Assembly (NCBI GenBank): GCA_947491315.1 | Contig: CANLII010000008.1 | Span: 1 to 64,000, forward strand | Source of the DNA: Ignavibacteria bacterium | GTDB taxonomy: Bacteria; Bacteroidota; Ignavibacteria; Kapaibacteriales; UBA961 | DNA: 64,000 nucleotides | Reading direction: 5' to 3' | Shown here: positions 1-64,000 of the stretch, in pieces | Layout: each line of letters opens with the position of its first letter | How positions within the stretch are numbered: position 1 is the stretch's first letter | The notes under the pieces: generated by a model | Told to the model about the DNA's origin: nothing | Database searches by the model: none | What the model saw: the letters and a program-made list of their open reading frames with translations, nothing else | Made by a program: the position numbers and the translations under genes

Positions 1-21
1 CGCCTACTTTCTCATTATGGA

Positions 22-2511
22 ATGCCGATTCTCATATCATTGATAGTATGTGGAATCGGATTAGGAATTTTCTCTTTGTCATTGGTAACAAAAACTTCCA
101 TTGACAAAGGTGAAATACATCACTCTCGATCCATCATGGATTCAGTTCATATTTACCGCAATAAGTTCAGTATTCCACATATCGTTTCTCACAATGAACA
201 AGATGCATTCATAGCGATGGGATATGTTCATGCGCAAGACAGATTATGGCAAATGGATATAGCACGAAGAGCGGGTAGAGGAAGATTGGCAGAAATCTTC
301 GGGGAGCAAGCTTTACAATCAGATAGATTCATGAGGGTAATGAATCTTGTGGACATAGCAGGGAATTTATTGAAGAATTCTAGTAAAACAACAAAACAAA
401 TACTTGAATCCTATAGCAAAGGTGTCAATCTTTTTTTGGAGATGAACCCTGATAAAGTACCTTTTGAATTTGGTGCATTGAGTTATACACCGGAATCTTG
501 GACCCCTGAAGATTGTCTCATCATCATGAGATTAATGGCGATTGAAATGAATATGAGTATGTGGACAGATTTAGCATTCGGTGAGATCGCCGATAAATTC
601 GGTATTCAGTCTGCATTTGCAATGATTCCGAAGAATACTCCGGGAACAGTGTATCAATATGGAGGTACAAGTCAAGAGTTTACATCTGAAGAATCTACAA
701 TTGCACAAGGAAGTTTGGAAGGTTTATCTACCATACATACATCCATGATTCTTTCTGCAAGAGAATATCTGGGATTTTCAGGAGATGGAATAGGTAGTAA
801 TGCCTGGGTTATGCGAACATCTCCAAAAGAAAAGAAAACATCTGTGATTTTGGCTAATGACCCACACTTGAAATTGTCACTGCCGGCCCGTTGGTATCAA
901 GCACATATAACAAGTCCCGGATTTAATGCCATTGGCGCGACCATTCCTGGTTTACCACTCATCGTTTCAGGTAGGAATGATCTAAGTTCTTGGGGTATAT
1001 CCAATATGATGAATGATGATTTTGACTATTTCATAGAAAAAGTTGATAAGAAGAATTCAAATTACTACTTCAATGAATCCGGCGAACGAGTGAAATTCAA
1101 GTATAAAAGAGATACCATCATCATTAAAAATGGTGAACCGCTCATCTATGATATCCGTTATACTGGACGCTCAGCCGTTATTTCAGATGCGCCACCAACA
1201 GGACTCCTAAAAGATATCAATAATAAGAATTCCGTATTTGATCGGTATTGTTTGACATATTCTTGGACGGGTATGCAAATGTCTGATGAGATTCTTGGTA
1301 TGTATAAGGTCATGAAATCATCTTCTTGGTCAGACTGCAAAAAAGGATTTGATGTTTGGTGCGCACCTGCATTGAATTTTGTCTATGGAAATGCAAATGG
1401 TACTATTGCTTCTGCAAGCATTGGAATGATCGCTAAAAGAGGAGAAAAGAACAATCCGAATCTACCATCACCGGGTTGGAAAAAAGGCTATTCTTGGAAT
1501 GGTGTATATACTTCCTCAATTTTACCGTCTCAATCTTTCCTAGGAAATGAATATTCCAAACGATTCATCATTACCGCAAATAATCCGCTCATATCTAATC
1601 CAAATGTATATCATTCAGTTCTGTGGGAACCTTCATCCAGAGCAGATAGATTACAACAAACCTTAAAAGAATTTGACGAATATGATGTACGTGATGCCCA
1701 ATATTTACAGATGGATGTGTATTCGGCATATGCTCGACAAGTGATGGATTCAATATTGCCAGTATTGATCAAAAAAAAGAAGTATATGCCTGTGAATGCA
1801 AAAAAAGCAATAGAAAAAATGAAGAATTGGAAATGTTATATTACAAATCAGGATATAGAACCAACCATTTTTTCATTGTTTCTTGATGAGTATTATCGAT
1901 CAGTTTTTGAAGATCAACTCACTGCGCCGATATTAAGACTGTATAATATTGTTTCCAATGTTCCTACTCGTATCATTCTGCATACATTATATGATTCAGA
2001 AGAAAAATGGGATTCTTGGTTTGACGATGTTAGAACCAAACAGATCAAAGAAGACAGATCAGAAATAGTATTTAGATCGTTCTTGAGAGCAATCAAAAAA
2101 GGGGATAGATACTTTGCAAATCCAGATATACGAACTTGGAAATATGGAAAACTACATTCCATTTTATTGGAACATCTCTTTTCCTCAAGCACATTATTAT
2201 CACCAATTGTGACGCATGGTCCATTTCCGCATGGCGGTAATAATACTACCCTAAACAATGGATCTTGGTCATTCAATGATCCATTCAAACAAACCTTAGG
2301 AGCATCAGTCAGAGTCATTTCCGACATGCGAGACTCCATGCTCTATTGCGTATTACCGGGTGGTGTGTCCGGAGAGCCACTGAGTTCACATTATAGTGAT
2401 CAAGTTCAATTATGGCTCAATGGTGGATATATAGCTCTTTCAGCCACAAGAAATATTTCTACAGATTTCACGCTTTCTTCAATCTTGGCACCGGAACCAA
2501 AGAATGACTGA
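22..2511 (+). CDS. Penicillin acylase (penicillin amidase) family N-terminal nucleophile hydrolase
   Basis: This family cleaves amide bonds (beta-lactam side chains, acyl-homoserine lactones or other acyl-amides) after autoproteolysis into alpha and beta chains. The alpha-chain block 'GYVHAQDRLWQMD' lies near residues 68-80. The beta chain would begin at Ser259 in 'GSNAWV', the expected N-terminal nucleophile. 'TANN' near residue 520 fits the oxyanion Asn region, and 'PGGVSGEP' plus 'SDQVQLW' near the C-terminus are typical of the beta chain. The N-terminus is a hydrophobic segment (signal anchor), so the protein is probably exported to the periplasm. The frame is open through base 1, so the true start may lie upstream of the window. 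The gene overlaps trmB by 8 bases. The substrate cannot be told from sequence. Confidence 0.9.
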   Translation: MPILISLIVCGIGLGIFSLSLVTKTSIDKGEIHHSRSIMDSVHIYRNKFSIPHIVSHNEQDAFIAMGYVHAQDRLWQMDIARRAGRGRLAEIFGEQALQSDRFMRVMNLVDIAGNLLKNSSKTTKQILESYSKGVNLFLEMNPDKVPFEFGALSYTPESWTPEDCLIIMRLMAIEMNMSMWTDLAFGEIADKFGIQSAFAMIPKNTPGTVYQYGGTSQEFTSEESTIAQGSLEGLSTIHTSMILSAREYLGFSGDGIGSNAWVMRTSPKEKKTSVILANDPHLKLSLPARWYQAHITSPGFNAIGATIPGLPLIVSGRNDLSSWGISNMMNDDFDYFIEKVDKKNSNYYFNESGERVKFKYKRDTIIIKNGEPLIYDIRYTGRSAVISDAPPTGLLKDINNKNSVFDRYCLTYSWTGMQMSDEILGMYKVMKSSSWSDCKKGFDVWCAPALNFVYGNANGTIASASIGMIAKRGEKNNPNLPSPGWKKGYSWNGVYTSSILPSQSFLGNEYSKRFIITANNPLISNPNVYHSVLWEPSSRADRLQQTLKEFDEYDVRDAQYLQMDVYSAYARQVMDSILPVLIKKKKYMPVNAKKAIEKMKNWKCYITNQDIEPTIFSLFLDEYYRSVFEDQLTAPILRLYNIVSNVPTRIILHTLYDSEEKWDSWFDDVRTKQIKEDRSEIVFRSFLRAIKKGDRYFANPDIRTWKYGKLHSILLEHLFSSSTLLSPIVTHGPFPHGGNNTTLNNGSWSFNDPFKQTLGASVRVISDMRDSMLYCVLPGGVSGEPLSSHYSDQVQLWLNGGYIALSATRNISTDFTLSSILAPEPKND

Positions 2512-3253
2512 ATTCATCATAGATACAAAAAAATATCCCAAACCACGAAGCAGGCATCACAATGCTTCAAATGTGTATTTCCCTTTGGATAAATTGAGTA
2601 CAATCCCGAGATATTATCCTCCTTTGATCCAACAGATCAATTGGAATGAGTTCTTTTCCAATGGAATGCCACCTTCAGTATTGGATATCGGATGTGGTTG
2701 GGGATCTTTCATGATGACTTATGCTTTGAATAATCCTGAATCTAATATTCTGGGAATAGAAATCAGACAATTATTGATTGAATGGATGAATACTATCATT
2801 CATGGTGAATCTATTTCAAATGCACATGCTTTATGGTATTCTTTACCAAATGGATTACATTTCCTCACCAATGATTCCATTCAAGAATTCTTTTCATTTT
2901 TTCCGGATCCATGGGTTAAGAAGAAACATCATAAACGAAGAGCATTCACCGAAGAATTGATTCAAGAATGCATCAGATTATCCAAGCATGGTGCACAATT
3001 TAGAATCATGACCGATGTTCCTGAAGTTGCAGATTATCAATTCGCTTTACTTAGTGAGTATCCTTCATTTGTCATGGAATATGCAGAGTATTGTGGCGAA
3101 CACAATCATACTTGGAATGACACTTTATCAGGAATCTTTCTTCAAGAATATAATGCTGATATGTGGAATCTTCCCATGACCGACCAAGAAGTATTTTCAC
3201 GAAAGAAGCATATTCCATATCTCAGAGTTTCATATCGGATTCAGAAGATTTGA
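2504..3253 (+). CDS. trmB: tRNA (guanine-N7-)-methyltransferase
   Basis: TrmB makes m7G46 in the variable loop of tRNAs using S-adenosylmethionine. The SAM-binding motif 'LDIGCGWGSF' is near residue 60, with an acidic 'GIEIR' at the end of the next strand. The family-specific 'FFPDPWVKKKHHKRR' near residue 131 is the PDPWxKxxHxKRR signature. Length (249 residues) is usual for the family. The start ATG lies inside the end of the acylase gene (8-base overlap), and the stop overlaps the aat start by one base, so the three genes look co-transcribed. No competing function. Confidence 0.95.
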   Translation: MTEFIIDTKKYPKPRSRHHNASNVYFPLDKLSTIPRYYPPLIQQINWNEFFSNGMPPSVLDIGCGWGSFMMTYALNNPESNILGIEIRQLLIEWMNTIIHGESISNAHALWYSLPNGLHFLTNDSIQEFFSFFPDPWVKKKHHKRRAFTEELIQECIRLSKHGAQFRIMTDVPEVADYQFALLSEYPSFVMEYAEYCGEHNHTWNDTLSGIFLQEYNADMWNLPMTDQEVFSRKKHIPYLRVSYRIQKI

Positions 3254-3879
3254 TGACATCTTTTGACATATTGGATTTTCTTGAAAATCAACCATTAACG
3301 CCTTCTCTTTTGCTCTTTGCCTATCAAACCGGCTGGTTTCCGATGGCAGACGATGAAACAAATGAGATTTATTGGCATTCACCAATGAGGAGAGCAATAT
3401 TCCCATTATGTGAGGATGGTCCGAAGCCTACACTCAAGAAAGCTTATATCAATTCAGATTGGTCATTTACAATCAATACTGCATTCTCAGATGTGATACA
3501 ACAGTGTGCAAAACGAAAGGATACATGGATAAATGAAGACATCATGATGGCTTACACTACATTATATGATCAAGGATTTGCGCATTCGGTTGAAACATAT
3601 CATGAAGGGAATCTCATTGGCGGACTCTATGGAGTATCCATTGGATCTGCCTTTTTTGGTGAATCTATGTTTAGTCTTCAATCAAATGCTTCAAAACTAG
3701 CTTTCGTCCACTTATACAATCATTTGATACATCAAGGATTCACACTTTTGGATTCTCAGTATATTAATGATCATACTCAGTTATTGGGAGCAAAAACTAT
3801 CTTAAGATCCGAATATCTACAAATGCTTTCCGAAGCCTTGCAAAAGAAAGATATTACATTTACTCATTCTAACTTGTAA
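3253..3879 (+). CDS. aat: Leucyl/phenylalanyl-tRNA--protein transferase
   Basis: Aat transfers Leu or Phe from charged tRNA to proteins with N-terminal Arg/Lys, marking them for ClpS/ClpAP degradation. Signature segments are 'GWFPMADD', 'WHSPMRRAIFPL', 'GGLYGVSIGSAFFGESMFS' and 'LLDSQYINDH'. The ORF track starts at 3163, but that start would add 30 residues inside trmB. The ATG at 3253 overlaps the trmB stop (TGATG) and gives 208 residues, close to the usual family length, so I chose it. Confidence 0.94.
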   Translation: MTSFDILDFLENQPLTPSLLLFAYQTGWFPMADDETNEIYWHSPMRRAIFPLCEDGPKPTLKKAYINSDWSFTINTAFSDVIQQCAKRKDTWINEDIMMAYTTLYDQGFAHSVETYHEGNLIGGLYGVSIGSAFFGESMFSLQSNASKLAFVHLYNHLIHQGFTLLDSQYINDHTQLLGAKTILRSEYLQMLSEALQKKDITFTHSNL

Positions 3880-3884
3880 AAGTC

Positions 3885-4367
3885 ATGAGAACCATCTCAA
3901 TTGAAAGTAATGGAAGAATTGAAAAGACAGCCGTATATTTGAATGGTGAACAAATAGCAGGCATTAAAGAATTACTTCTGTCAATAGATGAGGAAGGTAT
4001 ATTCAATGCGATAATTTCCTTCACTACCTCTTCAGGTACTGTACTAACAAAACAATTATTTACCGACGATCTGTCACAATTGCAAAGAAGAGAAGCCGCT
4101 TTTTCGGAAGATGAAGCGATGGACTTACGATCATTGGCAGTTGAAAGTGATGGAACTCTCGACAATACATCCGTATTCATGAATAATGAGTTCATTGATG
4201 GCATAGTATCAATCATGGTGCATATCATGATTGATTCGGTTCAAAAGAGAGGAAATGTGTTCTCAAAGATCTTTTCTAAAAATCAATCATATTCAGAAAC
4301 ACGATTTCTTTCTGAAATCGTCTTAAGGAACCTTGATGGTTCTGAAAGTATCGAATCTATATTCTGA
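3885..4367 (+). CDS. Hypothetical protein with internal duplication
   Basis: I do not recognise this 160-residue protein. It contains two similar halves: 'ISIESNGRIEKTAVYLNGEQ' near residues 4-23 and 'LAVESDGTLDNTSVFMNNEF' near residues 87-106. Each half has the pattern ESxG/DGxxxxTxVxxNxExIxGI. There is no signal peptide or membrane segment. It starts five bases after aat and ends eight bases before the next gene, so it is likely part of the same transcript. The duplicated segments look like two small beta-rich repeats. Function unknown. Confidence 0.7.
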   Translation: MRTISIESNGRIEKTAVYLNGEQIAGIKELLLSIDEEGIFNAIISFTTSSGTVLTKQLFTDDLSQLQRREAAFSEDEAMDLRSLAVESDGTLDNTSVFMNNEFIDGIVSIMVHIMIDSVQKRGNVFSKIFSKNQSYSETRFLSEIVLRNLDGSESIESIF

Positions 4368-4375
4368 GGAATTCC

Positions 4376-4984
4376 ATGAATACATTCATGAAACATGCAT
4401 ATGTCCTTTTTATTATTACCATGCTATCATTCGTGGTATTACCATTCACTTCTGAAGCTCGAGGTAGCTTTGGTGGTGGACGAGGCCGATCTTTTGGTAC
4501 ACGATCTTTTGGTGGGTCCAGATCTTTTGGTTCATCAAGAGGGAATTCTGGTGGAACGCGTTCATTCTCCAATGGAAGATCATTTAGATCTATGTCCACA
4601 GGTCGTTTTGCCAATGGACAACAATATAGAACTCGTTATGGAACCCCAAGAAAAACAACATCAATGAATATTGCTCAAAATGGAAGAGATAGAAACTATG
4701 CCGTTCATTCGTATGGAGGAATGGGAGATCGTTTCATGACAGGATATCTACTTGGTTCTATTCCTTGGTATTGGCATATGCCATTTCATCCAGCATTTTA
4801 CTATTCAAGACCTGTGGTCGTGGATGGTACTAATGGTAAAAAAGAAGCATATCCTGGAACATTTTCATTCGGATCCGTGATCTTGGTTATCTTGATGTTA
4901 GGCGGAATAGGATTTATAATCTATGCCTTATTTTTTAGAAGAAAGCAGCAATTCAATTATGGGGAGTATTCATCTTTTAGTTGA
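4376..4984 (+). CDS. Exported Gly/Ser/Arg-rich protein with C-terminal membrane anchor
   Basis: The function is not recognised. A signal-peptide-like stretch 'FIITMLSFVVLPFTSEA' opens the 202-residue protein. A low-complexity region of repeated SFGG/RSFG units (about residues 30-75) follows. A membrane segment 'SVILVILMLGGIGFIIYALFF' near residues 165-187 precedes a short basic tail. The architecture (signal peptide, Gly-rich linker, single C-terminal TM) suggests an envelope protein. 'GAGGA' eight bases upstream of the ATG is a fair ribosome-binding site. The stop codon directly abuts the stop of the convergent OmpA-family gene with no spacer. Confidence 0.75.
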   Translation: MNTFMKHAYVLFIITMLSFVVLPFTSEARGSFGGGRGRSFGTRSFGGSRSFGSSRGNSGGTRSFSNGRSFRSMSTGRFANGQQYRTRYGTPRKTTSMNIAQNGRDRNYAVHSYGGMGDRFMTGYLLGSIPWYWHMPFHPAFYYSRPVVVDGTNGKKEAYPGTFSFGSVILVILMLGGIGFIIYALFFRRKQQFNYGEYSSFS

Positions 4985-6283
4985 TCATTGTTGAATAGTC
5001 AAATAAACGGTTACTGCTCTTGATTTTGCTCTTTTGTCTTGAATGGAAGCCTCCCCATTCATCTCACGAATTCCTTCGCCGGAAACATCATGAGATTGCA
5101 AGCCACAAGTTTTAAGATAATCGGTAATAGTTTGAGCTCTCTTTATGGAGAGCTTTTTATTATACAGTACACTTCCTCTGTCATCTGTGAATCCTTTAAT
5201 GATGACAAACTTATTTCTATCTTTTACTTGATTGCACATATCTTGTAATTGAGACCTATGAGCAGAAGTCAATTTCCATTGATTACTTTCAAAGTATAAT
5301 TCTAGAGTCGTATTTGAAAATGGTTTTTGAACTTGGGGAAGAGCTACTGCTATTTTCTCTTGTGGTCTGATATCGGGTTGAAGACATACAAAGTACATTC
5401 CTTCTCGATCATTTATTGTGTCGGTTGAAATGATACAGGCAGTATCACCTCGTGCAGTCAATGTGATCGAACGCTCATTCCCGGATGTATTGATATAAGG
5501 TCCCAAATTAACCGGTTTGCTCCATGAGGTCCAGCTATCATCTAATCTTCTCGATATAAAAAGATCACTTCCTCCATAACCACCTAATCCATTTGAATAA
5601 TAATAGAGCGTTTTATTATCCTGTGCTATAAAAGGGGAACCCTCACGAGAAGAAGTATTGATTGTCTTACCCATCCACATTGGACTTGACCATACATTTT
5701 CATTTTCTTTAAAAGAAACATATAAGTCCAAATCTCCCATCGATTCTGTATGATTCATGGCTAGAATCAATACATTCTGATCTGCATTCATTGTGGCAAA
5801 ATATTGAGGAGATCTCATGACAAAATCTTTAATGGTGAAAGCCGGTTTGATATTCCATGTATCTTTCTGTACATCTGCCATGTGAAACGATAAATTACCA
5901 AGAGTATTGACAGTTGCAATGAAAGCTGCATTCCCATCTGAAGTGATTGAGAAAAGAGCATTAGAACGAATCGTATTTATTGTTGGACCCGCATTAATGG
6001 GCGAAGTCCAATAATTATTGTTTACTCTATCGGTATACCATATATCATCCGGATCGGAAATACCACCAATATTATCCGGATGCTCTTTTCGGACAAAATA
6101 CAATCTCGTTCCTGAAGGATGGAGAACGGGAAGCAATGTACGAGAATAACTATTCACTATATCTGGCAATCGTTCTTTGCAATAGAATGCTTGTTGTGCT
6201 TCAACTACTTGAAACATACACAACAACAAAACGATGATACATACATAGCCTAGTTGTTGAATTGTGCTTTTATCGCGCTCCAT
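4985..6283 (-). CDS. PD40-repeat OmpA-family outer-membrane/peptidoglycan-binding protein
   Basis: After a signal peptide ('IIVLLLCMFQVVEAQQAF') come several WD40-like PD40 beta-propeller segments, for example 'RLYFVRKEHPDNIGG', 'LYYYSNGLGGYGGSDLFIS' and 'ERSITLTARGDTA'. A C-terminal OmpA/MotB domain follows, with 'KGFTDDRGSVLYNKKLSIKRAQTI', the peptidoglycan-contact helix region. This PD40 plus OmpA combination is common in Bacteroidota; related domain mixes occur in T9SS PorE, but the TPR and carboxypeptidase-regulatory parts of PorE are missing here. Its start lies 34 bases inside the preceding lipoprotein gene, so translation is probably coupled. Role is probably structural anchoring of the envelope. 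Confidence 0.85.
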   Translation of the reverse strand: MERDKSTIQQLGYVCIIVLLLCMFQVVEAQQAFYCKERLPDIVNSYSRTLLPVLHPSGTRLYFVRKEHPDNIGGISDPDDIWYTDRVNNNYWTSPINAGPTINTIRSNALFSITSDGNAAFIATVNTLGNLSFHMADVQKDTWNIKPAFTIKDFVMRSPQYFATMNADQNVLILAMNHTESMGDLDLYVSFKENENVWSSPMWMGKTINTSSREGSPFIAQDNKTLYYYSNGLGGYGGSDLFISRRLDDSWTSWSKPVNLGPYINTSGNERSITLTARGDTACIISTDTINDREGMYFVCLQPDIRPQEKIAVALPQVQKPFSNTTLELYFESNQWKLTSAHRSQLQDMCNQVKDRNKFVIIKGFTDDRGSVLYNKKLSIKRAQTITDYLKTCGLQSHDVSGEGIREMNGEASIQDKRAKSRAVTVYLTIQQ

Positions 6284-6849
6284 GTTATTCCTGTTGTATC
6301 GTGTTTTCCCAAAAAGTCAGACCATCGTTGAATGCTCCAAAGTCCATCCGTTTGCCTTTTTATGACAAATCTCAGTGAACCATTTGCTTCACCTGAAATG
6401 GAAATCATTCCATGCGGTATCAAGAGTCGATAATCAGACTGAATAATGACTGAATCCGGGGTTATTCCATCAATACTTGTATTTGTTAATTGTAACTCCG
6501 TTTGTATTTCTTTCGGAATTTTTGACATAACATTTTGAAAATAGACTCGTTCTTGATTGATATTCCATTGAGAAAACAAACCACCATATCTGGTGAGTAC
6601 TTCGATGCTTGGTTCAAAGACAAAAAATTGGTTTGAGCCATTCAAAGAATCTGAGAAACATCGAACATATCCAGTGGGATCTTTGAATTGAACCGACTTT
6701 TTCAAATTCATAAGTACTGTCTGATAATCAAAAGGAGGATCATATTGAACGGCATTCTCAGGATTTTCAGGAGTTCTGGTCTCCAGTAAAGAGCATCCTG
6801 AACCTATCAGACAAAATACCACTATGTAAAAATGATGAATCATACTCAC
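6250..6849 (-). CDS. Putative lipoprotein of unknown function
   Basis: The 199-residue protein opens with 'HHFYIVVFCLIGSGCSLLE', a hydrophobic stretch followed by a lipobox-like 'IGSGC', so it is probably a lipoprotein. The mature part has no motif I recognise; it looks like a compact alpha/beta domain with 'GYVRCFSDSL' and 'DYRLLIPHGMISISGEANG', and could be a SnoaL/NTF2-like fold, though that is a guess. It overlaps recR by four bases upstream and the PD40-OmpA gene by 34 bases downstream, so it may be an envelope partner of the latter. Confidence 0.7.
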   Translation of the reverse strand: MSMIHHFYIVVFCLIGSGCSLLETRTPENPENAVQYDPPFDYQTVLMNLKKSVQFKDPTGYVRCFSDSLNGSNQFFVFEPSIEVLTRYGGLFSQWNINQERVYFQNVMSKIPKEIQTELQLTNTSIDGITPDSVIIQSDYRLLIPHGMISISGEANGSLRFVIKRQTDGLWSIQRWSDFLGKHDTTGITWSAIKAQFNN

Positions 6850-7442
6850 ATCACTATCCTCGATTCCATAGCTTTTGATAGAGTTGCTTCATCTGTGTAC
6901 TCTAATTCACTACCAATCGGAATGCCACGCGCAGGACGACTGACGATGATCTCCAATGGTTTAATCATCCTAGCCAGATATTGCATGGTGACTTCACCTT
7001 CGACCGTAGGATTAAGAGCCAAAATGATTTCCTTGACATTGGAATTCAATCGTGCTATCAATTCCCGAATTTTAAGATCATCCGGATTTATGCCTTCAAG
7101 GGGATTTATATTCCCATGTAATACATGATATAAACCCTTGAATTCACTCATCCTTTCAATAATCAAAACATCAGTTGGTTGTTCTACCACACAAATGACC
7201 GAGCGATCTCTTCTTTCTGAAGAACAAATCGGACAAGGATCATGTTCGGTATATGTAAAACATACCGAACATGAATGAACTGTTTCTTTCATTTGTATCA
7301 ATGACGATGCAAATGAATGAATGAATTCATCTGATTGTCTTAAAAGATAAAATGCAAGTCTTTGTGCTGTTTTTCTTCCAATCGACGGAAGGGAAGCAAA
7401 ATGCTCCACAACGGCTTCTATGGCTTCTGATTGAACATTCAT
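6846..7442 (-). CDS. recR: Recombination mediator protein RecR
   Basis: RecR works with RecO/RecF to load RecA on gapped DNA. Seen here are the helix-hairpin-helix region 'LPSIGRKTAQRLAFYLL' near residues 17-33, the four-Cys zinc finger 'CSVCFTYTEHDPCPICSS' near residues 57-74, and a Toprim domain containing 'VVEQPTDVLIIE' and 'YHVLHGNINPLEGI'. Length (198 residues) is typical. A TAAATTTG element 27-34 bases upstream of the start probably drives the recR-lipoprotein-OmpA operon, divergent from pspA. Confidence 0.96.
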   Translation of the reverse strand: MNVQSEAIEAVVEHFASLPSIGRKTAQRLAFYLLRQSDEFIHSFASSLIQMKETVHSCSVCFTYTEHDPCPICSSERRDRSVICVVEQPTDVLIIERMSEFKGLYHVLHGNINPLEGINPDDLKIRELIARLNSNVKEIILALNPTVEGEVTMQYLARMIKPLEIIVSRPARGIPIGSELEYTDEATLSKAMESRIVM

Positions 7443-7468
7443 AGTATGTAATTATGTTAGTTGACACG

Positions 7469-7476
7469 CAAATTTA
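7469..7476 (-). promoter_or_regulatory. Bacteroidota-type -7 element for recR
   Basis: Read on the minus strand this is TAAATTTG, an exact match to the TAnnTTTG -7 consensus of Bacteroidota primary sigma factor promoters. It lies 27 bases from the recR ATG. No convincing -33 TTTG is seen. Confidence 0.55.
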
Positions 7477-7529
7477 CTAAGTTATTTGTGTTCGACTCTC
7501 TGATATGGTCAATTCATGGAATTATCTGC

Positions 7530-7537
7530 TATTTTTG
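7530..7537 (+). promoter_or_regulatory. Bacteroidota-type -7 element for pspA
   Basis: TATTTTTG (followed by CA) matches TAnnTTTG and lies 43 bases before the pspA ATG. It is divergent from the recR element about 55 bases away in the same 138-base intergenic region. Confidence 0.55.
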
Positions 7538-7580
7538 CATGTATGATGATGATAATCACACTTTTTAAACGGAGTTAGTT

Positions 7581-8285
7581 ATGGGAATATTCTCTCGAAT
7601 AGCCGATGTGTTCAAAGCAAATGTGAATGATGCACTTGATAATGCAGAAGATCCAGAAAAGATGCTCAAGCAAATGGTCATTGAAATGGAAGAATCTGTA
7701 AACAAAGCGACATTGGCTATTGCAAATTCCATGGCTCATGAAAAATCGCTGTTACGAAAGATTGAAAAAGCTAAGATTGATTCTGCTGATTGGTTATATA
7801 AAGCTCAACAGGCAGTAACTGCAGGCAGAGAAGATTTGGCAAGAGCGGCTTTAGAAAAGAAAGCAATTCAGGACAAAAATATAAGTGATCTTGAACCTAT
7901 TTATCTGATTGCAAAATCAACATCTGATAAATTACGCACTCAACTTGATGCACTGAAACATAAGCTGGATGAAGCAAGAGCAAGACAAGGCACTTTGATA
8001 GCCAGGTCCCAAGCCGCCAAAGCACAAAAGCAAATTGCGCAAACATTTAGTGGAGTTGGTTCTGACGCTTTCTCAAAATTTGACAAATTCGAAACAAAGA
8101 TAGAAACATTGGAATCTCAAGCAGAAGCATTTGAACAATTGGCAGGACAATCAACTTCACTCGATGATGAGTTCAAAAAACTTACCTCATCTTCTCAGGT
8201 TGAACAACAATTACTAGAGTTAAAGGCATCCATGGGTAAATTACCTTCTGCATCAAAAGATGCACTTCCACCACATCAAGAATAA
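7581..8285 (+). CDS. pspA: PspA/IM30 (Vipp1) family membrane-maintenance protein
   Basis: PspA-family proteins form ESCRT-III-like coiled-coil polymers on the inner membrane and protect it under stress. The N-terminal amphipathic helix and signature 'MGIFSRIADVFKANVNDALD' followed by 'AEDPEKMLKQMVIEMEE' are diagnostic. Long coiled-coil helices fill residues 25-190. The 234-residue length is normal. No PspB, PspC or PspF partner is visible nearby; the only downstream neighbour is a YbjN-like gene eleven bases away, an arrangement that suggests the pair is co-expressed under envelope stress. Confidence 0.92.
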   Translation: MGIFSRIADVFKANVNDALDNAEDPEKMLKQMVIEMEESVNKATLAIANSMAHEKSLLRKIEKAKIDSADWLYKAQQAVTAGREDLARAALEKKAIQDKNISDLEPIYLIAKSTSDKLRTQLDALKHKLDEARARQGTLIARSQAAKAQKQIAQTFSGVGSDAFSKFDKFETKIETLESQAEAFEQLAGQSTSLDDEFKKLTSSSQVEQQLLELKASMGKLPSASKDALPPHQE

Positions 8286-8296
8286 GGAATGGAATC

Positions 8297-8737
8297 ATGC
8301 ATACTCCCGAAGAACTTATACAAAAGACAAGAGATAAAGTAGAATCAGTACTCAATACTCAGTATCCCGATCATGTGTGTTTTGATAATGAATCATTTTC
8401 AATTGATGCTGGTTCTTCCAGAGTGATGATCATCATCAGACCCTTTACTGATAATGATACATGCATTGAATGCATGGCAACTTTGGTATCAGGAGCACTT
8501 ATCAATGAGGATTTACTCAGATTTCTTCTAAGAAAGAATGCTGAATTACATTTTGGTGCATTCTCTTTGATGTTTGATGATACAATTTGCTTTGCTCATT
8601 CAATAGCGGGTATTAATGCAGATGAAAATGAAATCATCACTAGCATTCAGTCTGTAGCACTGATTGCCGATCATTATGTTGATGAAATAATCACTATGGC
8701 CGGCGGTGAAAGATGTAGCGAAGTTTCCGGAATATAA
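8297..8737 (+). CDS. YbjN-domain (type III chaperone-like fold) protein
   Basis: A 146-residue soluble protein resembling the YbjN/CesT-like fold, with 'LLRFLLRKNAELHFGAFSLMFDD' near residues 74-96, a stretch typical of YbjN proteins, followed by a helix ('ADHYVDEIITMAG'). Family members are small chaperone-like or regulatory proteins with poorly defined roles. It sits eleven bases after pspA and probably shares its promoter. Its stop is ten bases from the stop of a convergent gene, leaving no room for a separate terminator. Confidence 0.7.
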   Translation: MHTPEELIQKTRDKVESVLNTQYPDHVCFDNESFSIDAGSSRVMIIIRPFTDNDTCIECMATLVSGALINEDLLRFLLRKNAELHFGAFSLMFDDTICFAHSIAGINADENEIITSIQSVALIADHYVDEIITMAGGERCSEVSGI

Positions 8738-8746
8738 TGCAACTTT

Positions 8747-9550
8747 TTATGGAGTATTCGGACTAGGAGCAAATATTCGCATAGAATATCTTAGTCCGAT
8801 TTGTCCTCTAAAACCGGATATATTCAATGTTGCATCATTTAAAGTGGAAGTAAACGGAAGATCATAGAATGCTGAGGCAGTTATATGCATGGATGGGGAA
8901 ACTCTTACCATTGGTTCAATTCCAATCACTCCACCAATCTGCAAAGGATTATATGTGGTAATTTCACCTGAACCCAATGTTCTTTCTTGTAATGTTTGAT
9001 TTCCAACCACAAAGCCAATCGATTCAGGACTCACTATTCTTGTTTTCTGATGAAACTCACCTGATAGCGGAATGCCAAACCGCAAGCCTCCAATCCCACG
9101 AAGAACAAATCCATAGACTTCGAAGATATTATATCGAAGATCAGTTTGAAATTCGATGAATTGCATGCTGGCATCGATAGTATTCTCCATGTTTGCTTGT
9201 GAGAAACCACTTGTGGAATTATCATCTCTTATGGGAAATGTAGAAGAAGTTGAGAGTAATCCACTTCTATCACGGAAACCCAAACCACCACTAAGCGCGA
9301 GAACATTTGACAATGGATATTCACCCTGAATACCAAAAGAAAAACCATTGCCTGACCCAGAGTTAAATTCATCACAAGAAACCGTTCCACCGAATTGTTT
9401 GAATTCTGATGAAAATGTATTTTGTAATAATCCCCCAGATACTTGAACAGCATAGATCTCTGTTTGTAAGAATCTATATGTCTGAGCCATCAATCCTGAT
9501 GTGGAAATAGTAAGTACTATAAAGAATAGGGAGACTTTGGACATTTTCAT
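8747..9550 (-). CDS. Outer-membrane beta-barrel protein
   Basis: A signal peptide ('VSLFFIVLTISTSGLMAQ') is followed by alternating amphipathic strands with Gly and aromatic residues, such as 'ALSGGLGFRDRSG', 'IGGVIGIEPMVRVS' and 'FRGQIGLRYSMRIF'. This is the pattern of an eight- to ten-stranded porin-like (PorT/OmpW type) barrel. There are no specific ligand motifs. Start may be the first Met or the third residue ('MSKVS'). No exact TAnnTTTG lies upstream; a TAnTTTG variant with a one-base-shorter spacer is present around 9580. Confidence 0.7.
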   Translation of the reverse strand: MKMSKVSLFFIVLTISTSGLMAQTYRFLQTEIYAVQVSGGLLQNTFSSEFKQFGGTVSCDEFNSGSGNGFSFGIQGEYPLSNVLALSGGLGFRDRSGLLSTSSTFPIRDDNSTSGFSQANMENTIDASMQFIEFQTDLRYNIFEVYGFVLRGIGGLRFGIPLSGEFHQKTRIVSPESIGFVVGNQTLQERTLGSGEITTYNPLQIGGVIGIEPMVRVSPSMHITASAFYDLPFTSTLNDATLNISGFRGQIGLRYSMRIFAPSPNTP

Positions 9551-9652
9551 GTTTTAATAAGGTTTAGTGAGTTCGGAATTCAAATTACACACTTTGCGTA
9601 CAATCGTTTATCCTAATTTATACACATTTCCGAGTTATCATATTCTAAGGTA

Positions 9653-10888
9653 TTATGCAATAGGAGACCTCAGAGTTATGACGGTTATTTCAGGAGGAAT
9701 ACCCACTCTAATAGGAGGACCAACAGTGCCAAGTCCACGATTTACATATAAATATTTGTCCTGCTTGGTATACAATCCTGACCATTGTTCATAGACAAAT
9801 TGTGCAGGACTATATGCTTCGCCCAATAACTCAATTCCAATCTGGCCTCCATGGGTATGTCCCGACAGTGTGAGATCTGCCAAACCCGAATCCAAGATTT
9901 CCATATTCCAATATGTTGGATCATGCGCCATCAGAATTGATATTGCTTCCCTAGAAACACCTTCAAATGTTTGGGCTAAATTTCCAAATTTTTGATTAAA
10001 ACCTGTATTATCAGTACCAGCAATAACCACATCAGCATTATTGATGGTGAGAGTTCTAGCATCATTGATCAATAAATCAATTCCTGTTGAGCGAATCATC
10101 GTACATAATTGCTGATGCTTGATACCTGTCATATAATGATCATGATTACCCAAAGAACCATAGATACCTATTTGAGCTTGTAGTTGGCGAAGAATTGGAA
10201 GGAATAATTGTAATTCATCAGGATCGAAATTCACATAGTCACCGGTTATGGCTATTATGTCTGCTTTTTGCTTATTGATGATATCCACTGCATCTTGTAA
10301 ATAGCCGGTTCCAAAGTAAGAACCCGTATGAATATCTGAAATCTGTAGAAGGCGAATCCCATCTAGATTTCTACTTAGTCCTGGAAGAACAAGTTCAATC
10401 TCTTTGGTTTCAATATCATAAATGGTATGTAATACGCCTTGAGCTGTTGCAATGAATGGTAGTATGGAAGCAGATATACCTATTGTGTGCAATACTTTTC
10501 TTCTTTCAAGAGAAGGTGAATCACCAATAGCAACTATTGTTTTACTCTTGATTTTTTTTATAAGTGTAATTACTAGACCGATTGCATCTTTGAACAGAAA
10601 AAAGATTGTCAATGGATATTTTGGTAAATACCAAATGGCTATCATGATTTGAAATATATGTCCGGTAACTAGATTACTCCCGGTAGACAATCTCTCAATT
10701 GTGGTTCCGATGAGTACTAAGAACATGAATACTGCTATATAGATATATGCCTTTTTCCAGATCGGCTGAACATTTTCCAGCACATCAAGAAAGTTCTTAT
10801 ATTTTCTATAAATATAGTAATCTATTCCACCTTGTATAATTGCAAGGATTCCCAGAAACATGATAAGTCTAGTGATATCAGGTGTCAT
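9653..10888 (-). CDS. Membrane-anchored metallophosphoesterase (YkuE-like)
   Basis: Calcineurin-like phosphoesterase motifs appear in order: 'LLQISDIHTGSYFG' (D-x-H), 'AITGDYVNF' (GD), 'GSLGNHDHY' (GNHD), 'MAHDPTYW' and 'LSGHTHGGQIG' (GHxH). The first about 110 residues hold hydrophobic membrane segments, then a linker and the catalytic domain, as in YkuE-type membrane phosphoesterases that act outside the cytoplasm, often on lipid or UDP-sugar substrates. A TAGATTTG element overlaps the stop of the upstream giant gene and gives this gene its own promoter. The exact substrate is unknown. Confidence 0.88.
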   Translation of the reverse strand: MTPDITRLIMFLGILAIIQGGIDYYIYRKYKNFLDVLENVQPIWKKAYIYIAVFMFLVLIGTTIERLSTGSNLVTGHIFQIMIAIWYLPKYPLTIFFLFKDAIGLVITLIKKIKSKTIVAIGDSPSLERRKVLHTIGISASILPFIATAQGVLHTIYDIETKEIELVLPGLSRNLDGIRLLQISDIHTGSYFGTGYLQDAVDIINKQKADIIAITGDYVNFDPDELQLFLPILRQLQAQIGIYGSLGNHDHYMTGIKHQQLCTMIRSTGIDLLINDARTLTINNADVVIAGTDNTGFNQKFGNLAQTFEGVSREAISILMAHDPTYWNMEILDSGLADLTLSGHTHGGQIGIELLGEAYSPAQFVYEQWSGLYTKQDKYLYVNRGLGTVGPPIRVGIPPEITVITLRSPIA

Positions 10889-10916
10889 TCTTGAAACTTG
10901 TGGTGAATCATCTTGT

Positions 10917-10924
10917 CAAATCTA
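10917..10924 (-). promoter_or_regulatory. Bacteroidota-type -7 element for metallophosphoesterase gene
   Basis: Minus-strand TAGATTTG matches TAnnTTTG, 29 bases from the ATG and overlapping the stop codon of the upstream secreted-protein gene. Confidence 0.45.
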
Positions 10925-13900
10925 TTGATTTTCACCATAATGCGGATAGAGGATTGTATCTTTCCACAATGTTCCTTGAATGGTAATGGCATATGTACCA
11001 AATGGCAAATCATTGGGTAATGGGATATACTTATGATCTCCGGAATTCAATTGGAAATGTTCATTGAGTAGAATTCTTCCATCTATCGTTGAAACAATAC
11101 AATGTAGTTGTTCATTCAATCCGGACTGAATGTTTATGGTATTATTCTTCACCATGAATTGATATTGACTCTTGCTTGTGATGGGTCTGATTGTCCAAGC
11201 ACAAGTTTGTTCATACGGAACATCACATCCTCGTAGTTCGCGAGTTGTACAATCAATTTCACCATCTAGCCATTGTATGACATAGGTATTGAAAGTTCTA
11301 TCATCAGGTGGAAGATAGGGCATGATTGAAAGTGATATCTCACCAGTATTTTTTCCGGAATTATCAAGCATTAGTTGATATGTGCCTGGTACTGTTTGTA
11401 CATGAGACGCACCTGTAATTCCGGATGTACTATGCTGCTCAATCATACTTCCTGATGGATCATAAGTAATAGCCAATTTGGCATTTGCATATGCAGATGG
11501 TACAGATAATTTCATCAAGAATCTTTCACCAGGTTTCACTGAACCATTTGATTGTAAAGCAAATGCAGCAATATTGGGATCGATGACTGAAATTCTCATT
11601 TCATCGGTAGATTCACAGAATCCATTATTCCCTATAACTTTTATAATTATGTCCGATGAAATGGAATCAATTCGAATCCGATTATCATTCAATTGAGTAA
11701 AGACACAATTGCTCGACCAAGAATATGTATTTGCTCCAGTAGATAGTATTTCAATGGCACTACCTCTACAAATAACTGTATCCTTGGGTAAAGAAACAAT
11801 AGGGACATCTTTGACATCAACATAAAAAGAATCAAGTGATGCACAACCAGCTCTTTGTCCATTGATGATGATATAACCGGAAGAATTTGGCATTATAATC
11901 AGTGAATCATTCTTACTAGAAAGTAAAGAGCAATCTCCTTTCAATGTAATTCCTGTAGATGGAAAAACAGTGACAGTGATTGGTTTATTCCTACAAGTAA
12001 TCGTATCAGCGGTTTTCAGAATTGGCAGGGAAGCATTGACATTAACAAGAATGCTGTCAATACGGGAAAAACAACCGTCCTTGCTTCCACGATAGGTATA
12101 ATATGTGTTCTGCAATGGTTTTGCTAATAGGATATTTCCATTTTTTGAAATGATGCTCGGATGATCTAACCATTCATATGTGTCTCCACCATTGGCTGAC
12201 AATGTAATCTCATTACCCAAACAAGTGATGGTATCACCCGATACTGTTATGGTAGGTATATCTTTTACAATGACCAATATGCTGTCCATAACAGAACATC
12301 CGCCATTTGTTCCTTCTACGAAATACATTGTTGTTGTGCCGGGACTAACTTGTATGTCAGATTGTTTCGATGTAAATCCTGAAATCTTTTCAGTCCAAAG
12401 ATATGTCATTGCACCTGATGGTTTCAGGATTGCGGTATCTCCCGGACAAATAGAAATATTACTTCCTGCATCAACAATTGGTAGTGGTAACACACGGATG
12501 ATGACGGAATCATATCCTATGCAATTACCATTTTTTGCTTCCACATAATATGTGGTTGTTATAGTTGGTGAGAATGTGGGTTCAGATGAGTTAATGTCAT
12601 CAATTCCATTACCGGGTGACCAACGATATATCGTTGCACCTGTCGGTTTAAGAGTGATTGGAGTTCCCGGACAAGTTGCAGTATCATCAACCAAAGATAT
12701 GTTTAACTCATCAGCTACCATAACTTTCACGGTGTCATATGAAACACAACCCGCAATGGAAGTCACAGTCAATACATACTCTATGGATGCAGTAGGAGTG
12801 CAGACAGGCATCGCTGTTTGACTATTATCCAGATATGTATTTGGTGACCAAGAATATCGTGCTCCATTTTCAGGTGCGGAGCCAAGTTGTAATGGCTCTT
12901 TGGGACAAGTTGATTTATCCATACCTGCATTGGCAACAAAACCTTGGATCACATTCACTCGGATAAATGCGGTATCAATACATTGTCCACTCGATACGAT
13001 AACACCATATGTCGTATTATTATCAGGTTGGACAATTGGTGTAGATGCATTTGTATCAGAGATATTCGGACCCATGAACCATCTAAAAACACTTCCACCT
13101 GATGCGCGAAGTTGGACTCTATCTCCCCGACAAATAGTTGTATCGGGTGATGTCAATGCTGTTAAATTGTTTACAGTATTAACTATGACGGTATCATAAG
13201 CAATGCAACCAAATTCATTTGTCACCTTCAAAATGTACCTAAAATTTGGACTAGGTGGGCTTGCAATTGTCTTGGAAAGGAATTTGTTAGAAACATATTG
13301 CTCCGGTGACCACATATAGCTATATCCACTCTTGGGATTCAAACCAATTTCTACTGATCCACCCGGACAAGTTGTCTTGTCATTACCCGCTTCTGCAATA
13401 GGAAAGGGAACAACATCAACTCTTATTGGTACTGTATCAGTACAAACACCATTTGATGCAACGAGATAATATTGTGTCGTTGAGTCTGGACTTGCAATTG
13501 GGTTTGCAATAGTTGTTGAAGATAATCCATAGGATGGAAACCACTTATAGGTAGTAGCACCTGATGATTTCAATTGAACTTTTCCACCTTTGCAAATACT
13601 GCTCGGAACTTCATATTGAAGATTTATAGCAGGGAGTAATGAAACATGTATCGTTTGCTTAGTCTGACAGCCGAAAGGATTGGTAATGAACAATGTATAA
13701 CTTGTGGGAGCATTTGGTCTTGCGATTGGATTTGCAATGGCAGCATTACTCAATCCTGTTGTTGGCGACCAAGCATATGAATATCCTGTCATAGGTGGCG
13801 CACCAATTCGAATGCCTGAACTAGGACATGCCAATACTGAGTCAATGCTCAATCCAAGTCCATATTCAATCTGAGTTGGCAATCCCAAAACAGTTCTACC

Positions 13901-14977
13901 ACTTTGATTGAGAACATTGAGAGTATACCCAATTTCACTACCTAACTTATTTGGTTTATTGATTACATCCAATTGGCTCGGCCTATCTGCTACAACATAA
14001 ATTTTACCATCAGGTCCCAATTGCATACCGAATAACTTTCTTGTTCCTAATGGTTGAGTCCACATGGATCCTGCAATTGATGCTTCATCATTGAATGAAA
14101 CATCGAATTGGAATAATGCAGATTCTGAACTTTGTGGTTTATCCAATGTTCCTGTCGTAAAGAGTTTCTTGCTATCAGGTGAAAATGCAGCCCCATAGTT
14201 TCCATAACATTTGTTTTTGGCAATGAATTTGGCATTCGTGGCTTGACCAGACTGAAGATTGAAATCAAATAGTACTACAGCTTGCAAATAATTTGTGCCA
14301 TCAGCTTCGGAGAGTACTACCAATTTTGAACCATCTGGTGAAACCTTCAAGGCGCCAACTGTATAGTAGTTAAACAAATTATTATAATTGGAAAGAACAG
14401 GTGAAGAAACTCCAGATGCAGTCACTTTATAAGCTAGAATTCTAGATTGTGTTTTATGATGATAAATTGCCCAATATGAATTATCTGCACAATGTTGTGT
14501 ACCTGCCAATTTCTCTGACATATTATCTTGCAATTCAACATTGGAAAGTAAAATTGAGGGAGTGTTTTCAAGACTAATATGAGAATAGTATGATTTGCTT
14601 TGTGTTGTGCCCTGACCGGTTAAATCCGGTGCAGTAAAGAGGTACACTCTTTTTGAGTTTGCAGGGTCAGGAATAAAAATGCAACATTGGGTCGATGAAA
14701 TGCCACTTTTGAGAGAATCGCCACCGGGTACTATTGATCCGTCCGGAAGAAAGAGCTTTTTTCCGTCTGAATATAATAACACATTTCCTGTATTTGGATC
14801 GCAATAGACTGCACAACCTTCCCATGTATCGAGTTTTCCGGTAATAGGTAAGGGAATTGCATTCGTAAATTTAATGCCTCCAAATTTGCCATAATACCAA
14901 GTCTGGTTTGAACTTTGTTGTGCAAATAATGAAGCAGAAATGGATAAAGCTAATGCGTAAAGTAAGAATCTTAACAT
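10922..14977 (-). CDS. Giant secreted Ig/PKD-like repeat protein with probable T9SS sorting domain
   Basis: 1351 residues with a signal peptide ending near 'SISASLFAQQ'. Residues about 20-390 form a WD40-like propeller-type region opening with 'TWYYGKFGGIKF', a start common among Bacteroidota secreted proteins. Then come about ten repeats of roughly 75 residues, each beginning with a 'C-x-G' element (for example 'ICKGGKVQL', 'TCPGGSVEI', 'ICPGDTAIL') and ending in a Gly-Cys or Asn-x-Cys, so each repeat could hold one disulfide. The last about 80 residues ('STIDGRILLNEHFQL...PFGTYAITI') resemble a T9SS type A sorting domain. Likely a cell-surface adhesin or motility-related protein. No exact -7 element precedes it. 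Confidence 0.85.
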   Translation of the reverse strand: MLRFLLYALALSISASLFAQQSSNQTWYYGKFGGIKFTNAIPLPITGKLDTWEGCAVYCDPNTGNVLLYSDGKKLFLPDGSIVPGGDSLKSGISSTQCCIFIPDPANSKRVYLFTAPDLTGQGTTQSKSYYSHISLENTPSILLSNVELQDNMSEKLAGTQHCADNSYWAIYHHKTQSRILAYKVTASGVSSPVLSNYNNLFNYYTVGALKVSPDGSKLVVLSEADGTNYLQAVVLFDFNLQSGQATNAKFIAKNKCYGNYGAAFSPDSKKLFTTGTLDKPQSSESALFQFDVSFNDEASIAGSMWTQPLGTRKLFGMQLGPDGKIYVVADRPSQLDVINKPNKLGSEIGYTLNVLNQSGRTVLGLPTQIEYGLGLSIDSVLACPSSGIRIGAPPMTGYSYAWSPTTGLSNAAIANPIARPNAPTSYTLFITNPFGCQTKQTIHVSLLPAINLQYEVPSSICKGGKVQLKSSGATTYKWFPSYGLSSTTIANPIASPDSTTQYYLVASNGVCTDTVPIRVDVVPFPIAEAGNDKTTCPGGSVEIGLNPKSGYSYMWSPEQYVSNKFLSKTIASPPSPNFRYILKVTNEFGCIAYDTVIVNTVNNLTALTSPDTTICRGDRVQLRASGGSVFRWFMGPNISDTNASTPIVQPDNNTTYGVIVSSGQCIDTAFIRVNVIQGFVANAGMDKSTCPKEPLQLGSAPENGARYSWSPNTYLDNSQTAMPVCTPTASIEYVLTVTSIAGCVSYDTVKVMVADELNISLVDDTATCPGTPITLKPTGATIYRWSPGNGIDDINSSEPTFSPTITTTYYVEAKNGNCIGYDSVIIRVLPLPIVDAGSNISICPGDTAILKPSGAMTYLWTEKISGFTSKQSDIQVSPGTTTMYFVEGTNGGCSVMDSILVIVKDIPTITVSGDTITCLGNEITLSANGGDTYEWLDHPSIISKNGNILLAKPLQNTYYTYRGSKDGCFSRIDSILVNVNASLPILKTADTITCRNKPITVTVFPSTGITLKGDCSLLSSKNDSLIIMPNSSGYIIINGQRAGCASLDSFYVDVKDVPIVSLPKDTVICRGSAIEILSTGANTYSWSSNCVFTQLNDNRIRIDSISSDIIIKVIGNNGFCESTDEMRISVIDPNIAAFALQSNGSVKPGERFLMKLSVPSAYANAKLAITYDPSGSMIEQHSTSGITGASHVQTVPGTYQLMLDNSGKNTGEISLSIMPYLPPDDRTFNTYVIQWLDGEIDCTTRELRGCDVPYEQTCAWTIRPITSKSQYQFMVKNNTINIQSGLNEQLHCIVSTIDGRILLNEHFQLNSGDHKYIPLPNDLPFGTYAITIQGTLWKDTILYPHYGENQ

Positions 14978-15047
14978 TACAACTCCTTGTTAACCCCTAA
15001 AATTACAAAAAGTTTTATGTGTATGTATGAATTAATATTGAAGTGAT

Positions 15048-16172
15048 TTATCCACATATATCATTGGGAATCTCAAGACCTGCAATGTGCGCAATTTGAA
15101 TAAAATCTTGGGGAGGTCCTTGGATAAACAGTAGTTCTTTGCCGGTGATCGGATGAACAAAACCAAGCATTCTTGCATGTAAGGCCTGATGTTTCATTAT
15201 ATCTAAACATTGCATTGCTGAATGTTTAGATTCATTGCCAAATTTTACCTGATGTGGCAAAGTATCTCCGCCATAAGACATATCACCAATTAGTGGATGA
15301 TGTATTGAAGAAAAGTGAACCCTGATTTGATGTGTTCTACCCGTATGGAGTTTGATTTGTAACAATGAGGCATATCTGCCCCTGCTACGTGTCCAGTATT
15401 CAGTTTTTGCATATTTACCGCCTTGTTTGGTAATTGCATAAACTTTCCTATTTCTGGGTGAAGGAGCTAGATTGTTTTCGATGATGGCATGATCTTCTTT
15501 GACAATTCCCCAAGCCAAAGCCATATATTCTCTTTGAACAGTTCTATCAGCAAACTGTTTTGAAAGTTCAGGTGTGATTTCTGCTTTTTTGGAAATGACC
15601 ATCAAGCCCGAAGTATCTTTGTCGAGTCTATGCACTATTCCGGGTCTTAAAGCATCATCCTTGGCCATGATGGCTTGTATAAACGCATCTTCAGGCAAAT
15701 CTTCTTCTTCGGTGTCTTCTTCAATATCGGATAAAGGAATTGCTTCTCTATAACCTATATGCCATAATACTGCATTGACAAGTGTACCATACCTATTTCC
15801 AAAGCCGGGATGTACAACAAGTCCTGAAGGTTTATTAATTACCAATAAATAATCATCCTCGAATACTATTTCCAAAGGAATGTTTTCGGGTAATAACTCG
15901 AGTGGGGGAGGTCGCATAAATATGCAACGAATCGTGTCCCCTGGTTTAATCTTATAAGAACCCTTTCTCATTGTTCCATTCACAGTCACTTGCTCAGTAT
16001 CGATTGCCTGCTGAACTTTGTTTCTCGTTGCATTGGCTATGGCATTAGTGATATAGACATCCAATCTCAAAGGTTCTTGTCCTTTTGAGACCAACAAGTC
16101 AATCACTTTTTCTATATAATCGGGATATTGTTCCTTTTCAATTTCCATTATCTGTTGTTTCTGTGAATTCAT
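15048..16172 (-). CDS. RluA-family 23S rRNA pseudouridine synthase (RluD-like)
   Basis: An N-terminal S4 RNA-binding domain ('RLDVYITNAIANATRNKVQQ', residues about 36-90) precedes a catalytic domain with 'VINKPSGLVVHPGFG' and the hallmark 'GIVHRLDKDTSGL', whose Asp is the catalytic residue. 'LHTGRTHQIRVH' is also typical. Domain order matches RluD/RluC. A Glu/Asp-rich insertion ('DIEEDTEEEDLPED') lies near residue 150. The start at 16172 overlaps lspA by 35 bases; an in-frame Met at 16148 would cut this to 11 and is an equally good choice. Confidence 0.93.
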   Translation of the reverse strand: MNSQKQQIMEIEKEQYPDYIEKVIDLLVSKGQEPLRLDVYITNAIANATRNKVQQAIDTEQVTVNGTMRKGSYKIKPGDTIRCIFMRPPPLELLPENIPLEIVFEDDYLLVINKPSGLVVHPGFGNRYGTLVNAVLWHIGYREAIPLSDIEEDTEEEDLPEDAFIQAIMAKDDALRPGIVHRLDKDTSGLMVISKKAEITPELSKQFADRTVQREYMALAWGIVKEDHAIIENNLAPSPRNRKVYAITKQGGKYAKTEYWTRSRGRYASLLQIKLHTGRTHQIRVHFSSIHHPLIGDMSYGGDTLPHQVKFGNESKHSAMQCLDIMKHQALHARMLGFVHPITGKELLFIQGPPQDFIQIAHIAGLEIPNDICG

Positions 16173-16740
16173 TCACTTGTGTAAATGGATATGGAAGATA
16201 TCTATTATAGAAGAGTAAGAGAATCATGCCAATTGATACACAGGAGTCTGCAACATTGAATACAGGCCAATGAGTATAGACCAACTGCCCTAACTGTATA
16301 TCTGGAATGTCGATTTGTATGAAATCAACAACCAGTCCATAAAAGAGAGGACCTTCTCCGTAGAAAACACCATAAAACATTCGATCAATAAAATTACCGA
16401 ATGCACCGGCCAATATGAGCATAATGGCGATTCTGATTTGGATTTTTGCTGATTTAATCATCAACAAATAATACACTAAACCAATGGAAGCAATAAGTGA
16501 AAACAATGTCAGGAATATTTTGCCTGAACCAAACTCAACACCAAATGCCATTCCAGGATTTTCAACGAACGTACAACGCAAAAACTCACCAATCACTGAT
16601 ATGCTTTCACCGAGAAACATGCCATGATGGGTAAATCCCATTAGAGAAAAACCTTTCACTGCTATTTTGGTTGCTTGATCAAGAACAATCAACAAAAAAG
16701 CATAGAATAACAATCGATGTGAATGGACTTTTGAATCCAT
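16138..16740 (-). CDS. lspA: Lipoprotein signal peptidase (signal peptidase II)
   Basis: LspA cleaves the signal peptide from diacylglyceryl-modified prolipoproteins in the inner membrane. Conserved elements are 'DQATKIAVK' near residue 20, 'VENPGMAFG', 'GAFGNFIDRMFYG' (first catalytic Asp) and 'FNVADSCVSIG' (second catalytic Asp). Four hydrophobic segments are visible. At 200 residues it is longer than the usual 150-170, the extra length being in the loop before the last motif and at the C-terminus. It lies six bases after the DksA-like gene, and the ileS to lspA proximity is a familiar bacterial arrangement. Confidence 0.95.
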   Translation of the reverse strand: MDSKVHSHRLLFYAFLLIVLDQATKIAVKGFSLMGFTHHGMFLGESISVIGEFLRCTFVENPGMAFGVEFGSGKIFLTLFSLIASIGLVYYLLMIKSAKIQIRIAIMLILAGAFGNFIDRMFYGVFYGEGPLFYGLVVDFIQIDIPDIQLGQLVYTHWPVFNVADSCVSIGMILLLFYNRYLPYPFTQVNEFTETTDNGN

Positions 16741-16746
16741 TATAAT

Positions 16747-17745
16747 TTACTCATTTCTACCAGCAATAATATCGATACCATTATCCGGGCAACGACTATG
16801 AATTTTGAATGATGCAGACTGCGTAGTAATTGGAACGGCCAATAATCTTGCTTTAGCTATAAGAATATTACATTCTTTACAAATACCATAGGTTTTATCA
16901 TCTATTCTCTTAGCAGCATCATCCAATTTTTTGATATATTCAAAAATGCGATTAATCTGAGCATATGTTTTTTCTTTTTCTAATGCCTCAGATCCTTGCT
17001 CAGCCATGTGTACTGAGTATATCATAGACTCGGAAGCCATTTCTGCATTAGTCAGATCATCAAGTCTTTCCTTGAGCATTCTCATTTCATCCAATGCATC
17101 ATCTTTGATCTTCTGAATATGTTGTCTGAACATTTTTAAATCAGCATCAGAATATCGTACCTTCTTAGTAGAAGGTTTAATAATGGGTTTCTCTTCTTTT
17201 GGATGCATGGCGAATGCAGCAGCACCTTTTCCTTCAGGCATTTTCATTGCTTCTAAACCTGCAGCTGATGGTTTTTCAGATGCTTTATTACTTGACTTAG
17301 ACCTACTTGCAGGCTTCTTCTCTTGTAAAGTTAATTGCAATGGAGCCGCTTTTGGAATATCTAATTCAATAAATTCTTTTTCAGGGGGAGCAGATATGAC
17401 ATCGTTTGAGGTAGTGACTTGTTTTTTTTCTTTTATTACATTTTTTGGTGCTGATTTTTTACTTGTTTTTTCAGTTTTTGTGGCAACTGTTTCAATTATC
17501 TCGACCTTCTTTGTCAAAGGCTTGATTGAATCTTTCTTATCTGTCTTTGGAGTTGCGATGGTATTTTTTCCTTTGATTGAAACAGAAAGCGAAGCCGATT
17601 GCTTCGAAGTTGTTTTTTCAACACTTTTGGCAACTGGCTTCGCTTGTTTTTTTTCAGTTTTGGCAAAATTCGCCACTGAAGACTTCACTGCTTTTTGTTT
17701 AGAAACATCTACAGATCTAGATATAACAATATCCTTTGTAGACAC
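16747..17745 (-). CDS. DksA/TraR-family protein with long basic N-terminal extension and degenerate zinc finger
   Basis: The C-terminal about 130 residues match the DksA/TraR family: the coiled coil from 'YSDADLKMFRQHIQKIKDDA' leads to 'EKTYAQINRIFEYIKKLDDA' and then 'YGICKECNILIAKARLLAVP'. DksA normally has two Cys pairs; here the first (CKEC) is present but the positions of the second are Ser and Phe, so zinc binding is doubtful. Loss of finger cysteines is known in related FCB homologues. The first about 200 residues are a Lys/Ser/Thr-rich low-complexity tail, not part of normal DksA. It follows an H1-like gene and may act on nucleoid or RNA polymerase; role uncertain. Confidence 0.75.
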   Translation of the reverse strand: MSTKDIVISRSVDVSKQKAVKSSVANFAKTEKKQAKPVAKSVEKTTSKQSASLSVSIKGKNTIATPKTDKKDSIKPLTKKVEIIETVATKTEKTSKKSAPKNVIKEKKQVTTSNDVISAPPEKEFIELDIPKAAPLQLTLQEKKPASRSKSSNKASEKPSAAGLEAMKMPEGKGAAAFAMHPKEEKPIIKPSTKKVRYSDADLKMFRQHIQKIKDDALDEMRMLKERLDDLTNAEMASESMIYSVHMAEQGSEALEKEKTYAQINRIFEYIKKLDDAAKRIDDKTYGICKECNILIAKARLLAVPITTQSASFKIHSRCPDNGIDIIAGRNE

Positions 17746-17792
17746 TTGTTTCTTGACAGTGACTTGGGCATTTTTCGACCCTTTAGAGGGAC

Positions 17793-18299
17793 TTACTTTT
17801 TTTTTACGGCAACTTTCTTAGCTGCCGGTTTTGCCGCTACTTTCTTTGCTGCCGGTTTTGCTGCTACCGGTTTTGCTGCTTTTTTTGCTGCAGGCTTAGC
17901 CGCTGCTTTTGCTACGGGTTTTGCTGCAACTTTCTTTGCTGCAGGTTTAGCCGCTGCTTTTGCTACGGGTTTTGCTGCAACTTTCTTTGCTGCAGGCTTT
18001 GCCGCTGCTTTTGCTACGGGTTTTGCTGCAACTTTCTTTGCTGCAGGCTTTGCCGCTGCTTTTGCTACGGGTTTTGCTGCAACTTTCTTTGCTGCAGGCT
18101 TTGCCGCTGCTTTTGCTACGGGTTTTGCTGCAACTTTCTTTGCTGCAGGTTTTGCCGCTGCTTTTGCTACGGATTTTACTGCTGCTTTTTTCACTGCGGG
18201 TTTCGCCGCAGCTTTACTTGCTACAGCTTTCACTGCAACTTTCTTAACAATGGGTTTTACCGCTGCTTTCTTTGCTGCGGATTTCTTAGTTGAGGCCAT
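17793..18299 (-). CDS. Histone H1-like Ala/Lys/Pro-rich DNA-binding protein
   Basis: The 168-residue protein is nearly all Ala, Lys, Pro and Val. It contains five perfect or near-perfect copies of a 17-residue unit ('AKAAAKPAAKKVAAKPV') followed by shorter variants, closely resembling the tail of eukaryotic histone H1 and bacterial H1-like (HctB/AlgP-type) nucleoid proteins. It has no globular domain. It should be strongly basic and bind DNA non-specifically. It stands between ileS and the DksA-like gene; a TAGTTTTG element sits 31-38 bases upstream. The number of repeats may vary between strains. Confidence 0.85.
   Translation of the reverse strand: MASTKKSAAKKAAVKPIVKKVAVKAVASKAAAKPAVKKAAVKSVAKAAAKPAAKKVAAKPVAKAAAKPAAKKVAAKPVAKAAAKPAAKKVAAKPVAKAAAKPAAKKVAAKPVAKAAAKPAAKKVAAKPVAKAAAKPAAKKAAKPVAAKPAAKKVAAKPAAKKVAVKKK
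17890..18175 (-). repeat. 51-bp tandem repeat inside the H1-like gene
   Basis: Units begin at 17890, 17941, 17992, 18043 and 18094 (five full copies), with a partial sixth from 18145. They differ by only a few synonymous changes. Each encodes the 17-residue Ala/Lys/Pro unit, so copy-number change keeps the reading frame. Confidence 0.9.
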
Positions 18300-18329
18300 A
18301 CAGCATTCACCTTAAGTAATAAAACAAAA

Positions 18330-18337
18330 CAAAACTA
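18330..18337 (-). promoter_or_regulatory. Bacteroidota-type -7 element for H1-like/DksA-like/lspA/RluA operon
   Basis: Minus-strand TAGTTTTG matches TAnnTTTG, 31 bases from the H1-like ATG, inside the 67-base gap after ileS. Confidence 0.5.
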
Positions 18338-18366
18338 AACGCGGGATGCATTTATTTTTTCTGTTA

Positions 18367-21300
18367 TCAATCAACTGTTGTGATAAACACAGAAATAATC
18401 TCTTGATTAATTTCAATTGTATGAGCGTCGGAAATAATATTTTCAACACTACTACATGTAACACACAAAATTTCATTACAAACATAATCAGATAATTTGA
18501 TTATTGCATCAGAAATTTCTTTGTTTGCTGAAAATTTTACATGGATTCGATCTGTGACTTGTAAACCAATATTCTTTCTGAGGTTTTGAATACGATTTAC
18601 GAATTCTCTTGCCAAGCCTTCTTGCTTTAATTCTTGATTGATCTCTGTGTCAAGTGCAACTGTGAGAGAGCCTTCATTTGCAACAAGCCAACCTTCCATA
18701 TCATGAGTCATTACATCAACATCTTCCAAAGTAATCAAATAGGGATCTTCATCGATAGTAAATTGGAATGATTGTTCTAGTAGGAATGATCGTATCTGAT
18801 GTTCATTCATTCCTAAGATTACATTTGCAATTTTTTGAGTTTGCTTTCCATATCTTTTACCCAATGCCTTAAAGTTGGCTTTGACACTGCGTTTCACAAT
18901 ACCTGCCTCTTCATTGACATATTCAACTGCTTTGATATTGAGTTCTTCTTTTATGATATTTTCTATTGCCTGAATATCACGTCTTTGTTGAGGTGAGATG
19001 ACAGGAATAAGTATTCGTTTTAGTGGTTGTCTGGTTTTGATTTTTGATTTTTCACGTAATGATCTTGCAAGGAAGACAATAGTTTGTGCAAGAGACATTC
19101 TTCTTTCTAAATCTCCATCAATACAAGCGGGATCTCCCATTGCAATCAATTTCATATGAATGGATAGTTCTTGCTTTTCAGTACGGAGTCTTCTGTATAG
19201 CACCTCAGGTAAAAATGGTGCTGCCGGAGCCATCATTGACAACACATCCAGAAGGACATTTCTTAAAGTCTGATATGCTGAAATCTTATCATTGTCTTTT
19301 TCGCCCTTCCAGAATCTTCTGCGATTTCTCCTGACATACCAATTTGAAACATCATTGATCATAAATTCTTGAACCAAACGACATGCTTTGAACACATCAT
19401 AGGATTCCATGTATTGATGATATTGTTTCAAGGTTGAATGTGTTTTTGATATAATCCAACGATCGATTTCGGGACATTCAGCCAATTCAATGACATCTTC
19501 ATTTCCGTCTATACCATCGATATTTGCGTAAAGACTATAAAAAGAATATGTATTAGTAAGTGTTCTGAAAAAATCTGCTATGACTGTCTTTGCTATATCA
19601 GATTCATTGAATAAAGTCGGTCTCCAGGGTGGATTGTTAACCATAAAATACCACCGAACTGCATCTGCTCCATATGCATCCATGACGAGATATGGATCTA
19701 CAGTATTTCCTCTGCTTTTGGACATTTTAAGTCCATTTTTATCCAATACGAGTTCATTTACAATAATATTCTTAAATGCTGGTTTTTCAAACAATGCAGA
19801 AGCGATATTATGAAGCGTATAGAACCAGCCTCTTGTTTGATCGATACCTTCAGAAATGAAATCAGCAGGGAATTGACTTTCAAACAATGCTTTATTTTCA
19901 AAAGGATAATGGAATTGCGCAAATGGTACACATCCTGAATCAAACCAGACATCAATCACCTCAGTGGTTCGACGATAGATTTTTCCGTTTTTACGGAAAA
20001 TCACATTATCAACAAAAGGTCTGTGTAAATCCAAAGGTAGAGGAGCATCCGAGACGGGAACATACGCATCATCGGAAATCTGATATTCACCTTTCAAAAG
20101 TTCCTCTATTGAACCGATGGCAAACATGTCTTCTTTGTCTTCACTTACCCAGATAGGTAATGGTGTTCCCCAATATCTATCACGGCTTAAAGACCATTCC
20201 TTTACTTCCTCAAGCCAATTACCAAATCTTCCTGTACCAATTTCAGAGGGTTGCCAGCGAATGGTCTTATTCAGATTAATCATTGTCTGCTTATAAGAAG
20301 GAGACTTGATGAACCATGAATTTCTGGCATAATACATCACAGGATTATCTGTTCTCCAGCAATGTGGATAGCTATGAACATAATCAAATGAGGATTTAAA
20401 AATCTTACCTGCTTGCTTTAATGCTATGATGATGTCTTTATCCGCACCTTCTTCGACTCTATCAGTATATTTGAATGTTTTGATTGCTCTGCCGGCAAAA
20501 TCCGAGATGATCTCCGTAAAGTGTCCATTTGGAGTTACCGGTTGAAGGACGGGAAGATTGAATGTCTTTGACAATTCAAAATCATCCACTCCAAATGCAG
20601 GTGAAATATGCACAACGCCAGTACCATCTTCTGTGGAAACAAAAGTACCGGGAAGAATGGTCAAAGCATTGGGGAATGCACTAGAATCGATAGAACAATA
20701 AGAAAATATTTGTTCATACGCTGATCCAAGCAATTCCTCACCCTTGACATTTGCAAGTATTTTTGGATCCTCACCGAGTAGTGATTTGAGGGAATTAGCT
20801 AAGATGAATCGTTCAGGAATCCCTTCATTCGATTCTTTTTCAACTATGACATAATCTATATCAACACCCACAGCCAATGCAACATTCGAGAATAATGTCC
20901 ATGGCGTTGTTGTCCATACCAAGATGTGAGCACCGATTGCATCAGATATTTTTGAATCAAGTATCTTGATTTTTAGATATACACTTGGATCTTTGACTTC
21001 TCTATAACCAAGTGACAATTCATGTGAACTGAGAGGTGTTTCGATAGTGGGGGATTGAGGGACAACTTTATATCCTTTATAGATGAGGCCTTTGTCGAAA
21101 AATGTTTTCAATGCCCACCAGACTGATTCCACATAATCATTTGTACAAGTGATATAGGCAGAATTCATATCCACCCAAAATCCCATGCGTTTGGTGAAAT
21201 CTCCCCAGCCCATGTCTCTTTCGATATTACTGAACACAAACTCACGACAAGCAGCATTGAATTTGTCAATACCCATGACTTCGATTTCAGACTTATTCAC

Positions 21301-21606
21301 CAAACCCAATTGTTTCTCTACGGCTATTTCCACCGGTAAGCCATGGGTGTCCCAACCGGCTTGTCTGCGCACATAATAACCAGTCATGGTTTTATATCTG
21401 CACACTAAATCTTTGTCCGTTCTGGCCATCAAATGATGGATTCCTGGATTTCCATTGACTGTCGGTGGTCCTTCAAAGAAGCTGAATACGGGAGATTCTG
21501 CACGAGCAGATAAGGATTTCTCAAAGATATTCGAGTCTTCCCAAAATGCAAGAATCTCTTTTTCTAAATCAGGATAATGAATTTTTTCTGGTAAAGGTTG
21601 ATACAT
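18367..21606 (-). CDS. ileS: Isoleucyl-tRNA synthetase, eukaryote-like (IleS2) type
   Basis: Charges tRNA-Ile. Class I signatures are 'GNPGIHHLMARTDKD' (HIGH-type motif as HHLM) near residue 55 and 'KMSKSRGNTVDP' near residue 645. 'GWDTHGLPVE' and the CP1 editing-domain region ('TTPWTLFSNVALAV') are present. At 1079 residues it is longer than the approx 940-residue bacterial type, and the C-terminus lacks the Cys-rich zinc-binding end of type 1 IleS. Both features fit the eukaryote-like IleS2 class, whose members are often naturally tolerant of mupirocin. It is followed on the same strand by the H1-like, DksA-like and lspA genes. Confidence 0.95.
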   Translation of the reverse strand: MYQPLPEKIHYPDLEKEILAFWEDSNIFEKSLSARAESPVFSFFEGPPTVNGNPGIHHLMARTDKDLVCRYKTMTGYYVRRQAGWDTHGLPVEIAVEKQLGLVNKSEIEVMGIDKFNAACREFVFSNIERDMGWGDFTKRMGFWVDMNSAYITCTNDYVESVWWALKTFFDKGLIYKGYKVVPQSPTIETPLSSHELSLGYREVKDPSVYLKIKILDSKISDAIGAHILVWTTTPWTLFSNVALAVGVDIDYVIVEKESNEGIPERFILANSLKSLLGEDPKILANVKGEELLGSAYEQIFSYCSIDSSAFPNALTILPGTFVSTEDGTGVVHISPAFGVDDFELSKTFNLPVLQPVTPNGHFTEIISDFAGRAIKTFKYTDRVEEGADKDIIIALKQAGKIFKSSFDYVHSYPHCWRTDNPVMYYARNSWFIKSPSYKQTMINLNKTIRWQPSEIGTGRFGNWLEEVKEWSLSRDRYWGTPLPIWVSEDKEDMFAIGSIEELLKGEYQISDDAYVPVSDAPLPLDLHRPFVDNVIFRKNGKIYRRTTEVIDVWFDSGCVPFAQFHYPFENKALFESQFPADFISEGIDQTRGWFYTLHNIASALFEKPAFKNIIVNELVLDKNGLKMSKSRGNTVDPYLVMDAYGADAVRWYFMVNNPPWRPTLFNESDIAKTVIADFFRTLTNTYSFYSLYANIDGIDGNEDVIELAECPEIDRWIISKTHSTLKQYHQYMESYDVFKACRLVQEFMINDVSNWYVRRNRRRFWKGEKDNDKISAYQTLRNVLLDVLSMMAPAAPFLPEVLYRRLRTEKQELSIHMKLIAMGDPACIDGDLERRMSLAQTIVFLARSLREKSKIKTRQPLKRILIPVISPQQRRDIQAIENIIKEELNIKAVEYVNEEAGIVKRSVKANFKALGKRYGKQTQKIANVILGMNEHQIRSFLLEQSFQFTIDEDPYLITLEDVDVMTHDMEGWLVANEGSLTVALDTEINQELKQEGLAREFVNRIQNLRKNIGLQVTDRIHVKFSANKEISDAIIKLSDYVCNEILCVTCSSVENIISDAHTIEINQEIISVFITTVD

Positions 21607-21657
21607 GGAGTATCCAATCTATTCGAAATGATATGAATTATGGAATCAGGAAACGCA

Positions 21658-21686
21658 TATGATCAAGATGCTGCTCACTGATCATA
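21658..21686. repeat. Inverted repeat upstream of ileS
   Basis: TATGATCA, 13-base spacer, TGATCATA: a perfect 8-base inverted repeat, followed on the plus strand by ATTTTT. It lies 51-80 bases before the ileS start and could be an operator, an attenuator or chance. Confidence 0.4.
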
Positions 21687-21799
21687 GATTTTTACTAACA
21701 TGGCAATTATAGTGATTTTTCATTGTAATTACCAACAAAAACAAGAGGTTCTACTTTAGAAAGAATGAATAAGAGTCATAATTTTCGATGCGTAATGCG

Positions 21800-21807
21800 T
21801 ATTTTTG
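21800..21807 (+). promoter_or_regulatory. Bacteroidota-type -7 element for PfkB-family gene and downstream operon
   Basis: TATTTTTG (followed by CA) matches TAnnTTTG, 41 bases before the preferred ATG at 21849. It lies inside the longer ORF in the track, which argues for the shorter start. Confidence 0.5.
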
Positions 21808-21848
21808 CAATGCAGTATACTTTCCATTTCTTAACTATTGAATCAACC

Positions 21849-22841
21849 ATGAAAGACATCCATGTTTGTGGCATAGGCCATGCGCTTGTAGATATTGAAT
21901 TTGCAATAGATGAACATACTTTCAATGATTTGGGATTGACAAAAGGGTCAATGTCATTAGTTTCAGAAGAAGATCAGTCCAAGGTCATCTCCACATTATC
22001 AGATCATTCACATCATCGTTCTAGTGGTGGATCTGCTGCAAATACAATCATCGCAATTGGCCAGTTCGGTGGGAAAGCCGCATATAAAACCATTTTGGGA
22101 GATGATCCATTTGGTAAATTTTATGCTCAAGAGTTTCGTGACTTAGGAATAATACTTGATGCAGAAATCAAAGAACACTCAAAAACAGGTACTTGTTTAG
22201 TATTGATAACGCCTGATGCTGAAAGAACAATGATGACTTCACTCGGAGTTAACAGTACATATAACAGAGATCATTTGGTCGAAGAGACTATCTCAAGATC
22301 CGAATGGCTTTATGTTGAAGGGTATCGATTAACCGAACCAGGTGGAGCAGATGCCATAAAAGAAGCTGTTATTCTAGCAAAGAAACACGATACTAAAATT
22401 GCTTTTACATATTCAGATTCTTTCGTGGTCAATGCCTTCCGTGAGATTGTGGATGAAATATCTTCATTCACAGACCTCGTGTTTTGCAATGAATCTGAAG
22501 CAATGGCATATACCCATACTGATAATCATGAAGAAGCTTTTCGATTATTGAATGAAAAATTCACTCATACGGTGATGACTCGTGGTAAGCATGGTTCTGA
22601 ATTATTGGTAAAAGGCCAGAGACATACAATTCCTGCTTATTCAATCACGGCTGTGGACACAACAGGAGCCGGTGATATGTATGCAGGTGGATTTCTTTAT
22701 GGTCTTACCCAAGGGTATTCTGTTTTGCGCTCAGGACATCTTGCTTCTTATTCATCATCTCGAGTTGTATCACAATTTGGTGCCCGATTAAAGGAATCTC
22801 CAGCTGAACTTCATGATTCCATCATTGTAAAGTTTGCATGA
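21849..22841 (+). CDS. PfkB-family carbohydrate/nucleoside kinase (adenosine kinase-like)
   Basis: PfkB motifs: N-terminal 'CGIGHALVDIEF', 'SSGGSAANTIIAIGQFGGKA' near residue 60 (PfkB signature 1) and 'DTTGAGDMYAGGFLYGL' near residue 270 (signature 2, with the catalytic Asp in GAGD). The whole-protein look is that of the adenosine kinase/ribokinase branch. The track ORF starts at 21765, but its first 28 residues are unlike the family and cover a promoter element; ATG 21849 gives a 330-residue protein. It overlaps the next gene by four bases. The sugar or nucleoside substrate is not certain; a nucleoside transporter lies four genes downstream. Confidence 0.85.
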   Translation: MKDIHVCGIGHALVDIEFAIDEHTFNDLGLTKGSMSLVSEEDQSKVISTLSDHSHHRSSGGSAANTIIAIGQFGGKAAYKTILGDDPFGKFYAQEFRDLGIILDAEIKEHSKTGTCLVLITPDAERTMMTSLGVNSTYNRDHLVEETISRSEWLYVEGYRLTEPGGADAIKEAVILAKKHDTKIAFTYSDSFVVNAFREIVDEISSFTDLVFCNESEAMAYTHTDNHEEAFRLLNEKFTHTVMTRGKHGSELLVKGQRHTIPAYSITAVDTTGAGDMYAGGFLYGLTQGYSVLRSGHLASYSSSRVVSQFGARLKESPAELHDSIIVKFA

Positions 22842-24115
22842 AATTAGTCTATCTACATATAGTGTTCGTATTCATATGTTCTTTGAATACACAAGCGCAA
22901 TCCGGTTCAAGTTTGAAAGATTTCCAAAAGAAATTATCAGACTATTATGATCAGGAATTGATTGCTGATGTCATTTCTGAAATCGGCGATGAGCAAGCAA
23001 AAGTTTGGAGCTGGGATATTGGTGATTATTCACTGGATGATCACAATGATGTAGCATTCGTGGTGAGATTTCCGAAAGAGAAGAGTAAGGCATGTTCTGT
23101 GTATTTCTTTATTGACATCAATGGGACGCTAACTCTGGTTCACAAGCAAGCAAGAGCATTCATTGAGTCACCACTCGAAGTTGGTGTTGCCATCAAAAAC
23201 GGTGGTTGCCATGTAACATCTAAGAATGAACAATTTAATTGGAACATAACGGGATATCAATTTAGACAAGGCGTTTTCTTTGAAAGTGATCAATTTTCCA
23301 CTTCTAGAAGTGCAGGGCAAACCCTTGAAATACATCGTGATCACATGCAAAGAAGGAATAAAACACATGTTTTTTCCACTCGAACAGAAGAAACTTCATA
23401 TTATCATCATTATCACGATATTCCTGTGTATTCATCCGATATCACAATCCCATATGGATTTCATAAACCTATAATTATTGATGCTCCGGAAGATGTGATC
23501 AAAGGGGCATTTTATTGGAAGGGCCCTCAAGATGCATCCCTTATTATTGAGAAAAGTGTGTATAACAATACAAATTGGGAATTGGAATTGCTGATTATAG
23601 ATGACACATTGATACAATCACGATGTGATACATGTTTGCAAGATAAAGTCATTCTATATGTATCTGAAACCATCCCAAGTTTTGGAAAGTCCATCGGCAA
23701 AGACACAAATACACTTGGTTCTATCAAATCAATCGAGTTGATTCCCAATGCTATGACTCCACATCTAAGTTATATGAACATATCAGGCATGAATACCTCA
23801 ATACCTATTGAATTCCATCGAGAATCAAATGGATACCATATCAAAGCGATAATTCCTTTTTCGGCATTACCAATATTTGATTTTAATTCCTCATCTACAG
23901 AAAAAGTGAGCATAGGTTGCACAATTGAACTAATAGATGTGGATAATCCATTCAGACCGGAAGAACAAACAAGAATTGTGGATTCTGATTTTGAATATGG
24001 TAATTCCGCTTCACTTGGTGTATTGACATTCTATCCCGTTAATACCTATGATGGTATAATTCACCGTCAATTTTCTCGGCAATTTGTTCAAACATTACAA
24101 CAATTGGGATTCTGA
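22838..24115 (+). CDS. Secreted protein of unknown function, possible CBM9-like domain
   Basis: A signal peptide ('YLHIVFVFICSLNTQAQ') precedes 405 residues that I do not recognise as a named family. The C-terminal half, from about 'FYWKGPQDASLIIEKSVYNN' to 'GYHIKAIIPFSALP' and 'GCTIELIDVDNPF', has the strand pattern of family 9 carbohydrate-binding/DOMON-like modules; this is a weak resemblance. A His/Tyr-rich patch ('YYHHYHDIPVY') sits mid-protein. It overlaps the PfkB gene by four bases and ends two bases before def, so it belongs to the housekeeping operon despite being secreted. Confidence 0.65.
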   Translation: MKLVYLHIVFVFICSLNTQAQSGSSLKDFQKKLSDYYDQELIADVISEIGDEQAKVWSWDIGDYSLDDHNDVAFVVRFPKEKSKACSVYFFIDINGTLTLVHKQARAFIESPLEVGVAIKNGGCHVTSKNEQFNWNITGYQFRQGVFFESDQFSTSRSAGQTLEIHRDHMQRRNKTHVFSTRTEETSYYHHYHDIPVYSSDITIPYGFHKPIIIDAPEDVIKGAFYWKGPQDASLIIEKSVYNNTNWELELLIIDDTLIQSRCDTCLQDKVILYVSETIPSFGKSIGKDTNTLGSIKSIELIPNAMTPHLSYMNISGMNTSIPIEFHRESNGYHIKAIIPFSALPIFDFNSSSTEKVSIGCTIELIDVDNPFRPEEQTRIVDSDFEYGNSASLGVLTFYPVNTYDGIIHRQFSRQFVQTLQQLGF

Positions 24116-24117
24116 AG

Positions 24118-24693
24118 ATGAGTATTCTTCCAATTTACGTGTATGATCATTCTATTCTTAAGCATAAAGCTGATACAATCGAACATTTGAATGATGATAT
24201 TCATTCTCTTATTGATGATATGAAAGAAACCATGCTGAATGCAGAGGGAATAGGTCTTGCAGCAAATCAGGTTGGTTCGCCATTGTCAATTACAATCATT
24301 GACATTTCACCCATAGAAGGCTGTGAATCAATCAAACCTTTGACAATGATCAATCCAAAGATTACGCATTATTCTGATGAAGAAACTGATTATGAAGAGG
24401 GTTGTCTGAGTTTGCCCAATCTTAGAGAACTCGTTATTCGTCCAGAAGCCATACAAGTTTCATTCATGGATGAACATGAAAAGTTGCATACAATGGAAGC
24501 CGATGGACTTCTTGCAAGAGTAATGCAACATGAGATTGATCATTTGAATGGAATCTATTTCACAGATCGATTGACTCAACTCAAAAGAACGCTTTTGCAA
24601 AGTAAATTGCGCAGAATACATAAAGGTGAATCTACAGCCGATTATGATATAGTCTTACCCGATGGCTCAAAGATAACAATGGAGAAATCATAA
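24118..24693 (+). CDS. def: Peptide deformylase
   Basis: Removes the N-formyl group from nascent proteins. All three family motifs are present: 'GIGLAANQVG' (motif 1), 'EEGCLSLP' (motif 2, metal-binding Cys) and 'QHEIDHLNGIYF' (motif 3, HExxH with both metal-binding His and the catalytic Glu). Length of 191 residues is usual. The stop overlaps the start of the next gene by one base. Confidence 0.97.
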   Translation: MSILPIYVYDHSILKHKADTIEHLNDDIHSLIDDMKETMLNAEGIGLAANQVGSPLSITIIDISPIEGCESIKPLTMINPKITHYSDEETDYEEGCLSLPNLRELVIRPEAIQVSFMDEHEKLHTMEADGLLARVMQHEIDHLNGIYFTDRLTQLKRTLLQSKLRRIHKGESTADYDIVLPDGSKITMEKS

Positions 24694-25679
24694 TGAAAGT
24701 ATTGGTTACAGGCGCAACCGGCTTCATAGGAAGTCATGTCGTTGACACATTGCAAAACGCCAATGCTGATATCATCTGCATAGCTCGCCCAACCAGCGAT
24801 TTGCGATGGCTACATAATAAGGATATTACAATCATCAATGCCTCTTTAGAAAATCCTGAATCATTGAAACCTGCTGTTGAGGGTGTTGACATGATCATTC
24901 ATGTCGCAGGATTGACAGCTGCAAGAAATGATGAAGAATTTTTACGAGGAAATAGAGATTCAACAAGGAATCTCCTGGAACTTGCTTCAACGTATGCGCC
25001 AAATCTGCAGAGATTTCTTCATGTGAGTTCACAAACTGTGACCGGACCATCACCATCACTAATAGAACCTGTTCATGAAGATTCACCACTCTTCCCATTA
25101 ACAGCATATGGTCGATCAAAGAAGGCAGCCGAGGAAGTTGTAAGAGAGTATTCGCAGCGATTTCCGATAACTATTGTTAGACCACCCGCAGTATATGGCG
25201 AGAGAGATACCGCAATTCTGACCTTCTTTCAATCTGTTGCAAAGGGTGTGGTTCCTCTCATTGGTTTCGATGAAAAAAAAGTAAGTCTCATCCATGGTGT
25301 TGATTTGGCCAGAGGTATTGTAGAATCGGCATTTAGTACAAATACCATTGGCGAAACATATTTCATTTCAAGCGAAGAATTCTACACTTGGAAGCAGATT
25401 GCAGAAATAACCAAGAATGCATTTGGAAAATCTTTTGTGTTACCAATTCGTGTTCCTCATGCAACTGTCATGATGCTTGCAGGTTTATCTCAGTTTTTTG
25501 GCAAGTTTTCATCAAAACCTCCCGTATTGAACTATGAGAAAGGAAAAGATCTCATCCAACCATATTGGATTTGTTCAGTCGATAAAGCAAAAAGAGATTT
25601 TGGATGGAAACAAGAAATTTCAATTGAAGAAGGTATCAAAAGAACAGTTGAATGGTATAAACAACATAAGTGGTTATGA
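24693..25679 (+). CDS. Extended SDR NAD-dependent epimerase/dehydratase
   Basis: Rossmann signature 'VTGATGFIGSHVVDTL' (GxxGxxG) at the N-terminus, 'FLHVSSQTVTG' carrying the Ser of the triad, and 'YGRSKKAAEEVV' (YxxxK) near residue 140. Size (328 residues) and layout are those of extended SDRs acting on nucleotide sugars or steroid/flavonoid-like substrates. The C-terminal substrate-binding part gives no clear specificity. It starts on the last base of def and runs into the nucleoside transporter gene. Confidence 0.88.
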   Translation: MKVLVTGATGFIGSHVVDTLQNANADIICIARPTSDLRWLHNKDITIINASLENPESLKPAVEGVDMIIHVAGLTAARNDEEFLRGNRDSTRNLLELASTYAPNLQRFLHVSSQTVTGPSPSLIEPVHEDSPLFPLTAYGRSKKAAEEVVREYSQRFPITIVRPPAVYGERDTAILTFFQSVAKGVVPLIGFDEKKVSLIHGVDLARGIVESAFSTNTIGETYFISSEEFYTWKQIAEITKNAFGKSFVLPIRVPHATVMMLAGLSQFFGKFSSKPPVLNYEKGKDLIQPYWICSVDKAKRDFGWKQEISIEEGIKRTVEWYKQHKWL

Positions 25680-26920
25680 TATTGGAAAAAGCGATTGGCA
25701 TACTTGGAATAATTCTTATTCTCTTTCTCTGTTGGTTACTTTCAGAGAATAAAAGAGCATTTCCTTGGAGAATGGTCATCATTGGATTATCACTTCAAGT
25801 AGTCATAGCTATTTTCATCATGAAAGTTCCTTTTGGGATTTCACTCATGTCAACCATTGGTAATGGGATATCAGGATTTCTTGCTCTTGCTTCCAATGGC
25901 GCGCAAATGCTTTTTGGAAATATTGCCGATCCTGCTTATGCAAATACATTTGGTTTTCAGTTTGCATTTTCTGTATTGCCGGTTATTATATTTTTCTCAT
26001 CAGTGATGTCTATACTCTATCATCTCGGGATCATGCAATATATCGTTAGAGGTATGTCATGGTTTATGAGTCGTACATTAAAAACAACAGGCATAGAATC
26101 ATTGTCAGCTTCAGCCAATATATTTCTTGGTCAAACAGAAGCTCCATTATTGATAAGACCATATTTGGCATCTGCATCCAGATCCGAACTCAATACCATT
26201 ATGGTTGGAGGATTTATAACCATAGCTGGCGGTGTGATGGCAGGATATATTCAAATGGGTGTTCCTGCTGCCTCTTTGCTTACTGCAAGCTTAATGTCAG
26301 CTCCTGCAGGATTGATGCTATCCAAAATCGTCATTCCTTCGTCACGTTCAGAAACGGAGTTATCAGATACATCTCCTGTTTTACCGGAAAGTTCAACCAT
26401 TGTTGAGGCGGCGGCCAATGGAGCAATGGATGGATTGAAATTAGCTGCCGGAATTGCGGCCATGCTCATTGCATTTGTGGCAATCATTGCCGGAATAAAT
26501 GCCGGAATGTTGAATATGCATTCTATGCTTTCTCAGTATTCCATTTGGTTTCCGCATGACCTCAAAGAACTTTTTGGAGTGATCTTCACTCCGATCGGTT
26601 ATATGATTGGCGTTCCAATGCAAGATATTGACAAGTTTGGAGCATTATTTGGAACAAAGATTAGTCTGAATGAATTTATCGCTTATGCAGACTTGTCAGA
26701 ATACATAAAACAAGGAAATCTGATGCCAAAGACAGTCACAATGGCTACTTTTGCATTATGCGGATTTGCAAATTTTAGTTCAATAGCCATTCAAATCGGT
26801 GGAATAGGCGCATTGATACCCGAAAGAAAAAAAGACATAGCCGCTCTGGGACTCAAAGCAATGATTACCGGAGCATTAGGAAATTTGCTCACAGCCACTT
26901 TGGCAGGTTTACTGTATTAA
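25676..26920 (+). CDS. Concentrative (NupC/CNT) nucleoside transporter
   Basis: Imports nucleosides with H+ or Na+. Typical segments include 'LLSENKRAFPWRMVIIGLSLQ' near the N-terminus, 'FGFQFAFSVLPVIIFFSSVMS', 'GQTEAPLLIRPYL' (a conserved substrate-site stretch), 'TIAGGVMAGYI' and 'CGFANFSSIAIQIGGIGALIP'. About nine to ten membrane segments are visible. The track uses a GTG at 25670; the ATG at 25676 makes an ATGA overlap with the preceding stop and gives 414 residues, so I prefer it. A PfkB kinase in the same run would suit nucleoside salvage. Confidence 0.92.
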   Translation: MILEKAIGILGIILILFLCWLLSENKRAFPWRMVIIGLSLQVVIAIFIMKVPFGISLMSTIGNGISGFLALASNGAQMLFGNIADPAYANTFGFQFAFSVLPVIIFFSSVMSILYHLGIMQYIVRGMSWFMSRTLKTTGIESLSASANIFLGQTEAPLLIRPYLASASRSELNTIMVGGFITIAGGVMAGYIQMGVPAASLLTASLMSAPAGLMLSKIVIPSSRSETELSDTSPVLPESSTIVEAAANGAMDGLKLAAGIAAMLIAFVAIIAGINAGMLNMHSMLSQYSIWFPHDLKELFGVIFTPIGYMIGVPMQDIDKFGALFGTKISLNEFIAYADLSEYIKQGNLMPKTVTMATFALCGFANFSSIAIQIGGIGALIPERKKDIAALGLKAMITGALGNLLTATLAGLLY

Positions 26921-26921
26921 T

Positions 26922-27701
26922 ATGAATAATTGGACATGCATCCTGACTTCAACTCCGAAACCGGGAGTCGGTGTCATACAACTCAATAGACCACAAGTGC
27001 TCAATGCATTGAGTCTTCAAACAATGATTGAAATCGTTGAAGCTATGGAAGAATTCGATCGTTCACCCGATATTCGATGTATTGTGATACATGGCAATGA
27101 AAAAGCATTTGCCGCCGGTGCAGATATCAAGGAAATGTCGGATGCCGGATCGATAGACATGCTTGAAAGAGATCAATTCGCAAGATGGGAACGAATAAGA
27201 GCAATCAAAAAACCTATTATTGGAGCTATTTCGGGATTCGCACTTGGTGGCGGATGTGAATTGGCCATGAATTGCGATATGTTGATTGCTAGTGAAACAG
27301 CACAATTTGGTCAACCCGAGATAAATATCGGGGTCATGCCCGGAGCCGGTGGAACTCAAAGGCTCACACGAGCAATCGGCAAGGTGAGAGCAATGGAGAT
27401 CGCATTAACAGGACGCATGATATCTGCTCGTGAAGCTTGGAGAGCAGGTCTGATTAATAGAGTAGTTCCTGTTGAATCATATCTACATGAGGCAATAGCT
27501 CTTGCATCCGAAATTGCGGGCAAAGCACCAATTGCAGTAAAATTGATTAAAGAGTCTGTACTAAAATCATTTAGCACAACACTTGAAGGTGGATTGGAAT
27601 TTGAAAGGAAGAATTTTTATCTACTTTTTGCATCGGAAGATCAAAAGGAAGGTATGAATGCATTTATAGAAAAAAGAAAACCAACATGGAATAACAAATA
27701 A
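26922..27701 (+). CDS. Enoyl-CoA hydratase/isomerase family (crotonase) protein
   Basis: Hydrates 2-enoyl-CoA esters. The CoA-binding/oxyanion stretch 'FAAGADIKEMSD' lies near residue 64, the first catalytic Glu in 'ALGGGCELAMNCD' near residue 110, and the second in 'FGQPEINIGVMPGAGGTQRL' near residue 130. Having both Glu residues supports genuine hydratase activity. Length (259) is normal. The start follows the transporter stop with one intervening base. No other beta-oxidation gene is seen in the window. Confidence 0.93.
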   Translation: MNNWTCILTSTPKPGVGVIQLNRPQVLNALSLQTMIEIVEAMEEFDRSPDIRCIVIHGNEKAFAAGADIKEMSDAGSIDMLERDQFARWERIRAIKKPIIGAISGFALGGGCELAMNCDMLIASETAQFGQPEINIGVMPGAGGTQRLTRAIGKVRAMEIALTGRMISAREAWRAGLINRVVPVESYLHEAIALASEIAGKAPIAVKLIKESVLKSFSTTLEGGLEFERKNFYLLFASEDQKEGMNAFIEKRKPTWNNK

Positions 27702-27711
27702 GTATATAATT

Positions 27712-28329
27712 ATGGTTTATCTCATTTTGCTAAGACATGGCGAATCTCAATGGAATGTTGAAAATCGCTTTACCGGTTGGGTGGATGTTGACATAACTTC
27801 CAAAGGCGAAGAAGAGGCACGCAATGCGGGTCTTGCTTTAAAGGAATATCCAATTGATATGTTATTCACTTCTGCTTTACTCAGAGCAATTCGAACAGCT
27901 GATATTGCTTTGCAATCTGCAGGAAAAGGCATTATTCCTACGAAAAGAAGCGAAAAATTGAATGAAAGACATTATGGCGATCTTCAAGGATTGAATAAAG
28001 ATGAGGTTGGAGAGGAATTCGGTTCCGATCAACTTAAAATTTGGAGAAGAAGTTTTGATATTGCTCCACCAAACGGAGAATCACTCAAAATGACACAAGA
28101 GAGAGTACTCCCATATTTTCATGAAGATATCATTCCTGTGTTAAAAGAAGGAAAGAATGTTCTTATTACTGCACATGGCAATTCACTCCGTGCACTCATA
28201 GCAGAATTAGATAAACTTTCGAAAGAAGAAATACTTGAACTTAATATCGCGACGGGTAAACCAATTGTCTATACATTGGATGAAGACACCCTTGAGATAC
28301 TCGATAAGAAACAATTGCTACATCAATAA
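27712..28329 (+). CDS. gpmA: 2,3-bisphosphoglycerate-dependent phosphoglycerate mutase
   Basis: Interconverts 3- and 2-phosphoglycerate in glycolysis. 'LLRHGESQWN' carries the phosphorylated His, followed by 'RFTGWVDVDIT', 'LNERHYGDLQGLNK' and 'TAHGNSLRALIAEL' with the second active-site His. The combination LNERHYG plus HGNSLRAL is specific to the cofactor-dependent mutase rather than a generic phosphatase. At 205 residues it is shorter than the E. coli enzyme (about 250), as in many other bacteria. Confidence 0.93.
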   Translation: MVYLILLRHGESQWNVENRFTGWVDVDITSKGEEEARNAGLALKEYPIDMLFTSALLRAIRTADIALQSAGKGIIPTKRSEKLNERHYGDLQGLNKDEVGEEFGSDQLKIWRRSFDIAPPNGESLKMTQERVLPYFHEDIIPVLKEGKNVLITAHGNSLRALIAELDKLSKEEILELNIATGKPIVYTLDEDTLEILDKKQLLHQ

Positions 28330-28331
28330 TA

Positions 28332-28838
28332 ATGGAGAATGCATTGGCTGCATCCAAACAAAAAAACACTCTTGCACAAAGCAAAGCATATGCACTGTAT
28401 TGCGCAAGAGTAATGGCTGATAAAAAAGCAGAGAATATTCTGGTGATGGATTTGACAAAAGCTGACGGTGCACCCGCAGAATATTTTGTATTATGTTCTG
28501 GCTTGTCAGAAGTACAAGTAGATGCTATATCAGCAGGAGTTGAAAGAGCCGGAAAGGAGTCCGGACAAGGATTTCCCAAATCAGAGGGATGGAAAGCAAG
28601 ACAGTGGGTTATACTCGATTACTTCGATGTTGTCCTACATGTTTTTCATGCTGATGCCCGTGATTTCTATCGAATAGAAAAACTTTGGAGTGATTCAGAT
28701 TTCTATGTACTCGAAGAAGATAAACTTGTTAAAATGAATAAAACCACAAAACAGAAATATCTAACTGAATTAAGCAAAGAGAGAAGATCTCCTGAAAGAT
28801 ATCAACAAATTGGTTCTTTTGAAGAGGATGGATTATGA
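28332..28838 (+). CDS. rsfS: Ribosomal silencing factor RsfS
   Basis: RsfS binds ribosomal protein uL14 and blocks subunit joining in starvation. The core 'ILVMDLTKADGAPAEYFVLCSG', 'GWKARQWVILDYFDVVLHVF' and 'RDFYRIEKLWSD' are diagnostic. At 168 residues it is longer than the usual 105-130: about 20 extra N-terminal residues and a Lys/Glu-rich C-terminal tail of about 35. It overlaps argS by four bases (ATGA). Confidence 0.93.
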   Translation: MENALAASKQKNTLAQSKAYALYCARVMADKKAENILVMDLTKADGAPAEYFVLCSGLSEVQVDAISAGVERAGKESGQGFPKSEGWKARQWVILDYFDVVLHVFHADARDFYRIEKLWSDSDFYVLEEDKLVKMNKTTKQKYLTELSKERRSPERYQQIGSFEEDGL

Positions 28839-30478
28839 TGCATCGGTTTATTGAATTGTCATTCATACAAGCCGCAAAAGAAATTGGCATAGATATACCA
28901 AATATCAATTTTGAAAGACCTAAGATTGCAGATCATGGTCATCTCTCAACTAATATTGCTATGACCTTGGCAAAGCTCTTGAAGAGAAAACCTCAAGATA
29001 TTGCCCAGGATATCATTGCACATCTCAAAGTGGATTCAACCATCATTGACAATGTTGAAATCGCAGGTGCTGGTTTCATTAATATATATCTCAATCCACA
29101 TGCATTTCATCTTGCAATGATGCAAATGATTACAATGGGAAGTCACTATGGAAGGTCCAATATTGGTTCTGGTAAAACAGCAAATGTAGAATATGTGAGT
29201 GCAAATCCAACAGGGAAGTTACATCTCGGACATGGAAGAAATGCAGCAATCGGAGATACTGTTTCTAATCTTTTGGAATGGACCGGATATACAGTAACCA
29301 GAGAGTACTATTTCAATAATGCTGGCAATCAAATGAATATGCTGGCTACATCTATTTTTGCCAGATATCAGCATCTTACAGGAAATACAGAATATCTATT
29401 TCCCGAAGATGGATATCATGGTGATTATATCATTGAAATAGCTGAAAAAGCATTCACACAATTCGGAAATACACTTTCAGATGAGAATGCCGAAACGCTT
29501 TCAACTTTGAGAAAAATGGGTGAAGAGTGGTGTTTTGCTTCCATCATGAATACACTCAAAAAGATGCATATACATCAAGATACCTTTTTCAATGAGGATT
29601 CGCTCTATACCGATGGATCTATTGATTCTCTTCTCGATGAATTAAAGAAAAAAAACCTCAGTTATGAAAAAGAAGGTGCAACTTGGATGAAGTTCTCCGA
29701 GATTGATGATTCACTCACTGACAGAGTGATTGTAAAAAGTACAGGAGAGCCAACATATCGTTTACCTGATATCGCATATCATCGAACCAAATTTGAAAGG
29801 AATTATGATCTCATTGTTGATATTTTTGGTGCAGATCATATAGCAACTATTCCAGATGTGAAAGCCGGCATTCGAGCATTGGGTTATGATATTTCTAAAC
29901 TCAAAGTTCTCATTTATCAATTTGTAACTCTGTGGGATAATGGAGAGCAAGTTAAAATGAGTAAAAGATCCGGCAAAAGCTATACGCTGGATGAATTGAT
30001 TGATGAAGTTGGTGCTGATGTTGTGAGATTCTTTTTTCTCATGAGAGGAGCACAAACACAATTGGAATTTGATTTGCTCATAGCTCGTGAACAAAATGAC
30101 AAAAATCCAGTGTATTATCTGCAATATGTTCATGCCCGAATATGCTCATTGCTCAAACAGATTGAAGAGCAACAATTGCAAATACAAGATACATTTGATG
30201 CATCATTGCTCATTCATTCTTCCGAATTGAATCTGATTTCAATCTTAACAAGATTTGAGGAAGTGACAATCCGAGCCGCGCATAATCTCGAACCACAAAT
30301 GATATCCGAATATTTGCGAGAAGTAGCTTCTGCATTTCATTCATTTTATCATGATTGCAGAATTTTAGGTATGGAATCATCACTCATGAATGCAAGAATT
30401 CATCTTGCAATACTTACCAAAACAGTGATGAGTAATGGATTGACAATTTTAGGTATTTCTTCACCAACTTCAATGTAA
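28835..30478 (+). CDS. argS: Arginyl-tRNA synthetase
   Basis: Charges tRNA-Arg. The N-terminal Add-1 domain is followed by 'SANPTGKLHLGHGRNAAIGD' (HIGH motif as HLGH) near residue 125. 'VKMSKRSGKSYTLDEL' (KMSKS-type loop) is near residue 375. A C-terminal DALR anticodon-binding domain begins with 'YLQYVHARICSLLKQ'. Length of 547 residues fits the family. Translationally coupled to rsfS. Confidence 0.97.
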   Translation: MMHRFIELSFIQAAKEIGIDIPNINFERPKIADHGHLSTNIAMTLAKLLKRKPQDIAQDIIAHLKVDSTIIDNVEIAGAGFINIYLNPHAFHLAMMQMITMGSHYGRSNIGSGKTANVEYVSANPTGKLHLGHGRNAAIGDTVSNLLEWTGYTVTREYYFNNAGNQMNMLATSIFARYQHLTGNTEYLFPEDGYHGDYIIEIAEKAFTQFGNTLSDENAETLSTLRKMGEEWCFASIMNTLKKMHIHQDTFFNEDSLYTDGSIDSLLDELKKKNLSYEKEGATWMKFSEIDDSLTDRVIVKSTGEPTYRLPDIAYHRTKFERNYDLIVDIFGADHIATIPDVKAGIRALGYDISKLKVLIYQFVTLWDNGEQVKMSKRSGKSYTLDELIDEVGADVVRFFFLMRGAQTQLEFDLLIAREQNDKNPVYYLQYVHARICSLLKQIEEQQLQIQDTFDASLLIHSSELNLISILTRFEEVTIRAAHNLEPQMISEYLREVASAFHSFYHDCRILGMESSLMNARIHLAILTKTVMSNGLTILGISSPTSM

Positions 30479-30488
30479 GGACTGAACT

Positions 30489-30740
30489 ATGGAAACTCCA
30501 GAAATAGGTGGTTATAACCCCATCAGAATGGAAATGGAACCGGGCACATATTATTGGTGCTCATGTGGCAAATCATCAAATCAACCATTTTGTGATGGCT
30601 CACATAAAGGTTCTTCATTTTCACCAATGGCAGTAGAAATCACAGAAACCAAAACAGTTTCATGGTGTACATGCAAGCAAACATCAAATCAATCATTTTG
30701 TAATGGAGCGCATAAACAATTGACTCCACCACAAGAATAA
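30489..30740 (+). CDS. Double CDGSH iron-sulfur domain protein
   Basis: The 83-residue protein carries two CDGSH-type [2Fe-2S] motifs: '[19 protein letters not shown]' (residues about 18-36) and '[18 protein letters not shown]' (about 57-74). Each keeps the three Cys and one His expected as cluster ligands; the second has Asn for Asp (CNGAH). Prokaryotic double-CDGSH proteins are small soluble redox or cluster-carrier proteins of unsettled role. It lies between argS and parA with 10-base gaps on both sides. Confidence 0.9.
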
Positions 30741-30750
30741 TAGAAGTACA

Positions 30751-31539
30751 ATGGCGAAAATAATCGCAATAGCAAATCAAAAAGGCGGAGTTGGGAAGAC
30801 CACCTCCGCTGTCAATATTGCTGCATCTTTGGCTGCTGCTGAGAAAAAGACTTTATTGATTGATATAGATCCACAAGCAAATGCATCGAATGGACTTGGT
30901 ATCGATACCAAGAGTTTGGATCATACTGTCTATGAAGTATTGATAGGAAATGCAGATATACATGAAGCAATCGTTCCCACGATGATGCCGTATTTAACAG
31001 TATTACCTTCACATATTAATCTTGTGGGTGCAGAGATTGAAATGATCAATCTACAAGATCGGGAATATGTTTTAAAACAATCTTTGACTACAATTCAAAA
31101 CAACTATGAATATATGATCATTGACTGTCCGCCATCATTGGGAATCTTGACTTTGAATGGTTTGACAGCTGCAAATTCCGTTCTAATTCCCGTGCAATGT
31201 GAATATTATGCACTTGAAGGTTTGGGACAATTGTTACATACTATATCTATAGTTCGAAAGCATCTTAATCCAAAACTTGACATTGAAGGCGTATTACTTA
31301 CGATGTTTGATGGCCGACTAAGATTATCTCAGCAAGTAGAACATGAAGTACGCAAGCACTTTGAAGACAAAGTCATGAGGACAGTTATTCAAAGAAATGT
31401 ACGTTTATCTGAGTCTCCAAGTCATGGAAAACCAATCGTACTCTATGATGCCTTGAGTACAGGAGCTAGAAATTATCTTGATTTAGCCATGGAAATCATT
31501 GAGAATAATGCTCATAAACAAAGTGATAACAAATCATGA
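30751..31539 (+). CDS. parA: Chromosome-partitioning ATPase ParA/Soj
   Basis: A Walker-type ATPase that positions ParB-parS complexes. The deviant Walker A '[17 protein letters not shown]' is at residue 9, Walker A' '[13 protein letters not shown]' at about 40, and '[18 protein letters not shown]' at about 120. '[21 protein letters not shown]' is typical of chromosomal Soj. The 262-residue length and lack of an N-terminal DNA-binding extension also point to the chromosomal type. Overlaps parB by four bases. Confidence 0.96.
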
Positions 31540-32447
31540 AATCTCAAACCGGACTTGGCAAAGGCCTTGGTGCACTCATTCAGAACAACCCGTCTAAGGA
31601 AACTTCGATCCAGGGAAGTGAGAATAATCAATATTCTATTGAAATTGAGATTACCAAAATCAAAACTAATCCCTTTCAACCAAGGGTAATTTTTGATACT
31701 GAAACTTTGAAGGATTTGGTTAATTCCATTAAAGTTCATGGAGTTATTCAGCCTATTGCAGTCAGAAGATCCGGCAATGCTTATGAACTCATTGCAGGTG
31801 AAAGAAGAATCAGAGCATCCATTGAAGCGGGTCTTGAGAAGATTCCTGCCATGATCTTGGATATTGATTCAGACCAAACAATGATTGAACTTGCAATCAT
31901 AGAGAATGTACAAAGAGACAATCTCAATGATATAGAAGTTGCGATGGGCTATGCTCTCTTGATTGAGAAATGTAATCTAACTCAGGAAGAAGTCGCGCAA
32001 AAAGTAGGGAAAGACCGAGCAACCATTTCCAATTTCTTGAGACTTCTCAAGTTGCCTATTGAGATTCAACAGAAACTCGCAATGCGTGAGATTTCAAATG
32101 GTCATGCCAGAGCTCTACTTTCTCTTACATCTACTGATAATCAGAATATGCTTGTAGAGAGAATCATGAATGAAGATTTATCTGTTCGAGAAACAGAGCA
32201 GATCATTCGTGAATTAATGGGCGGGTCAAAACGCAGTTCCAAGAAGTCTTCAAAGAAAAGTAAGCCCAATCCTAAACAGGCACAATCATTGAATAGTGAC
32301 TTACTTGCTCTTGAAGATACCTTACGAGAACATTTTACAACACAAGTTGCAATTCAACTCAAAGAGCATGAGACAGGAAAAATTGAGATCGCATTTTTCT
32401 CATTGGATGATTTACAAAGAGTCATTGAACTCATAGTACAAAAGTGA
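31536..32447 (+). CDS. parB: Chromosome-partitioning protein ParB/Spo0J
   Basis: Binds parS and spreads on DNA as a CTP-dependent clamp. The N-terminal domain has '[13 protein letters not shown]', '[20 protein letters not shown]', and 'GERRIRAS' (CTP-binding GERRxRA motif). '[19 protein letters not shown]' (ENxQR box) follows, then the helix-turn-helix '[24 protein letters not shown]'. A Lys/Ser linker ('[13 protein letters not shown]') leads to the C-terminal dimer domain. 303 residues. No parS palindrome was spotted in the window by eye. Confidence 0.96.
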
Positions 32448-32456
32448 TTATAGATC

Positions 32457-32894
32457 ATGATTGAACATTCTCATAGCACAACGATTCGCGTTCGATATGC
32501 AGATACCGACAAAATGGGTATTGTGTACAATGGAAATTATCTTACCTATTTTGAGATAGGCCGTACAGAATTACTTCGTTCTCTAGGCATGCCATATGCA
32601 GTATTAGAGCAGCAAGGATTTCAATTACCTGTAATTGAAGCACATATTGTATATAAAGTTCCGGCTGAATATGATGATATCCTCTCCATTAAAGCCACAT
32701 GCAAGATGGAAAGAGGAATATTGCTGAATATCTCTTATGAAATAACGAAAGACAATATACTTTTGACAATAGGTCACACTATTCATCCATTCATGAATAT
32801 TAAAAGCGGTAAACCAATAAGACCTCCACAGATTTTTTTGGAAAAATGGAATGGTAATCACGATTATAGTACGAAAGAGGAGATAAGAGCATGA
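32457..32894 (+). CDS. Acyl-CoA thioesterase, 4HBT hotdog fold (YbgC-like)
   Basis: A 145-residue hotdog thioesterase. 'VRYADTDKMGIVYNGNYLTYFE' near residue 12 is the 4HBT signature with the catalytic Asp in DxMGxVY, and 'LLRSLGMPYAVLEQQGFQLPV' follows as in the YbgC/FadM branch. Members hydrolyse acyl-CoA or acyl-ACP thioesters. It lies between parB and the PorV/Q-like gene, overlapping the latter by four bases. Confidence 0.9.
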   Translation: MIEHSHSTTIRVRYADTDKMGIVYNGNYLTYFEIGRTELLRSLGMPYAVLEQQGFQLPVIEAHIVYKVPAEYDDILSIKATCKMERGILLNISYEITKDNILLTIGHTIHPFMNIKSGKPIRPPQIFLEKWNGNHDYSTKEEIRA

Positions 32895-33835
32895 AATTAT
32901 TTTCAGCATATACTTTGTGTTTTCTACTTACTTCCTTCTTTTCAAGAATGTATGCCCAATCTCCCTTTGATTTTATTCAATTGGGCATCAGTGCAAGATC
33001 GGCAGGTTTAGGTGGAGCATTTACGAGCATGACAAAGGATCAAACTGCAGTATTTTTTAATCCGGGTACTCTTGCAACTATTGATTCATCAACTGTTTCC
33101 GCCACATTCATGAAACATGTGCTGGATATTAGTTCTGGTATGGCAATATATACATTGCCAATTGAGAAAAATACAACTGAACGCATGTCAATAAGTGCAG
33201 TCTATACAACATATGGTTCATTCGATAGAACAGATGAATTCGGTACAGTCACCGGTTCATTTTCATCGAATAATGTTGGACTGATGGGAACATATTCAAA
33301 TGAATTGGACTCAACATTGAGTTATGGAGTATCTGCAAAATTCATGTATGTTACTTTGGATGATTTGGCATCTTCCGCTCTAGCAATTGATGCAGGTGTA
33401 GTATATAGATTACCAGCTTCTCGAACTAATATTGGTTTTTCTTTATTGAATATTGGAACTCAGCTTTCAAAATTTGAAGGCATAACAGATCAAATGCCAA
33501 TAGATGTTCGATTGGGTATCAATCACAGATTGCGAGGATTACCTCTATTGCTTAATTTTTCATTGCATCACTTAGCAGATGATGCTGATGCATTCTTTGA
33601 CAGAGTTGGCAATTTTAGTATTGGTGGAGAATTCATTCTTAGCAAAGTATTAGATTTGCGTATAGGATATGACAATTATGTTAGGAATGCCACAAGCATT
33701 CAAGGCCAAAGAAGATTGTCCGGATTTGCCGCCGGAGTCGGTATTAGAACTGCTTATGTACAGATAGACTATGGAGTTTCGGCAATTGGAACAGCCGGCT
33801 CCATTCATAGATTGACATTACATACATCACTATAA
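32891..33835 (+). CDS. PorV/PorQ-family outer-membrane protein
   Basis: A signal peptide ('CFLLTSFFSRMYAQ') is followed by 'LGISARSAGLGGAFTSMTKDQTAVFFNPGTLA', the family opening seen in PorV/PorQ (a FadL-like outer-membrane barrel family). The rest shows alternating barrel strands to the C-terminal 'LTLHTSL'. In T9SS, PorV shuttles cargo to the attachment complex and PorQ is part of the cell-surface complex. Sequence alone does not tell which, or whether it is a non-T9SS paralogue; T9SS-like cargo elsewhere in the window makes a T9SS role plausible. Confidence 0.75.
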   Translation: MKLFSAYTLCFLLTSFFSRMYAQSPFDFIQLGISARSAGLGGAFTSMTKDQTAVFFNPGTLATIDSSTVSATFMKHVLDISSGMAIYTLPIEKNTTERMSISAVYTTYGSFDRTDEFGTVTGSFSSNNVGLMGTYSNELDSTLSYGVSAKFMYVTLDDLASSALAIDAGVVYRLPASRTNIGFSLLNIGTQLSKFEGITDQMPIDVRLGINHRLRGLPLLLNFSLHHLADDADAFFDRVGNFSIGGEFILSKVLDLRIGYDNYVRNATSIQGQRRLSGFAAGVGIRTAYVQIDYGVSAIGTAGSIHRLTLHTSL

Positions 33836-33850
33836 TCATAGGATTCATTT

Positions 33851-34237
33851 ATGAAATACCTGGTTTCGTTCTTTGTGACATTATTACTGATCACAGGAAC
33901 AACAATTGCTCAACAACAGCAACAATATCCAATCATCAAACCTACATTTACTTATGCTCAACTTGATTTAGCACTCAAATTGATGGAAAAGATTGAACTG
34001 AATGGCTCGGAAGTTGACGCGTTTCTTGAAATCAAAAGTTTATTCTATCCGGAATTGGTCAAAGGTGCCAATGACAAAAAGCAGTTAAATGACAAGATAA
34101 CCTTGGACATGAATACAAAACAAGCTGACAATGTTCTTGCATTTTTGAATAGATCCCGTTTGACAGGTAGTGAAGTACAGATCTTTAAAGAGTTTAAGGA
34201 CGCTATATTTTCTGCTGCGGCGGTTTTGAAAAAATAA
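33851..34237 (+). CDS. Small secreted protein with two 'GSEV' helical repeats
   Basis: 128 residues with a signal peptide ('SFFVTLLLITGTTIAQQQQQ') and no known family. The mature part contains a duplicated helical motif: 'ALKLMEKIELNGSEVDAFLEIKSLF' (about residues 42-66) and 'VLAFLNRSRLTGSEVQIFKEFKDAI' (about 96-120). Each is an amphipathic helix, then (N/T)GSEV, then another helix. It begins fifteen bases after the PorV/Q-like gene and ends the long operon before a strong terminator, so it may work with that outer-membrane protein. Function unknown. Confidence 0.65.
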   Translation: MKYLVSFFVTLLLITGTTIAQQQQQYPIIKPTFTYAQLDLALKLMEKIELNGSEVDAFLEIKSLFYPELVKGANDKKQLNDKITLDMNTKQADNVLAFLNRSRLTGSEVQIFKEFKDAIFSAAAVLKK

Positions 34238-34239
34238 GT

Positions 34240-34265
34240 ATAAGGGTCGTTTTTACGACCCTTAT
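34240..34265. terminator. Bidirectional intrinsic terminator
   Basis: Perfect 10-bp stem ATAAGGGTCG / CGACCCTTAT with a six-base TTTTTA loop, followed by TTATTTTT on the plus strand and by an ACTTATTTTTTC run when read on the minus strand. It separates two convergent transcripts and overlaps the stop codon of the minus-strand lipoprotein gene. Confidence 0.85.
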
Positions 34266-35440
34266 TTATTTTTCTCCTCCAATGTCAGAAATCCTTTTTT
34301 CAAGGATTCCACACATTCTTTATCACTAATCTTACCATAGACAAATCTCATTATTTGCTCTTCAAATAGTTCTTCTGCATCTTGAAAATAAGCCGGTGAG
34401 GGGAGAATGACTGATATCTTGCATTGCTGCATAAATGCTTTTCTATCTTTATCAATTGTAAATACCTGATCACTGAAAGCAGTGGTATGAGCTGGTATAC
34501 CTGCATCTGGAATACTAGTGCAGAGTAATCTACTTTGTTCATACTTTGTTATGTATAGCACAAAGCGCATTGCTTCATCAAGATGTTTTGTATCAGAAGA
34601 AATACCGAGACAATCTCCACTTAAAATCGAAGCGCCAGAAATTCCTGGTATTCGAGCAAGAACTTTATGAGGGATAGATTCCAATGGAGGAATCATCCAT
34701 TGTCCTGTCAATGTTGCACGAATCTTACCTTGAATCAAAAATTGATCTAGTATTCTGGATTGTTCCAGAATACCATTTTTTTGTAGTTCAGACAAAATAT
34801 GCAAGCCCTCAAGTACCTTTTCATCACAAGTTTCGCTTAAAGGAAGCTTCGTAAATATAATACTTCCACTACTCCATAAAATTGGCAATATCCTCTTCAT
34901 TACATTGTGTTTCTCTGAAGCATTTACTCCGAAAACAGCACCATTTACCCTCGCTGTTAGTAAGTCTTGCCACGAAAGTGAATCACTCAAATCTGATAGC
35001 TCATGTGTTAGCACCAATGCTCTCGTATTCATTGTCCATGGAATGCAATAGATTGTTCCATCATTTCCCCTTATTTGATCATGAAATTGCTTTGGTATAC
35101 CGGAATCATTCACAATCAAAGGCATAAATACTTTTGCATTGATAAATTCTTGCGCCCATTCAATGCCTATATGTGTTATATCAGGTTTCTGTGAAGAAGA
35201 ATGTGCAAGTAAAAGCTTTGTTCTTCCTTCACTCCATTGCAATGGAATTTGTTCAATATGAATTTCAGGATTGTTTTTCTCGAACATGACTATCAAAGAA
35301 TCGATGATCTTCTGTTGATTCGGTTCAGTCCAAAAATGAGCGAAGCGAATAATACATTTATTATTATCATCTGAGGAACATGAAGAAAGCATGAAGAGGA
35401 GTGCAATAGAAAATAATAGTCGAGTCATGGTCAAAGTCAC
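34262..35440 (-). CDS. Extracellular solute-binding lipoprotein (family 1, sugar ABC type)
   Basis: Lipobox in 'FSIALLFMLSSCSSDDNN', then 'IIRFAHFWTEPNQQKIIDSL' and 'FEKNNPEIHIEQIPLQW', the opening of family 1 (maltose-type) substrate-binding proteins; 'AMRFVLYITKYEQSRLLC' is also typical. 392 residues. It would deliver a sugar or related solute to an ABC permease, but no permease or ATPase is nearby; it is instead translationally coupled to PBP2 (four-base overlap), which hints that its ligand may relate to cell-wall material. Start may be Met5. Confidence 0.85.
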   Translation of the reverse strand: MTLTMTRLLFSIALLFMLSSCSSDDNNKCIIRFAHFWTEPNQQKIIDSLIVMFEKNNPEIHIEQIPLQWSEGRTKLLLAHSSSQKPDITHIGIEWAQEFINAKVFMPLIVNDSGIPKQFHDQIRGNDGTIYCIPWTMNTRALVLTHELSDLSDSLSWQDLLTARVNGAVFGVNASEKHNVMKRILPILWSSGSIIFTKLPLSETCDEKVLEGLHILSELQKNGILEQSRILDQFLIQGKIRATLTGQWMIPPLESIPHKVLARIPGISGASILSGDCLGISSDTKHLDEAMRFVLYITKYEQSRLLCTSIPDAGIPAHTTAFSDQVFTIDKDRKAFMQQCKISVILPSPAYFQDAEELFEEQIMRFVYGKISDKECVESLKKGFLTLEEKNK

Positions 35441-37296
35441 TGATTGGAAGTGATGACTTTACTATTTGGGGAGGGATTCTGTTCTTTCTTTTTTGTAGAA
35501 TCAAGCATTAATGAATCAGCAGATTGTTTGGCAGAAGGATAGAAATACTTCATGAGTAATTGCTGTGCAATAGGCCCAGCAATAGTACCACCAAAACCGG
35601 AATTTTCAACCAATACACAAATAGCAATCCGAGGATTAACTTTTGGAGCAAATGCAATGAACCAAGCATGATCTTCACCGTGAGGGTTTTGTGCAGTTCC
35701 TGTCTTACCACAGACAGAAATACCGGGTACTTTAGCTCCCAAAGCAGTACCCCCGGGTGTATTGACAACATCGTACATTCCTTTATGGATCACATTCCAG
35801 AATTCATCGGGCATGTCAATTGTTTTTCTACTTGCATATGCAACATCTTGCAATTGTTTTGTTTTACGATTATACACAGATCGCACTATATGTGGCTGAT
35901 AGATGATACCCTTATTTGCCAGTGCGGCGCAATAGACAGCCATTTGAAGAGGCGAGACACCGATTTCACCTTGACCGATACCCAAATTCACCAATCGACC
36001 GCGAATCTCTCCAGGTGATAGTTTTTGTTTTTTGTAAAACTTTTCACCAGGCAATTTGCCCTTTGAATCTTCAGGAATATCAATGAATGTTTTTTGTCCG
36101 AATCCAAATGCTTTACCATATTTCTCAAAATTGACGATGCCTATTTGAGGTCCCAATTTATTGAAGAACATATTGCAAGATACATGAAGTGCTTTTTGGA
36201 GATTCGTTGCGCCGTGGGCACCATGACATTTCCAAGAACGACCTCCAAATTCATAATATCCCGGACAATTAAATGTTTTCTCGGGAGTGATTAAACCTTC
36301 ATTCAATCCGGCAATTCCCATAAGCATTTTCCAAGTGGAGCCGGGAGGATAATTTGTCTGAGTAGCTCTATTGAAGAGTGGTTTTCCTTCATCCTTCAAT
36401 AATTTTGAAAATAGATTGCTTTTGGTTCTTCCGCTAAACTCTCTTATGTCATAATCAGGCATACTAACAAGTGCAAGTACTTCTCCAGAACTTGGATCTA
36501 CAGCAACAATACCACCTCTTTTTCCTTTCAGTAATTTCTCACCAAGTTCTTGGAGAGATTTATCAATACCCAGTCGAAGATCAAATCCTTCTTCGGCATT
36601 GATATCATTTTTACCATCAAGAAAACTTGAAACTTTCTGTCCTGTTGAATTAACTGCAACGAATTGAACACCTTTTGTTCCACGAAGGAAATTCTCATAG
36701 GTTTTCTCAAGACCTGCATAACCTACAATATCACCAGGTGCATAGTAATCTCCCATGGTTTCAATCTGTCTTCTATTGATCTCCCTGGAATAACCCAAAA
36801 TATGAGACATATTTCCTTCCATGCTGTATAAGCGTTTGGACTCCACGGATATATCAACGCCTGGTAAAAACTCATGATTTTCTTCAATGAGTGATATGAT
36901 GGACATATCTGCATCTCTGTAAATCTTATTAGGTTTTACTCTTGAGATTTTCTTTGATTCTTCAACAAAAGCCTTGATTTCATCTTGTGGTATCTGTAGG
37001 ATGGCTGACAAATAAGGTAAAGCCGAATCATCGAATTCATTCGGAGTGATTGAGATGGAATATGAGGGAGAATTATGGACCATTCTTTCACCATTTCGAT
37101 CAAATACATTTCCTCTGAAAGGATCGACAGTGACTTGTTTGATAGCTTGTATTTCAGCCTTCAATCTGTATACATTTCCCTGTATGATTTGTAAATAGGC
37201 CAATCTGCCTACATAGATGGACAAAACGCCCAAGACTATGATGCGCAAAATGATGGTTCTATCTCTACTGCCAATATTTACGGAATCATTATTCAA
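35437..37296 (-). CDS. mrdA: Penicillin-binding protein 2 (peptidoglycan transpeptidase)
   Basis: Transpeptidase for cell elongation. A single N-terminal membrane segment ('ILRIIVLGVLSIYVGRLAYLQ') is followed by a pedestal domain ('RGNVFDRNG', 'VGYAGLEKTYENFLRG'). The transpeptidase motifs are 'YPPGSTWKM' (SxxK), 'SCN' in 'LHVSCNMFF' (SxN) and 'CGKTGTAQNPHG' (KTG). 619 residues is normal. The partner RodA (SEDS) is not within the window. Transcribed after the Wzx-like gene with a 57-base gap. Confidence 0.96.
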   Translation of the reverse strand: MNNDSVNIGSRDRTIILRIIVLGVLSIYVGRLAYLQIIQGNVYRLKAEIQAIKQVTVDPFRGNVFDRNGERMVHNSPSYSISITPNEFDDSALPYLSAILQIPQDEIKAFVEESKKISRVKPNKIYRDADMSIISLIEENHEFLPGVDISVESKRLYSMEGNMSHILGYSREINRRQIETMGDYYAPGDIVGYAGLEKTYENFLRGTKGVQFVAVNSTGQKVSSFLDGKNDINAEEGFDLRLGIDKSLQELGEKLLKGKRGGIVAVDPSSGEVLALVSMPDYDIREFSGRTKSNLFSKLLKDEGKPLFNRATQTNYPPGSTWKMLMGIAGLNEGLITPEKTFNCPGYYEFGGRSWKCHGAHGATNLQKALHVSCNMFFNKLGPQIGIVNFEKYGKAFGFGQKTFIDIPEDSKGKLPGEKFYKKQKLSPGEIRGRLVNLGIGQGEIGVSPLQMAVYCAALANKGIIYQPHIVRSVYNRKTKQLQDVAYASRKTIDMPDEFWNVIHKGMYDVVNTPGGTALGAKVPGISVCGKTGTAQNPHGEDHAWFIAFAPKVNPRIAICVLVENSGFGGTIAGPIAQQLLMKYFYPSAKQSADSLMLDSTKKKEQNPSPNSKVITSNQ

Positions 37297-37353
37297 TTGT
37301 CATACCTCGTTAAAGCCATGTAAAATTAATCAATTCACGAATTGAAACCATCA

Positions 37354-38637
37354 TTACAAGGAAACAGTGAGTTTTTCCTTTGATCGAAAATATATAGTAA
37401 GCATCAGTAAGATTATGGATGATGCTAGGATACTAGCTAAAAGTCCATATACACCATATATAGGGATCAATAGACCAAATAGAGACAAAGTGGCTATACA
37501 AGTCAAACCATATATTTTGGCAAATACACCATAATTGCCAGAAATCGGGAAATAATGTATGAGGAATATATTTGCTGTCAGAATGAGTGTTTCAAAACAC
37601 AGAATTCTAAACATAAATGTTGCTTCTTCATGAAATTGACCGGAGAAAATGTAAATAATCCATGGAGCAGCTATCAAAGCAATTGGTGTCATGATGATAG
37701 CATACACAAATGTCCATTTTTGGTACATGGAAAGTGTACGCAAACATTTATCCTGTTCATGCTCAAACATGTATGATAATCTGGGTAAAGCAGATATGAT
37801 AAAAAGCCATGCAGGAAACAATTGAAAAACCCCAGCTGCTTTATCTGCGATCGCAAATGAACCTGTCATCATCGGTGTTGCAATGAGTGACACATAAAAC
37901 AATCTTGGTTGTGTATACAGAACTTGTGCAATGGAAGAAAAGAATGGTTTTAGAGCAAGTACAAATTCTTGCTTCAATATATCCACGGTTGGAAGAGAAA
38001 TTGTTACACCAAGTAATTTTTTAGCAAAAGCCAATGTTGAAATAGACATGAGAATTTGTGATCCATAATATATCATGGGATAATACAAATAATCATCAGG
38101 ACTTTTGATAAGAAAGATTGTTAAAATGAAGAGTATGATTCTCGCAATTATCTGAAATCTTGAGAGATAGAACATCTTCTCATAGCCCTGATAAAGCCAT
38201 ACAGGAAATAAGACATCTCCCACAATAAATCCGAAAGTGAGGATGATCAGTCCAAGCTCTGCATTCAAAGAAGGAATTACGAGGGCAATACCAAGCATGA
38301 TGAAAAATGAGATAAACATCAAAATTGATTTTAAAACAAGAATTGCCCCAGCGATTTTAGACGACATATCGGGATTATCCCTATACACAGAAATTTGTCG
38401 TGCTGCCGAATAGTTGAACCCAAAATTTGTAATGATATAGAAAATATACATGAAAGAGACAGCACTTTGTACAATGCCATATCTCTCGAGGCCGAGTGTT
38501 CGTACAAGGTAGGGTACAAGGATGAGAGGGACAAGATATTCCAATCCTTTCAGAAATGTCAGCGAAAAAAAGTTTTTCATGACACTCGCATGATCATTTC
38601 GAAGCATTGTGATCACGGAATTGAATATCGTTTTCAT
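37354..38637 (-). CDS. Oligosaccharide flippase, Wzx/MATE-like family
   Basis: 427 residues with about twelve membrane segments, opening 'FFSLTFLKGLEYLVPLILVPYLVRTLGLERYGIVQSAVSFM', the standard N-terminus of Wzx-type polysaccharide flippases. It probably moves lipid-linked repeat units across the inner membrane. It overlaps the glycosyltransferase-like gene by one base and follows a Wzz-like gene, giving a small three-gene polysaccharide module without Wzy. Confidence 0.9.
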   Translation of the reverse strand: MKTIFNSVITMLRNDHASVMKNFFSLTFLKGLEYLVPLILVPYLVRTLGLERYGIVQSAVSFMYIFYIITNFGFNYSAARQISVYRDNPDMSSKIAGAILVLKSILMFISFFIMLGIALVIPSLNAELGLIILTFGFIVGDVLFPVWLYQGYEKMFYLSRFQIIARIILFILTIFLIKSPDDYLYYPMIYYGSQILMSISTLAFAKKLLGVTISLPTVDILKQEFVLALKPFFSSIAQVLYTQPRLFYVSLIATPMMTGSFAIADKAAGVFQLFPAWLFIISALPRLSYMFEHEQDKCLRTLSMYQKWTFVYAIIMTPIALIAAPWIIYIFSGQFHEEATFMFRILCFETLILTANIFLIHYFPISGNYGVFAKIYGLTCIATLSLFGLLIPIYGVYGLLASILASSIILLMLTIYFRSKEKLTVSL

Positions 38638-39611
38638 TAGAATGTAGAAATATGATGATTCGCTTGCAGAATTTTCTGAGGTAATGTATGAAGCAAATCA
38701 GGATGTCTGTCATATTGATGAATTGTATGGCAAATAGTCCCATCCTCATTTAACAATAAGCCATGATCGGGATGTTGGCGAAGCGAATCCTTATTCATCA
38801 GACCCATTGTCATAACGGGTCCACGCATATTCTCATAAAGATGCAATCTGTCACCAAAGAGATTCATCCGAATGGAATAATTATGAATACCTTGATCGAG
38901 TCCTGTAATCCCGGCAATTGCTCGAACTTTCGGTGTCAGAAGTATTCTGCACATCTCGGAAGTATATTCCAAAATAGCAGATGCGCTTCCCATGGTGATA
39001 CCGGCACATGAAATGGTATTATTACCGATGTGATTGAGTATATCCTCACCAAATGCTCTACGAATCCAACCCGCATTATGTTTTTCACCGGCAATGGTTG
39101 TTTTGGGGTCTTCAAGAAAACAACAGAGATCGTCATTGATGACAAAGTCAAAGGGATCTCTTTGAAACACAACATCTCTTGTATCGCTTAGCATAACTTT
39201 TGAGAATGTAGATTCCTTTTCAAGAAATGCTGTATACAGAAAATGTCTTGACTGATGAATATGAAAAGCTTTAGAGGCAAATGTGTTTTGTGCTTCTTTT
39301 GACAATACATAAAAGTTGATTTTTTGTATTGGACTCAATAATCGATATGCATTGACTTTTTTTCCGAGAAATGGTATCGTAACTCTCACTTCCTTGAAAT
39401 CTCTTAGATATATTCCCATTGATGAAAATATTGTTCTCGTATTGGAAGATATATCATCACAAAAAAAAGTCACACCACCTGCATAGCCTGTGGAATGAAG
39501 TGTTGCCAAAAATGGTTTAAGATCATCATATTCAAGAGAGCGAACAATCCCCATGATAATTGAACCATTCTCATTCTGGAATGTTGGAACATCATTAGGA
39601 AGATTACTCAT
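38637..39611 (-). CDS. Putative glycosyltransferase (TOD1/MUCI70-like)
   Basis: 324 residues with no signal peptide or TM. The stretch 'KVMLSDTRDVVFQRDPFDF' near residue 135 resembles the metal-binding DxD-type segment of GT-A nucleotide-sugar transferases (DxRDVxFQ), and 'TGLDQGIHNY' near residue 235 is also seen in such enzymes. Lying between Wzz-like and Wzx-like genes with 4- and 1-base overlaps, it probably adds a sugar to a surface polysaccharide. Specific donor and acceptor are unknown. Confidence 0.65.
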   Translation of the reverse strand: MSNLPNDVPTFQNENGSIIMGIVRSLEYDDLKPFLATLHSTGYAGGVTFFCDDISSNTRTIFSSMGIYLRDFKEVRVTIPFLGKKVNAYRLLSPIQKINFYVLSKEAQNTFASKAFHIHQSRHFLYTAFLEKESTFSKVMLSDTRDVVFQRDPFDFVINDDLCCFLEDPKTTIAGEKHNAGWIRRAFGEDILNHIGNNTISCAGITMGSASAILEYTSEMCRILLTPKVRAIAGITGLDQGIHNYSIRMNLFGDRLHLYENMRGPVMTMGLMNKDSLRQHPDHGLLLNEDGTICHTIHQYDRHPDLLHTLPQKILQANHHISTF

Positions 39612-40789
39612 TCTACAGAAACTCCTGCTTGATTTTGTTTACGCTCTGCATTGATTGCAACTGCTTTCTTCATTTGATTGGTGATGATGAGAAAGAGGCA
39701 TGATAAAACAAAAACACCAAGTGCAGTACCTGCAGCAATTGTCAATCTTTTGGGTCTGGACTTCTTGAATGCAGGTTTTGCATAGTCAAGTACATACATG
39801 GTTGGTGCTTCTCTAATTTCATCCAATTTTGCTTGTTCAAGCATGGGCATGAGAAATGCCTTGACTTTCGACATTGCCTCATATTCAGTGAAAAGCTTCA
39901 TGTACTTGGCCCCGACTTTAAGACCATCTCTCAGTGCGAAATTTCCAGCAAAACCAGGTTTATTTTCAGCTTTATATACTTGTTCTTTCATTTCACTTAA
40001 GAGTTTTTCCCCTGCAATCGTGGAGGGATCTTTTTCACCATAGGTATTTTTTAGAAGCTCAAGCTGGATTTCTTGTTTCATTGCTGAAGCTTTCAAAGTT
40101 GCCAATGCTTCAGAAACCGCCTGGGCTTGGTCAAGAGGGGAGAATACAAGACTCTGAGAAGAAAACTTTCCCAATTCCTGTGCAATCGAATTCAAAATTG
40201 AATCTGTTCTTTTAAATCTCATGTCCATATATGCACGATTGGTTTCAGCTTCTGCCTTTTGCATGCGAAGAGAGATATTATTAGCGATTCTCACCACATC
40301 ATTAGCCATCTTGGCCGCTTTTTCTTTGTCTTTGGAAAGAATTGTGACATTATAGTTACCTTCGGGAGATAGCTCCACTTCATAGTTCGAAAGGAACTCT
40401 TTATATAACTCCTCTTTATCATCTTTGGGTAACTCATATTCGGCTGAAAGTTCATATGTATTGATGAGAGTATCCATTAAACTTCTTGAATTCAGAATGA
40501 CCATATAAGAATATGATTCCCCTTTATTCATCTTTCCAAGTCCCAAGTCTTTCAATGCACTAGATACATTACCCATCATTCCGCTAATCATTGAATTTGC
40601 ATTGTTTGGAGGTACGAAAGTCACTGTTGAAGCATACCAATTGGGAAGAGTCCATGAAATTCCGAATGCAGTTAAGCCTGAAAGTATGGTCAATATGAAG
40701 AGAATCCATTTTTTGGCTGACAAAATTCCTAAGAATTCGGCGCCATCCAATGACAATGAAGTTCGTTTGTTCAAGATGGGTTCTTGCAT
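39608..40789 (-). CDS. Wzz/chain-length determinant family protein
   Basis: 393 residues: N-terminal TM ('WILFILTILSGLTAFGISW') followed by 'PNWYASTVTFVPPN', a long coiled-coil periplasmic region, and a C-terminal TM after a Pro-rich motif ('AKPAFKKSRPKRLTIAAGTALGV'). This is the Wzz/polysaccharide co-polymerase layout. There is no tyrosine-kinase domain. It sets chain length of O-antigen or exopolysaccharide. A TAAATTTG element 32-39 bases upstream probably drives the Wzz-GT-Wzx(-PBP2-lipoprotein) operon. Confidence 0.88.
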   Translation of the reverse strand: MQEPILNKRTSLSLDGAEFLGILSAKKWILFILTILSGLTAFGISWTLPNWYASTVTFVPPNNANSMISGMMGNVSSALKDLGLGKMNKGESYSYMVILNSRSLMDTLINTYELSAEYELPKDDKEELYKEFLSNYEVELSPEGNYNVTILSKDKEKAAKMANDVVRIANNISLRMQKAEAETNRAYMDMRFKRTDSILNSIAQELGKFSSQSLVFSPLDQAQAVSEALATLKASAMKQEIQLELLKNTYGEKDPSTIAGEKLLSEMKEQVYKAENKPGFAGNFALRDGLKVGAKYMKLFTEYEAMSKVKAFLMPMLEQAKLDEIREAPTMYVLDYAKPAFKKSRPKRLTIAAGTALGVFVLSCLFLIITNQMKKAVAINAERKQNQAGVSVE

Positions 40790-40820
40790 TGAAATGCTCT
40801 GTGTGTAAACAAGAATTTGG

Positions 40821-40828
40821 CAAATTTA
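40821..40828 (-). promoter_or_regulatory. Bacteroidota-type -7 element for the Wzz-like operon
   Basis: Minus-strand TAAATTTG, exact TAnnTTTG match, 32 bases from the Wzz-like ATG. Confidence 0.5.
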
Positions 40829-40958
40829 CAAAAAATGAGAGCATTTTACCTTGATTCTCATCATTAATCATGTATATAAAATGTAACATCTCTGATGGTA
40901 CTTCCGTCTTCGATTGGCATTTTACATCATATTTCACCTTCGAGTACCATTAAATTCT

Positions 40959-43028
40959 ATGGGAAATCTCTCAATTGCAATTCGTTCAATACCGTATACA
41001 TTGCTTTTTAGTGTATCTGGTTATGTATTTGCAGGAACCTTTTTCGCATCTCTGATCATCTTTTTGATCTTCTTCGATGTGGGTTCCAATGAATTCCCAT
41101 GGTATTTGGGATTTGCCTTTCATGTATCTCTTGAACTGTTACTATTAGGATATGTACAAAAGGACAAACTATGGTTTAAGAACATTGCCTTCATGCGTGA
41201 TAGTGAGACCATTATAGAGGATATGAAGTCATTGGCCATCATCATTGGCATGGCTGGTTTATTAAATGTTTTAGGTTTATTTGATACTATAATCAGTTTT
41301 AAAAACAATGTGTTTTCACTTGCTGTAAGTATTTTATATGCAGGATATATGGGGATTGTCTTTGGAATGAGTTCATCTTTATTATTCAGATTGATGACAC
41401 AAAGACCTCATGCATTGTCTAACAAACTTACCTTATGGATTATAGGATTATCTGGGATTACTCTTTTCCTACAATTGTTTTTTTATACGACATTGCAAGT
41501 TGTCATCCATATCACTGCAGGCATCATCGGTTTATTTGGTTTCTATAATACCAAGGGTTTGCAATGGTTTTCGGAAATCACGAAAAAACAGAAAACAGAT
41601 CTTGCTTGGTCTTCAATCGTCATTGTTCTTTCAATTTCAATCATAGCAGGAAATTATCAGCATATAACATTTGTCGCATTGAATCAAATCATGTCAGTGG
41701 CAGAACCGTTCATATTTGCTATTGGAATTTGGCTCTTGTTGATTGCAGGTAGATTATCAATCATTGCCATAAATTCACTTCCAACGGCAGGATTAATCGA
41801 CAGAAAAACTTTGGAGTTCACTGCACTCTCAGAATTGACTGCAATTGCATCTACAACACAGAATTATCAGCAAATCCTTCAAAGTGCAGTTCATTTAATA
41901 GAAAAAGCGATAGAAGTGCGTGGACTATATGGAAAGATATGCATTCAAGATGGACAATTCGAAACATATCATGGGGAATTGGGTACAGAATTATCGATTA
42001 TACATTCAAATACAGAATTCATTTCTTGGAAGAGCGAACAATCTACAATTGGAAATCTTTTTGAAATACCAGAAAGTATGGATCCTCATAAGTTATTGAG
42101 AATACAGTCAATTGTATCATTAATTATTCAGATTGACCGCAATAAATATGCTGAGATTCTTTTAGCCCATGAAGAGCCTTATCATTTTACTCCTGAAGAT
42201 GAAATCATACTTTCGACATTTGTCGATAGTTTGAGAATTGCAATCATTAATGCTTCACTATTGACAATTGAAATTGAACATCAAAAGTTTGAACAAGAAA
42301 TGGAAATTGCAAGAGGAGTTCAGAACTCATTATTACCTCAACATATTCCTTCGCCTGCTCATTATTCCATTGCAGCATATTCAATGCCTTCTAGAATCGT
42401 AGGAGGTGATTTTTATGATGTATTTGAAATGGACAATGGAAATACCTGCATCATAATTGCAGATGTCTCAGGCAAGGGAATACCGGCTGCATTTTGGATG
42501 GCAACAATTCGTGGGATTTTACTGTCAGTACAACATGGTGAAAGTAGTTCCAAAGATATATTGATCCATTTACAGCGGTCATTGATAGATATTTTGGATC
42601 CTCAAGTGTTCATAACGGCTTCTTGTTTGATTCTGGAAAAGAGTTCAAACTCAATACAATATGCTAGAGCAGGTCATATGCCGCTCTTGCGCGTTCATGA
42701 GGAGACATTGACAGAATACATACCTCGTGGATTAGGAATCGGTTTGACTAAAAGTATCGAGCTCTTTGAAGAGAATTTGGAAGAGATATCACTGCAACTT
42801 GAAGACAATGACATGCTCATTTTGTTTACGGATGGTTTGACCGATATACCAATGCATGATAATGAGTCTGAGCAATATTCGTCAATGAAACGGTTTTTGC
42901 ATGAATCGAATATGAATCCGAAATCTCTGATTGAAGTTATAGATAGAGAGATTCAACTATTTCAAAAAAGCAACTTGGTTGACGATATCACGGTTATATC
43001 TGTCAAGAGAAATGCAATCAACCATTAA
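40959..43028 (+). CDS. Membrane-bound GAF-SpoIIE PP2C-type serine phosphatase
   Basis: About eight hydrophobic segments (residues 10-270) are followed by a GAF-like sensor region (about 285-430) and a SpoIIE/RsbU PP2C phosphatase domain. Phosphatase motifs are 'VGGDFYDVFEM' (metal-binding Asp), 'IIADVSGKGIPAAFWMA', 'YARAGHMPLLR' and 'LILFTDGLTD'. Such enzymes dephosphorylate anti-sigma-factor antagonists in partner-switching stress signalling, but no antagonist or anti-sigma gene is adjacent. The track start at 40914 is a TTG; the ATG at 40959 is preferred (689 residues). Confidence 0.88.
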   Translation: MGNLSIAIRSIPYTLLFSVSGYVFAGTFFASLIIFLIFFDVGSNEFPWYLGFAFHVSLELLLLGYVQKDKLWFKNIAFMRDSETIIEDMKSLAIIIGMAGLLNVLGLFDTIISFKNNVFSLAVSILYAGYMGIVFGMSSSLLFRLMTQRPHALSNKLTLWIIGLSGITLFLQLFFYTTLQVVIHITAGIIGLFGFYNTKGLQWFSEITKKQKTDLAWSSIVIVLSISIIAGNYQHITFVALNQIMSVAEPFIFAIGIWLLLIAGRLSIIAINSLPTAGLIDRKTLEFTALSELTAIASTTQNYQQILQSAVHLIEKAIEVRGLYGKICIQDGQFETYHGELGTELSIIHSNTEFISWKSEQSTIGNLFEIPESMDPHKLLRIQSIVSLIIQIDRNKYAEILLAHEEPYHFTPEDEIILSTFVDSLRIAIINASLLTIEIEHQKFEQEMEIARGVQNSLLPQHIPSPAHYSIAAYSMPSRIVGGDFYDVFEMDNGNTCIIIADVSGKGIPAAFWMATIRGILLSVQHGESSSKDILIHLQRSLIDILDPQVFITASCLILEKSSNSIQYARAGHMPLLRVHEETLTEYIPRGLGIGLTKSIELFEENLEEISLQLEDNDMLILFTDGLTDIPMHDNESEQYSSMKRFLHESNMNPKSLIEVIDREIQLFQKSNLVDDITVISVKRNAINH

Positions 43029-43099
43029 ATATGGCTATTTCAGTGAAATTTCGTTGAGAAAAGCCTTTATTCGATACAAAAATAACCGATGATTTTCTG

Positions 43100-43107
43100 T
43101 ATTTTTG
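43100..43107 (+). promoter_or_regulatory. Bacteroidota-type -7 element for the first metzincin gene
   Basis: TATTTTTG matches TAnnTTTG, 50 bases before the ATG at 43157. Confidence 0.5.
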
Positions 43108-43156
43108 AATGCAATATATACTCAAATGAATGTTCACATTTTTACCTGATAGATTT

Positions 43157-45697
43157 ATGAAAATTTTCCTTATCCTCCTTTGTTCCATATTCTTCATGGA
43201 ATTCAGCATCGATGCCACAGCGCAATCATTCGATGCAAAAACCTTCATAAGTAATGGTAATGACTCGAAAATGCCCGAAATGCTCAAGCAATCAGTACAT
43301 ACATTCTCATTGGATAAAACTGTAGCGGGAAAGATATTCGGTTCATTTTCGAAAGATCTTCAATTACAAAATTTTCCAATCGGCATGAATGCGAATGGTA
43401 CTGTTGACCTATCTCTTTCACAATCTGTGATAGATGCCAATACCATCATCATGATAGGTAATAAGAGGGTACCTGTTCCATCAATTACGACATATAATGG
43501 TCATATCAAAGGTGAGAATGGATCAACCGTATTGATTACCTATGCAGATGGGGAAATGTATGGTTGGATTTCAAGAGCAAATGGTACAACTGTTTCATTT
43601 GCACCTGAAGACATAAAAGCAGATATCAAGAAAGAACATGTGATGTATAATGAAAACTCATTACACTCCGCTTTAAACATGCCTGCAAAGTCTTGTGGTA
43701 CAGAAGAGTTTTCACATACAGGAATCAAAACTTGGGAAGTTGAAGCACAGCTCAAGAAAGGCGAAAAAGTTCTTGATAATCGCATGCTTGAACTGCAAAT
43801 AATTTTAGAATCTACCACAACATTTTTCACCAAGATTGCAACAAGAAATGAAACCAGAGCAACAAACCTCATGGTTTCAATGGCAAATGCGGTGAATACA
43901 TTGTATAGAAGAGAGTTAAATCTCAATATAGTTGTTCCATTGATCCAAATCTGGACTGACGATAATCCTGATCCATATCAAAATGATGGTGCGAATACTA
44001 TCGCCTTGCTCAATGAAATACAAAATAGATGGAGTAAAATTACCAATAGAACTCGTGACATTGTACATTGTTTCGATGCTATGGGTAATTCACAAGCAGG
44101 CGCAGGAGTTGTTGCAGGTATTGCAAATGGAATCGGTGCTTTATGCAATGGTTCACTTTCAAATGCATATTCAGTGACAGGTGTATCTGCATTTGCAAAT
44201 CTTCCTTTGATCACATATATGAAAGATGTGTCAACAATGGCTCATGAGCTAGGACATAATATGGGTTCATATCATACTCATAATTGTGGTGAATGGAAAC
44301 CAGCACTCGATTCATGTCTTTCCAGTGGTCCAAGCTATGTCGGTAAGATTTCTTATTCTTCTGAAACATGTAATACCGGAGCACCAAAACCAATACCCGG
44401 TTCAATCATGAGTTATTGTGATTTAACCAATTCCACAGGATCTGTACCATTCACATTTCTTCCAAGAGTGTATGAATTCCTCAGAGCAAGACTTGAAAAC
44501 AGTAAATGTATCACAGAAGCACAGAATGCTCAGATCAAAATGATTGGACCTTGGGGCAATCAGACTTTAATTTCTGGAAGAACAACATTGGTTGAATGGA
44601 CTTCAGTAAAAGTCAATAGTGTGAAAGTACAATTTTCAACCGATGGTGGAGGAAATTGGAGTGAAATCGCAACAGGAATTCCAGCTGCATCTTCAAGCAT
44701 GATCAATGGTCAAGGCGCATATCAATGGACCATTCCAAATATTGCCACAACTGCAGGAAGACTGCGTGTGGTTGACATGGCAAATCCTGATATCAATGAT
44801 ACTTCTTGGGTAAATTTCAGAATCGTTGCACCAAGTTTGAATCTTTCCACGAATCTTGATGGCAAAGCATTTGGACAAACTGAAAACACTCCGGTGCAAT
44901 GGGCAAAAACAAATGTTGACACTGTACTCGTGATGTTTTCCAAAGACAATGCTTCAACATGGGAGACTTTAGCCAAACAGACCGGATCTACCTACACATT
45001 CGCAATTCCGAATATTGATGCTGAAAAATGCTGGATTCGCATAGCTGATGCAAGTAATATGTCTCTTGTATCGCAGACAGGACCATTCTCCATTGGCAAA
45101 GAAGAATTAACATTGATCAATCCCAAAGGTGGAGAGACACTTTGCGCCAATAAGCGTTTTGTAATCGCATGGACATATAAAAACCTGGCTAATTCCAAGT
45201 TACTTGTCCAATATTCAAATGCAGGCGGAGCATGGCTGAATATTTCGGCGGCAAATGGCGTTGATCCATGGTCAAGCGTATTTGGCTTTACACCACCTTC
45301 AATCAAAAGCGATTCTATTGTCATTAGAGTCATCAGCAGAACAGATAGTACCGTAATTGCAAGCTCAGGATATATTTCAGTATCAAATGAAGCAGGATGT
45401 GTAGCAACTTCGCTCGAAGAAGACCCAACCATGCCAAGCTTGCTTGTAGCGCCGAATCCAATTACAGGAAATACATTCACCGTCACAATCAATGCACCTA
45501 TTGCATGTGGCAATGGAACTCTTTCACTTACCTCATTGAGTGGATCAACCGTTCATATTTTCGGAAATACATATTCATTTGTTCAAGGAATGCATGCAAT
45601 GGAACTCAGTTTACCGAGCATAAGTTCAGGTAGATACTTCTTGACATTGCAATGTAATGGAAGAAGATTAAGCATTCCTGTATCAATTGAGAACTAA
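43157..45697 (+). CDS. Secreted metzincin (reprolysin-like) protease with T9SS sorting domain
   Basis: A signal peptide ('IFLILLCSIFFMEFSIDATAQ') and propeptide-like region precede a metzincin domain with 'HELGHNMGSYH' at residue 363 (HExxHxxGxxH, zinc ligands plus catalytic Glu) and the Met-turn 'SIMSYC'. Three Ig/Fn3-like strands blocks follow, marked by 'VQFSTDGGGNW', 'VMFSKDNASTWETLA' and 'VQYSNAGGAWLN'. The end 'VAPNPITGNTFTV...SSGRYFLTLQCNGRR' is a T9SS type A sorting domain. Likely cell-surface or released. The ATG at 43157 is chosen because it begins the signal peptide. Confidence 0.92.
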   Translation: MKIFLILLCSIFFMEFSIDATAQSFDAKTFISNGNDSKMPEMLKQSVHTFSLDKTVAGKIFGSFSKDLQLQNFPIGMNANGTVDLSLSQSVIDANTIIMIGNKRVPVPSITTYNGHIKGENGSTVLITYADGEMYGWISRANGTTVSFAPEDIKADIKKEHVMYNENSLHSALNMPAKSCGTEEFSHTGIKTWEVEAQLKKGEKVLDNRMLELQIILESTTTFFTKIATRNETRATNLMVSMANAVNTLYRRELNLNIVVPLIQIWTDDNPDPYQNDGANTIALLNEIQNRWSKITNRTRDIVHCFDAMGNSQAGAGVVAGIANGIGALCNGSLSNAYSVTGVSAFANLPLITYMKDVSTMAHELGHNMGSYHTHNCGEWKPALDSCLSSGPSYVGKISYSSETCNTGAPKPIPGSIMSYCDLTNSTGSVPFTFLPRVYEFLRARLENSKCITEAQNAQIKMIGPWGNQTLISGRTTLVEWTSVKVNSVKVQFSTDGGGNWSEIATGIPAASSSMINGQGAYQWTIPNIATTAGRLRVVDMANPDINDTSWVNFRIVAPSLNLSTNLDGKAFGQTENTPVQWAKTNVDTVLVMFSKDNASTWETLAKQTGSTYTFAIPNIDAEKCWIRIADASNMSLVSQTGPFSIGKEELTLINPKGGETLCANKRFVIAWTYKNLANSKLLVQYSNAGGAWLNISAANGVDPWSSVFGFTPPSIKSDSIVIRVISRTDSTVIASSGYISVSNEAGCVATSLEEDPTMPSLLVAPNPITGNTFTVTINAPIACGNGTLSLTSLSGSTVHIFGNTYSFVQGMHAMELSLPSISSGRYFLTLQCNGRRLSIPVSIEN

Positions 45698-45698
45698 T

Positions 45699-48206
45699 AT
45701 GGATTATCGATCTATTCTCCACATGTTCATCTGTTTATTGTTAGTCATCCCCATGCTTGGTAAGACTAATGATGCAACCAAAGGGATGAAGATACTACCA
45801 CCATTGTCTTTATTGTCTGCTGAGCATCAAACTCATGCCAAGACATATTCCATTAATAAAACATGGTCGGTGGAAGCATTCACGCAATCGGGCAATTCAT
45901 TTCGAATTGATCAATTTCCAATTTCATTGACTGAAAATGGAAGTATTCAATTTGAACTTTCTCCATCTGTAATCGATGGTTCGACAGAAATCATGGTTGG
46001 TTTCAAACGCATTCCCGCTCCGGATGTGAGAACATATACAGGAACCATTATTGGGGAACCGGGGTCTAATGTCGTGATGTCTTTTGCAAATGGAATTCTT
46101 CGTGGATGGATAGAAAGAGTCGATGGAAGTAGAGTCAGTATAGCGCCTTCTGAAGGTTCTACGGAAATACATCTACTCTATGATGCGGAAATTGTAGCTG
46201 ATCTCAGAAAAGATGCAGGTTCATGCATGACCGATGAATCGTCAATCACCATTCCCACTCCTGAAGATTTGTATAAAACTCTTGGTAAGGTTGAGTCCGT
46301 TAAAGGCACTAATCTTCTCGAATTGCAGGTGATTGTTGAAGCTACTTCATCCTTTTTCAATGGTCCCGGAAGAAAAGATTCCATTCGCACTGCTGAATTC
46401 ATGATTGGATTAATGAATGGCGTGAATACGATTTACAGAAAAGAATTGAATGTCAATATCATCATACCAAGACTTCAAATATGGACAGCCACAACTCAAG
46501 ATCCATATGTAAGCAATGGGAATGCACCGGCACTTTTGGATGAAGTTCAAAATCGTTGGGGAAAGCTAACAACAATCAAACGCGATATTGTTCATTGTCT
46601 TGATGCCGTTCCAACCACTGGTGGTTTATTCGTTCTTGGGATTGCTAATGGAATTGGGAATATATGCTCCGGAAGTATTTCGGATGCATATTCTGTTTCA
46701 GGTATTTTCAAAAATGGCTTGGCAAAAATCGAAGATTATATGGGTGATATCGTGACGATTGCCCATGAACTCGGACATAATATAGGTTCATATCACACGC
46801 ATAATTGTCAATTCTGGCCACCAAGAGGACTTGACTCTTGTATGACAAGCGGAAGCGCATATCGTTCACGCTCAAACTATTCTCAGGAAGCTTGCTTTAA
46901 AAATTTACCAATGGTAAATCCAGGCTCCATCATGAGTTATTGTCATTTGACAAATCCCTCACGATCAGTTGCTTTTACATTTCTTCCAAGAGTTGCAACC
47001 TATCTCCGAAACTATATGGAGAGTCGTTCTTGCATTGAACCTGCAACCCAGCCAATTGTGAGAATGGTCTATCCATGGGGACAACAGTCCTTTGTTGTTG
47101 GCACTCAAACATCCATTGACTGGACCTCACATAGAGTCACTAATGTCAATATCGAATTCAGCACAGACGGTGGAACAAATTGGCGCACAATATTTGCTTC
47201 AAGACCTGCTGTTACCGAAGCAAATGGTACAGGTTCTTTTCTATGGACCATTCCTGACAATCCAACCACAAAAGGAAGAATCCGCATAGTAGATGTATCC
47301 AACGCTCAAATTCGTGATACTTCTTGGGCTGATTTCACCATTGCAAAAGCAACACTCACACTTACCAGTGACTTTCGATCAAAGAAATTTGGGATGAAAG
47401 AGAGAATTTCGCTCAATTGGACAAAAGCTCTTGTGGACCGCGTCCGCATTGAATTCTCATCCAATAATGGTTCAATATGGTCACTCATTCGCGATTCAGT
47501 GTCAAATACGACCTTCACCGTTGATATCCCTGATGTCGAATCTGAGAATTGTTTGTTCAGAATAGTGGATGTGGCAAATGGGAAACTCATCAGTCAATCA
47601 GCATTATTTGAGATTGGAAAAGAGCAATTGGCATTATTGCAACCGGCAAATAATGATACGCTTTGTTTGGGTAAGCCATATACTATTACTTGGTCGCAAA
47701 CATTTATGTCCAATAGCAAGATATTCATAGAATATAGAAATGTTGGGCAAACAACTTGGAAAAGAGTTTCCCTCTTGGGTCATGATGCAGATTCTGCCAA
47801 ATTCGCTTGGACACTCAATAATGTTACAGCAGGTACATATCAATTCAGAACTGTTTATAGACAAGATACATCGCTATCAACGATACCTATCAATCTTTTC
47901 ATTAGCAGTGAAGGTTCTTGTGCCACGGCTGCAAGCATCAGTGATCTAGATTATTCTGCATTCACTTTGTTCCCAAATCCATCCAGTGAATTCGTAAAGA
48001 TTATACCAACTAAGGAAATGTGTGTCAATCCAAAAATGATCATCTCTGACATTGCAGGAAGCTCCATGGTTGAAATGATGGATCTAACACTGCATAGCGC
48101 GAGTGGTACCGATATTTCTGTAAAACACTTGACTTCAGGCACATATTATATCACGCTCATTTGTAATGATCGCAGATATACGCAAAGTTTCACCATTCTA
48201 CGATAA
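45699..48206 (+). CDS. Secreted metzincin protease, tandem paralogue, with T9SS sorting domain
   Basis: Same architecture as the gene immediately upstream: signal peptide ('MFICLLLVIPMLGKTN'), propeptide, 'HELGHNIGSYH' at residue 356, Met-turn 'SIMSYC', three 'FSTDGGTNW'-type beta modules, and C-terminal 'LFPNPSSEFVKI...SGTYYITLICNDRRYTQ'. Clear similarity along the full length points to a tandem duplication that has since diverged. The track start at 45687 is a TTG within the previous gene; ATG 45699 follows the preceding stop by one base. 835 residues. Confidence 0.92.
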   Translation: MDYRSILHMFICLLLVIPMLGKTNDATKGMKILPPLSLLSAEHQTHAKTYSINKTWSVEAFTQSGNSFRIDQFPISLTENGSIQFELSPSVIDGSTEIMVGFKRIPAPDVRTYTGTIIGEPGSNVVMSFANGILRGWIERVDGSRVSIAPSEGSTEIHLLYDAEIVADLRKDAGSCMTDESSITIPTPEDLYKTLGKVESVKGTNLLELQVIVEATSSFFNGPGRKDSIRTAEFMIGLMNGVNTIYRKELNVNIIIPRLQIWTATTQDPYVSNGNAPALLDEVQNRWGKLTTIKRDIVHCLDAVPTTGGLFVLGIANGIGNICSGSISDAYSVSGIFKNGLAKIEDYMGDIVTIAHELGHNIGSYHTHNCQFWPPRGLDSCMTSGSAYRSRSNYSQEACFKNLPMVNPGSIMSYCHLTNPSRSVAFTFLPRVATYLRNYMESRSCIEPATQPIVRMVYPWGQQSFVVGTQTSIDWTSHRVTNVNIEFSTDGGTNWRTIFASRPAVTEANGTGSFLWTIPDNPTTKGRIRIVDVSNAQIRDTSWADFTIAKATLTLTSDFRSKKFGMKERISLNWTKALVDRVRIEFSSNNGSIWSLIRDSVSNTTFTVDIPDVESENCLFRIVDVANGKLISQSALFEIGKEQLALLQPANNDTLCLGKPYTITWSQTFMSNSKIFIEYRNVGQTTWKRVSLLGHDADSAKFAWTLNNVTAGTYQFRTVYRQDTSLSTIPINLFISSEGSCATAASISDLDYSAFTLFPNPSSEFVKIIPTKEMCVNPKMIISDIAGSSMVEMMDLTLHSASGTDISVKHLTSGTYYITLICNDRRYTQSFTILR

Positions 48207-48225
48207 TTCGGATAGATAATTCACC

Positions 48226-49122
48226 ATGTTACAATCACTGATTGCCGCATCATTACCATATATCCCCAAAGCAATAGTTAAGTCAGTTGCATCTCGTTAC
48301 ATTGCCGGCTCAACATTACGGGAAGCTGTTCAAACAGTCCAAGCACTTGAAAAGAAAGGTGCTTCATCCACAATTGATGTGCTCGGTGAATTCGTTACCA
48401 CCAAAGAGCGATCACTTCACGAATATGAAAGTTCAAAAGCTGTTTTATCTGCTATCAATCAATATAAATTGCCTACATATTTATCGGTGAAGCCAACATC
48501 ACTTGGATTGGGTATAGACCCTGAATTTGCCTATGAGAATATCAGTTCTTTAGTGAATATGGCTAAAGAATTTGGCGCATTTGTTCGTATGGACATGGAG
48601 AATACACCCTATACCACACAAACTATTGACATGTACCGAAGATTGCGTCATGAAGGATTTGATAATTGTGGAATAGTGATTCAAGCCTATTTACAGAGAA
48701 GCGAATCAGATATTCTATCTCTTCTCGATCTAGATCCCAATATCAGATTATGCAAGGGGATTTATAGAGAGAATCCGGAAATAGCATTTACAAATCCTGA
48801 TGATATTCGGAATAATTATAAAAAGCTTCTTCGGCTCCTGTTAAAGCATGCTTCAAAGACAGGGATAGCAACGCATGATGATATACTTATCAATGATGCA
48901 ATGAATGTGATTGAAACAGAAAATGTCAACAAAGAAACATATGAATTTCAAATGTTGCTCGGAGTTCGCGAGGAGAGAAGAGATGCAATTTTACGCCTTG
49001 GACATCACATGAGAATTTATGTACCATTTGGGGAAGATTGGTATGGCTATTCGACAAGAAGACTCAAAGAAAACCCACAAGTGGCGGGTTATGTATTCAA
49101 AGCAATGTTTAAGAAAGGATGA
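48226..49122 (+). CDS. Proline dehydrogenase (monofunctional PRODH)
   Basis: Oxidises proline to pyrroline-5-carboxylate with FAD. The TIM-barrel segments 'YLSVKPTSLGLGID', 'VRMDMENTPYTTQTIDMYRRL', 'GIVIQAYLQRSESD', 'IRLCKGIYRE', 'TGIATHD', 'EFQMLLGVREERR' and 'RIYVPFGEDWYGYSTRRLKENP' follow in the order of PRODH; the final Tyr/Arg-Arg segment binds proline. 298 residues. No P5C dehydrogenase (PutA C-terminal half) is fused or adjacent. It ends one base before the next gene's ATG. Confidence 0.93.
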   Translation: MLQSLIAASLPYIPKAIVKSVASRYIAGSTLREAVQTVQALEKKGASSTIDVLGEFVTTKERSLHEYESSKAVLSAINQYKLPTYLSVKPTSLGLGIDPEFAYENISSLVNMAKEFGAFVRMDMENTPYTTQTIDMYRRLRHEGFDNCGIVIQAYLQRSESDILSLLDLDPNIRLCKGIYRENPEIAFTNPDDIRNNYKKLLRLLLKHASKTGIATHDDILINDAMNVIETENVNKETYEFQMLLGVREERRDAILRLGHHMRIYVPFGEDWYGYSTRRLKENPQVAGYVFKAMFKKG

Positions 49123-49123
49123 T

Positions 49124-50014
49124 ATGCGAAAACTATTCATCCCATTCATCATTACTATCATCATACTCCTCCAACCATTATTTGGTTGTACAAAACCTCC
49201 GGAAGATCTTCGTCCACTCTCCATTGCCACTTTCAATATAGCTTGGCTTGGTGATGGTGAAGGGAAGGATATGATACCAAGAACGAAAGAACAGTATACA
49301 TTGATTGCCGATATCATTAATGAAACATCTGCAGATATCATTGCCTTGCAAGAAATTGAAAACATGCAAGCACTGAATCAATTGCTTGTGCATTTACCCG
49401 ATTATACTGCCGTACTCGGTTCCAGTGGCAAGTCACAAAATGTTGGATTCATGTATAAAAAATCACTCAATGTAGAGTCCATTGGTGAATATATCCCGAT
49501 AGCCATTGATCCAAATCGTAATAGACCCGGATATGTGGTTAAAGTCAAAAAAGGGAATTTTGATTGTTTTTTGATGTCTGTTCATTTTAAATCTACATCA
49601 AGATTTGACTCAACCGATGAGATGCGTATAGAGTCACGCCGGGTGAGAAGAGAACAGTCCCAAAAAGCCATGGCATGGATAGATTCAATGAAATCCAATA
49701 ATGTAGATCAAGACATTTACATAGTTGGAGATTTGAATGATTTCCCCAAAAGAGAAAAAGAACCAACTCTTCAAGCATTGACAGCTTCATCAGAAGTCGT
49801 TTTTCTCACTGCAGAGATGAAAAGTTGCAAATTTCAGAACTTCTATGTCATAGATCATATCATAGCCTCCAAGTCTGCACAAAAGCGCTTCATAACCAGT
49901 AGCGAACGCATTATTGATATTTTTTCCATGCATTCCAAAGAAGTGGCCGAGAAAATATCCGATCATTGCCCAATTGTCATGCAATTTGATGTCACACAAC
50001 CAGATAATGATTAA
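49124..50014 (+). CDS. Endonuclease/exonuclease/phosphatase-family lipoprotein
   Basis: A lipobox signal ('FIITIIILLQPLFGCTKP') precedes an EEP-fold hydrolase: 'LSIATFNIAWLGDG' (Asn), 'IIALQEIEN' (Glu metal ligand), 'LMSVHFKSTSR' (catalytic His), 'YIVGDLNDFP' (Asp/Asn) and 'SDHCPIVMQF' (final Asp-His). All catalytic residues appear intact. Substrate could be nucleic acid, phospholipid or a phosphosugar. The track ORF begins at 49019 inside proline dehydrogenase; ATG 49124 starts the signal peptide. 296 residues. Confidence 0.85.
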   Translation: MRKLFIPFIITIIILLQPLFGCTKPPEDLRPLSIATFNIAWLGDGEGKDMIPRTKEQYTLIADIINETSADIIALQEIENMQALNQLLVHLPDYTAVLGSSGKSQNVGFMYKKSLNVESIGEYIPIAIDPNRNRPGYVVKVKKGNFDCFLMSVHFKSTSRFDSTDEMRIESRRVRREQSQKAMAWIDSMKSNNVDQDIYIVGDLNDFPKREKEPTLQALTASSEVVFLTAEMKSCKFQNFYVIDHIIASKSAQKRFITSSERIIDIFSMHSKEVAEKISDHCPIVMQFDVTQPDND

Positions 50015-50017
50015 TCC

Positions 50018-51400
50018 ATGAAACAATTTATCATTACAGTGATTGTTTTTCTTGCAGGACAATCCATCCTAGAAGCACAACCCTATCAGCAATTTCTTGA
50101 TTGGCAAATAGCACAATCAAAAAGATGCATGAATGCAGTACTCAAAAAAGATTTTCAGAAAGCATATGACCTCTTTACTCCGGAAATGAAGAAAGAATTT
50201 TCAAGAGATACATTTGCTATTTTTTGGAATCTTTTTGAAAAAAAAGCGGGAAAGCCATATAAAGTGTTTAATGTTAGAACAGATATCGATAATGAAGATT
50301 CTACTCTTATAACTATCATACATTCCATCCGATGTTCAAATGGAAATTGGGATATTCGAATGTCATTCAAAGGTTCCCATTTGATTGATGGATTCTATGT
50401 TGATACATTTAAACCTCATTATGATAGAAGAGCATATACTGTACCCGACTATGCATATACCGATAGTATAAAAGTCAGAACTCTTACGATTGGCAAAGGA
50501 ACAGATTGGGAAACCGAAGGTATTCTCACATTACCACTAAAAAGTGGAAAATATCCCATAATTATCATTATCCATGGTAGCGGTCCATTGGACGAAGATG
50601 GAACATATGTTGCTAATAAACCATATGCTGACCTTGCTTGGGGATTGGCTTCCAAAGGAATAGGTGTGCTTCGCTTCACGAAAAGAACCAGGAAGTACTA
50701 TTCAGCAATCAAAGATAAAGGACTAGAAATAACTCCTGATTTAGAAAGTACAGAAGATGCAATTGCCGCCTTCAATGCCGTGAAGACTTTCCGAGAGGCA
50801 GATTCAGAGAATATTTTTCTATTGGGTCATGGAACCGGTGGAATGATCATGCCGAGAGCATTGCAAGCAATCAAAAATCTAAAAGGAATGATTTTGTTGG
50901 GTGCTCCTGCAAGACCACTTCCTGATGTACTGATAGAGCAATTGGAATATGTGTTAACCTTGGACACGCTCATTGAAAAGAAAGATTCTGGAGCAAAACT
51001 AGAGAAGTTAAGAAAACAGTATAAGACTGTGATTTCACCTAAGTTAAACAAGGATACACCATCTGAGTATCTTTTACTCGAGACTCCTGCTTCATATTGG
51101 CTTTCTCTCAGAAACTATGATCAAGTTCAAACATTGAAAAAATATAAGATACCAACTCTGATTTTACATGGTGAAAGAGACTTTCAAACCACAATGAAAG
51201 ACTTTTCTTTGTGGCAAAAGGGACTTGTTGGAAAAAATGGTATTCAGGGTAGCAAAGCAATCAGCTATCCTCTATTGAATTATTTGTTTTTGGAAGGAGT
51301 TGGAAAAGCAAGTCCTTCTGAATATACAATCTTTGATCATATCCCTGAAGAAGTCATGAATGATATTTCCTCATGGATCATGTCAATAATGAAACAATAG
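50018..51400 (+). CDS. Secreted alpha/beta-hydrolase-fold protein lacking catalytic Ser and His (likely pseudoenzyme)
   Basis: A signal peptide ('FIITVIVFLAGQSILEAQ') and a DUF3887-like helical domain ('AVLKKDFQKAYDLFTPEMKKEF') precede an alpha/beta hydrolase domain: 'IIIIHGSGPLDEDGTY' (oxyanion region), 'LLGHGTGGMIMPRALQ' and 'LHGERDFQTT'. The nucleophile elbow, normally GHSxGG, here has Gly272 in place of Ser. Asp388 is kept, but the His expected in 'NHLF' near the C-terminus is Tyr422 ('LLNYLFLEG'). With two of three triad residues lost, usual hydrolysis is unlikely; it may bind a ligand. It follows the EEP lipoprotein gene by three bases. Confidence 0.85.
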   Translation: MKQFIITVIVFLAGQSILEAQPYQQFLDWQIAQSKRCMNAVLKKDFQKAYDLFTPEMKKEFSRDTFAIFWNLFEKKAGKPYKVFNVRTDIDNEDSTLITIIHSIRCSNGNWDIRMSFKGSHLIDGFYVDTFKPHYDRRAYTVPDYAYTDSIKVRTLTIGKGTDWETEGILTLPLKSGKYPIIIIIHGSGPLDEDGTYVANKPYADLAWGLASKGIGVLRFTKRTRKYYSAIKDKGLEITPDLESTEDAIAAFNAVKTFREADSENIFLLGHGTGGMIMPRALQAIKNLKGMILLGAPARPLPDVLIEQLEYVLTLDTLIEKKDSGAKLEKLRKQYKTVISPKLNKDTPSEYLLLETPASYWLSLRNYDQVQTLKKYKIPTLILHGERDFQTTMKDFSLWQKGLVGKNGIQGSKAISYPLLNYLFLEGVGKASPSEYTIFDHIPEEVMNDISSWIMSIMKQ

Positions 51401-51514
51401 ATTTCAGAAGCAAAATTCAAGTATTGTATTAGAACTTGCCACTCTATAAGGTCTGCTTCATTAATTGATGAAACACCACCACAGTATTCACCAGTATTCA
51501 TACAGTATTCTCTC

Positions 51515-52699
51515 ATGAAATTCCCAATAAGTGATTGCATCATCATAGGAGCGGGAGCTGCAGGTTTATACTGTGCTGGAAAAATTAGTCAACATGGCAA
51601 AAGCGTGACAATTGTAGAACATAATGACCATCCGGGGAAAAAGATTCGTATCTCAGGAGGTGGCAGATGCAATTTTACAAATCGAGTGGTAAAAGGTCAA
51701 CATTTCATTTCTGAAAACCCTCATTTTGCTGTTTCAGCATTAAGTCGGTATACTCCTGATCATTTCATTTCTCTTGTTGAATCTCATCACATTGCATATC
51801 ATGAAAAAACGCTTGGACAATTATTTTGTGATCATTCATCCAAAGAAATCATTGATATGCTTTTGAAAGAATGTAATCAAGATTATACAGATATTCAATA
51901 TGGAGTCAAGATCCATTCCATTAAAAAAAGTGACTATTATACCGTAGAAACCTCAAAAGGTATACTCCAATCATATTCTCTCGTGATTGCATCCGGTGGT
52001 TTATCCGTTCCTTCGCTTGGAGCCTCCACTTTTGGATATGAAATAGCCAAGGAATTTGGTCATACAATCATACACACCAGACCGGCTCTTGTGCCATTGA
52101 TTGTTAATCAACAGACATTCCCCTGCAATGAACTCGCAGGTGTTTCTTTTCCTGTTGAAGTGTTTACAAAAAAAAGTCCCGTATTCAAGGAATCAATGCT
52201 CTTTACCCATAAGGGAATCAGCGGTCCGGCCATTTTACAGATTTCTTCCTATCTGGATAATGAGAATACATTTACCATAAACACATTGCCGGGATTCGAT
52301 TATTCTCAAATATCCGATACCTCAAAAAAGAGCGAATGGAGAACGGTACTTGGACATATTCTCCCGAAAAGATTTTCTGATTATTGGACACATTTTCACC
52401 ATCAAAATGAAGTGTTTGGTCATTATAGTGATCGTACCATACATCAGTTTCTCAGTGAATTGCAAGAATGGAATTTCACTCCATCAGGTACAGATGGATA
52501 TGCAAAAGCAGAAGTCACCGCGGGAGGAGTTCATACAAATGAATTATCGTCAAAAACAATGATGTCAAAGATCAATCCCAACCTATATTTTATAGGAGAA
52601 GTTGTTGATGTTACGGGTCATTTGGGTGGATACAATTTTCAATGGGCATGGTCATCAGCACATGCTGCTTCAGAATCTATAATAGGAAATCATGGCTAA
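51515..52699 (+). CDS. BaiN/HI0933-family NAD(P)/FAD-dependent oxidoreductase
   Basis: 394-residue flavoprotein. The FAD dinucleotide-binding motif 'IIIGAGAAGLYCAGKIS' starts near residue 9, followed by 'GKKIRISGGGRCNFTNR', a family hallmark, and near the end 'VTAGGVHTNELSSKTM' and 'GEVVDVTGHLGGYNFQWAWSSAH'. Members include bile-acid 7-dehydroxylation enzymes and widespread uncharacterised flavoproteins; no substrate can be assigned. It overlaps the ABC-F gene by eight bases. The 114-base gap before it has no clear -7 element. Confidence 0.9.
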   Translation: MKFPISDCIIIGAGAAGLYCAGKISQHGKSVTIVEHNDHPGKKIRISGGGRCNFTNRVVKGQHFISENPHFAVSALSRYTPDHFISLVESHHIAYHEKTLGQLFCDHSSKEIIDMLLKECNQDYTDIQYGVKIHSIKKSDYYTVETSKGILQSYSLVIASGGLSVPSLGASTFGYEIAKEFGHTIIHTRPALVPLIVNQQTFPCNELAGVSFPVEVFTKKSPVFKESMLFTHKGISGPAILQISSYLDNENTFTINTLPGFDYSQISDTSKKSEWRTVLGHILPKRFSDYWTHFHHQNEVFGHYSDRTIHQFLSELQEWNFTPSGTDGYAKAEVTAGGVHTNELSSKTMMSKINPNLYFIGEVVDVTGHLGGYNFQWAWSSAHAASESIIGNHG

Positions 52700-54593
52700 G
52701 ATTCTTTTTTCGGCAAATGCACTCTCAAAATCTTATCACGAGAAAATACTTTTCACTTCCATTGCACTTGGAATTATGGAAGGTGAGAGAATAGGTATCA
52801 TAGGTAAGAATGGCGTCGGAAAAAGTTCATTGCTTAAAATCATAGCAGGACTAGAAGAGCCCGATGCCGGAATCGTCACTAGAGCAAAAGATGTGCATAT
52901 CGTGTATTTACCACAACTTCCTGTTTTTGAAACTCATGAATCATGCATTGATGCTGCCATGTCAGGTAAACCGGAAATTATGGCATTATTAGAGGAGCAT
53001 CGGAATCTCTGCGAAAAGCAAGCAAACGCAATAGATCAATCATTTGGTGATGAAATATATGAACTCACTGTTCGAATTGATTTGCTGAATGGTTGGACAT
53101 TGGATAATCAAGCAAAAACCCTTCTCACGAAATTGGGTATTTCCGATATTCATAAGTTAGTACATGATCTTTCTGGTGGCCAGAAAAAGCGGGTTGCATT
53201 GGCAAAAGCATTATTATCGGAACCTGACTTATTGATTCTTGATGAACCTACAAATCACTTGGATGCGGATTCGGTTCAATGGCTTCAGGATCATTTGAGT
53301 GATTATTCAAAAGCTATTTTGCTTGTGACACATGATCGTTATTTTCTTGATGCTATATCAACTAAAATCATTGAGCTCGACAATCAATCACTTTTTTCCT
53401 ATGATGGAAATTTTGAATATTTTCTCATGCGTAAAGAACAGAGAATGGCAATCGACGAATCAACTGCTGAGCATGAAAGAAATACTCTTCGTAGAGAACT
53501 TGCATGGCTTCAAAAAGGTGCAAAGGCTCGAAGAACCAAACAGAAAAGTCGCATCGACTGGATATCTAAGATACAAGAGAAACCCGAACAAGTCGAGATT
53601 CGAAATATCAAGATTGAAATAGGAAATAAATTTCTTGGTGGAAAATTGATTGATGCAGTTGATATTTCAAAGTCAATCAATGGAAACTCATTATTTAGAG
53701 AATTTACATATCGTGCGGCACCGGGAGATCGAATCGGAGTCATAGGTCCGAATGGGGCAGGGAAATCAACATTGCTGAATATACTGAGTGGGCGAACTCA
53801 AACAGATTCCGGTTATGTAAGCATCGGCGATACTGTCAGCATTGGTTATTTTGATCAAGAAGTGAAAACACTTAAAGAACAAATGACTGTCATTGGAAAT
53901 CTTCGCGAAATTGCCGAGTATATCGATACCGGAATCGGACGAGATAGATTTATTACCGCCAAAGAATTACTAGATAGATTCCAATTTTCCGGAAAACAGC
54001 ATCATTCATTCGTACATACGCTTTCAGGTGGAGAAAAACGAAGACTAGCCATGCTCATGACGCTTATGGGCAATCCAAATGTGCTTATGTTCGATGAACC
54101 TACCAATGATTTTGATATGTCAACCCTAGCCGCATTGGAAGAATATTTGGAATATTTTAAGGGCGTTTTATTGGTTGTCTCTCATGATAGATCATTTCTT
54201 GATCGTACCGTGAACCGTATATTCTCATTCGAACATGATATCATCAAAGAATATCCCGGAAACTATTCGGCATATCTTGAGAAGATTGAACAAAAGAAGT
54301 CTGGACATTCACAGGAAGTGTTATCAAAAAATAAAGAACAGGTTAAACAAGATAAATTATCCAAAAAGAAAGGCCTTACTTTTAATGAGAAAAAGGAATT
54401 CGAGACTTTGGAATCGACAATAGCGCAGAAGGATGAACTCATAGTATCCATTAATGCACAATTGGCTCAAACTCCTCCCGAACAATTCAAAAAAATTGAA
54501 GAAATATCTCTTTTACATGCCAAAACAGAGCAAGAGTTGCAATATGCCATGCTTCGTTGGATGGAACTTTCTGAGAAATTATCCTCCAACTAA
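52692..54593 (+). CDS. ABC-F family ATPase (Uup-like ribosome-associated)
   Basis: Two ABC domains in one chain with no membrane segments. Walker A motifs are 'GIIGKNGVGKSSLLKIIAG' near residue 35 and 'GVIGPNGAGKSTLLNILSG' near residue 348; signature motifs are 'LSGGQKKRVALAKALL' and 'LSGGEKRRLAMLMTLM'; Walker B 'LLILDEPTNHLD' and 'VLMFDEPTNDFD'. A basic linker ('RTKQKSRIDWI') and a C-terminal coiled coil (from 'SKNKEQVKQDKLSKKKG') match Uup. Likely acts on ribosomes or DNA repair rather than transport. 633 residues. Confidence 0.94.
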   Translation: MAKILFSANALSKSYHEKILFTSIALGIMEGERIGIIGKNGVGKSSLLKIIAGLEEPDAGIVTRAKDVHIVYLPQLPVFETHESCIDAAMSGKPEIMALLEEHRNLCEKQANAIDQSFGDEIYELTVRIDLLNGWTLDNQAKTLLTKLGISDIHKLVHDLSGGQKKRVALAKALLSEPDLLILDEPTNHLDADSVQWLQDHLSDYSKAILLVTHDRYFLDAISTKIIELDNQSLFSYDGNFEYFLMRKEQRMAIDESTAEHERNTLRRELAWLQKGAKARRTKQKSRIDWISKIQEKPEQVEIRNIKIEIGNKFLGGKLIDAVDISKSINGNSLFREFTYRAAPGDRIGVIGPNGAGKSTLLNILSGRTQTDSGYVSIGDTVSIGYFDQEVKTLKEQMTVIGNLREIAEYIDTGIGRDRFITAKELLDRFQFSGKQHHSFVHTLSGGEKRRLAMLMTLMGNPNVLMFDEPTNDFDMSTLAALEEYLEYFKGVLLVVSHDRSFLDRTVNRIFSFEHDIIKEYPGNYSAYLEKIEQKKSGHSQEVLSKNKEQVKQDKLSKKKGLTFNEKKEFETLESTIAQKDELIVSINAQLAQTPPEQFKKIEEISLLHAKTEQELQYAMLRWMELSEKLSSN

Positions 54594-54605
54594 TTGAGAA
54601 CTCCG

Positions 54606-54613
54606 TATTTTTC
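54606..54613 (+). promoter_or_regulatory. Possible -7 element for mgtE
   Basis: TATTTTTC differs from TAnnTTTG at the last base and lies 25 bases before the mgtE ATG. Weak, included because it resembles the stronger elements elsewhere. Confidence 0.25.
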
Positions 54614-54637
54614 AAGGTCTTTAGTACGAGAAACGCC

Positions 54638-56017
54638 ATGTTGAAAGAATTACTCAAACCAGACATACAAGATCTCATAGCCACAAGAAATTGGCAGGCT
54701 TTGCGAGAAGTTTTATCTTCTTGGTCAGCACCCGAAATAGCAGATCTCTTATTGGATCTTGAAACGGGTGATAGGGTATTGCTCTTTAAATCTCTCGATC
54801 GTGAATTATCCTCAGAACTCTTTTCCTATATGGAAACAGATGATCAAGATGCTCTTTTGGAAGTCTTGACCAATCATGAAACCAGAGAATTGCTCTCTGC
54901 CTTGCCTCCTGATGACAGAACTACTCTTCTCGAGGAATTGCCGGCCGAAATGACACAAAGACTTCTTTCTCTTCTCAGTCCTGAAGATTTGAAAGAAGCT
55001 CGGTTTCTTCTTGGGTATCCCGAACAGAGCATTGGTCGTTTGATGACCGTTGACTTCCTAGCATTAAGAGCCGAGTGGTCTGTTTCTGAAGGGATGTCCT
55101 ATATCAGAACTCATGGCAAAAAAAGTGAATCTATCAATCGAATTTATATCACGGATACAAGAGGCTGTTTAAGGGATGACATTCCACTGCGCTCTTTTAT
55201 TTTTGCCGAACCTGATGCAAAAATTTCAAGTCTGATGGATGGTTCTGTTGTCTCTCTTTCTGCATTCGAAGATCAGGAAGAAGCAGTTCTTATGATGGAG
55301 AAATATGATATTTCTGAATTGCCTGTTATTGATTCAGCAGGTGTATTGATCGGCATCGTGACCTTCGACGATGTGATGGATATTCAAGAAGAAGAAGCCA
55401 CTGAAGACTTTCAAAAATTTGGGGGTATGGAAGCTCTCGAAAAACCCTATGATGCAACAGCTCTCATAGCAATGGTGAAAAAGAGAGCCGGTTGGTTGAT
55501 ATTATTGTTTCTCGGTGAAATGCTCACTGCAACTGCTTTAGGGTATTTTGAACAGGAATTGGACAAAGCAGTCATCTTGTCATTATTTCTTCCTCTCATC
55601 ATTTCTAGTGGAGGGAATTCCGGTTCACAGGCGGCAACACTCATCGTTCGTGCTTTGTCAATCAATGAAATCAGTTTGAAAGATTGGTGGTTTGTGCTTC
55701 AAAGAGAATTCTTATCCGGATTGCTCCTAGGCTGCATTTTAGGTTGCATTGGTTTTCTTCGCATCGTATTATGGTCAAGTGCAACGGGAATTTATGGAGA
55801 ACATTCCATAGAAATAGGACTTACGATTGGCACTTCTTTGATTGGTGTGGTAATGTGGGGCACATTGAGTGGTTCAATGTTACCGCTTCTCATGAAGAAA
55901 CTTGGATTTGATCCGGCAACATCGTCAGCGCCATTTGTTGCGACACTTGTTGATGTAACCGGAATCATCATTTATTTTTCAATGGCACTTTGGTTTCTAC
56001 GGGGCACTCTTTTATAG
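54638..56017 (+). CDS. mgtE: Magnesium transporter MgtE
   Basis: The cytoplasmic N-domain of helical repeats (residues about 1-130, with 'LLSALPPDDRTTLLEELP' as a typical unit) is followed by two CBS domains, the second ending 'LPVIDSAGVLIGIVTFDDVMDI'. Five membrane helices make the pore, including 'SGGNSGSQAATLIVRAL', a conserved MgtE segment, and 'ATSSAPFVATLVDVTGIIIYF'. The CBS/N-domain closes the channel when magnesium is high. 459 residues. The 3' end overlaps the convergent trhO gene by 46 bases. Confidence 0.95.
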   Translation: MLKELLKPDIQDLIATRNWQALREVLSSWSAPEIADLLLDLETGDRVLLFKSLDRELSSELFSYMETDDQDALLEVLTNHETRELLSALPPDDRTTLLEELPAEMTQRLLSLLSPEDLKEARFLLGYPEQSIGRLMTVDFLALRAEWSVSEGMSYIRTHGKKSESINRIYITDTRGCLRDDIPLRSFIFAEPDAKISSLMDGSVVSLSAFEDQEEAVLMMEKYDISELPVIDSAGVLIGIVTFDDVMDIQEEEATEDFQKFGGMEALEKPYDATALIAMVKKRAGWLILLFLGEMLTATALGYFEQELDKAVILSLFLPLIISSGGNSGSQAATLIVRALSINEISLKDWWFVLQREFLSGLLLGCILGCIGFLRIVLWSSATGIYGEHSIEIGLTIGTSLIGVVMWGTLSGSMLPLLMKKLGFDPATSSAPFVATLVDVTGIIIYFSMALWFLRGTLL

Positions 56018-56946
56018 GCCTTATGCTTTTGCACATAGGGTTCTTTGTATTCATGTCTTGGGGATTCCTGACATGATGTGGAACATGAACACATGGTTGT
56101 TTCAATACAATCGGGACACTGGAAATGTTGTCTATGACAATCAAAATTTGCGCAATTCACATACCAATCAGTCGGTATTCCACATCTCGTGCAATTTGAA
56201 ACCAAATATGCAGATTCAGTATGATTCACTGGAACAGATACGCGTTCATCAAATACATAACATGTACCTTCGAATTTTTCTCCTTTTACCTCCGAATCTT
56301 TGCCATAATTCACGATTCCACCGTGTAATTGATAGACATCCTTGAATCCTTCCTGAAGTAAGAAAGCAGAGAACTTTTCACAGCGAATTCCACCGGTGCA
56401 ATAGGTCATGACTTTTTTGTCTTTTACATCCGCAAGATTTTCTCTTACCCAAGTGGGGAAATCTTTGAATGAATCAACAGGAGGACGAATTGCTCCTTCA
56501 AAATGACCCAAGTCCCACTCATAATCTGTACGAGCATCAATGATCACCGCATCAGGATCATCCATTAGTGTTCTCCATTCCTTTGGCTCAAGATAGGTTC
56601 CTGTTCTTTCAAGAGGATTCACATCTTGTTCAAGTCTGAATGTCACCAACTCTTTCTTGGGTCGAACAAACATCTTTCTGAATACATGATCCTCTTCTTC
56701 ATCTATCTTAAACCATAGATCAGCAAATCGTGGATCTTGATGCATGATGCGCATATATTCATTTGTAGCTTCGATAGTCCCGGAAACCGTACCATTGATT
56801 CCTTCATGAGCAAACAGTATGCGTCCTTTGAGTCCTAATGAATGACACAATTCGCGATGAGATGCGCTTTCCATAACAGGATCTTCAATGTTCACATATT
56901 TGTAATAGAGCAGAACGCGATAGGGTAAAGGTGCTGAATTTGACAT
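55972..56946 (-). CDS. trhO: tRNA uridine 5-hydroxylase, rhodanese family (TrhO/YceA)
   Basis: O2-dependent formation of ho5U34 in tRNA. The N-terminal acylphosphatase-like domain has 'GRILFAHEGINGTVSG', the central rhodanese domain 'DARTDYEWDLGHFEGAIRP' and the active-site Cys loop 'YCTGGIRCEKFSAFLLQEG'. The C-terminus has a Cys-rich metal-binding-like tail ('CTRCGIPTDWYVNCANFDC', 'CPDCIETTMCSC'). 324 residues. It is the last gene of the TPR-DUF3592-mpl operon, 28 bases after mpl. Confidence 0.92.
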   Translation of the reverse strand: MSNSAPLPYRVLLYYKYVNIEDPVMESASHRELCHSLGLKGRILFAHEGINGTVSGTIEATNEYMRIMHQDPRFADLWFKIDEEEDHVFRKMFVRPKKELVTFRLEQDVNPLERTGTYLEPKEWRTLMDDPDAVIIDARTDYEWDLGHFEGAIRPPVDSFKDFPTWVRENLADVKDKKVMTYCTGGIRCEKFSAFLLQEGFKDVYQLHGGIVNYGKDSEVKGEKFEGTCYVFDERVSVPVNHTESAYLVSNCTRCGIPTDWYVNCANFDCHRQHFQCPDCIETTMCSCSTSCQESPRHEYKEPYVQKHKAYKRVPRRNQSAIEK

Positions 56947-56974
56947 GATGCAAGAGATTGATAGTTATGGGTAA

Positions 56975-58393
56975 TTATGTTAAAAGGGTTCGCAAAGTAC
57001 CGATATTTCCATTACTCATCAAGAGTATGATATCGCCTTTATTTGCTTTCTGTGTGAGAAATTCAATGGCATGAACTCCCCAATCATGAGATTCTTCTCG
57101 AATTGCCTTAACGGTGATATCATGCAGTTCATAATCAGAAATGAATTGATCGACATTCAATCGTTCATCTTCACCGAAGCGCTCCGGACGATTGATTGGA
57201 CCAAGCACTATGCTCTTCACACCAAGGAAACATTCACCCAATTCTTTTTGAAATATATTTCTGGTTGTCGTATTAGATCTTGGTTCAAAAATAGCATGTA
57301 TGTTCTTTTCTGGATATGCTTTCACTAATGCTCCAACGGTTTCCCTAATCGCTGTTGGATGATGCGCAAAGTCATCTATGATCATGCAATCATTCCACAT
57401 ACCAATCTTTTCTAATCTTCTTTTGGGTGGAATGAATGCCTGTAATCCAGCTCGAATATCCTCAGGAACAATGCCGGAATGATATGCACAAGCAAAAGAG
57501 GCAAGCGCATTGCGTACATTATGAGAACCAATCATTGATATGGAATATTCACCAAGAGACTCGCCAAGATAGGAACATTCAAAGATCGTATGTCCATCCT
57601 TCTGGTACATTATTCGAGCATTCCAATCACCTTGTCCTTCAGTGCTGAATGTTTCAACCTTCGAATGTGCAAATTCTTGCATCTGAAGAGCTTGTGTATC
57701 ATCTGCATTGAGAAGTAAGAGTCCATTACTTGGAATGAGTCTCAAGAATAATCGAAATGATTTAAGAATTTCATCAATTGAAGAAAAAATATCACTATGA
57801 TCATATTCTATAGCATTGATTACAGCGATCATTGGTGGATAATGGAAAAATTTGCTTCGTTTATCCCAGAATGCGGTGTCATATTCATCACCTTCAATGA
57901 TGCAAATGCCTGTGCCCATTGCATACAGTTCTCTTGGTATGGGCCTGCACCCATAAGGAAAATTTCCTGGTTTTGCACCTATCACAAAACCGGGTTGTTT
58001 TCCGGCTTGCTCAAAAATCATTGTGGTCATGGATGTTGTTGTTGTTTTACCATGTGTACCTGTAATAACGATTGCAGCATTTGATCCAATGATTTCATCA
58101 TGAATGATTTCAGACATGGATGCATATGGAATGCGATTATCGAGCACATATTCTACTTCAACATTACCTCTACTCAATGCATTTCCGATGATGACAAGAT
58201 CCGGCTTGACTGTAAGAAGATTCTCTACTGTGTATTCCTGAAAACACGTGATCTTATGGTCTTCAAGCATGGTGCTCATTGGAGGATAAATTCCTGCATC
58301 ACTACCTGAGATACTGAATCCACTTTGCGAAAGTGCGATTGCTAGATTACCCATCGCAGTTCCGGCAATTCCTATGAAATACAATGCTTTCAT
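56975..58393 (-). CDS. mpl: UDP-N-acetylmuramate:L-alanyl-gamma-D-glutamyl-meso-diaminopimelate ligase
   Basis: Mpl recycles murein tripeptide onto UDP-MurNAc. Mur-ligase motifs are 'GIAGTAMGNLAIALSQSGF' (N-terminal UDP-binding), 'VITGTHGKTTTTSMT' (ATP-binding), 'GDEYDTAFWDKRSKF' and 'DDFAHHPTAIRETVGAL', followed by 'FEPRSNTTTRNIFQKEL', the stretch that distinguishes Mpl from MurC. 472 residues. Four-base overlap with the DUF3592 gene. Implies active peptidoglycan recycling and diaminopimelate-type murein. Confidence 0.93.
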   Translation of the reverse strand: MKALYFIGIAGTAMGNLAIALSQSGFSISGSDAGIYPPMSTMLEDHKITCFQEYTVENLLTVKPDLVIIGNALSRGNVEVEYVLDNRIPYASMSEIIHDEIIGSNAAIVITGTHGKTTTTSMTTMIFEQAGKQPGFVIGAKPGNFPYGCRPIPRELYAMGTGICIIEGDEYDTAFWDKRSKFFHYPPMIAVINAIEYDHSDIFSSIDEILKSFRLFLRLIPSNGLLLLNADDTQALQMQEFAHSKVETFSTEGQGDWNARIMYQKDGHTIFECSYLGESLGEYSISMIGSHNVRNALASFACAYHSGIVPEDIRAGLQAFIPPKRRLEKIGMWNDCMIIDDFAHHPTAIRETVGALVKAYPEKNIHAIFEPRSNTTTRNIFQKELGECFLGVKSIVLGPINRPERFGEDERLNVDQFISDYELHDITVKAIREESHDWGVHAIEFLTQKANKGDIILLMSNGNIGTLRTLLT

Positions 58394-58833
58394 GCATGAA
58401 CCTTATATGTAAAGCGTGAACCGAGAACCCAGAAAATCATGACGAGGAAGAAAAGTCCTATAGTGGAACCCCAACGATAATAGAGAGTGGTCATTTCTGC
58501 AATACGAGGATTTTTGGGATTATAATCAACTTGAACTATCGTACCAATGAGATACAATGGGACGGTTGCACCATTTGCATCAACAAATTCGTAGATATTT
58601 CCCTTTGCATCCGAGAAGCGAATCTTGGGGTGGATTCTTTCAGTCCCGGGCACATCAATATAAGATAGGATTTCACCATTCGTAGATATTCTATCTGTAA
58701 GGTGAATGAACACGGTTAGAATATTGTACATCATGAATACGCAAAAAACACCCGATATCATCCATAATACTTGTGATATGGGAGTAATCAATCTTGCGCG
58801 AAAGAACCTGTCACGCATGGAAAATCCGTTCAT
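58390..58833 (-). CDS. DUF3592-type membrane protein
   Basis: 147 residues: a hydrophobic N-terminal helix ('QVLWMISGVFCVFMMYNILTVFIHL'), a soluble beta-rich middle with 'KIRFSDAKGNIYEF' and 'GTIVQVDYNPKNPRIAEM', and a C-terminal helix ('GSTIGLFFLVMIFWVLG'). This TM, beta domain, TM layout with 'VxYxPxNP' is typical of DUF3592. No function is established for the family. It overlaps both neighbours by four bases, so it is tightly co-translated with the TPR and mpl genes. Confidence 0.8.
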   Translation of the reverse strand: MNGFSMRDRFFRARLITPISQVLWMISGVFCVFMMYNILTVFIHLTDRISTNGEILSYIDVPGTERIHPKIRFSDAKGNIYEFVDANGATVPLYLIGTIVQVDYNPKNPRIAEMTTLYYRWGSTIGLFFLVMIFWVLGSRFTYKVHA

Positions 58834-60008
58834 CGTTTTTTCTTTTTCGATTTGGTATTTCCTTTTTGCTCTTCTTTACTTGTTTTTTGAGCATCAAGCC
58901 AAGCTTTTGCTTTTTCATCTCCAAGATTTGCCGCTTTTGTGAAATAATCAACTTTTACTTCTTTTGCCGTTTCATCATAGAGAGAGCCAATTGCATAATA
59001 GTACTTGGGATTGTCTTTATCCAATTGCAAACATTGATTCCAATATCCTGCCGCAATATGTTTTTCATTTTTGGATGCATGTACTAATCCGAGAGCATAC
59101 CAATATTCCGGAACATTTGGTTGAATGGTCAATGCCTTTTGAATGAACTGAATGGCATTGGAATATTGAAGGAGATAATATGAAGTTAAACCGGCATTAT
59201 AGAGTGACTTTACATGCAATGAGTCATAAAGTAGAGCATTCTTGAAATATCGATATGCCGTAATGGTATCACGATGTTCCAAACAAGCAAGTCCTGCATT
59301 ATTGTAATAATTCGCATTGGACCTATCATTGAGGATTGCTGAGTTAAAGGAAGCAATTGCACTATCGGGAAAACCTGCTCCATAATAAAGCATGCCCAAA
59401 TTATTATATGCTGGCGCAAAATCAGATTTTGCAGAGATGGATTTTTTTAAACTTTCCATCGCGCCGGATACATTGCCTTTGGCATTGAGAATGAATGACA
59501 AATTATACCATGCCTCATGATTGAGTGAATCTACTTCCAAAGCTTTCTTGAAAGCCATTTCAGCAGTATCTGCACTATTCAATTGATTATATGCGGACCC
59601 CATTGCGGAATATGCATAACTTAGCTTTGGATTGATCGAAATGGAACGAGCATAAGATTTAATTGCTGAAGATGGAATATTTCCGAATGCATAAGCATCA
59701 CCTATCTGTTTCCAGAGATAGGCATCCAAAGAATCAATCTCCAAAGCTGATTTATACACCAATATTGCGGAACTGATTTCTCCAATTTGAGCCAAACATT
59801 CACCCTTGGCTTTGAGAATATCAAGTTGCTTCCCATTTTTAGTCAGAAGTGAATCATAATACGGAATAGCTTCCTTATACATTTGTATTGACTTCAATGA
59901 ATCCGCAGTAACTTTCATTGCATTCACCTCATCAGGAACATAGGCAATCACAGATATGTTCGATGAGAGTAAAACCAAGGTACATAGCATGGAAAACAAA
60001 CATTTCAT
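58830..60008 (-). CDS. Secreted TPR-repeat protein
   Basis: A signal peptide ('CLFSMLCTLVLLSSNISVIAY') is followed by about ten tetratricopeptide repeats, e.g. 'AYSAMGSAYNQLNSADTAEMAFKKAL', 'AYNNLGMLYYGAGFPDSAIAS' and 'AGLACLEHRDTITAYRYFKNAL', ending in a Lys-rich tail ('NTKSKKKKR'). TPR scaffolds mediate protein contacts in the periplasm. The track start at 60053 adds 15 residues; Met at 60008 (or 60020) begins a cleaner signal peptide. Even so the 5' end overlaps the divergent gene's start by 20 bases. First gene of the DUF3592-mpl-trhO operon. Confidence 0.83.
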   Translation of the reverse strand: MKCLFSMLCTLVLLSSNISVIAYVPDEVNAMKVTADSLKSIQMYKEAIPYYDSLLTKNGKQLDILKAKGECLAQIGEISSAILVYKSALEIDSLDAYLWKQIGDAYAFGNIPSSAIKSYARSISINPKLSYAYSAMGSAYNQLNSADTAEMAFKKALEVDSLNHEAWYNLSFILNAKGNVSGAMESLKKSISAKSDFAPAYNNLGMLYYGAGFPDSAIASFNSAILNDRSNANYYNNAGLACLEHRDTITAYRYFKNALLYDSLHVKSLYNAGLTSYYLLQYSNAIQFIQKALTIQPNVPEYWYALGLVHASKNEKHIAAGYWNQCLQLDKDNPKYYYAIGSLYDETAKEVKVDYFTKAANLGDEKAKAWLDAQKTSKEEQKGNTKSKKKKR

Positions 60009-60591
60009 AAAATTCACCATTGTAAGTTGTTTCTTTATAATCTGCATGAGCATTTCTGCTTCTGCGGAACAATATGATTCTCTTCTTCAATCATTTAATA
60101 TGGAAAGAATCGCAATTCAAAAAACAGGAATGCAAACCCTTGGTCTATGGGCATTGTCAAATATCGCCATCGGCTCCATTGCTTCATTTTCCACGACCGG
60201 TGAAAAACAAGCTTTCTGGCAAATGAATGCCGGTTGGAATATTGTCAATGCAGGAATTGCCGGAATGGGATATTTTTCTCAAACAATTCCAACAACACTA
60301 TCAGCATCGATACAAGAACAACATTCAATCGAAACTATTCTTGCAGTTAATGCTGGTCTAGATCTTGCCTATATCATCGGCGGATTCTATCTAAAAGAGA
60401 GAGCAAAATCTTCGGCTAATCCAGAGCGATTACAAGGCTTCGGTAATGCAATCATAGTGCAAGGTGCTTTTCTTTTTGCATTTGATGCAATTCTCTATGC
60501 AGTAAATGTGCATCATGGAAAAGAATTGATGTCAATAGTCCAATCCATAAGCATAACTCCTCAGGGAATCGGTCTGAATATCACTTTTTAA
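59989..60591 (+). CDS. Small exported membrane protein (possibly DUF6992-like)
   Basis: 200 residues from the ATG at 59989: a signal peptide ('FTIVSCFFIICMSISASAEQ') then three to four hydrophobic helices, with 'LGLWALSNIAIGSIASF', 'FWQMNAGWNIVNAGIAGMGYF', 'IETILAVNAGLDLAYIIGGFYL' and 'IVQGAFLFAFDAILYAVNVHHG'. The Gly/Asn/Ala-rich repeated helix pattern recalls a Bacteroidota membrane family I think is DUF6992; not certain. The gene's first 20 bases overlap the start of the opposite TPR gene; its last 4 overlap the TPR-lipoprotein stop. Confidence 0.65.
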   Translation: MENKHFIKFTIVSCFFIICMSISASAEQYDSLLQSFNMERIAIQKTGMQTLGLWALSNIAIGSIASFSTTGEKQAFWQMNAGWNIVNAGIAGMGYFSQTIPTTLSASIQEQHSIETILAVNAGLDLAYIIGGFYLKERAKSSANPERLQGFGNAIIVQGAFLFAFDAILYAVNVHHGKELMSIVQSISITPQGIGLNITF

Positions 60592-61466
60592 AAAGCAATA
60601 TTGTTTTTTCTGCAAATTTCAGCAGCAGGAGCATATCCAAGCGAAGCAGATTGTTTCAAATGCTGCAATGACATTTCTTGATTACCCATCTTGTCATAAC
60701 AAACTGCAAGATTATTATGTGCTACAGCATGATCCGGATGAGCTTTGATGACATCCGAAAATGCCTTCACAGCTTGTGGATATTCATTTCTCCAGAAATA
60801 ATATAATCCCACATTGTTTCCTGCCTCAGCAGGATTTCCGAGCTTATTGTGAATTGCCGACAATTCCACATATACATCGGTGTATTTTGGATTCAATGCA
60901 ATGGCTTTATTATAAGCATTCAAAGCATCTTGAAGTTGACCCAGCATTGCATAACTATTACCCATATTATAATGGGCCTCAACAAATTCCGGATTTAATT
61001 TGATCGCTTTTTTCAATTCATCTATTGATTTCTTGAATTCCTTCTTGGTATGATATGTAACCGCGATATTATTGAATCCAAGAGCTGAATCAGGTTTGAT
61101 TTCAATTGCGGAATTATACACTTCAATTGCTTTATCATACTCTCCCTTTCTTGTCAGAACAAATCCCAAAGAATACAATACATCAAGATTCTTGGAATCA
61201 ATCGATTTTGCTTTTTCTAATTGTTCTATGGCTTTATCTTGTTTATTGTCAAGGAGATACAACTTACTTTGCAATACATGTGCTTCAATACTTGACGGAT
61301 TTTCTATAAGTGCTTCTCCTATAGCTTTTTGAGCATTCTCCATCTCGCCGGCACGCATATACATTTCAGCTTTCAAAGTGGCAAATTCAGCCATGTCGGG
61401 ATGTTTTGTGCATGCATTCAGCAAGAACAGTCCAAAGCATAGAAAAAGTGGAGTTAATGCCTTCAT
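60588..61466 (-). CDS. TPR-repeat lipoprotein
   Basis: Lipobox in 'PLFLCFGLFLLNACTKHP', then about seven tetratricopeptide repeats such as 'LDVLYSLGFVLTRKGEYDKAIEVYNS', 'LGFNNIAVTYHTKKEFKKSIDELKKA' and 'AHYNMGNSYAMLGQLQDALNAYNKA', ending in a Sel1/TPR-like cap ('LQHLKQSASLGYAPAAEICRK'). Probably an outer-membrane-anchored scaffold. It has its own promoter (TATTTTTG at 61518-61525). 292 residues. Confidence 0.87.
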   Translation of the reverse strand: MKALTPLFLCFGLFLLNACTKHPDMAEFATLKAEMYMRAGEMENAQKAIGEALIENPSSIEAHVLQSKLYLLDNKQDKAIEQLEKAKSIDSKNLDVLYSLGFVLTRKGEYDKAIEVYNSAIEIKPDSALGFNNIAVTYHTKKEFKKSIDELKKAIKLNPEFVEAHYNMGNSYAMLGQLQDALNAYNKAIALNPKYTDVYVELSAIHNKLGNPAEAGNNVGLYYFWRNEYPQAVKAFSDVIKAHPDHAVAHNNLAVCYDKMGNQEMSLQHLKQSASLGYAPAAEICRKNNIAF

Positions 61467-61517
61467 TGGAATGACCCATTACTATTATTGAATATGTCTT
61501 TATCTTAAAAGACATGG

Positions 61518-61525
61518 CAAAAATA
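61518..61525 (-). promoter_or_regulatory. Bacteroidota-type -7 element for TPR lipoprotein
   Basis: Minus-strand TATTTTTG (followed by CC) matches TAnnTTTG, 52 bases from the ATG, divergent from the lpxB element about 50 bases away. Confidence 0.5.
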
Positions 61526-61568
61526 CGAGTTTCCCATCTATCAAGCCATTATGTATGTTCTGAGGATG

Positions 61569-61576
61569 TATTTTTG
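61569..61576 (+). promoter_or_regulatory. Bacteroidota-type -7 element for lpxB
   Basis: TATTTTTG (followed by CA) ends four bases before the ATG at 61581. If used as in Bacteroidota, transcription would begin at or just inside the start codon, implying a leaderless or nearly leaderless mRNA. Confidence 0.45.
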
Positions 61577-61580
61577 CAAG

Positions 61581-62675
61581 ATGTCAAAACGAATATTCAT
61601 AGTTGCCGGCGAAATGTCGGGAGATATACATGGTGCTTTGCTCATGGAGCAATTGCAATTGCTTTTGCCTGATTGTATTATCGAAGGCATTGGCGGACCC
61701 TCCATGGAAGCTCGTGGACTTCGCTCAATTGTAGAGTTTTCCCAAATGAATGTTTCTGGTTTTCTGGAAGTAGTCAAGTCTTATCCAAAACTTCTTTCAA
61801 TATTACGGCAAGCCAAGCAGGCATTAAGCAATGGTGAATATGATGCATTCATTGCAATCGATTATCCGGGTTTTAATATGCGTCTCGGTGCATTTGCCAA
61901 ATCTCTGAATATACACTCCATTTGCTATATCGCACCTCAGTTATGGGCTTGGGGTGAGTCCAGAATTGAACAGGTGAAACAATCATATGACACAGTTTTA
62001 ACGGTTCTTCCATTCGAAGAAACATTTTTCGCAAAACATTCCGTTCAAGCACCTTTTGTTGGTCATCCATTATTGGATAGACCATATATGAAAGATATTT
62101 CTCGAGAAAGAGACTCTGCATTGATATGTCTCATGCCTGGGTCTCGCATGCAAGAGATCAAACATCATCTTCCGATATTGGAACAGATTGCCAAAGAGTT
62201 GATATCCAAGTCATATGAACCTGTGTATTGCATTCCCAAGCATTTGCATGCAGTAGTGCAGAATTCGATCAATTCGAAAAGTCAGATTTCTCATGATACC
62301 CCAAATATCATGTCAATTGCCAAAGCGGGAATTGTAAAAATGGGGACCAGTACATTGGAATCGGCTTTGATGAATATGCCAATGATAAGTTATTATTCCA
62401 CATCCTGGATTTCATATCAAATCTCCCGATCAAAAATCACATTACCATGGATTGCACTTCCAAATATTCTACTTGGGAAAACACTCATTCCTGAATTCAT
62501 ACAACAAGATGCGAATCCTGATCAGATGTTGACTGGGATATTATCACTTCTATCAGAACAAGAGCTTCACAATCAAATCAAAGGTTTTGACGAGATTCGG
62601 ACGATATTGGGAGGACCGGGCGCTTCGGAAAGAGCAGCCCAGATGATTGCCGATATTCTGGCATTGAGGAAATAA
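61581..62675 (+). CDS. lpxB: Lipid-A-disaccharide synthase
   Basis: Condenses UDP-2,3-diacylglucosamine with lipid X in lipid A synthesis. 'IVAGEMSGDIHGALLMEQL' at the N-terminus, 'IDYPGFNMRLGAFAKS', 'CYIAPQLWAWGESRIEQV', 'FVGHPLLD' and 'PGSRMQEIKHHLPI' are diagnostic for this GT19 enzyme. The track start at 61551 lies upstream of a promoter-like element; the Met at 61581 starts right at the conserved N-terminus and gives 364 residues. First gene of lpxB-DUF374-lpxK. Confidence 0.95.
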   Translation: MSKRIFIVAGEMSGDIHGALLMEQLQLLLPDCIIEGIGGPSMEARGLRSIVEFSQMNVSGFLEVVKSYPKLLSILRQAKQALSNGEYDAFIAIDYPGFNMRLGAFAKSLNIHSICYIAPQLWAWGESRIEQVKQSYDTVLTVLPFEETFFAKHSVQAPFVGHPLLDRPYMKDISRERDSALICLMPGSRMQEIKHHLPILEQIAKELISKSYEPVYCIPKHLHAVVQNSINSKSQISHDTPNIMSIAKAGIVKMGTSTLESALMNMPMISYYSTSWISYQISRSKITLPWIALPNILLGKTLIPEFIQQDANPDQMLTGILSLLSEQELHNQIKGFDEIRTILGGPGASERAAQMIADILALRK

Positions 62676-62677
62676 CC

Positions 62678-63277
62678 ATGTTGATTCAAGCCGGCATACT
62701 ACTTTTGCGATTGATAGCAAGCACATGGAGATATACTAAAAGTGGTACTATTCCCGGAATAGAACCATCAGTCATTGCATTTTGGCATGAGTATATGCTG
62801 CCGGGTTGGCATCATCATGGAAATGTACATTCCATAGCACTGGTATCACAAAGCAAAGATGGAACCATACTGTCTCGATTATTACAACAATGGGGAATCA
62901 CTGCTGTTCGTGGAAGTAGTTCGAATTCAGGAAAAGAAGCTTTGGCAGAGGCAATAGAACAAGTCAAGAATGGAGCTACGCTTCTTCTCACTCCGGATGG
63001 TCCGAGAGGACCCCGCAGAATATTCAAAGCCGGAGCTATTATAGCGGCACAAAGAGCCGGTGTGCCATTATATCTCGCGAAAATCAATGAATCTCGAGTA
63101 TTTGTGTTTCAAAAAAGTTGGGATAGATTTAGATTACCGCTTCCATTTGCAAAGATTCACATAGAGTATATATCTATCTCCATACCACAAAATCACACTG
63201 AAAAAGAATATATAGATTCCGTAATTTCCGAGTGCCAATCACTCTTGAATGGAGAGTCCATATGTATGGATCCGTGA
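62678..63277 (+). CDS. DUF374 lysophospholipid-type acyltransferase (LpxJ-like late lipid A acyltransferase candidate)
   Basis: 199 residues. 'VIAFWHEYMLPGWHHHG' near residue 30, 'WGITAVRGSSSNSGKEAL' near 70 and 'LLLTPDGPRGPRR' near 105 are the block pattern of DUF374 acyltransferases, relatives of the PlsC/LPLAT group. A DUF374 protein of Helicobacter/Campylobacter (LpxJ) is known to add a late acyl chain to lipid A. Its place between lpxB and lpxK, two bases after lpxB and overlapping lpxK by 16, strongly suggests a lipid A acylation role here. Confidence 0.82.
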   Translation: MLIQAGILLLRLIASTWRYTKSGTIPGIEPSVIAFWHEYMLPGWHHHGNVHSIALVSQSKDGTILSRLLQQWGITAVRGSSSNSGKEALAEAIEQVKNGATLLLTPDGPRGPRRIFKAGAIIAAQRAGVPLYLAKINESRVFVFQKSWDRFRLPLPFAKIHIEYISISIPQNHTEKEYIDSVISECQSLLNGESICMDP

Positions 63278-64000
63278 TCAAAATCAGAAATCATTGTTTC
63301 GACAAAGGTTTCTTGAGCATAGTCAAAGCGATAGTGCCTGTGATAAGCATTGGAAATCTTGCAGTCGGTGGCACGGGAAAAACTCCATTCACACTCATGC
63401 TTGCACGAATAATGCGCGATCTGAATATTCCGGTTTCACTCCTTTCCAGTGGATATGGAAGATCAAGCATTGGAGAAATTATTGTAGTTTCCCAAGGAAC
63501 GCTAAGACCCGAAATCACTCCGGAAGAAGCAGGTGATGAAGTTTATATGCATGCTCTTAGCGGACTATATGAAACAATCATCGCAAATAAACCTAAGTAT
63601 AAAAGCATTGACCATTTCTCAACTCCAATAGTGATTGATGATGGTTTTCAGCATAGAAAGATACATCGCGATATAGACATCGTATTAGTAAGCAAGAAAG
63701 ATCTCACTGATTCACTACTTCCATTCGGAAGAATGCGTGAGCCTCTTGCATCTCTCAACAGGGCAGATATCATTGTTTGCACCGATGATGCACCTAAAGA
63801 AGCATTTGCTCCTTACATGAAATCAAATGCACTATTTTGTAGAACAGCATCCATCATGAAAGCACCCTATCCATTGGATGAATATGTGTCATCATTCAAT
63901 GAATATTCTCATTGTGAGATCACTGATCCTGTCATGGCAATTGCGGGCATAGCAAATCCGGAGCGTTTTTTGGACTCATTGACAAAGAATGGGATAATAG
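63262..64000 (+). CDS. lpxK: Tetraacyldisaccharide 4'-kinase (partial, runs off window)
   Basis: LpxK phosphorylates the 4' position of the lipid A precursor. This ORF is missing from the track because it runs past the window edge, but the frame is open from 63262 to 64000. It shows 'KIRNHCFDKGFL', 'PVISIGNLAVGGTGKTPF' (Walker A), 'LSSGYGRS', 'IVIDDGFQHRKIHRDIDIVL' (the DDGFQH catalytic motif), 'LPFGRMREPL' and 'AIAGIANPERF'. ATG 63262 is preceded by GGAGAG five bases upstream, a rare good ribosome-binding site here, and matches the usual N-terminus. The C-terminal portion lies outside. Confidence 0.93.
   Translation, partial: MYGSVIKIRNHCFDKGFLSIVKAIVPVISIGNLAVGGTGKTPFTLMLARIMRDLNIPVSLLSSGYGRSSIGEIIVVSQGTLRPEITPEEAGDEVYMHALSGLYETIIANKPKYKSIDHFSTPIVIDDGFQHRKIHRDIDIVLVSKKDLTDSLLPFGRMREPLASLNRADIIVCTDDAPKEAFAPYMKSNALFCRTASIMKAPYPLDEYVSSFNEYSHCEITDPVMAIAGIANPERFLDSLTKNGII

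Follow-up and report, generated by a model that had tools for sequence, protein, structure and literature searches.

An exported EstD-like alpha/beta-hydrolase protein lacking the catalytic serine and histidine is kept under selection in a genus of Kapaibacteria and is probably a non-hydrolytic relative of known esterases

The best-known alpha/beta hydrolases without catalysis are animal proteins such as the neuroligins. No bacterial non-catalytic alpha/beta hydrolases were found in the literature searched. In neuroligin, neurotactin, glutactin and thyroglobulin, alpha/beta-hydrolase folds without a functional triad serve as adhesion or chaperone domains (PMC5943944). EstD of Thermotoga maritima, the type of lipolytic family X, carries a GHSLG elbow, is inhibited by PMSF and has esterase activity on C5-C8 esters (PMC6622161); its family is labelled NF041096 in NCBIfam, bacterial lipolytic family X, and Bacterial_EstLip_FamX in ESTHER. 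Fusions of NTF2-like domains to C-terminal alpha/beta hydrolases have also been described, and for the NTF2-like DUF3887 domains a role in binding ligands without catalysis has been proposed (PMC3924330).

The window, by which we mean the whole stretch of 64,000 nucleotides analysed, belongs to an uncultured member of the Kapaibacteria and encodes on its forward strand (50018..51400) an EstD-like DUF3887 and alpha/beta-hydrolase protein of 460 residues, whose triad positions read Gly-Asp-Tyr. The reading frame is intact over 460 codons from the ATG at 50018 to the stop ending at 51400, in line with an earlier note on this DNA. The protein matches the NCBIfam model for esterase EstD (NF041096) over its full length (E 3.2e-89, residues 1-456 against model positions 1-419 of 421), and its score of 299.9 bits is under the equivalog cut-off of 600; intact homologues from this order and class, at 358-444 bits, fall short of it as well. 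The Pfam Hydrolase_4 family is matched with E 1.2e-6, and the DUF3887 (NTF2-like) domain at residues 43-124 (50144..50389) is a sub-threshold match to PF13026 (E 1.3e-4, 23 bits, with a gathering cut-off of 31.8); both domains are matched by all 13 aligned homologues at E <= 0.01, the best DUF3887 value being 1.8e-16. Direct reading of the sequence gives a probable signal peptide, MKQFIITVIVFLAGQSILEAQ, at residues 1-21 (50018..50080), and the hydrophobic N-terminal stretch of the orthologues likewise ends in AQ, so that a putative periplasmic location can be proposed. The description of the product in the earlier note as a secreted DUF3887/alpha-beta hydrolase is thus supported by the Hydrolase_4, DUF3887 and EstD matches and by the signal-peptide-like N-terminus. 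The architecture is the one described for DUF3887 proteins, an N-terminal NTF2-like domain with a C-terminal alpha/beta hydrolase; there, however, the NTF2-like domain is the proposed non-catalytic binder, whereas here the hydrolase domain appears to be catalysis-deficient as well. Cys37 and Cys106 occur together in the genus of the window protein and in the sister genus g4, genus g2 has Cys37 only, and Cys37 is absent from most other intact homologues; the two residues possibly form a disulphide within the DUF3887 domain.

The nucleophile elbow of the window protein reads GHGTGG (residues 270-275) and the C-terminal box NYLF (421-424). Homologue alignments place Gly272 (codon GGA, 50831..50833) in the column where relatives have the nucleophile Ser, and Tyr422 (codon TAT, 51281..51283) in that of the catalytic His; EstD itself has GHSLG where the window protein has GHGTG (270-274), and the window protein has Tyr for His in the NHLF-type box. 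When a profile built from 13 homologues was aligned to solved hydrolases, among them 9h0z and 9pjb, Gly272 again fell on the nucleophile Ser of their GxSxG elbow, and since the homologue alignments and this profile alignment agree, both losses are soundly mapped. The third triad residue, Asp388 (codon GAC, 51179..51181), and the oxyanion-side HGSGP motif (residues 186-190, 50573..50587) are retained. These are the residues, with the same numbering, that the earlier note had listed as lost and kept. An alignment of about 80 homologues covering the family, order and class contains 60 with Ser-Asp-His at columns 272/388/422 and a normal elbow; this intact set was chosen by presence of the triad, and its complete agreement at these columns is by construction. 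Additional homologues from a phylum-wide sample are likewise Ser-Asp-His, except for the triad-less lineages in the family and in the families f8, f11 and f26. An intact triad elsewhere in the window protein, which would have argued against the losses, could not be placed by alignment. Regarding the fold, the profile alignments reach solved hydrolases and the core is conserved, while an AlphaFold model built from an alignment of two sequences (the window protein and its orthologue L032) had a mean pLDDT of 30.7 and was discarded as unusable. Without Ser and His the usual acyl-enzyme mechanism should no longer be open to the protein, which is presumably inactive as an esterase. It fits the description of an alpha/beta-hydrolase pseudoenzyme, being homologous to active hydrolases and having lost triad residues, and resembles the cholinesterase-like domains of neuroligin, neurotactin and thyroglobulin in that a presumed fold of this kind is kept without a functional triad (PMC5943944). 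Those domains differ in belonging to the eukaryotic cholinesterase family and in having known protein-protein roles.

Six further genomes of the genus were compared, and five of them carry the gene, with protein identities of 61-88%, the highest being that of L032 (record 'Candidatus Kapaibacterium sp. isolate JZJ.24'). Gly272, Asp388 and Tyr422 are found in all six gene-carrying genomes, the window genome included, and none of the five other carriers keeps Ser and His. Five of these genomes encode Gly272 by GGA and the remaining one by GGT, which indicates that the glycine has been maintained through synonymous change; the agreement among the six genomes, together with this difference in codon, argues against an assembly error or chance. 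Immediately upstream lie genes for proline dehydrogenase (48226..49122, forward strand; Pro_dh 7.4e-31) and for a lipoprotein of EEP fold with intact nuclease/phosphatase motifs (49124..50014, forward strand; Exo_endo_phos 3e-9, ExeM/NucH 5.6e-12), the latter ending 3 bases ahead of the window gene's ATG. This order is identical in all carriers of the genus, and the downstream genes also correspond, up to the ends of the stretches compared. An active partner paralogue in the same genome was considered and rejected, since the only other relative detected with the window protein as query (G000:C12, an intact hydrolase) is distant, at 31% identity, and does not make up a close pseudoenzyme-enzyme pair.

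The estimated dN/dS of the window gene is 0.053-0.067 (Nei-Gojobori, three pairs within the genus), compared with 0.10-0.14 for the EEP gene and 0.08-0.11 for proline dehydrogenase in the same pairs, and 0.11-0.17 for an HI0933-like flavoprotein; among the neighbours only an MgtE-like transporter has values as low. Pairs of intact homologues gave 0.02-0.22 and triad-less pairs elsewhere in the family 0.039-0.053, all to be taken as approximate because several pairs are near synonymous saturation. Values as low as those of intact homologues indicate that the gene is not freshly decaying. All 60 intact homologues agree at twenty positions, three of which follow from how the set was chosen, and the genus keeps 18, Asp388 included; it differs only at Ser272 and His422, and retains 17/17 of the invariant positions outside the triad. 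Invariance within the genus is far more frequent at positions conserved in the intact homologues than elsewhere (50/54 versus 168/374, p = 3.6e-12). Judged from these sequence comparisons, the pattern is that of an enzyme from which the chemistry has been removed and the shell kept. The loss of the triad is thus fixed in a lineage of six species under purifying selection (dN/dS about 0.05-0.07).

Evidence on the ancestral state comes from the sister genus g4, where the genes of G009 and G011 are syntenic with the window gene, following proline dehydrogenase and EEP. The orthologue in G009 (L008/L084) shares the upstream genes and the domains with the window protein, to which it is 41% identical, but has an intact Ser-Asp-His triad (GHSLGA and NHIF) in place of Gly-Asp-Tyr, which suggests that the window lineage descends from an active enzyme. 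Besides the genus of the window gene, three further lineages of the family lack Ser, and several more do so outside the family. In G011 (L009) only Ser has changed, to Gly, and His is kept; in G013 (L012), also of genus g4, both Ser and Asp are replaced by Gly and His is kept; the triad positions are Gly/Asp/Asn in genus g2 and Gly/Ser/Gln in genus g3. G011 and G013 are sister species of the intact G009 and offer a stepwise series for studying the loss of catalysis. Beyond the family, Ser is replaced by Asn or Thr in members of f8 and by Gly in representatives of f11 and f26. The EstD-like homologues of genus g11 in f8 (L021, L024, L022, L023, L025, L026 and L105), with an APNLAA, APTLAA or APSLAA elbow instead of GHSLGG and hence Asn, Thr or Ser at the nucleophile position, are a probable further set of non-catalytic members. 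In f26 the elbow is GHGTGG or GHGIGG with an intact NHLF box (L117, L164 and L165), apparently a separate loss.

A tree computed after removal of the trait columns shows the family as a single clade (support 100/100) and groups G009 with G011 and G013 (100/99), and a constraint placing all triad-less members of the family together without G009 was rejected (AU p = 0.00065). On the 80-row tree parsimony requires at least seven changes in the Ser column and three in the His column. One loss in the family's common ancestor, with Ser regained in G009, costs the same by parsimony, but separate losses are more likely, since G009 retains 56 of the 57 conserved positions and these are eroded in the triad-less lineages of the family (40-45 of 57). 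In the Ser-less sister lineages parts of HGSGP as well as Gln308 and Gln390 are altered; retention of the pocket is therefore a feature of the genus of the window gene and not of all triad-less relatives.

Taken together, the results make the window protein a relative of a known esterase lineage that is under selection and is probably non-hydrolytic. We consider it somewhat probable that it is an exported pseudo-esterase whose former cleft binds a ligand but does not turn it over, the protein serving as a binder, carrier or sensor. The ancestor would have been an active EstD-type esterase of family X, with DUF3887 and alpha/beta-hydrolase domains; by the time of the common ancestor of the genus Ser would have been replaced by Gly272 and the catalytic His by Tyr422, with loss of ester hydrolysis, while strong purifying selection has held HGSGP, Asp388 and all other positions invariant in the intact homologues, and with them probably the fold. 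The old substrate cleft, perhaps together with the cavity of the NTF2-like DUF3887 domain, may then be where a small periplasmic ligand, acyl or otherwise, is bound. Binding or sensing in the periplasm is favoured by the proposal that DUF3887 domains are binders (PMC3924330) and by the binding roles of triad-less animal hydrolases (PMC5943944). Of the two parts of the suggestion made in the earlier note, a selected non-hydrolytic role appears well supported by the low dN/dS and the fixation throughout the genus, and ligand binding or sensing is suggested by the retained pocket and the NTF2-like domain, although the retained pocket-side residues may serve folding and not binding.

The main rival is a non-catalytic scaffold or adhesion role exerted through the outer surface, as in the neuroligins, with the old active site as a relic needed for folding. 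Such use of triad-less alpha/beta-hydrolase folds is known, in adhesion or as chaperone domains (PMC5943944), and the recurrent loss of the triad with varied replacements (G/Y, G/N, G/Q, N/N) would suit a function that never needed catalysis; nevertheless we regard this role as unlikely, as few positions of the protein are conserved as strictly in the genus as those on the pocket side, beyond obvious need for folding, and the proposed scaffold has no known partner protein. Still more doubtful is an enzyme of altered chemistry, acting through His271, Thr273, Asp388, Tyr422 or water without the Ser-His pair. It would account for the conservation of Asp388, His271 and the oxyanion-side loop and for the fixation of Thr273 and Tyr422 in the genus, but the other triad-less lineages have no common replacement residue, sister lineages have lost Asp388 as well (Gly in L012, Ser in L013), which fits loss and not a new shared chemistry, and in the conserved columns of the hydrolase domain Thr273 and Tyr422 are the only new nucleophile-like residues that are invariant in the genus and peculiar to it. 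That the gene is decaying or recently inactivated and without function, as might be thought from the missing catalytic residues and from its absence from two of the 14 genomes of the family (G003 and G012), is already contradicted and hardly credible, for the frame is intact in six species with dN/dS about 0.05, Gly and Tyr are fixed over divergences at which synonymous sites are saturated, and the two genomes are 86% and 93% complete.

Returning to the pseudo-esterase reading, it is tempting, with chances that we put a little short of even, to extend it to Kapaibacteria-type bacteria in general, in which EstD-type esterases would repeatedly and independently have become non-hydrolytic proteins under selection as strong as that on the enzyme. 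If so, EstD-type proteins would have had an ancestral second function, such as ligand sensing or partner binding, which persisted without catalysis. The genus maintains a triad-less esterase fold for which the intact, syntenic G009 orthologue is a natural control and the parallel losses are replicates, and the role of an esterase fold after loss of hydrolysis is thereby directly testable. The triad-less genes are also a warning for annotation, as they are likely to be misnamed esterases by homology.

The earlier note had also connected the protein with the EEP lipoprotein encoded before it. The adjacency was confirmed, but a functional pairing, considered because of a shared absence from two genomes, was rejected: the EEP gene is an order-wide gene, found in 119 of the 123 genomes of the order and the window gene in 56, so that EEP is present also where the window gene is absent or distant, and in genus g2 (G007) the two lie about 100 kb apart. 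The adjacency therefore says little about function. The two family genomes that lack both EEP and the window gene are G003 and G012, and this joint absence could be due to incomplete assemblies. Further upstream in the window, two large reprolysin-like (M12B) secreted metalloproteases are encoded in tandem by slightly overlapping ORFs (43130-45697 and 45687-48206); the second has a Por secretion tail, and at least this one is kept upstream of the window gene across the genus.
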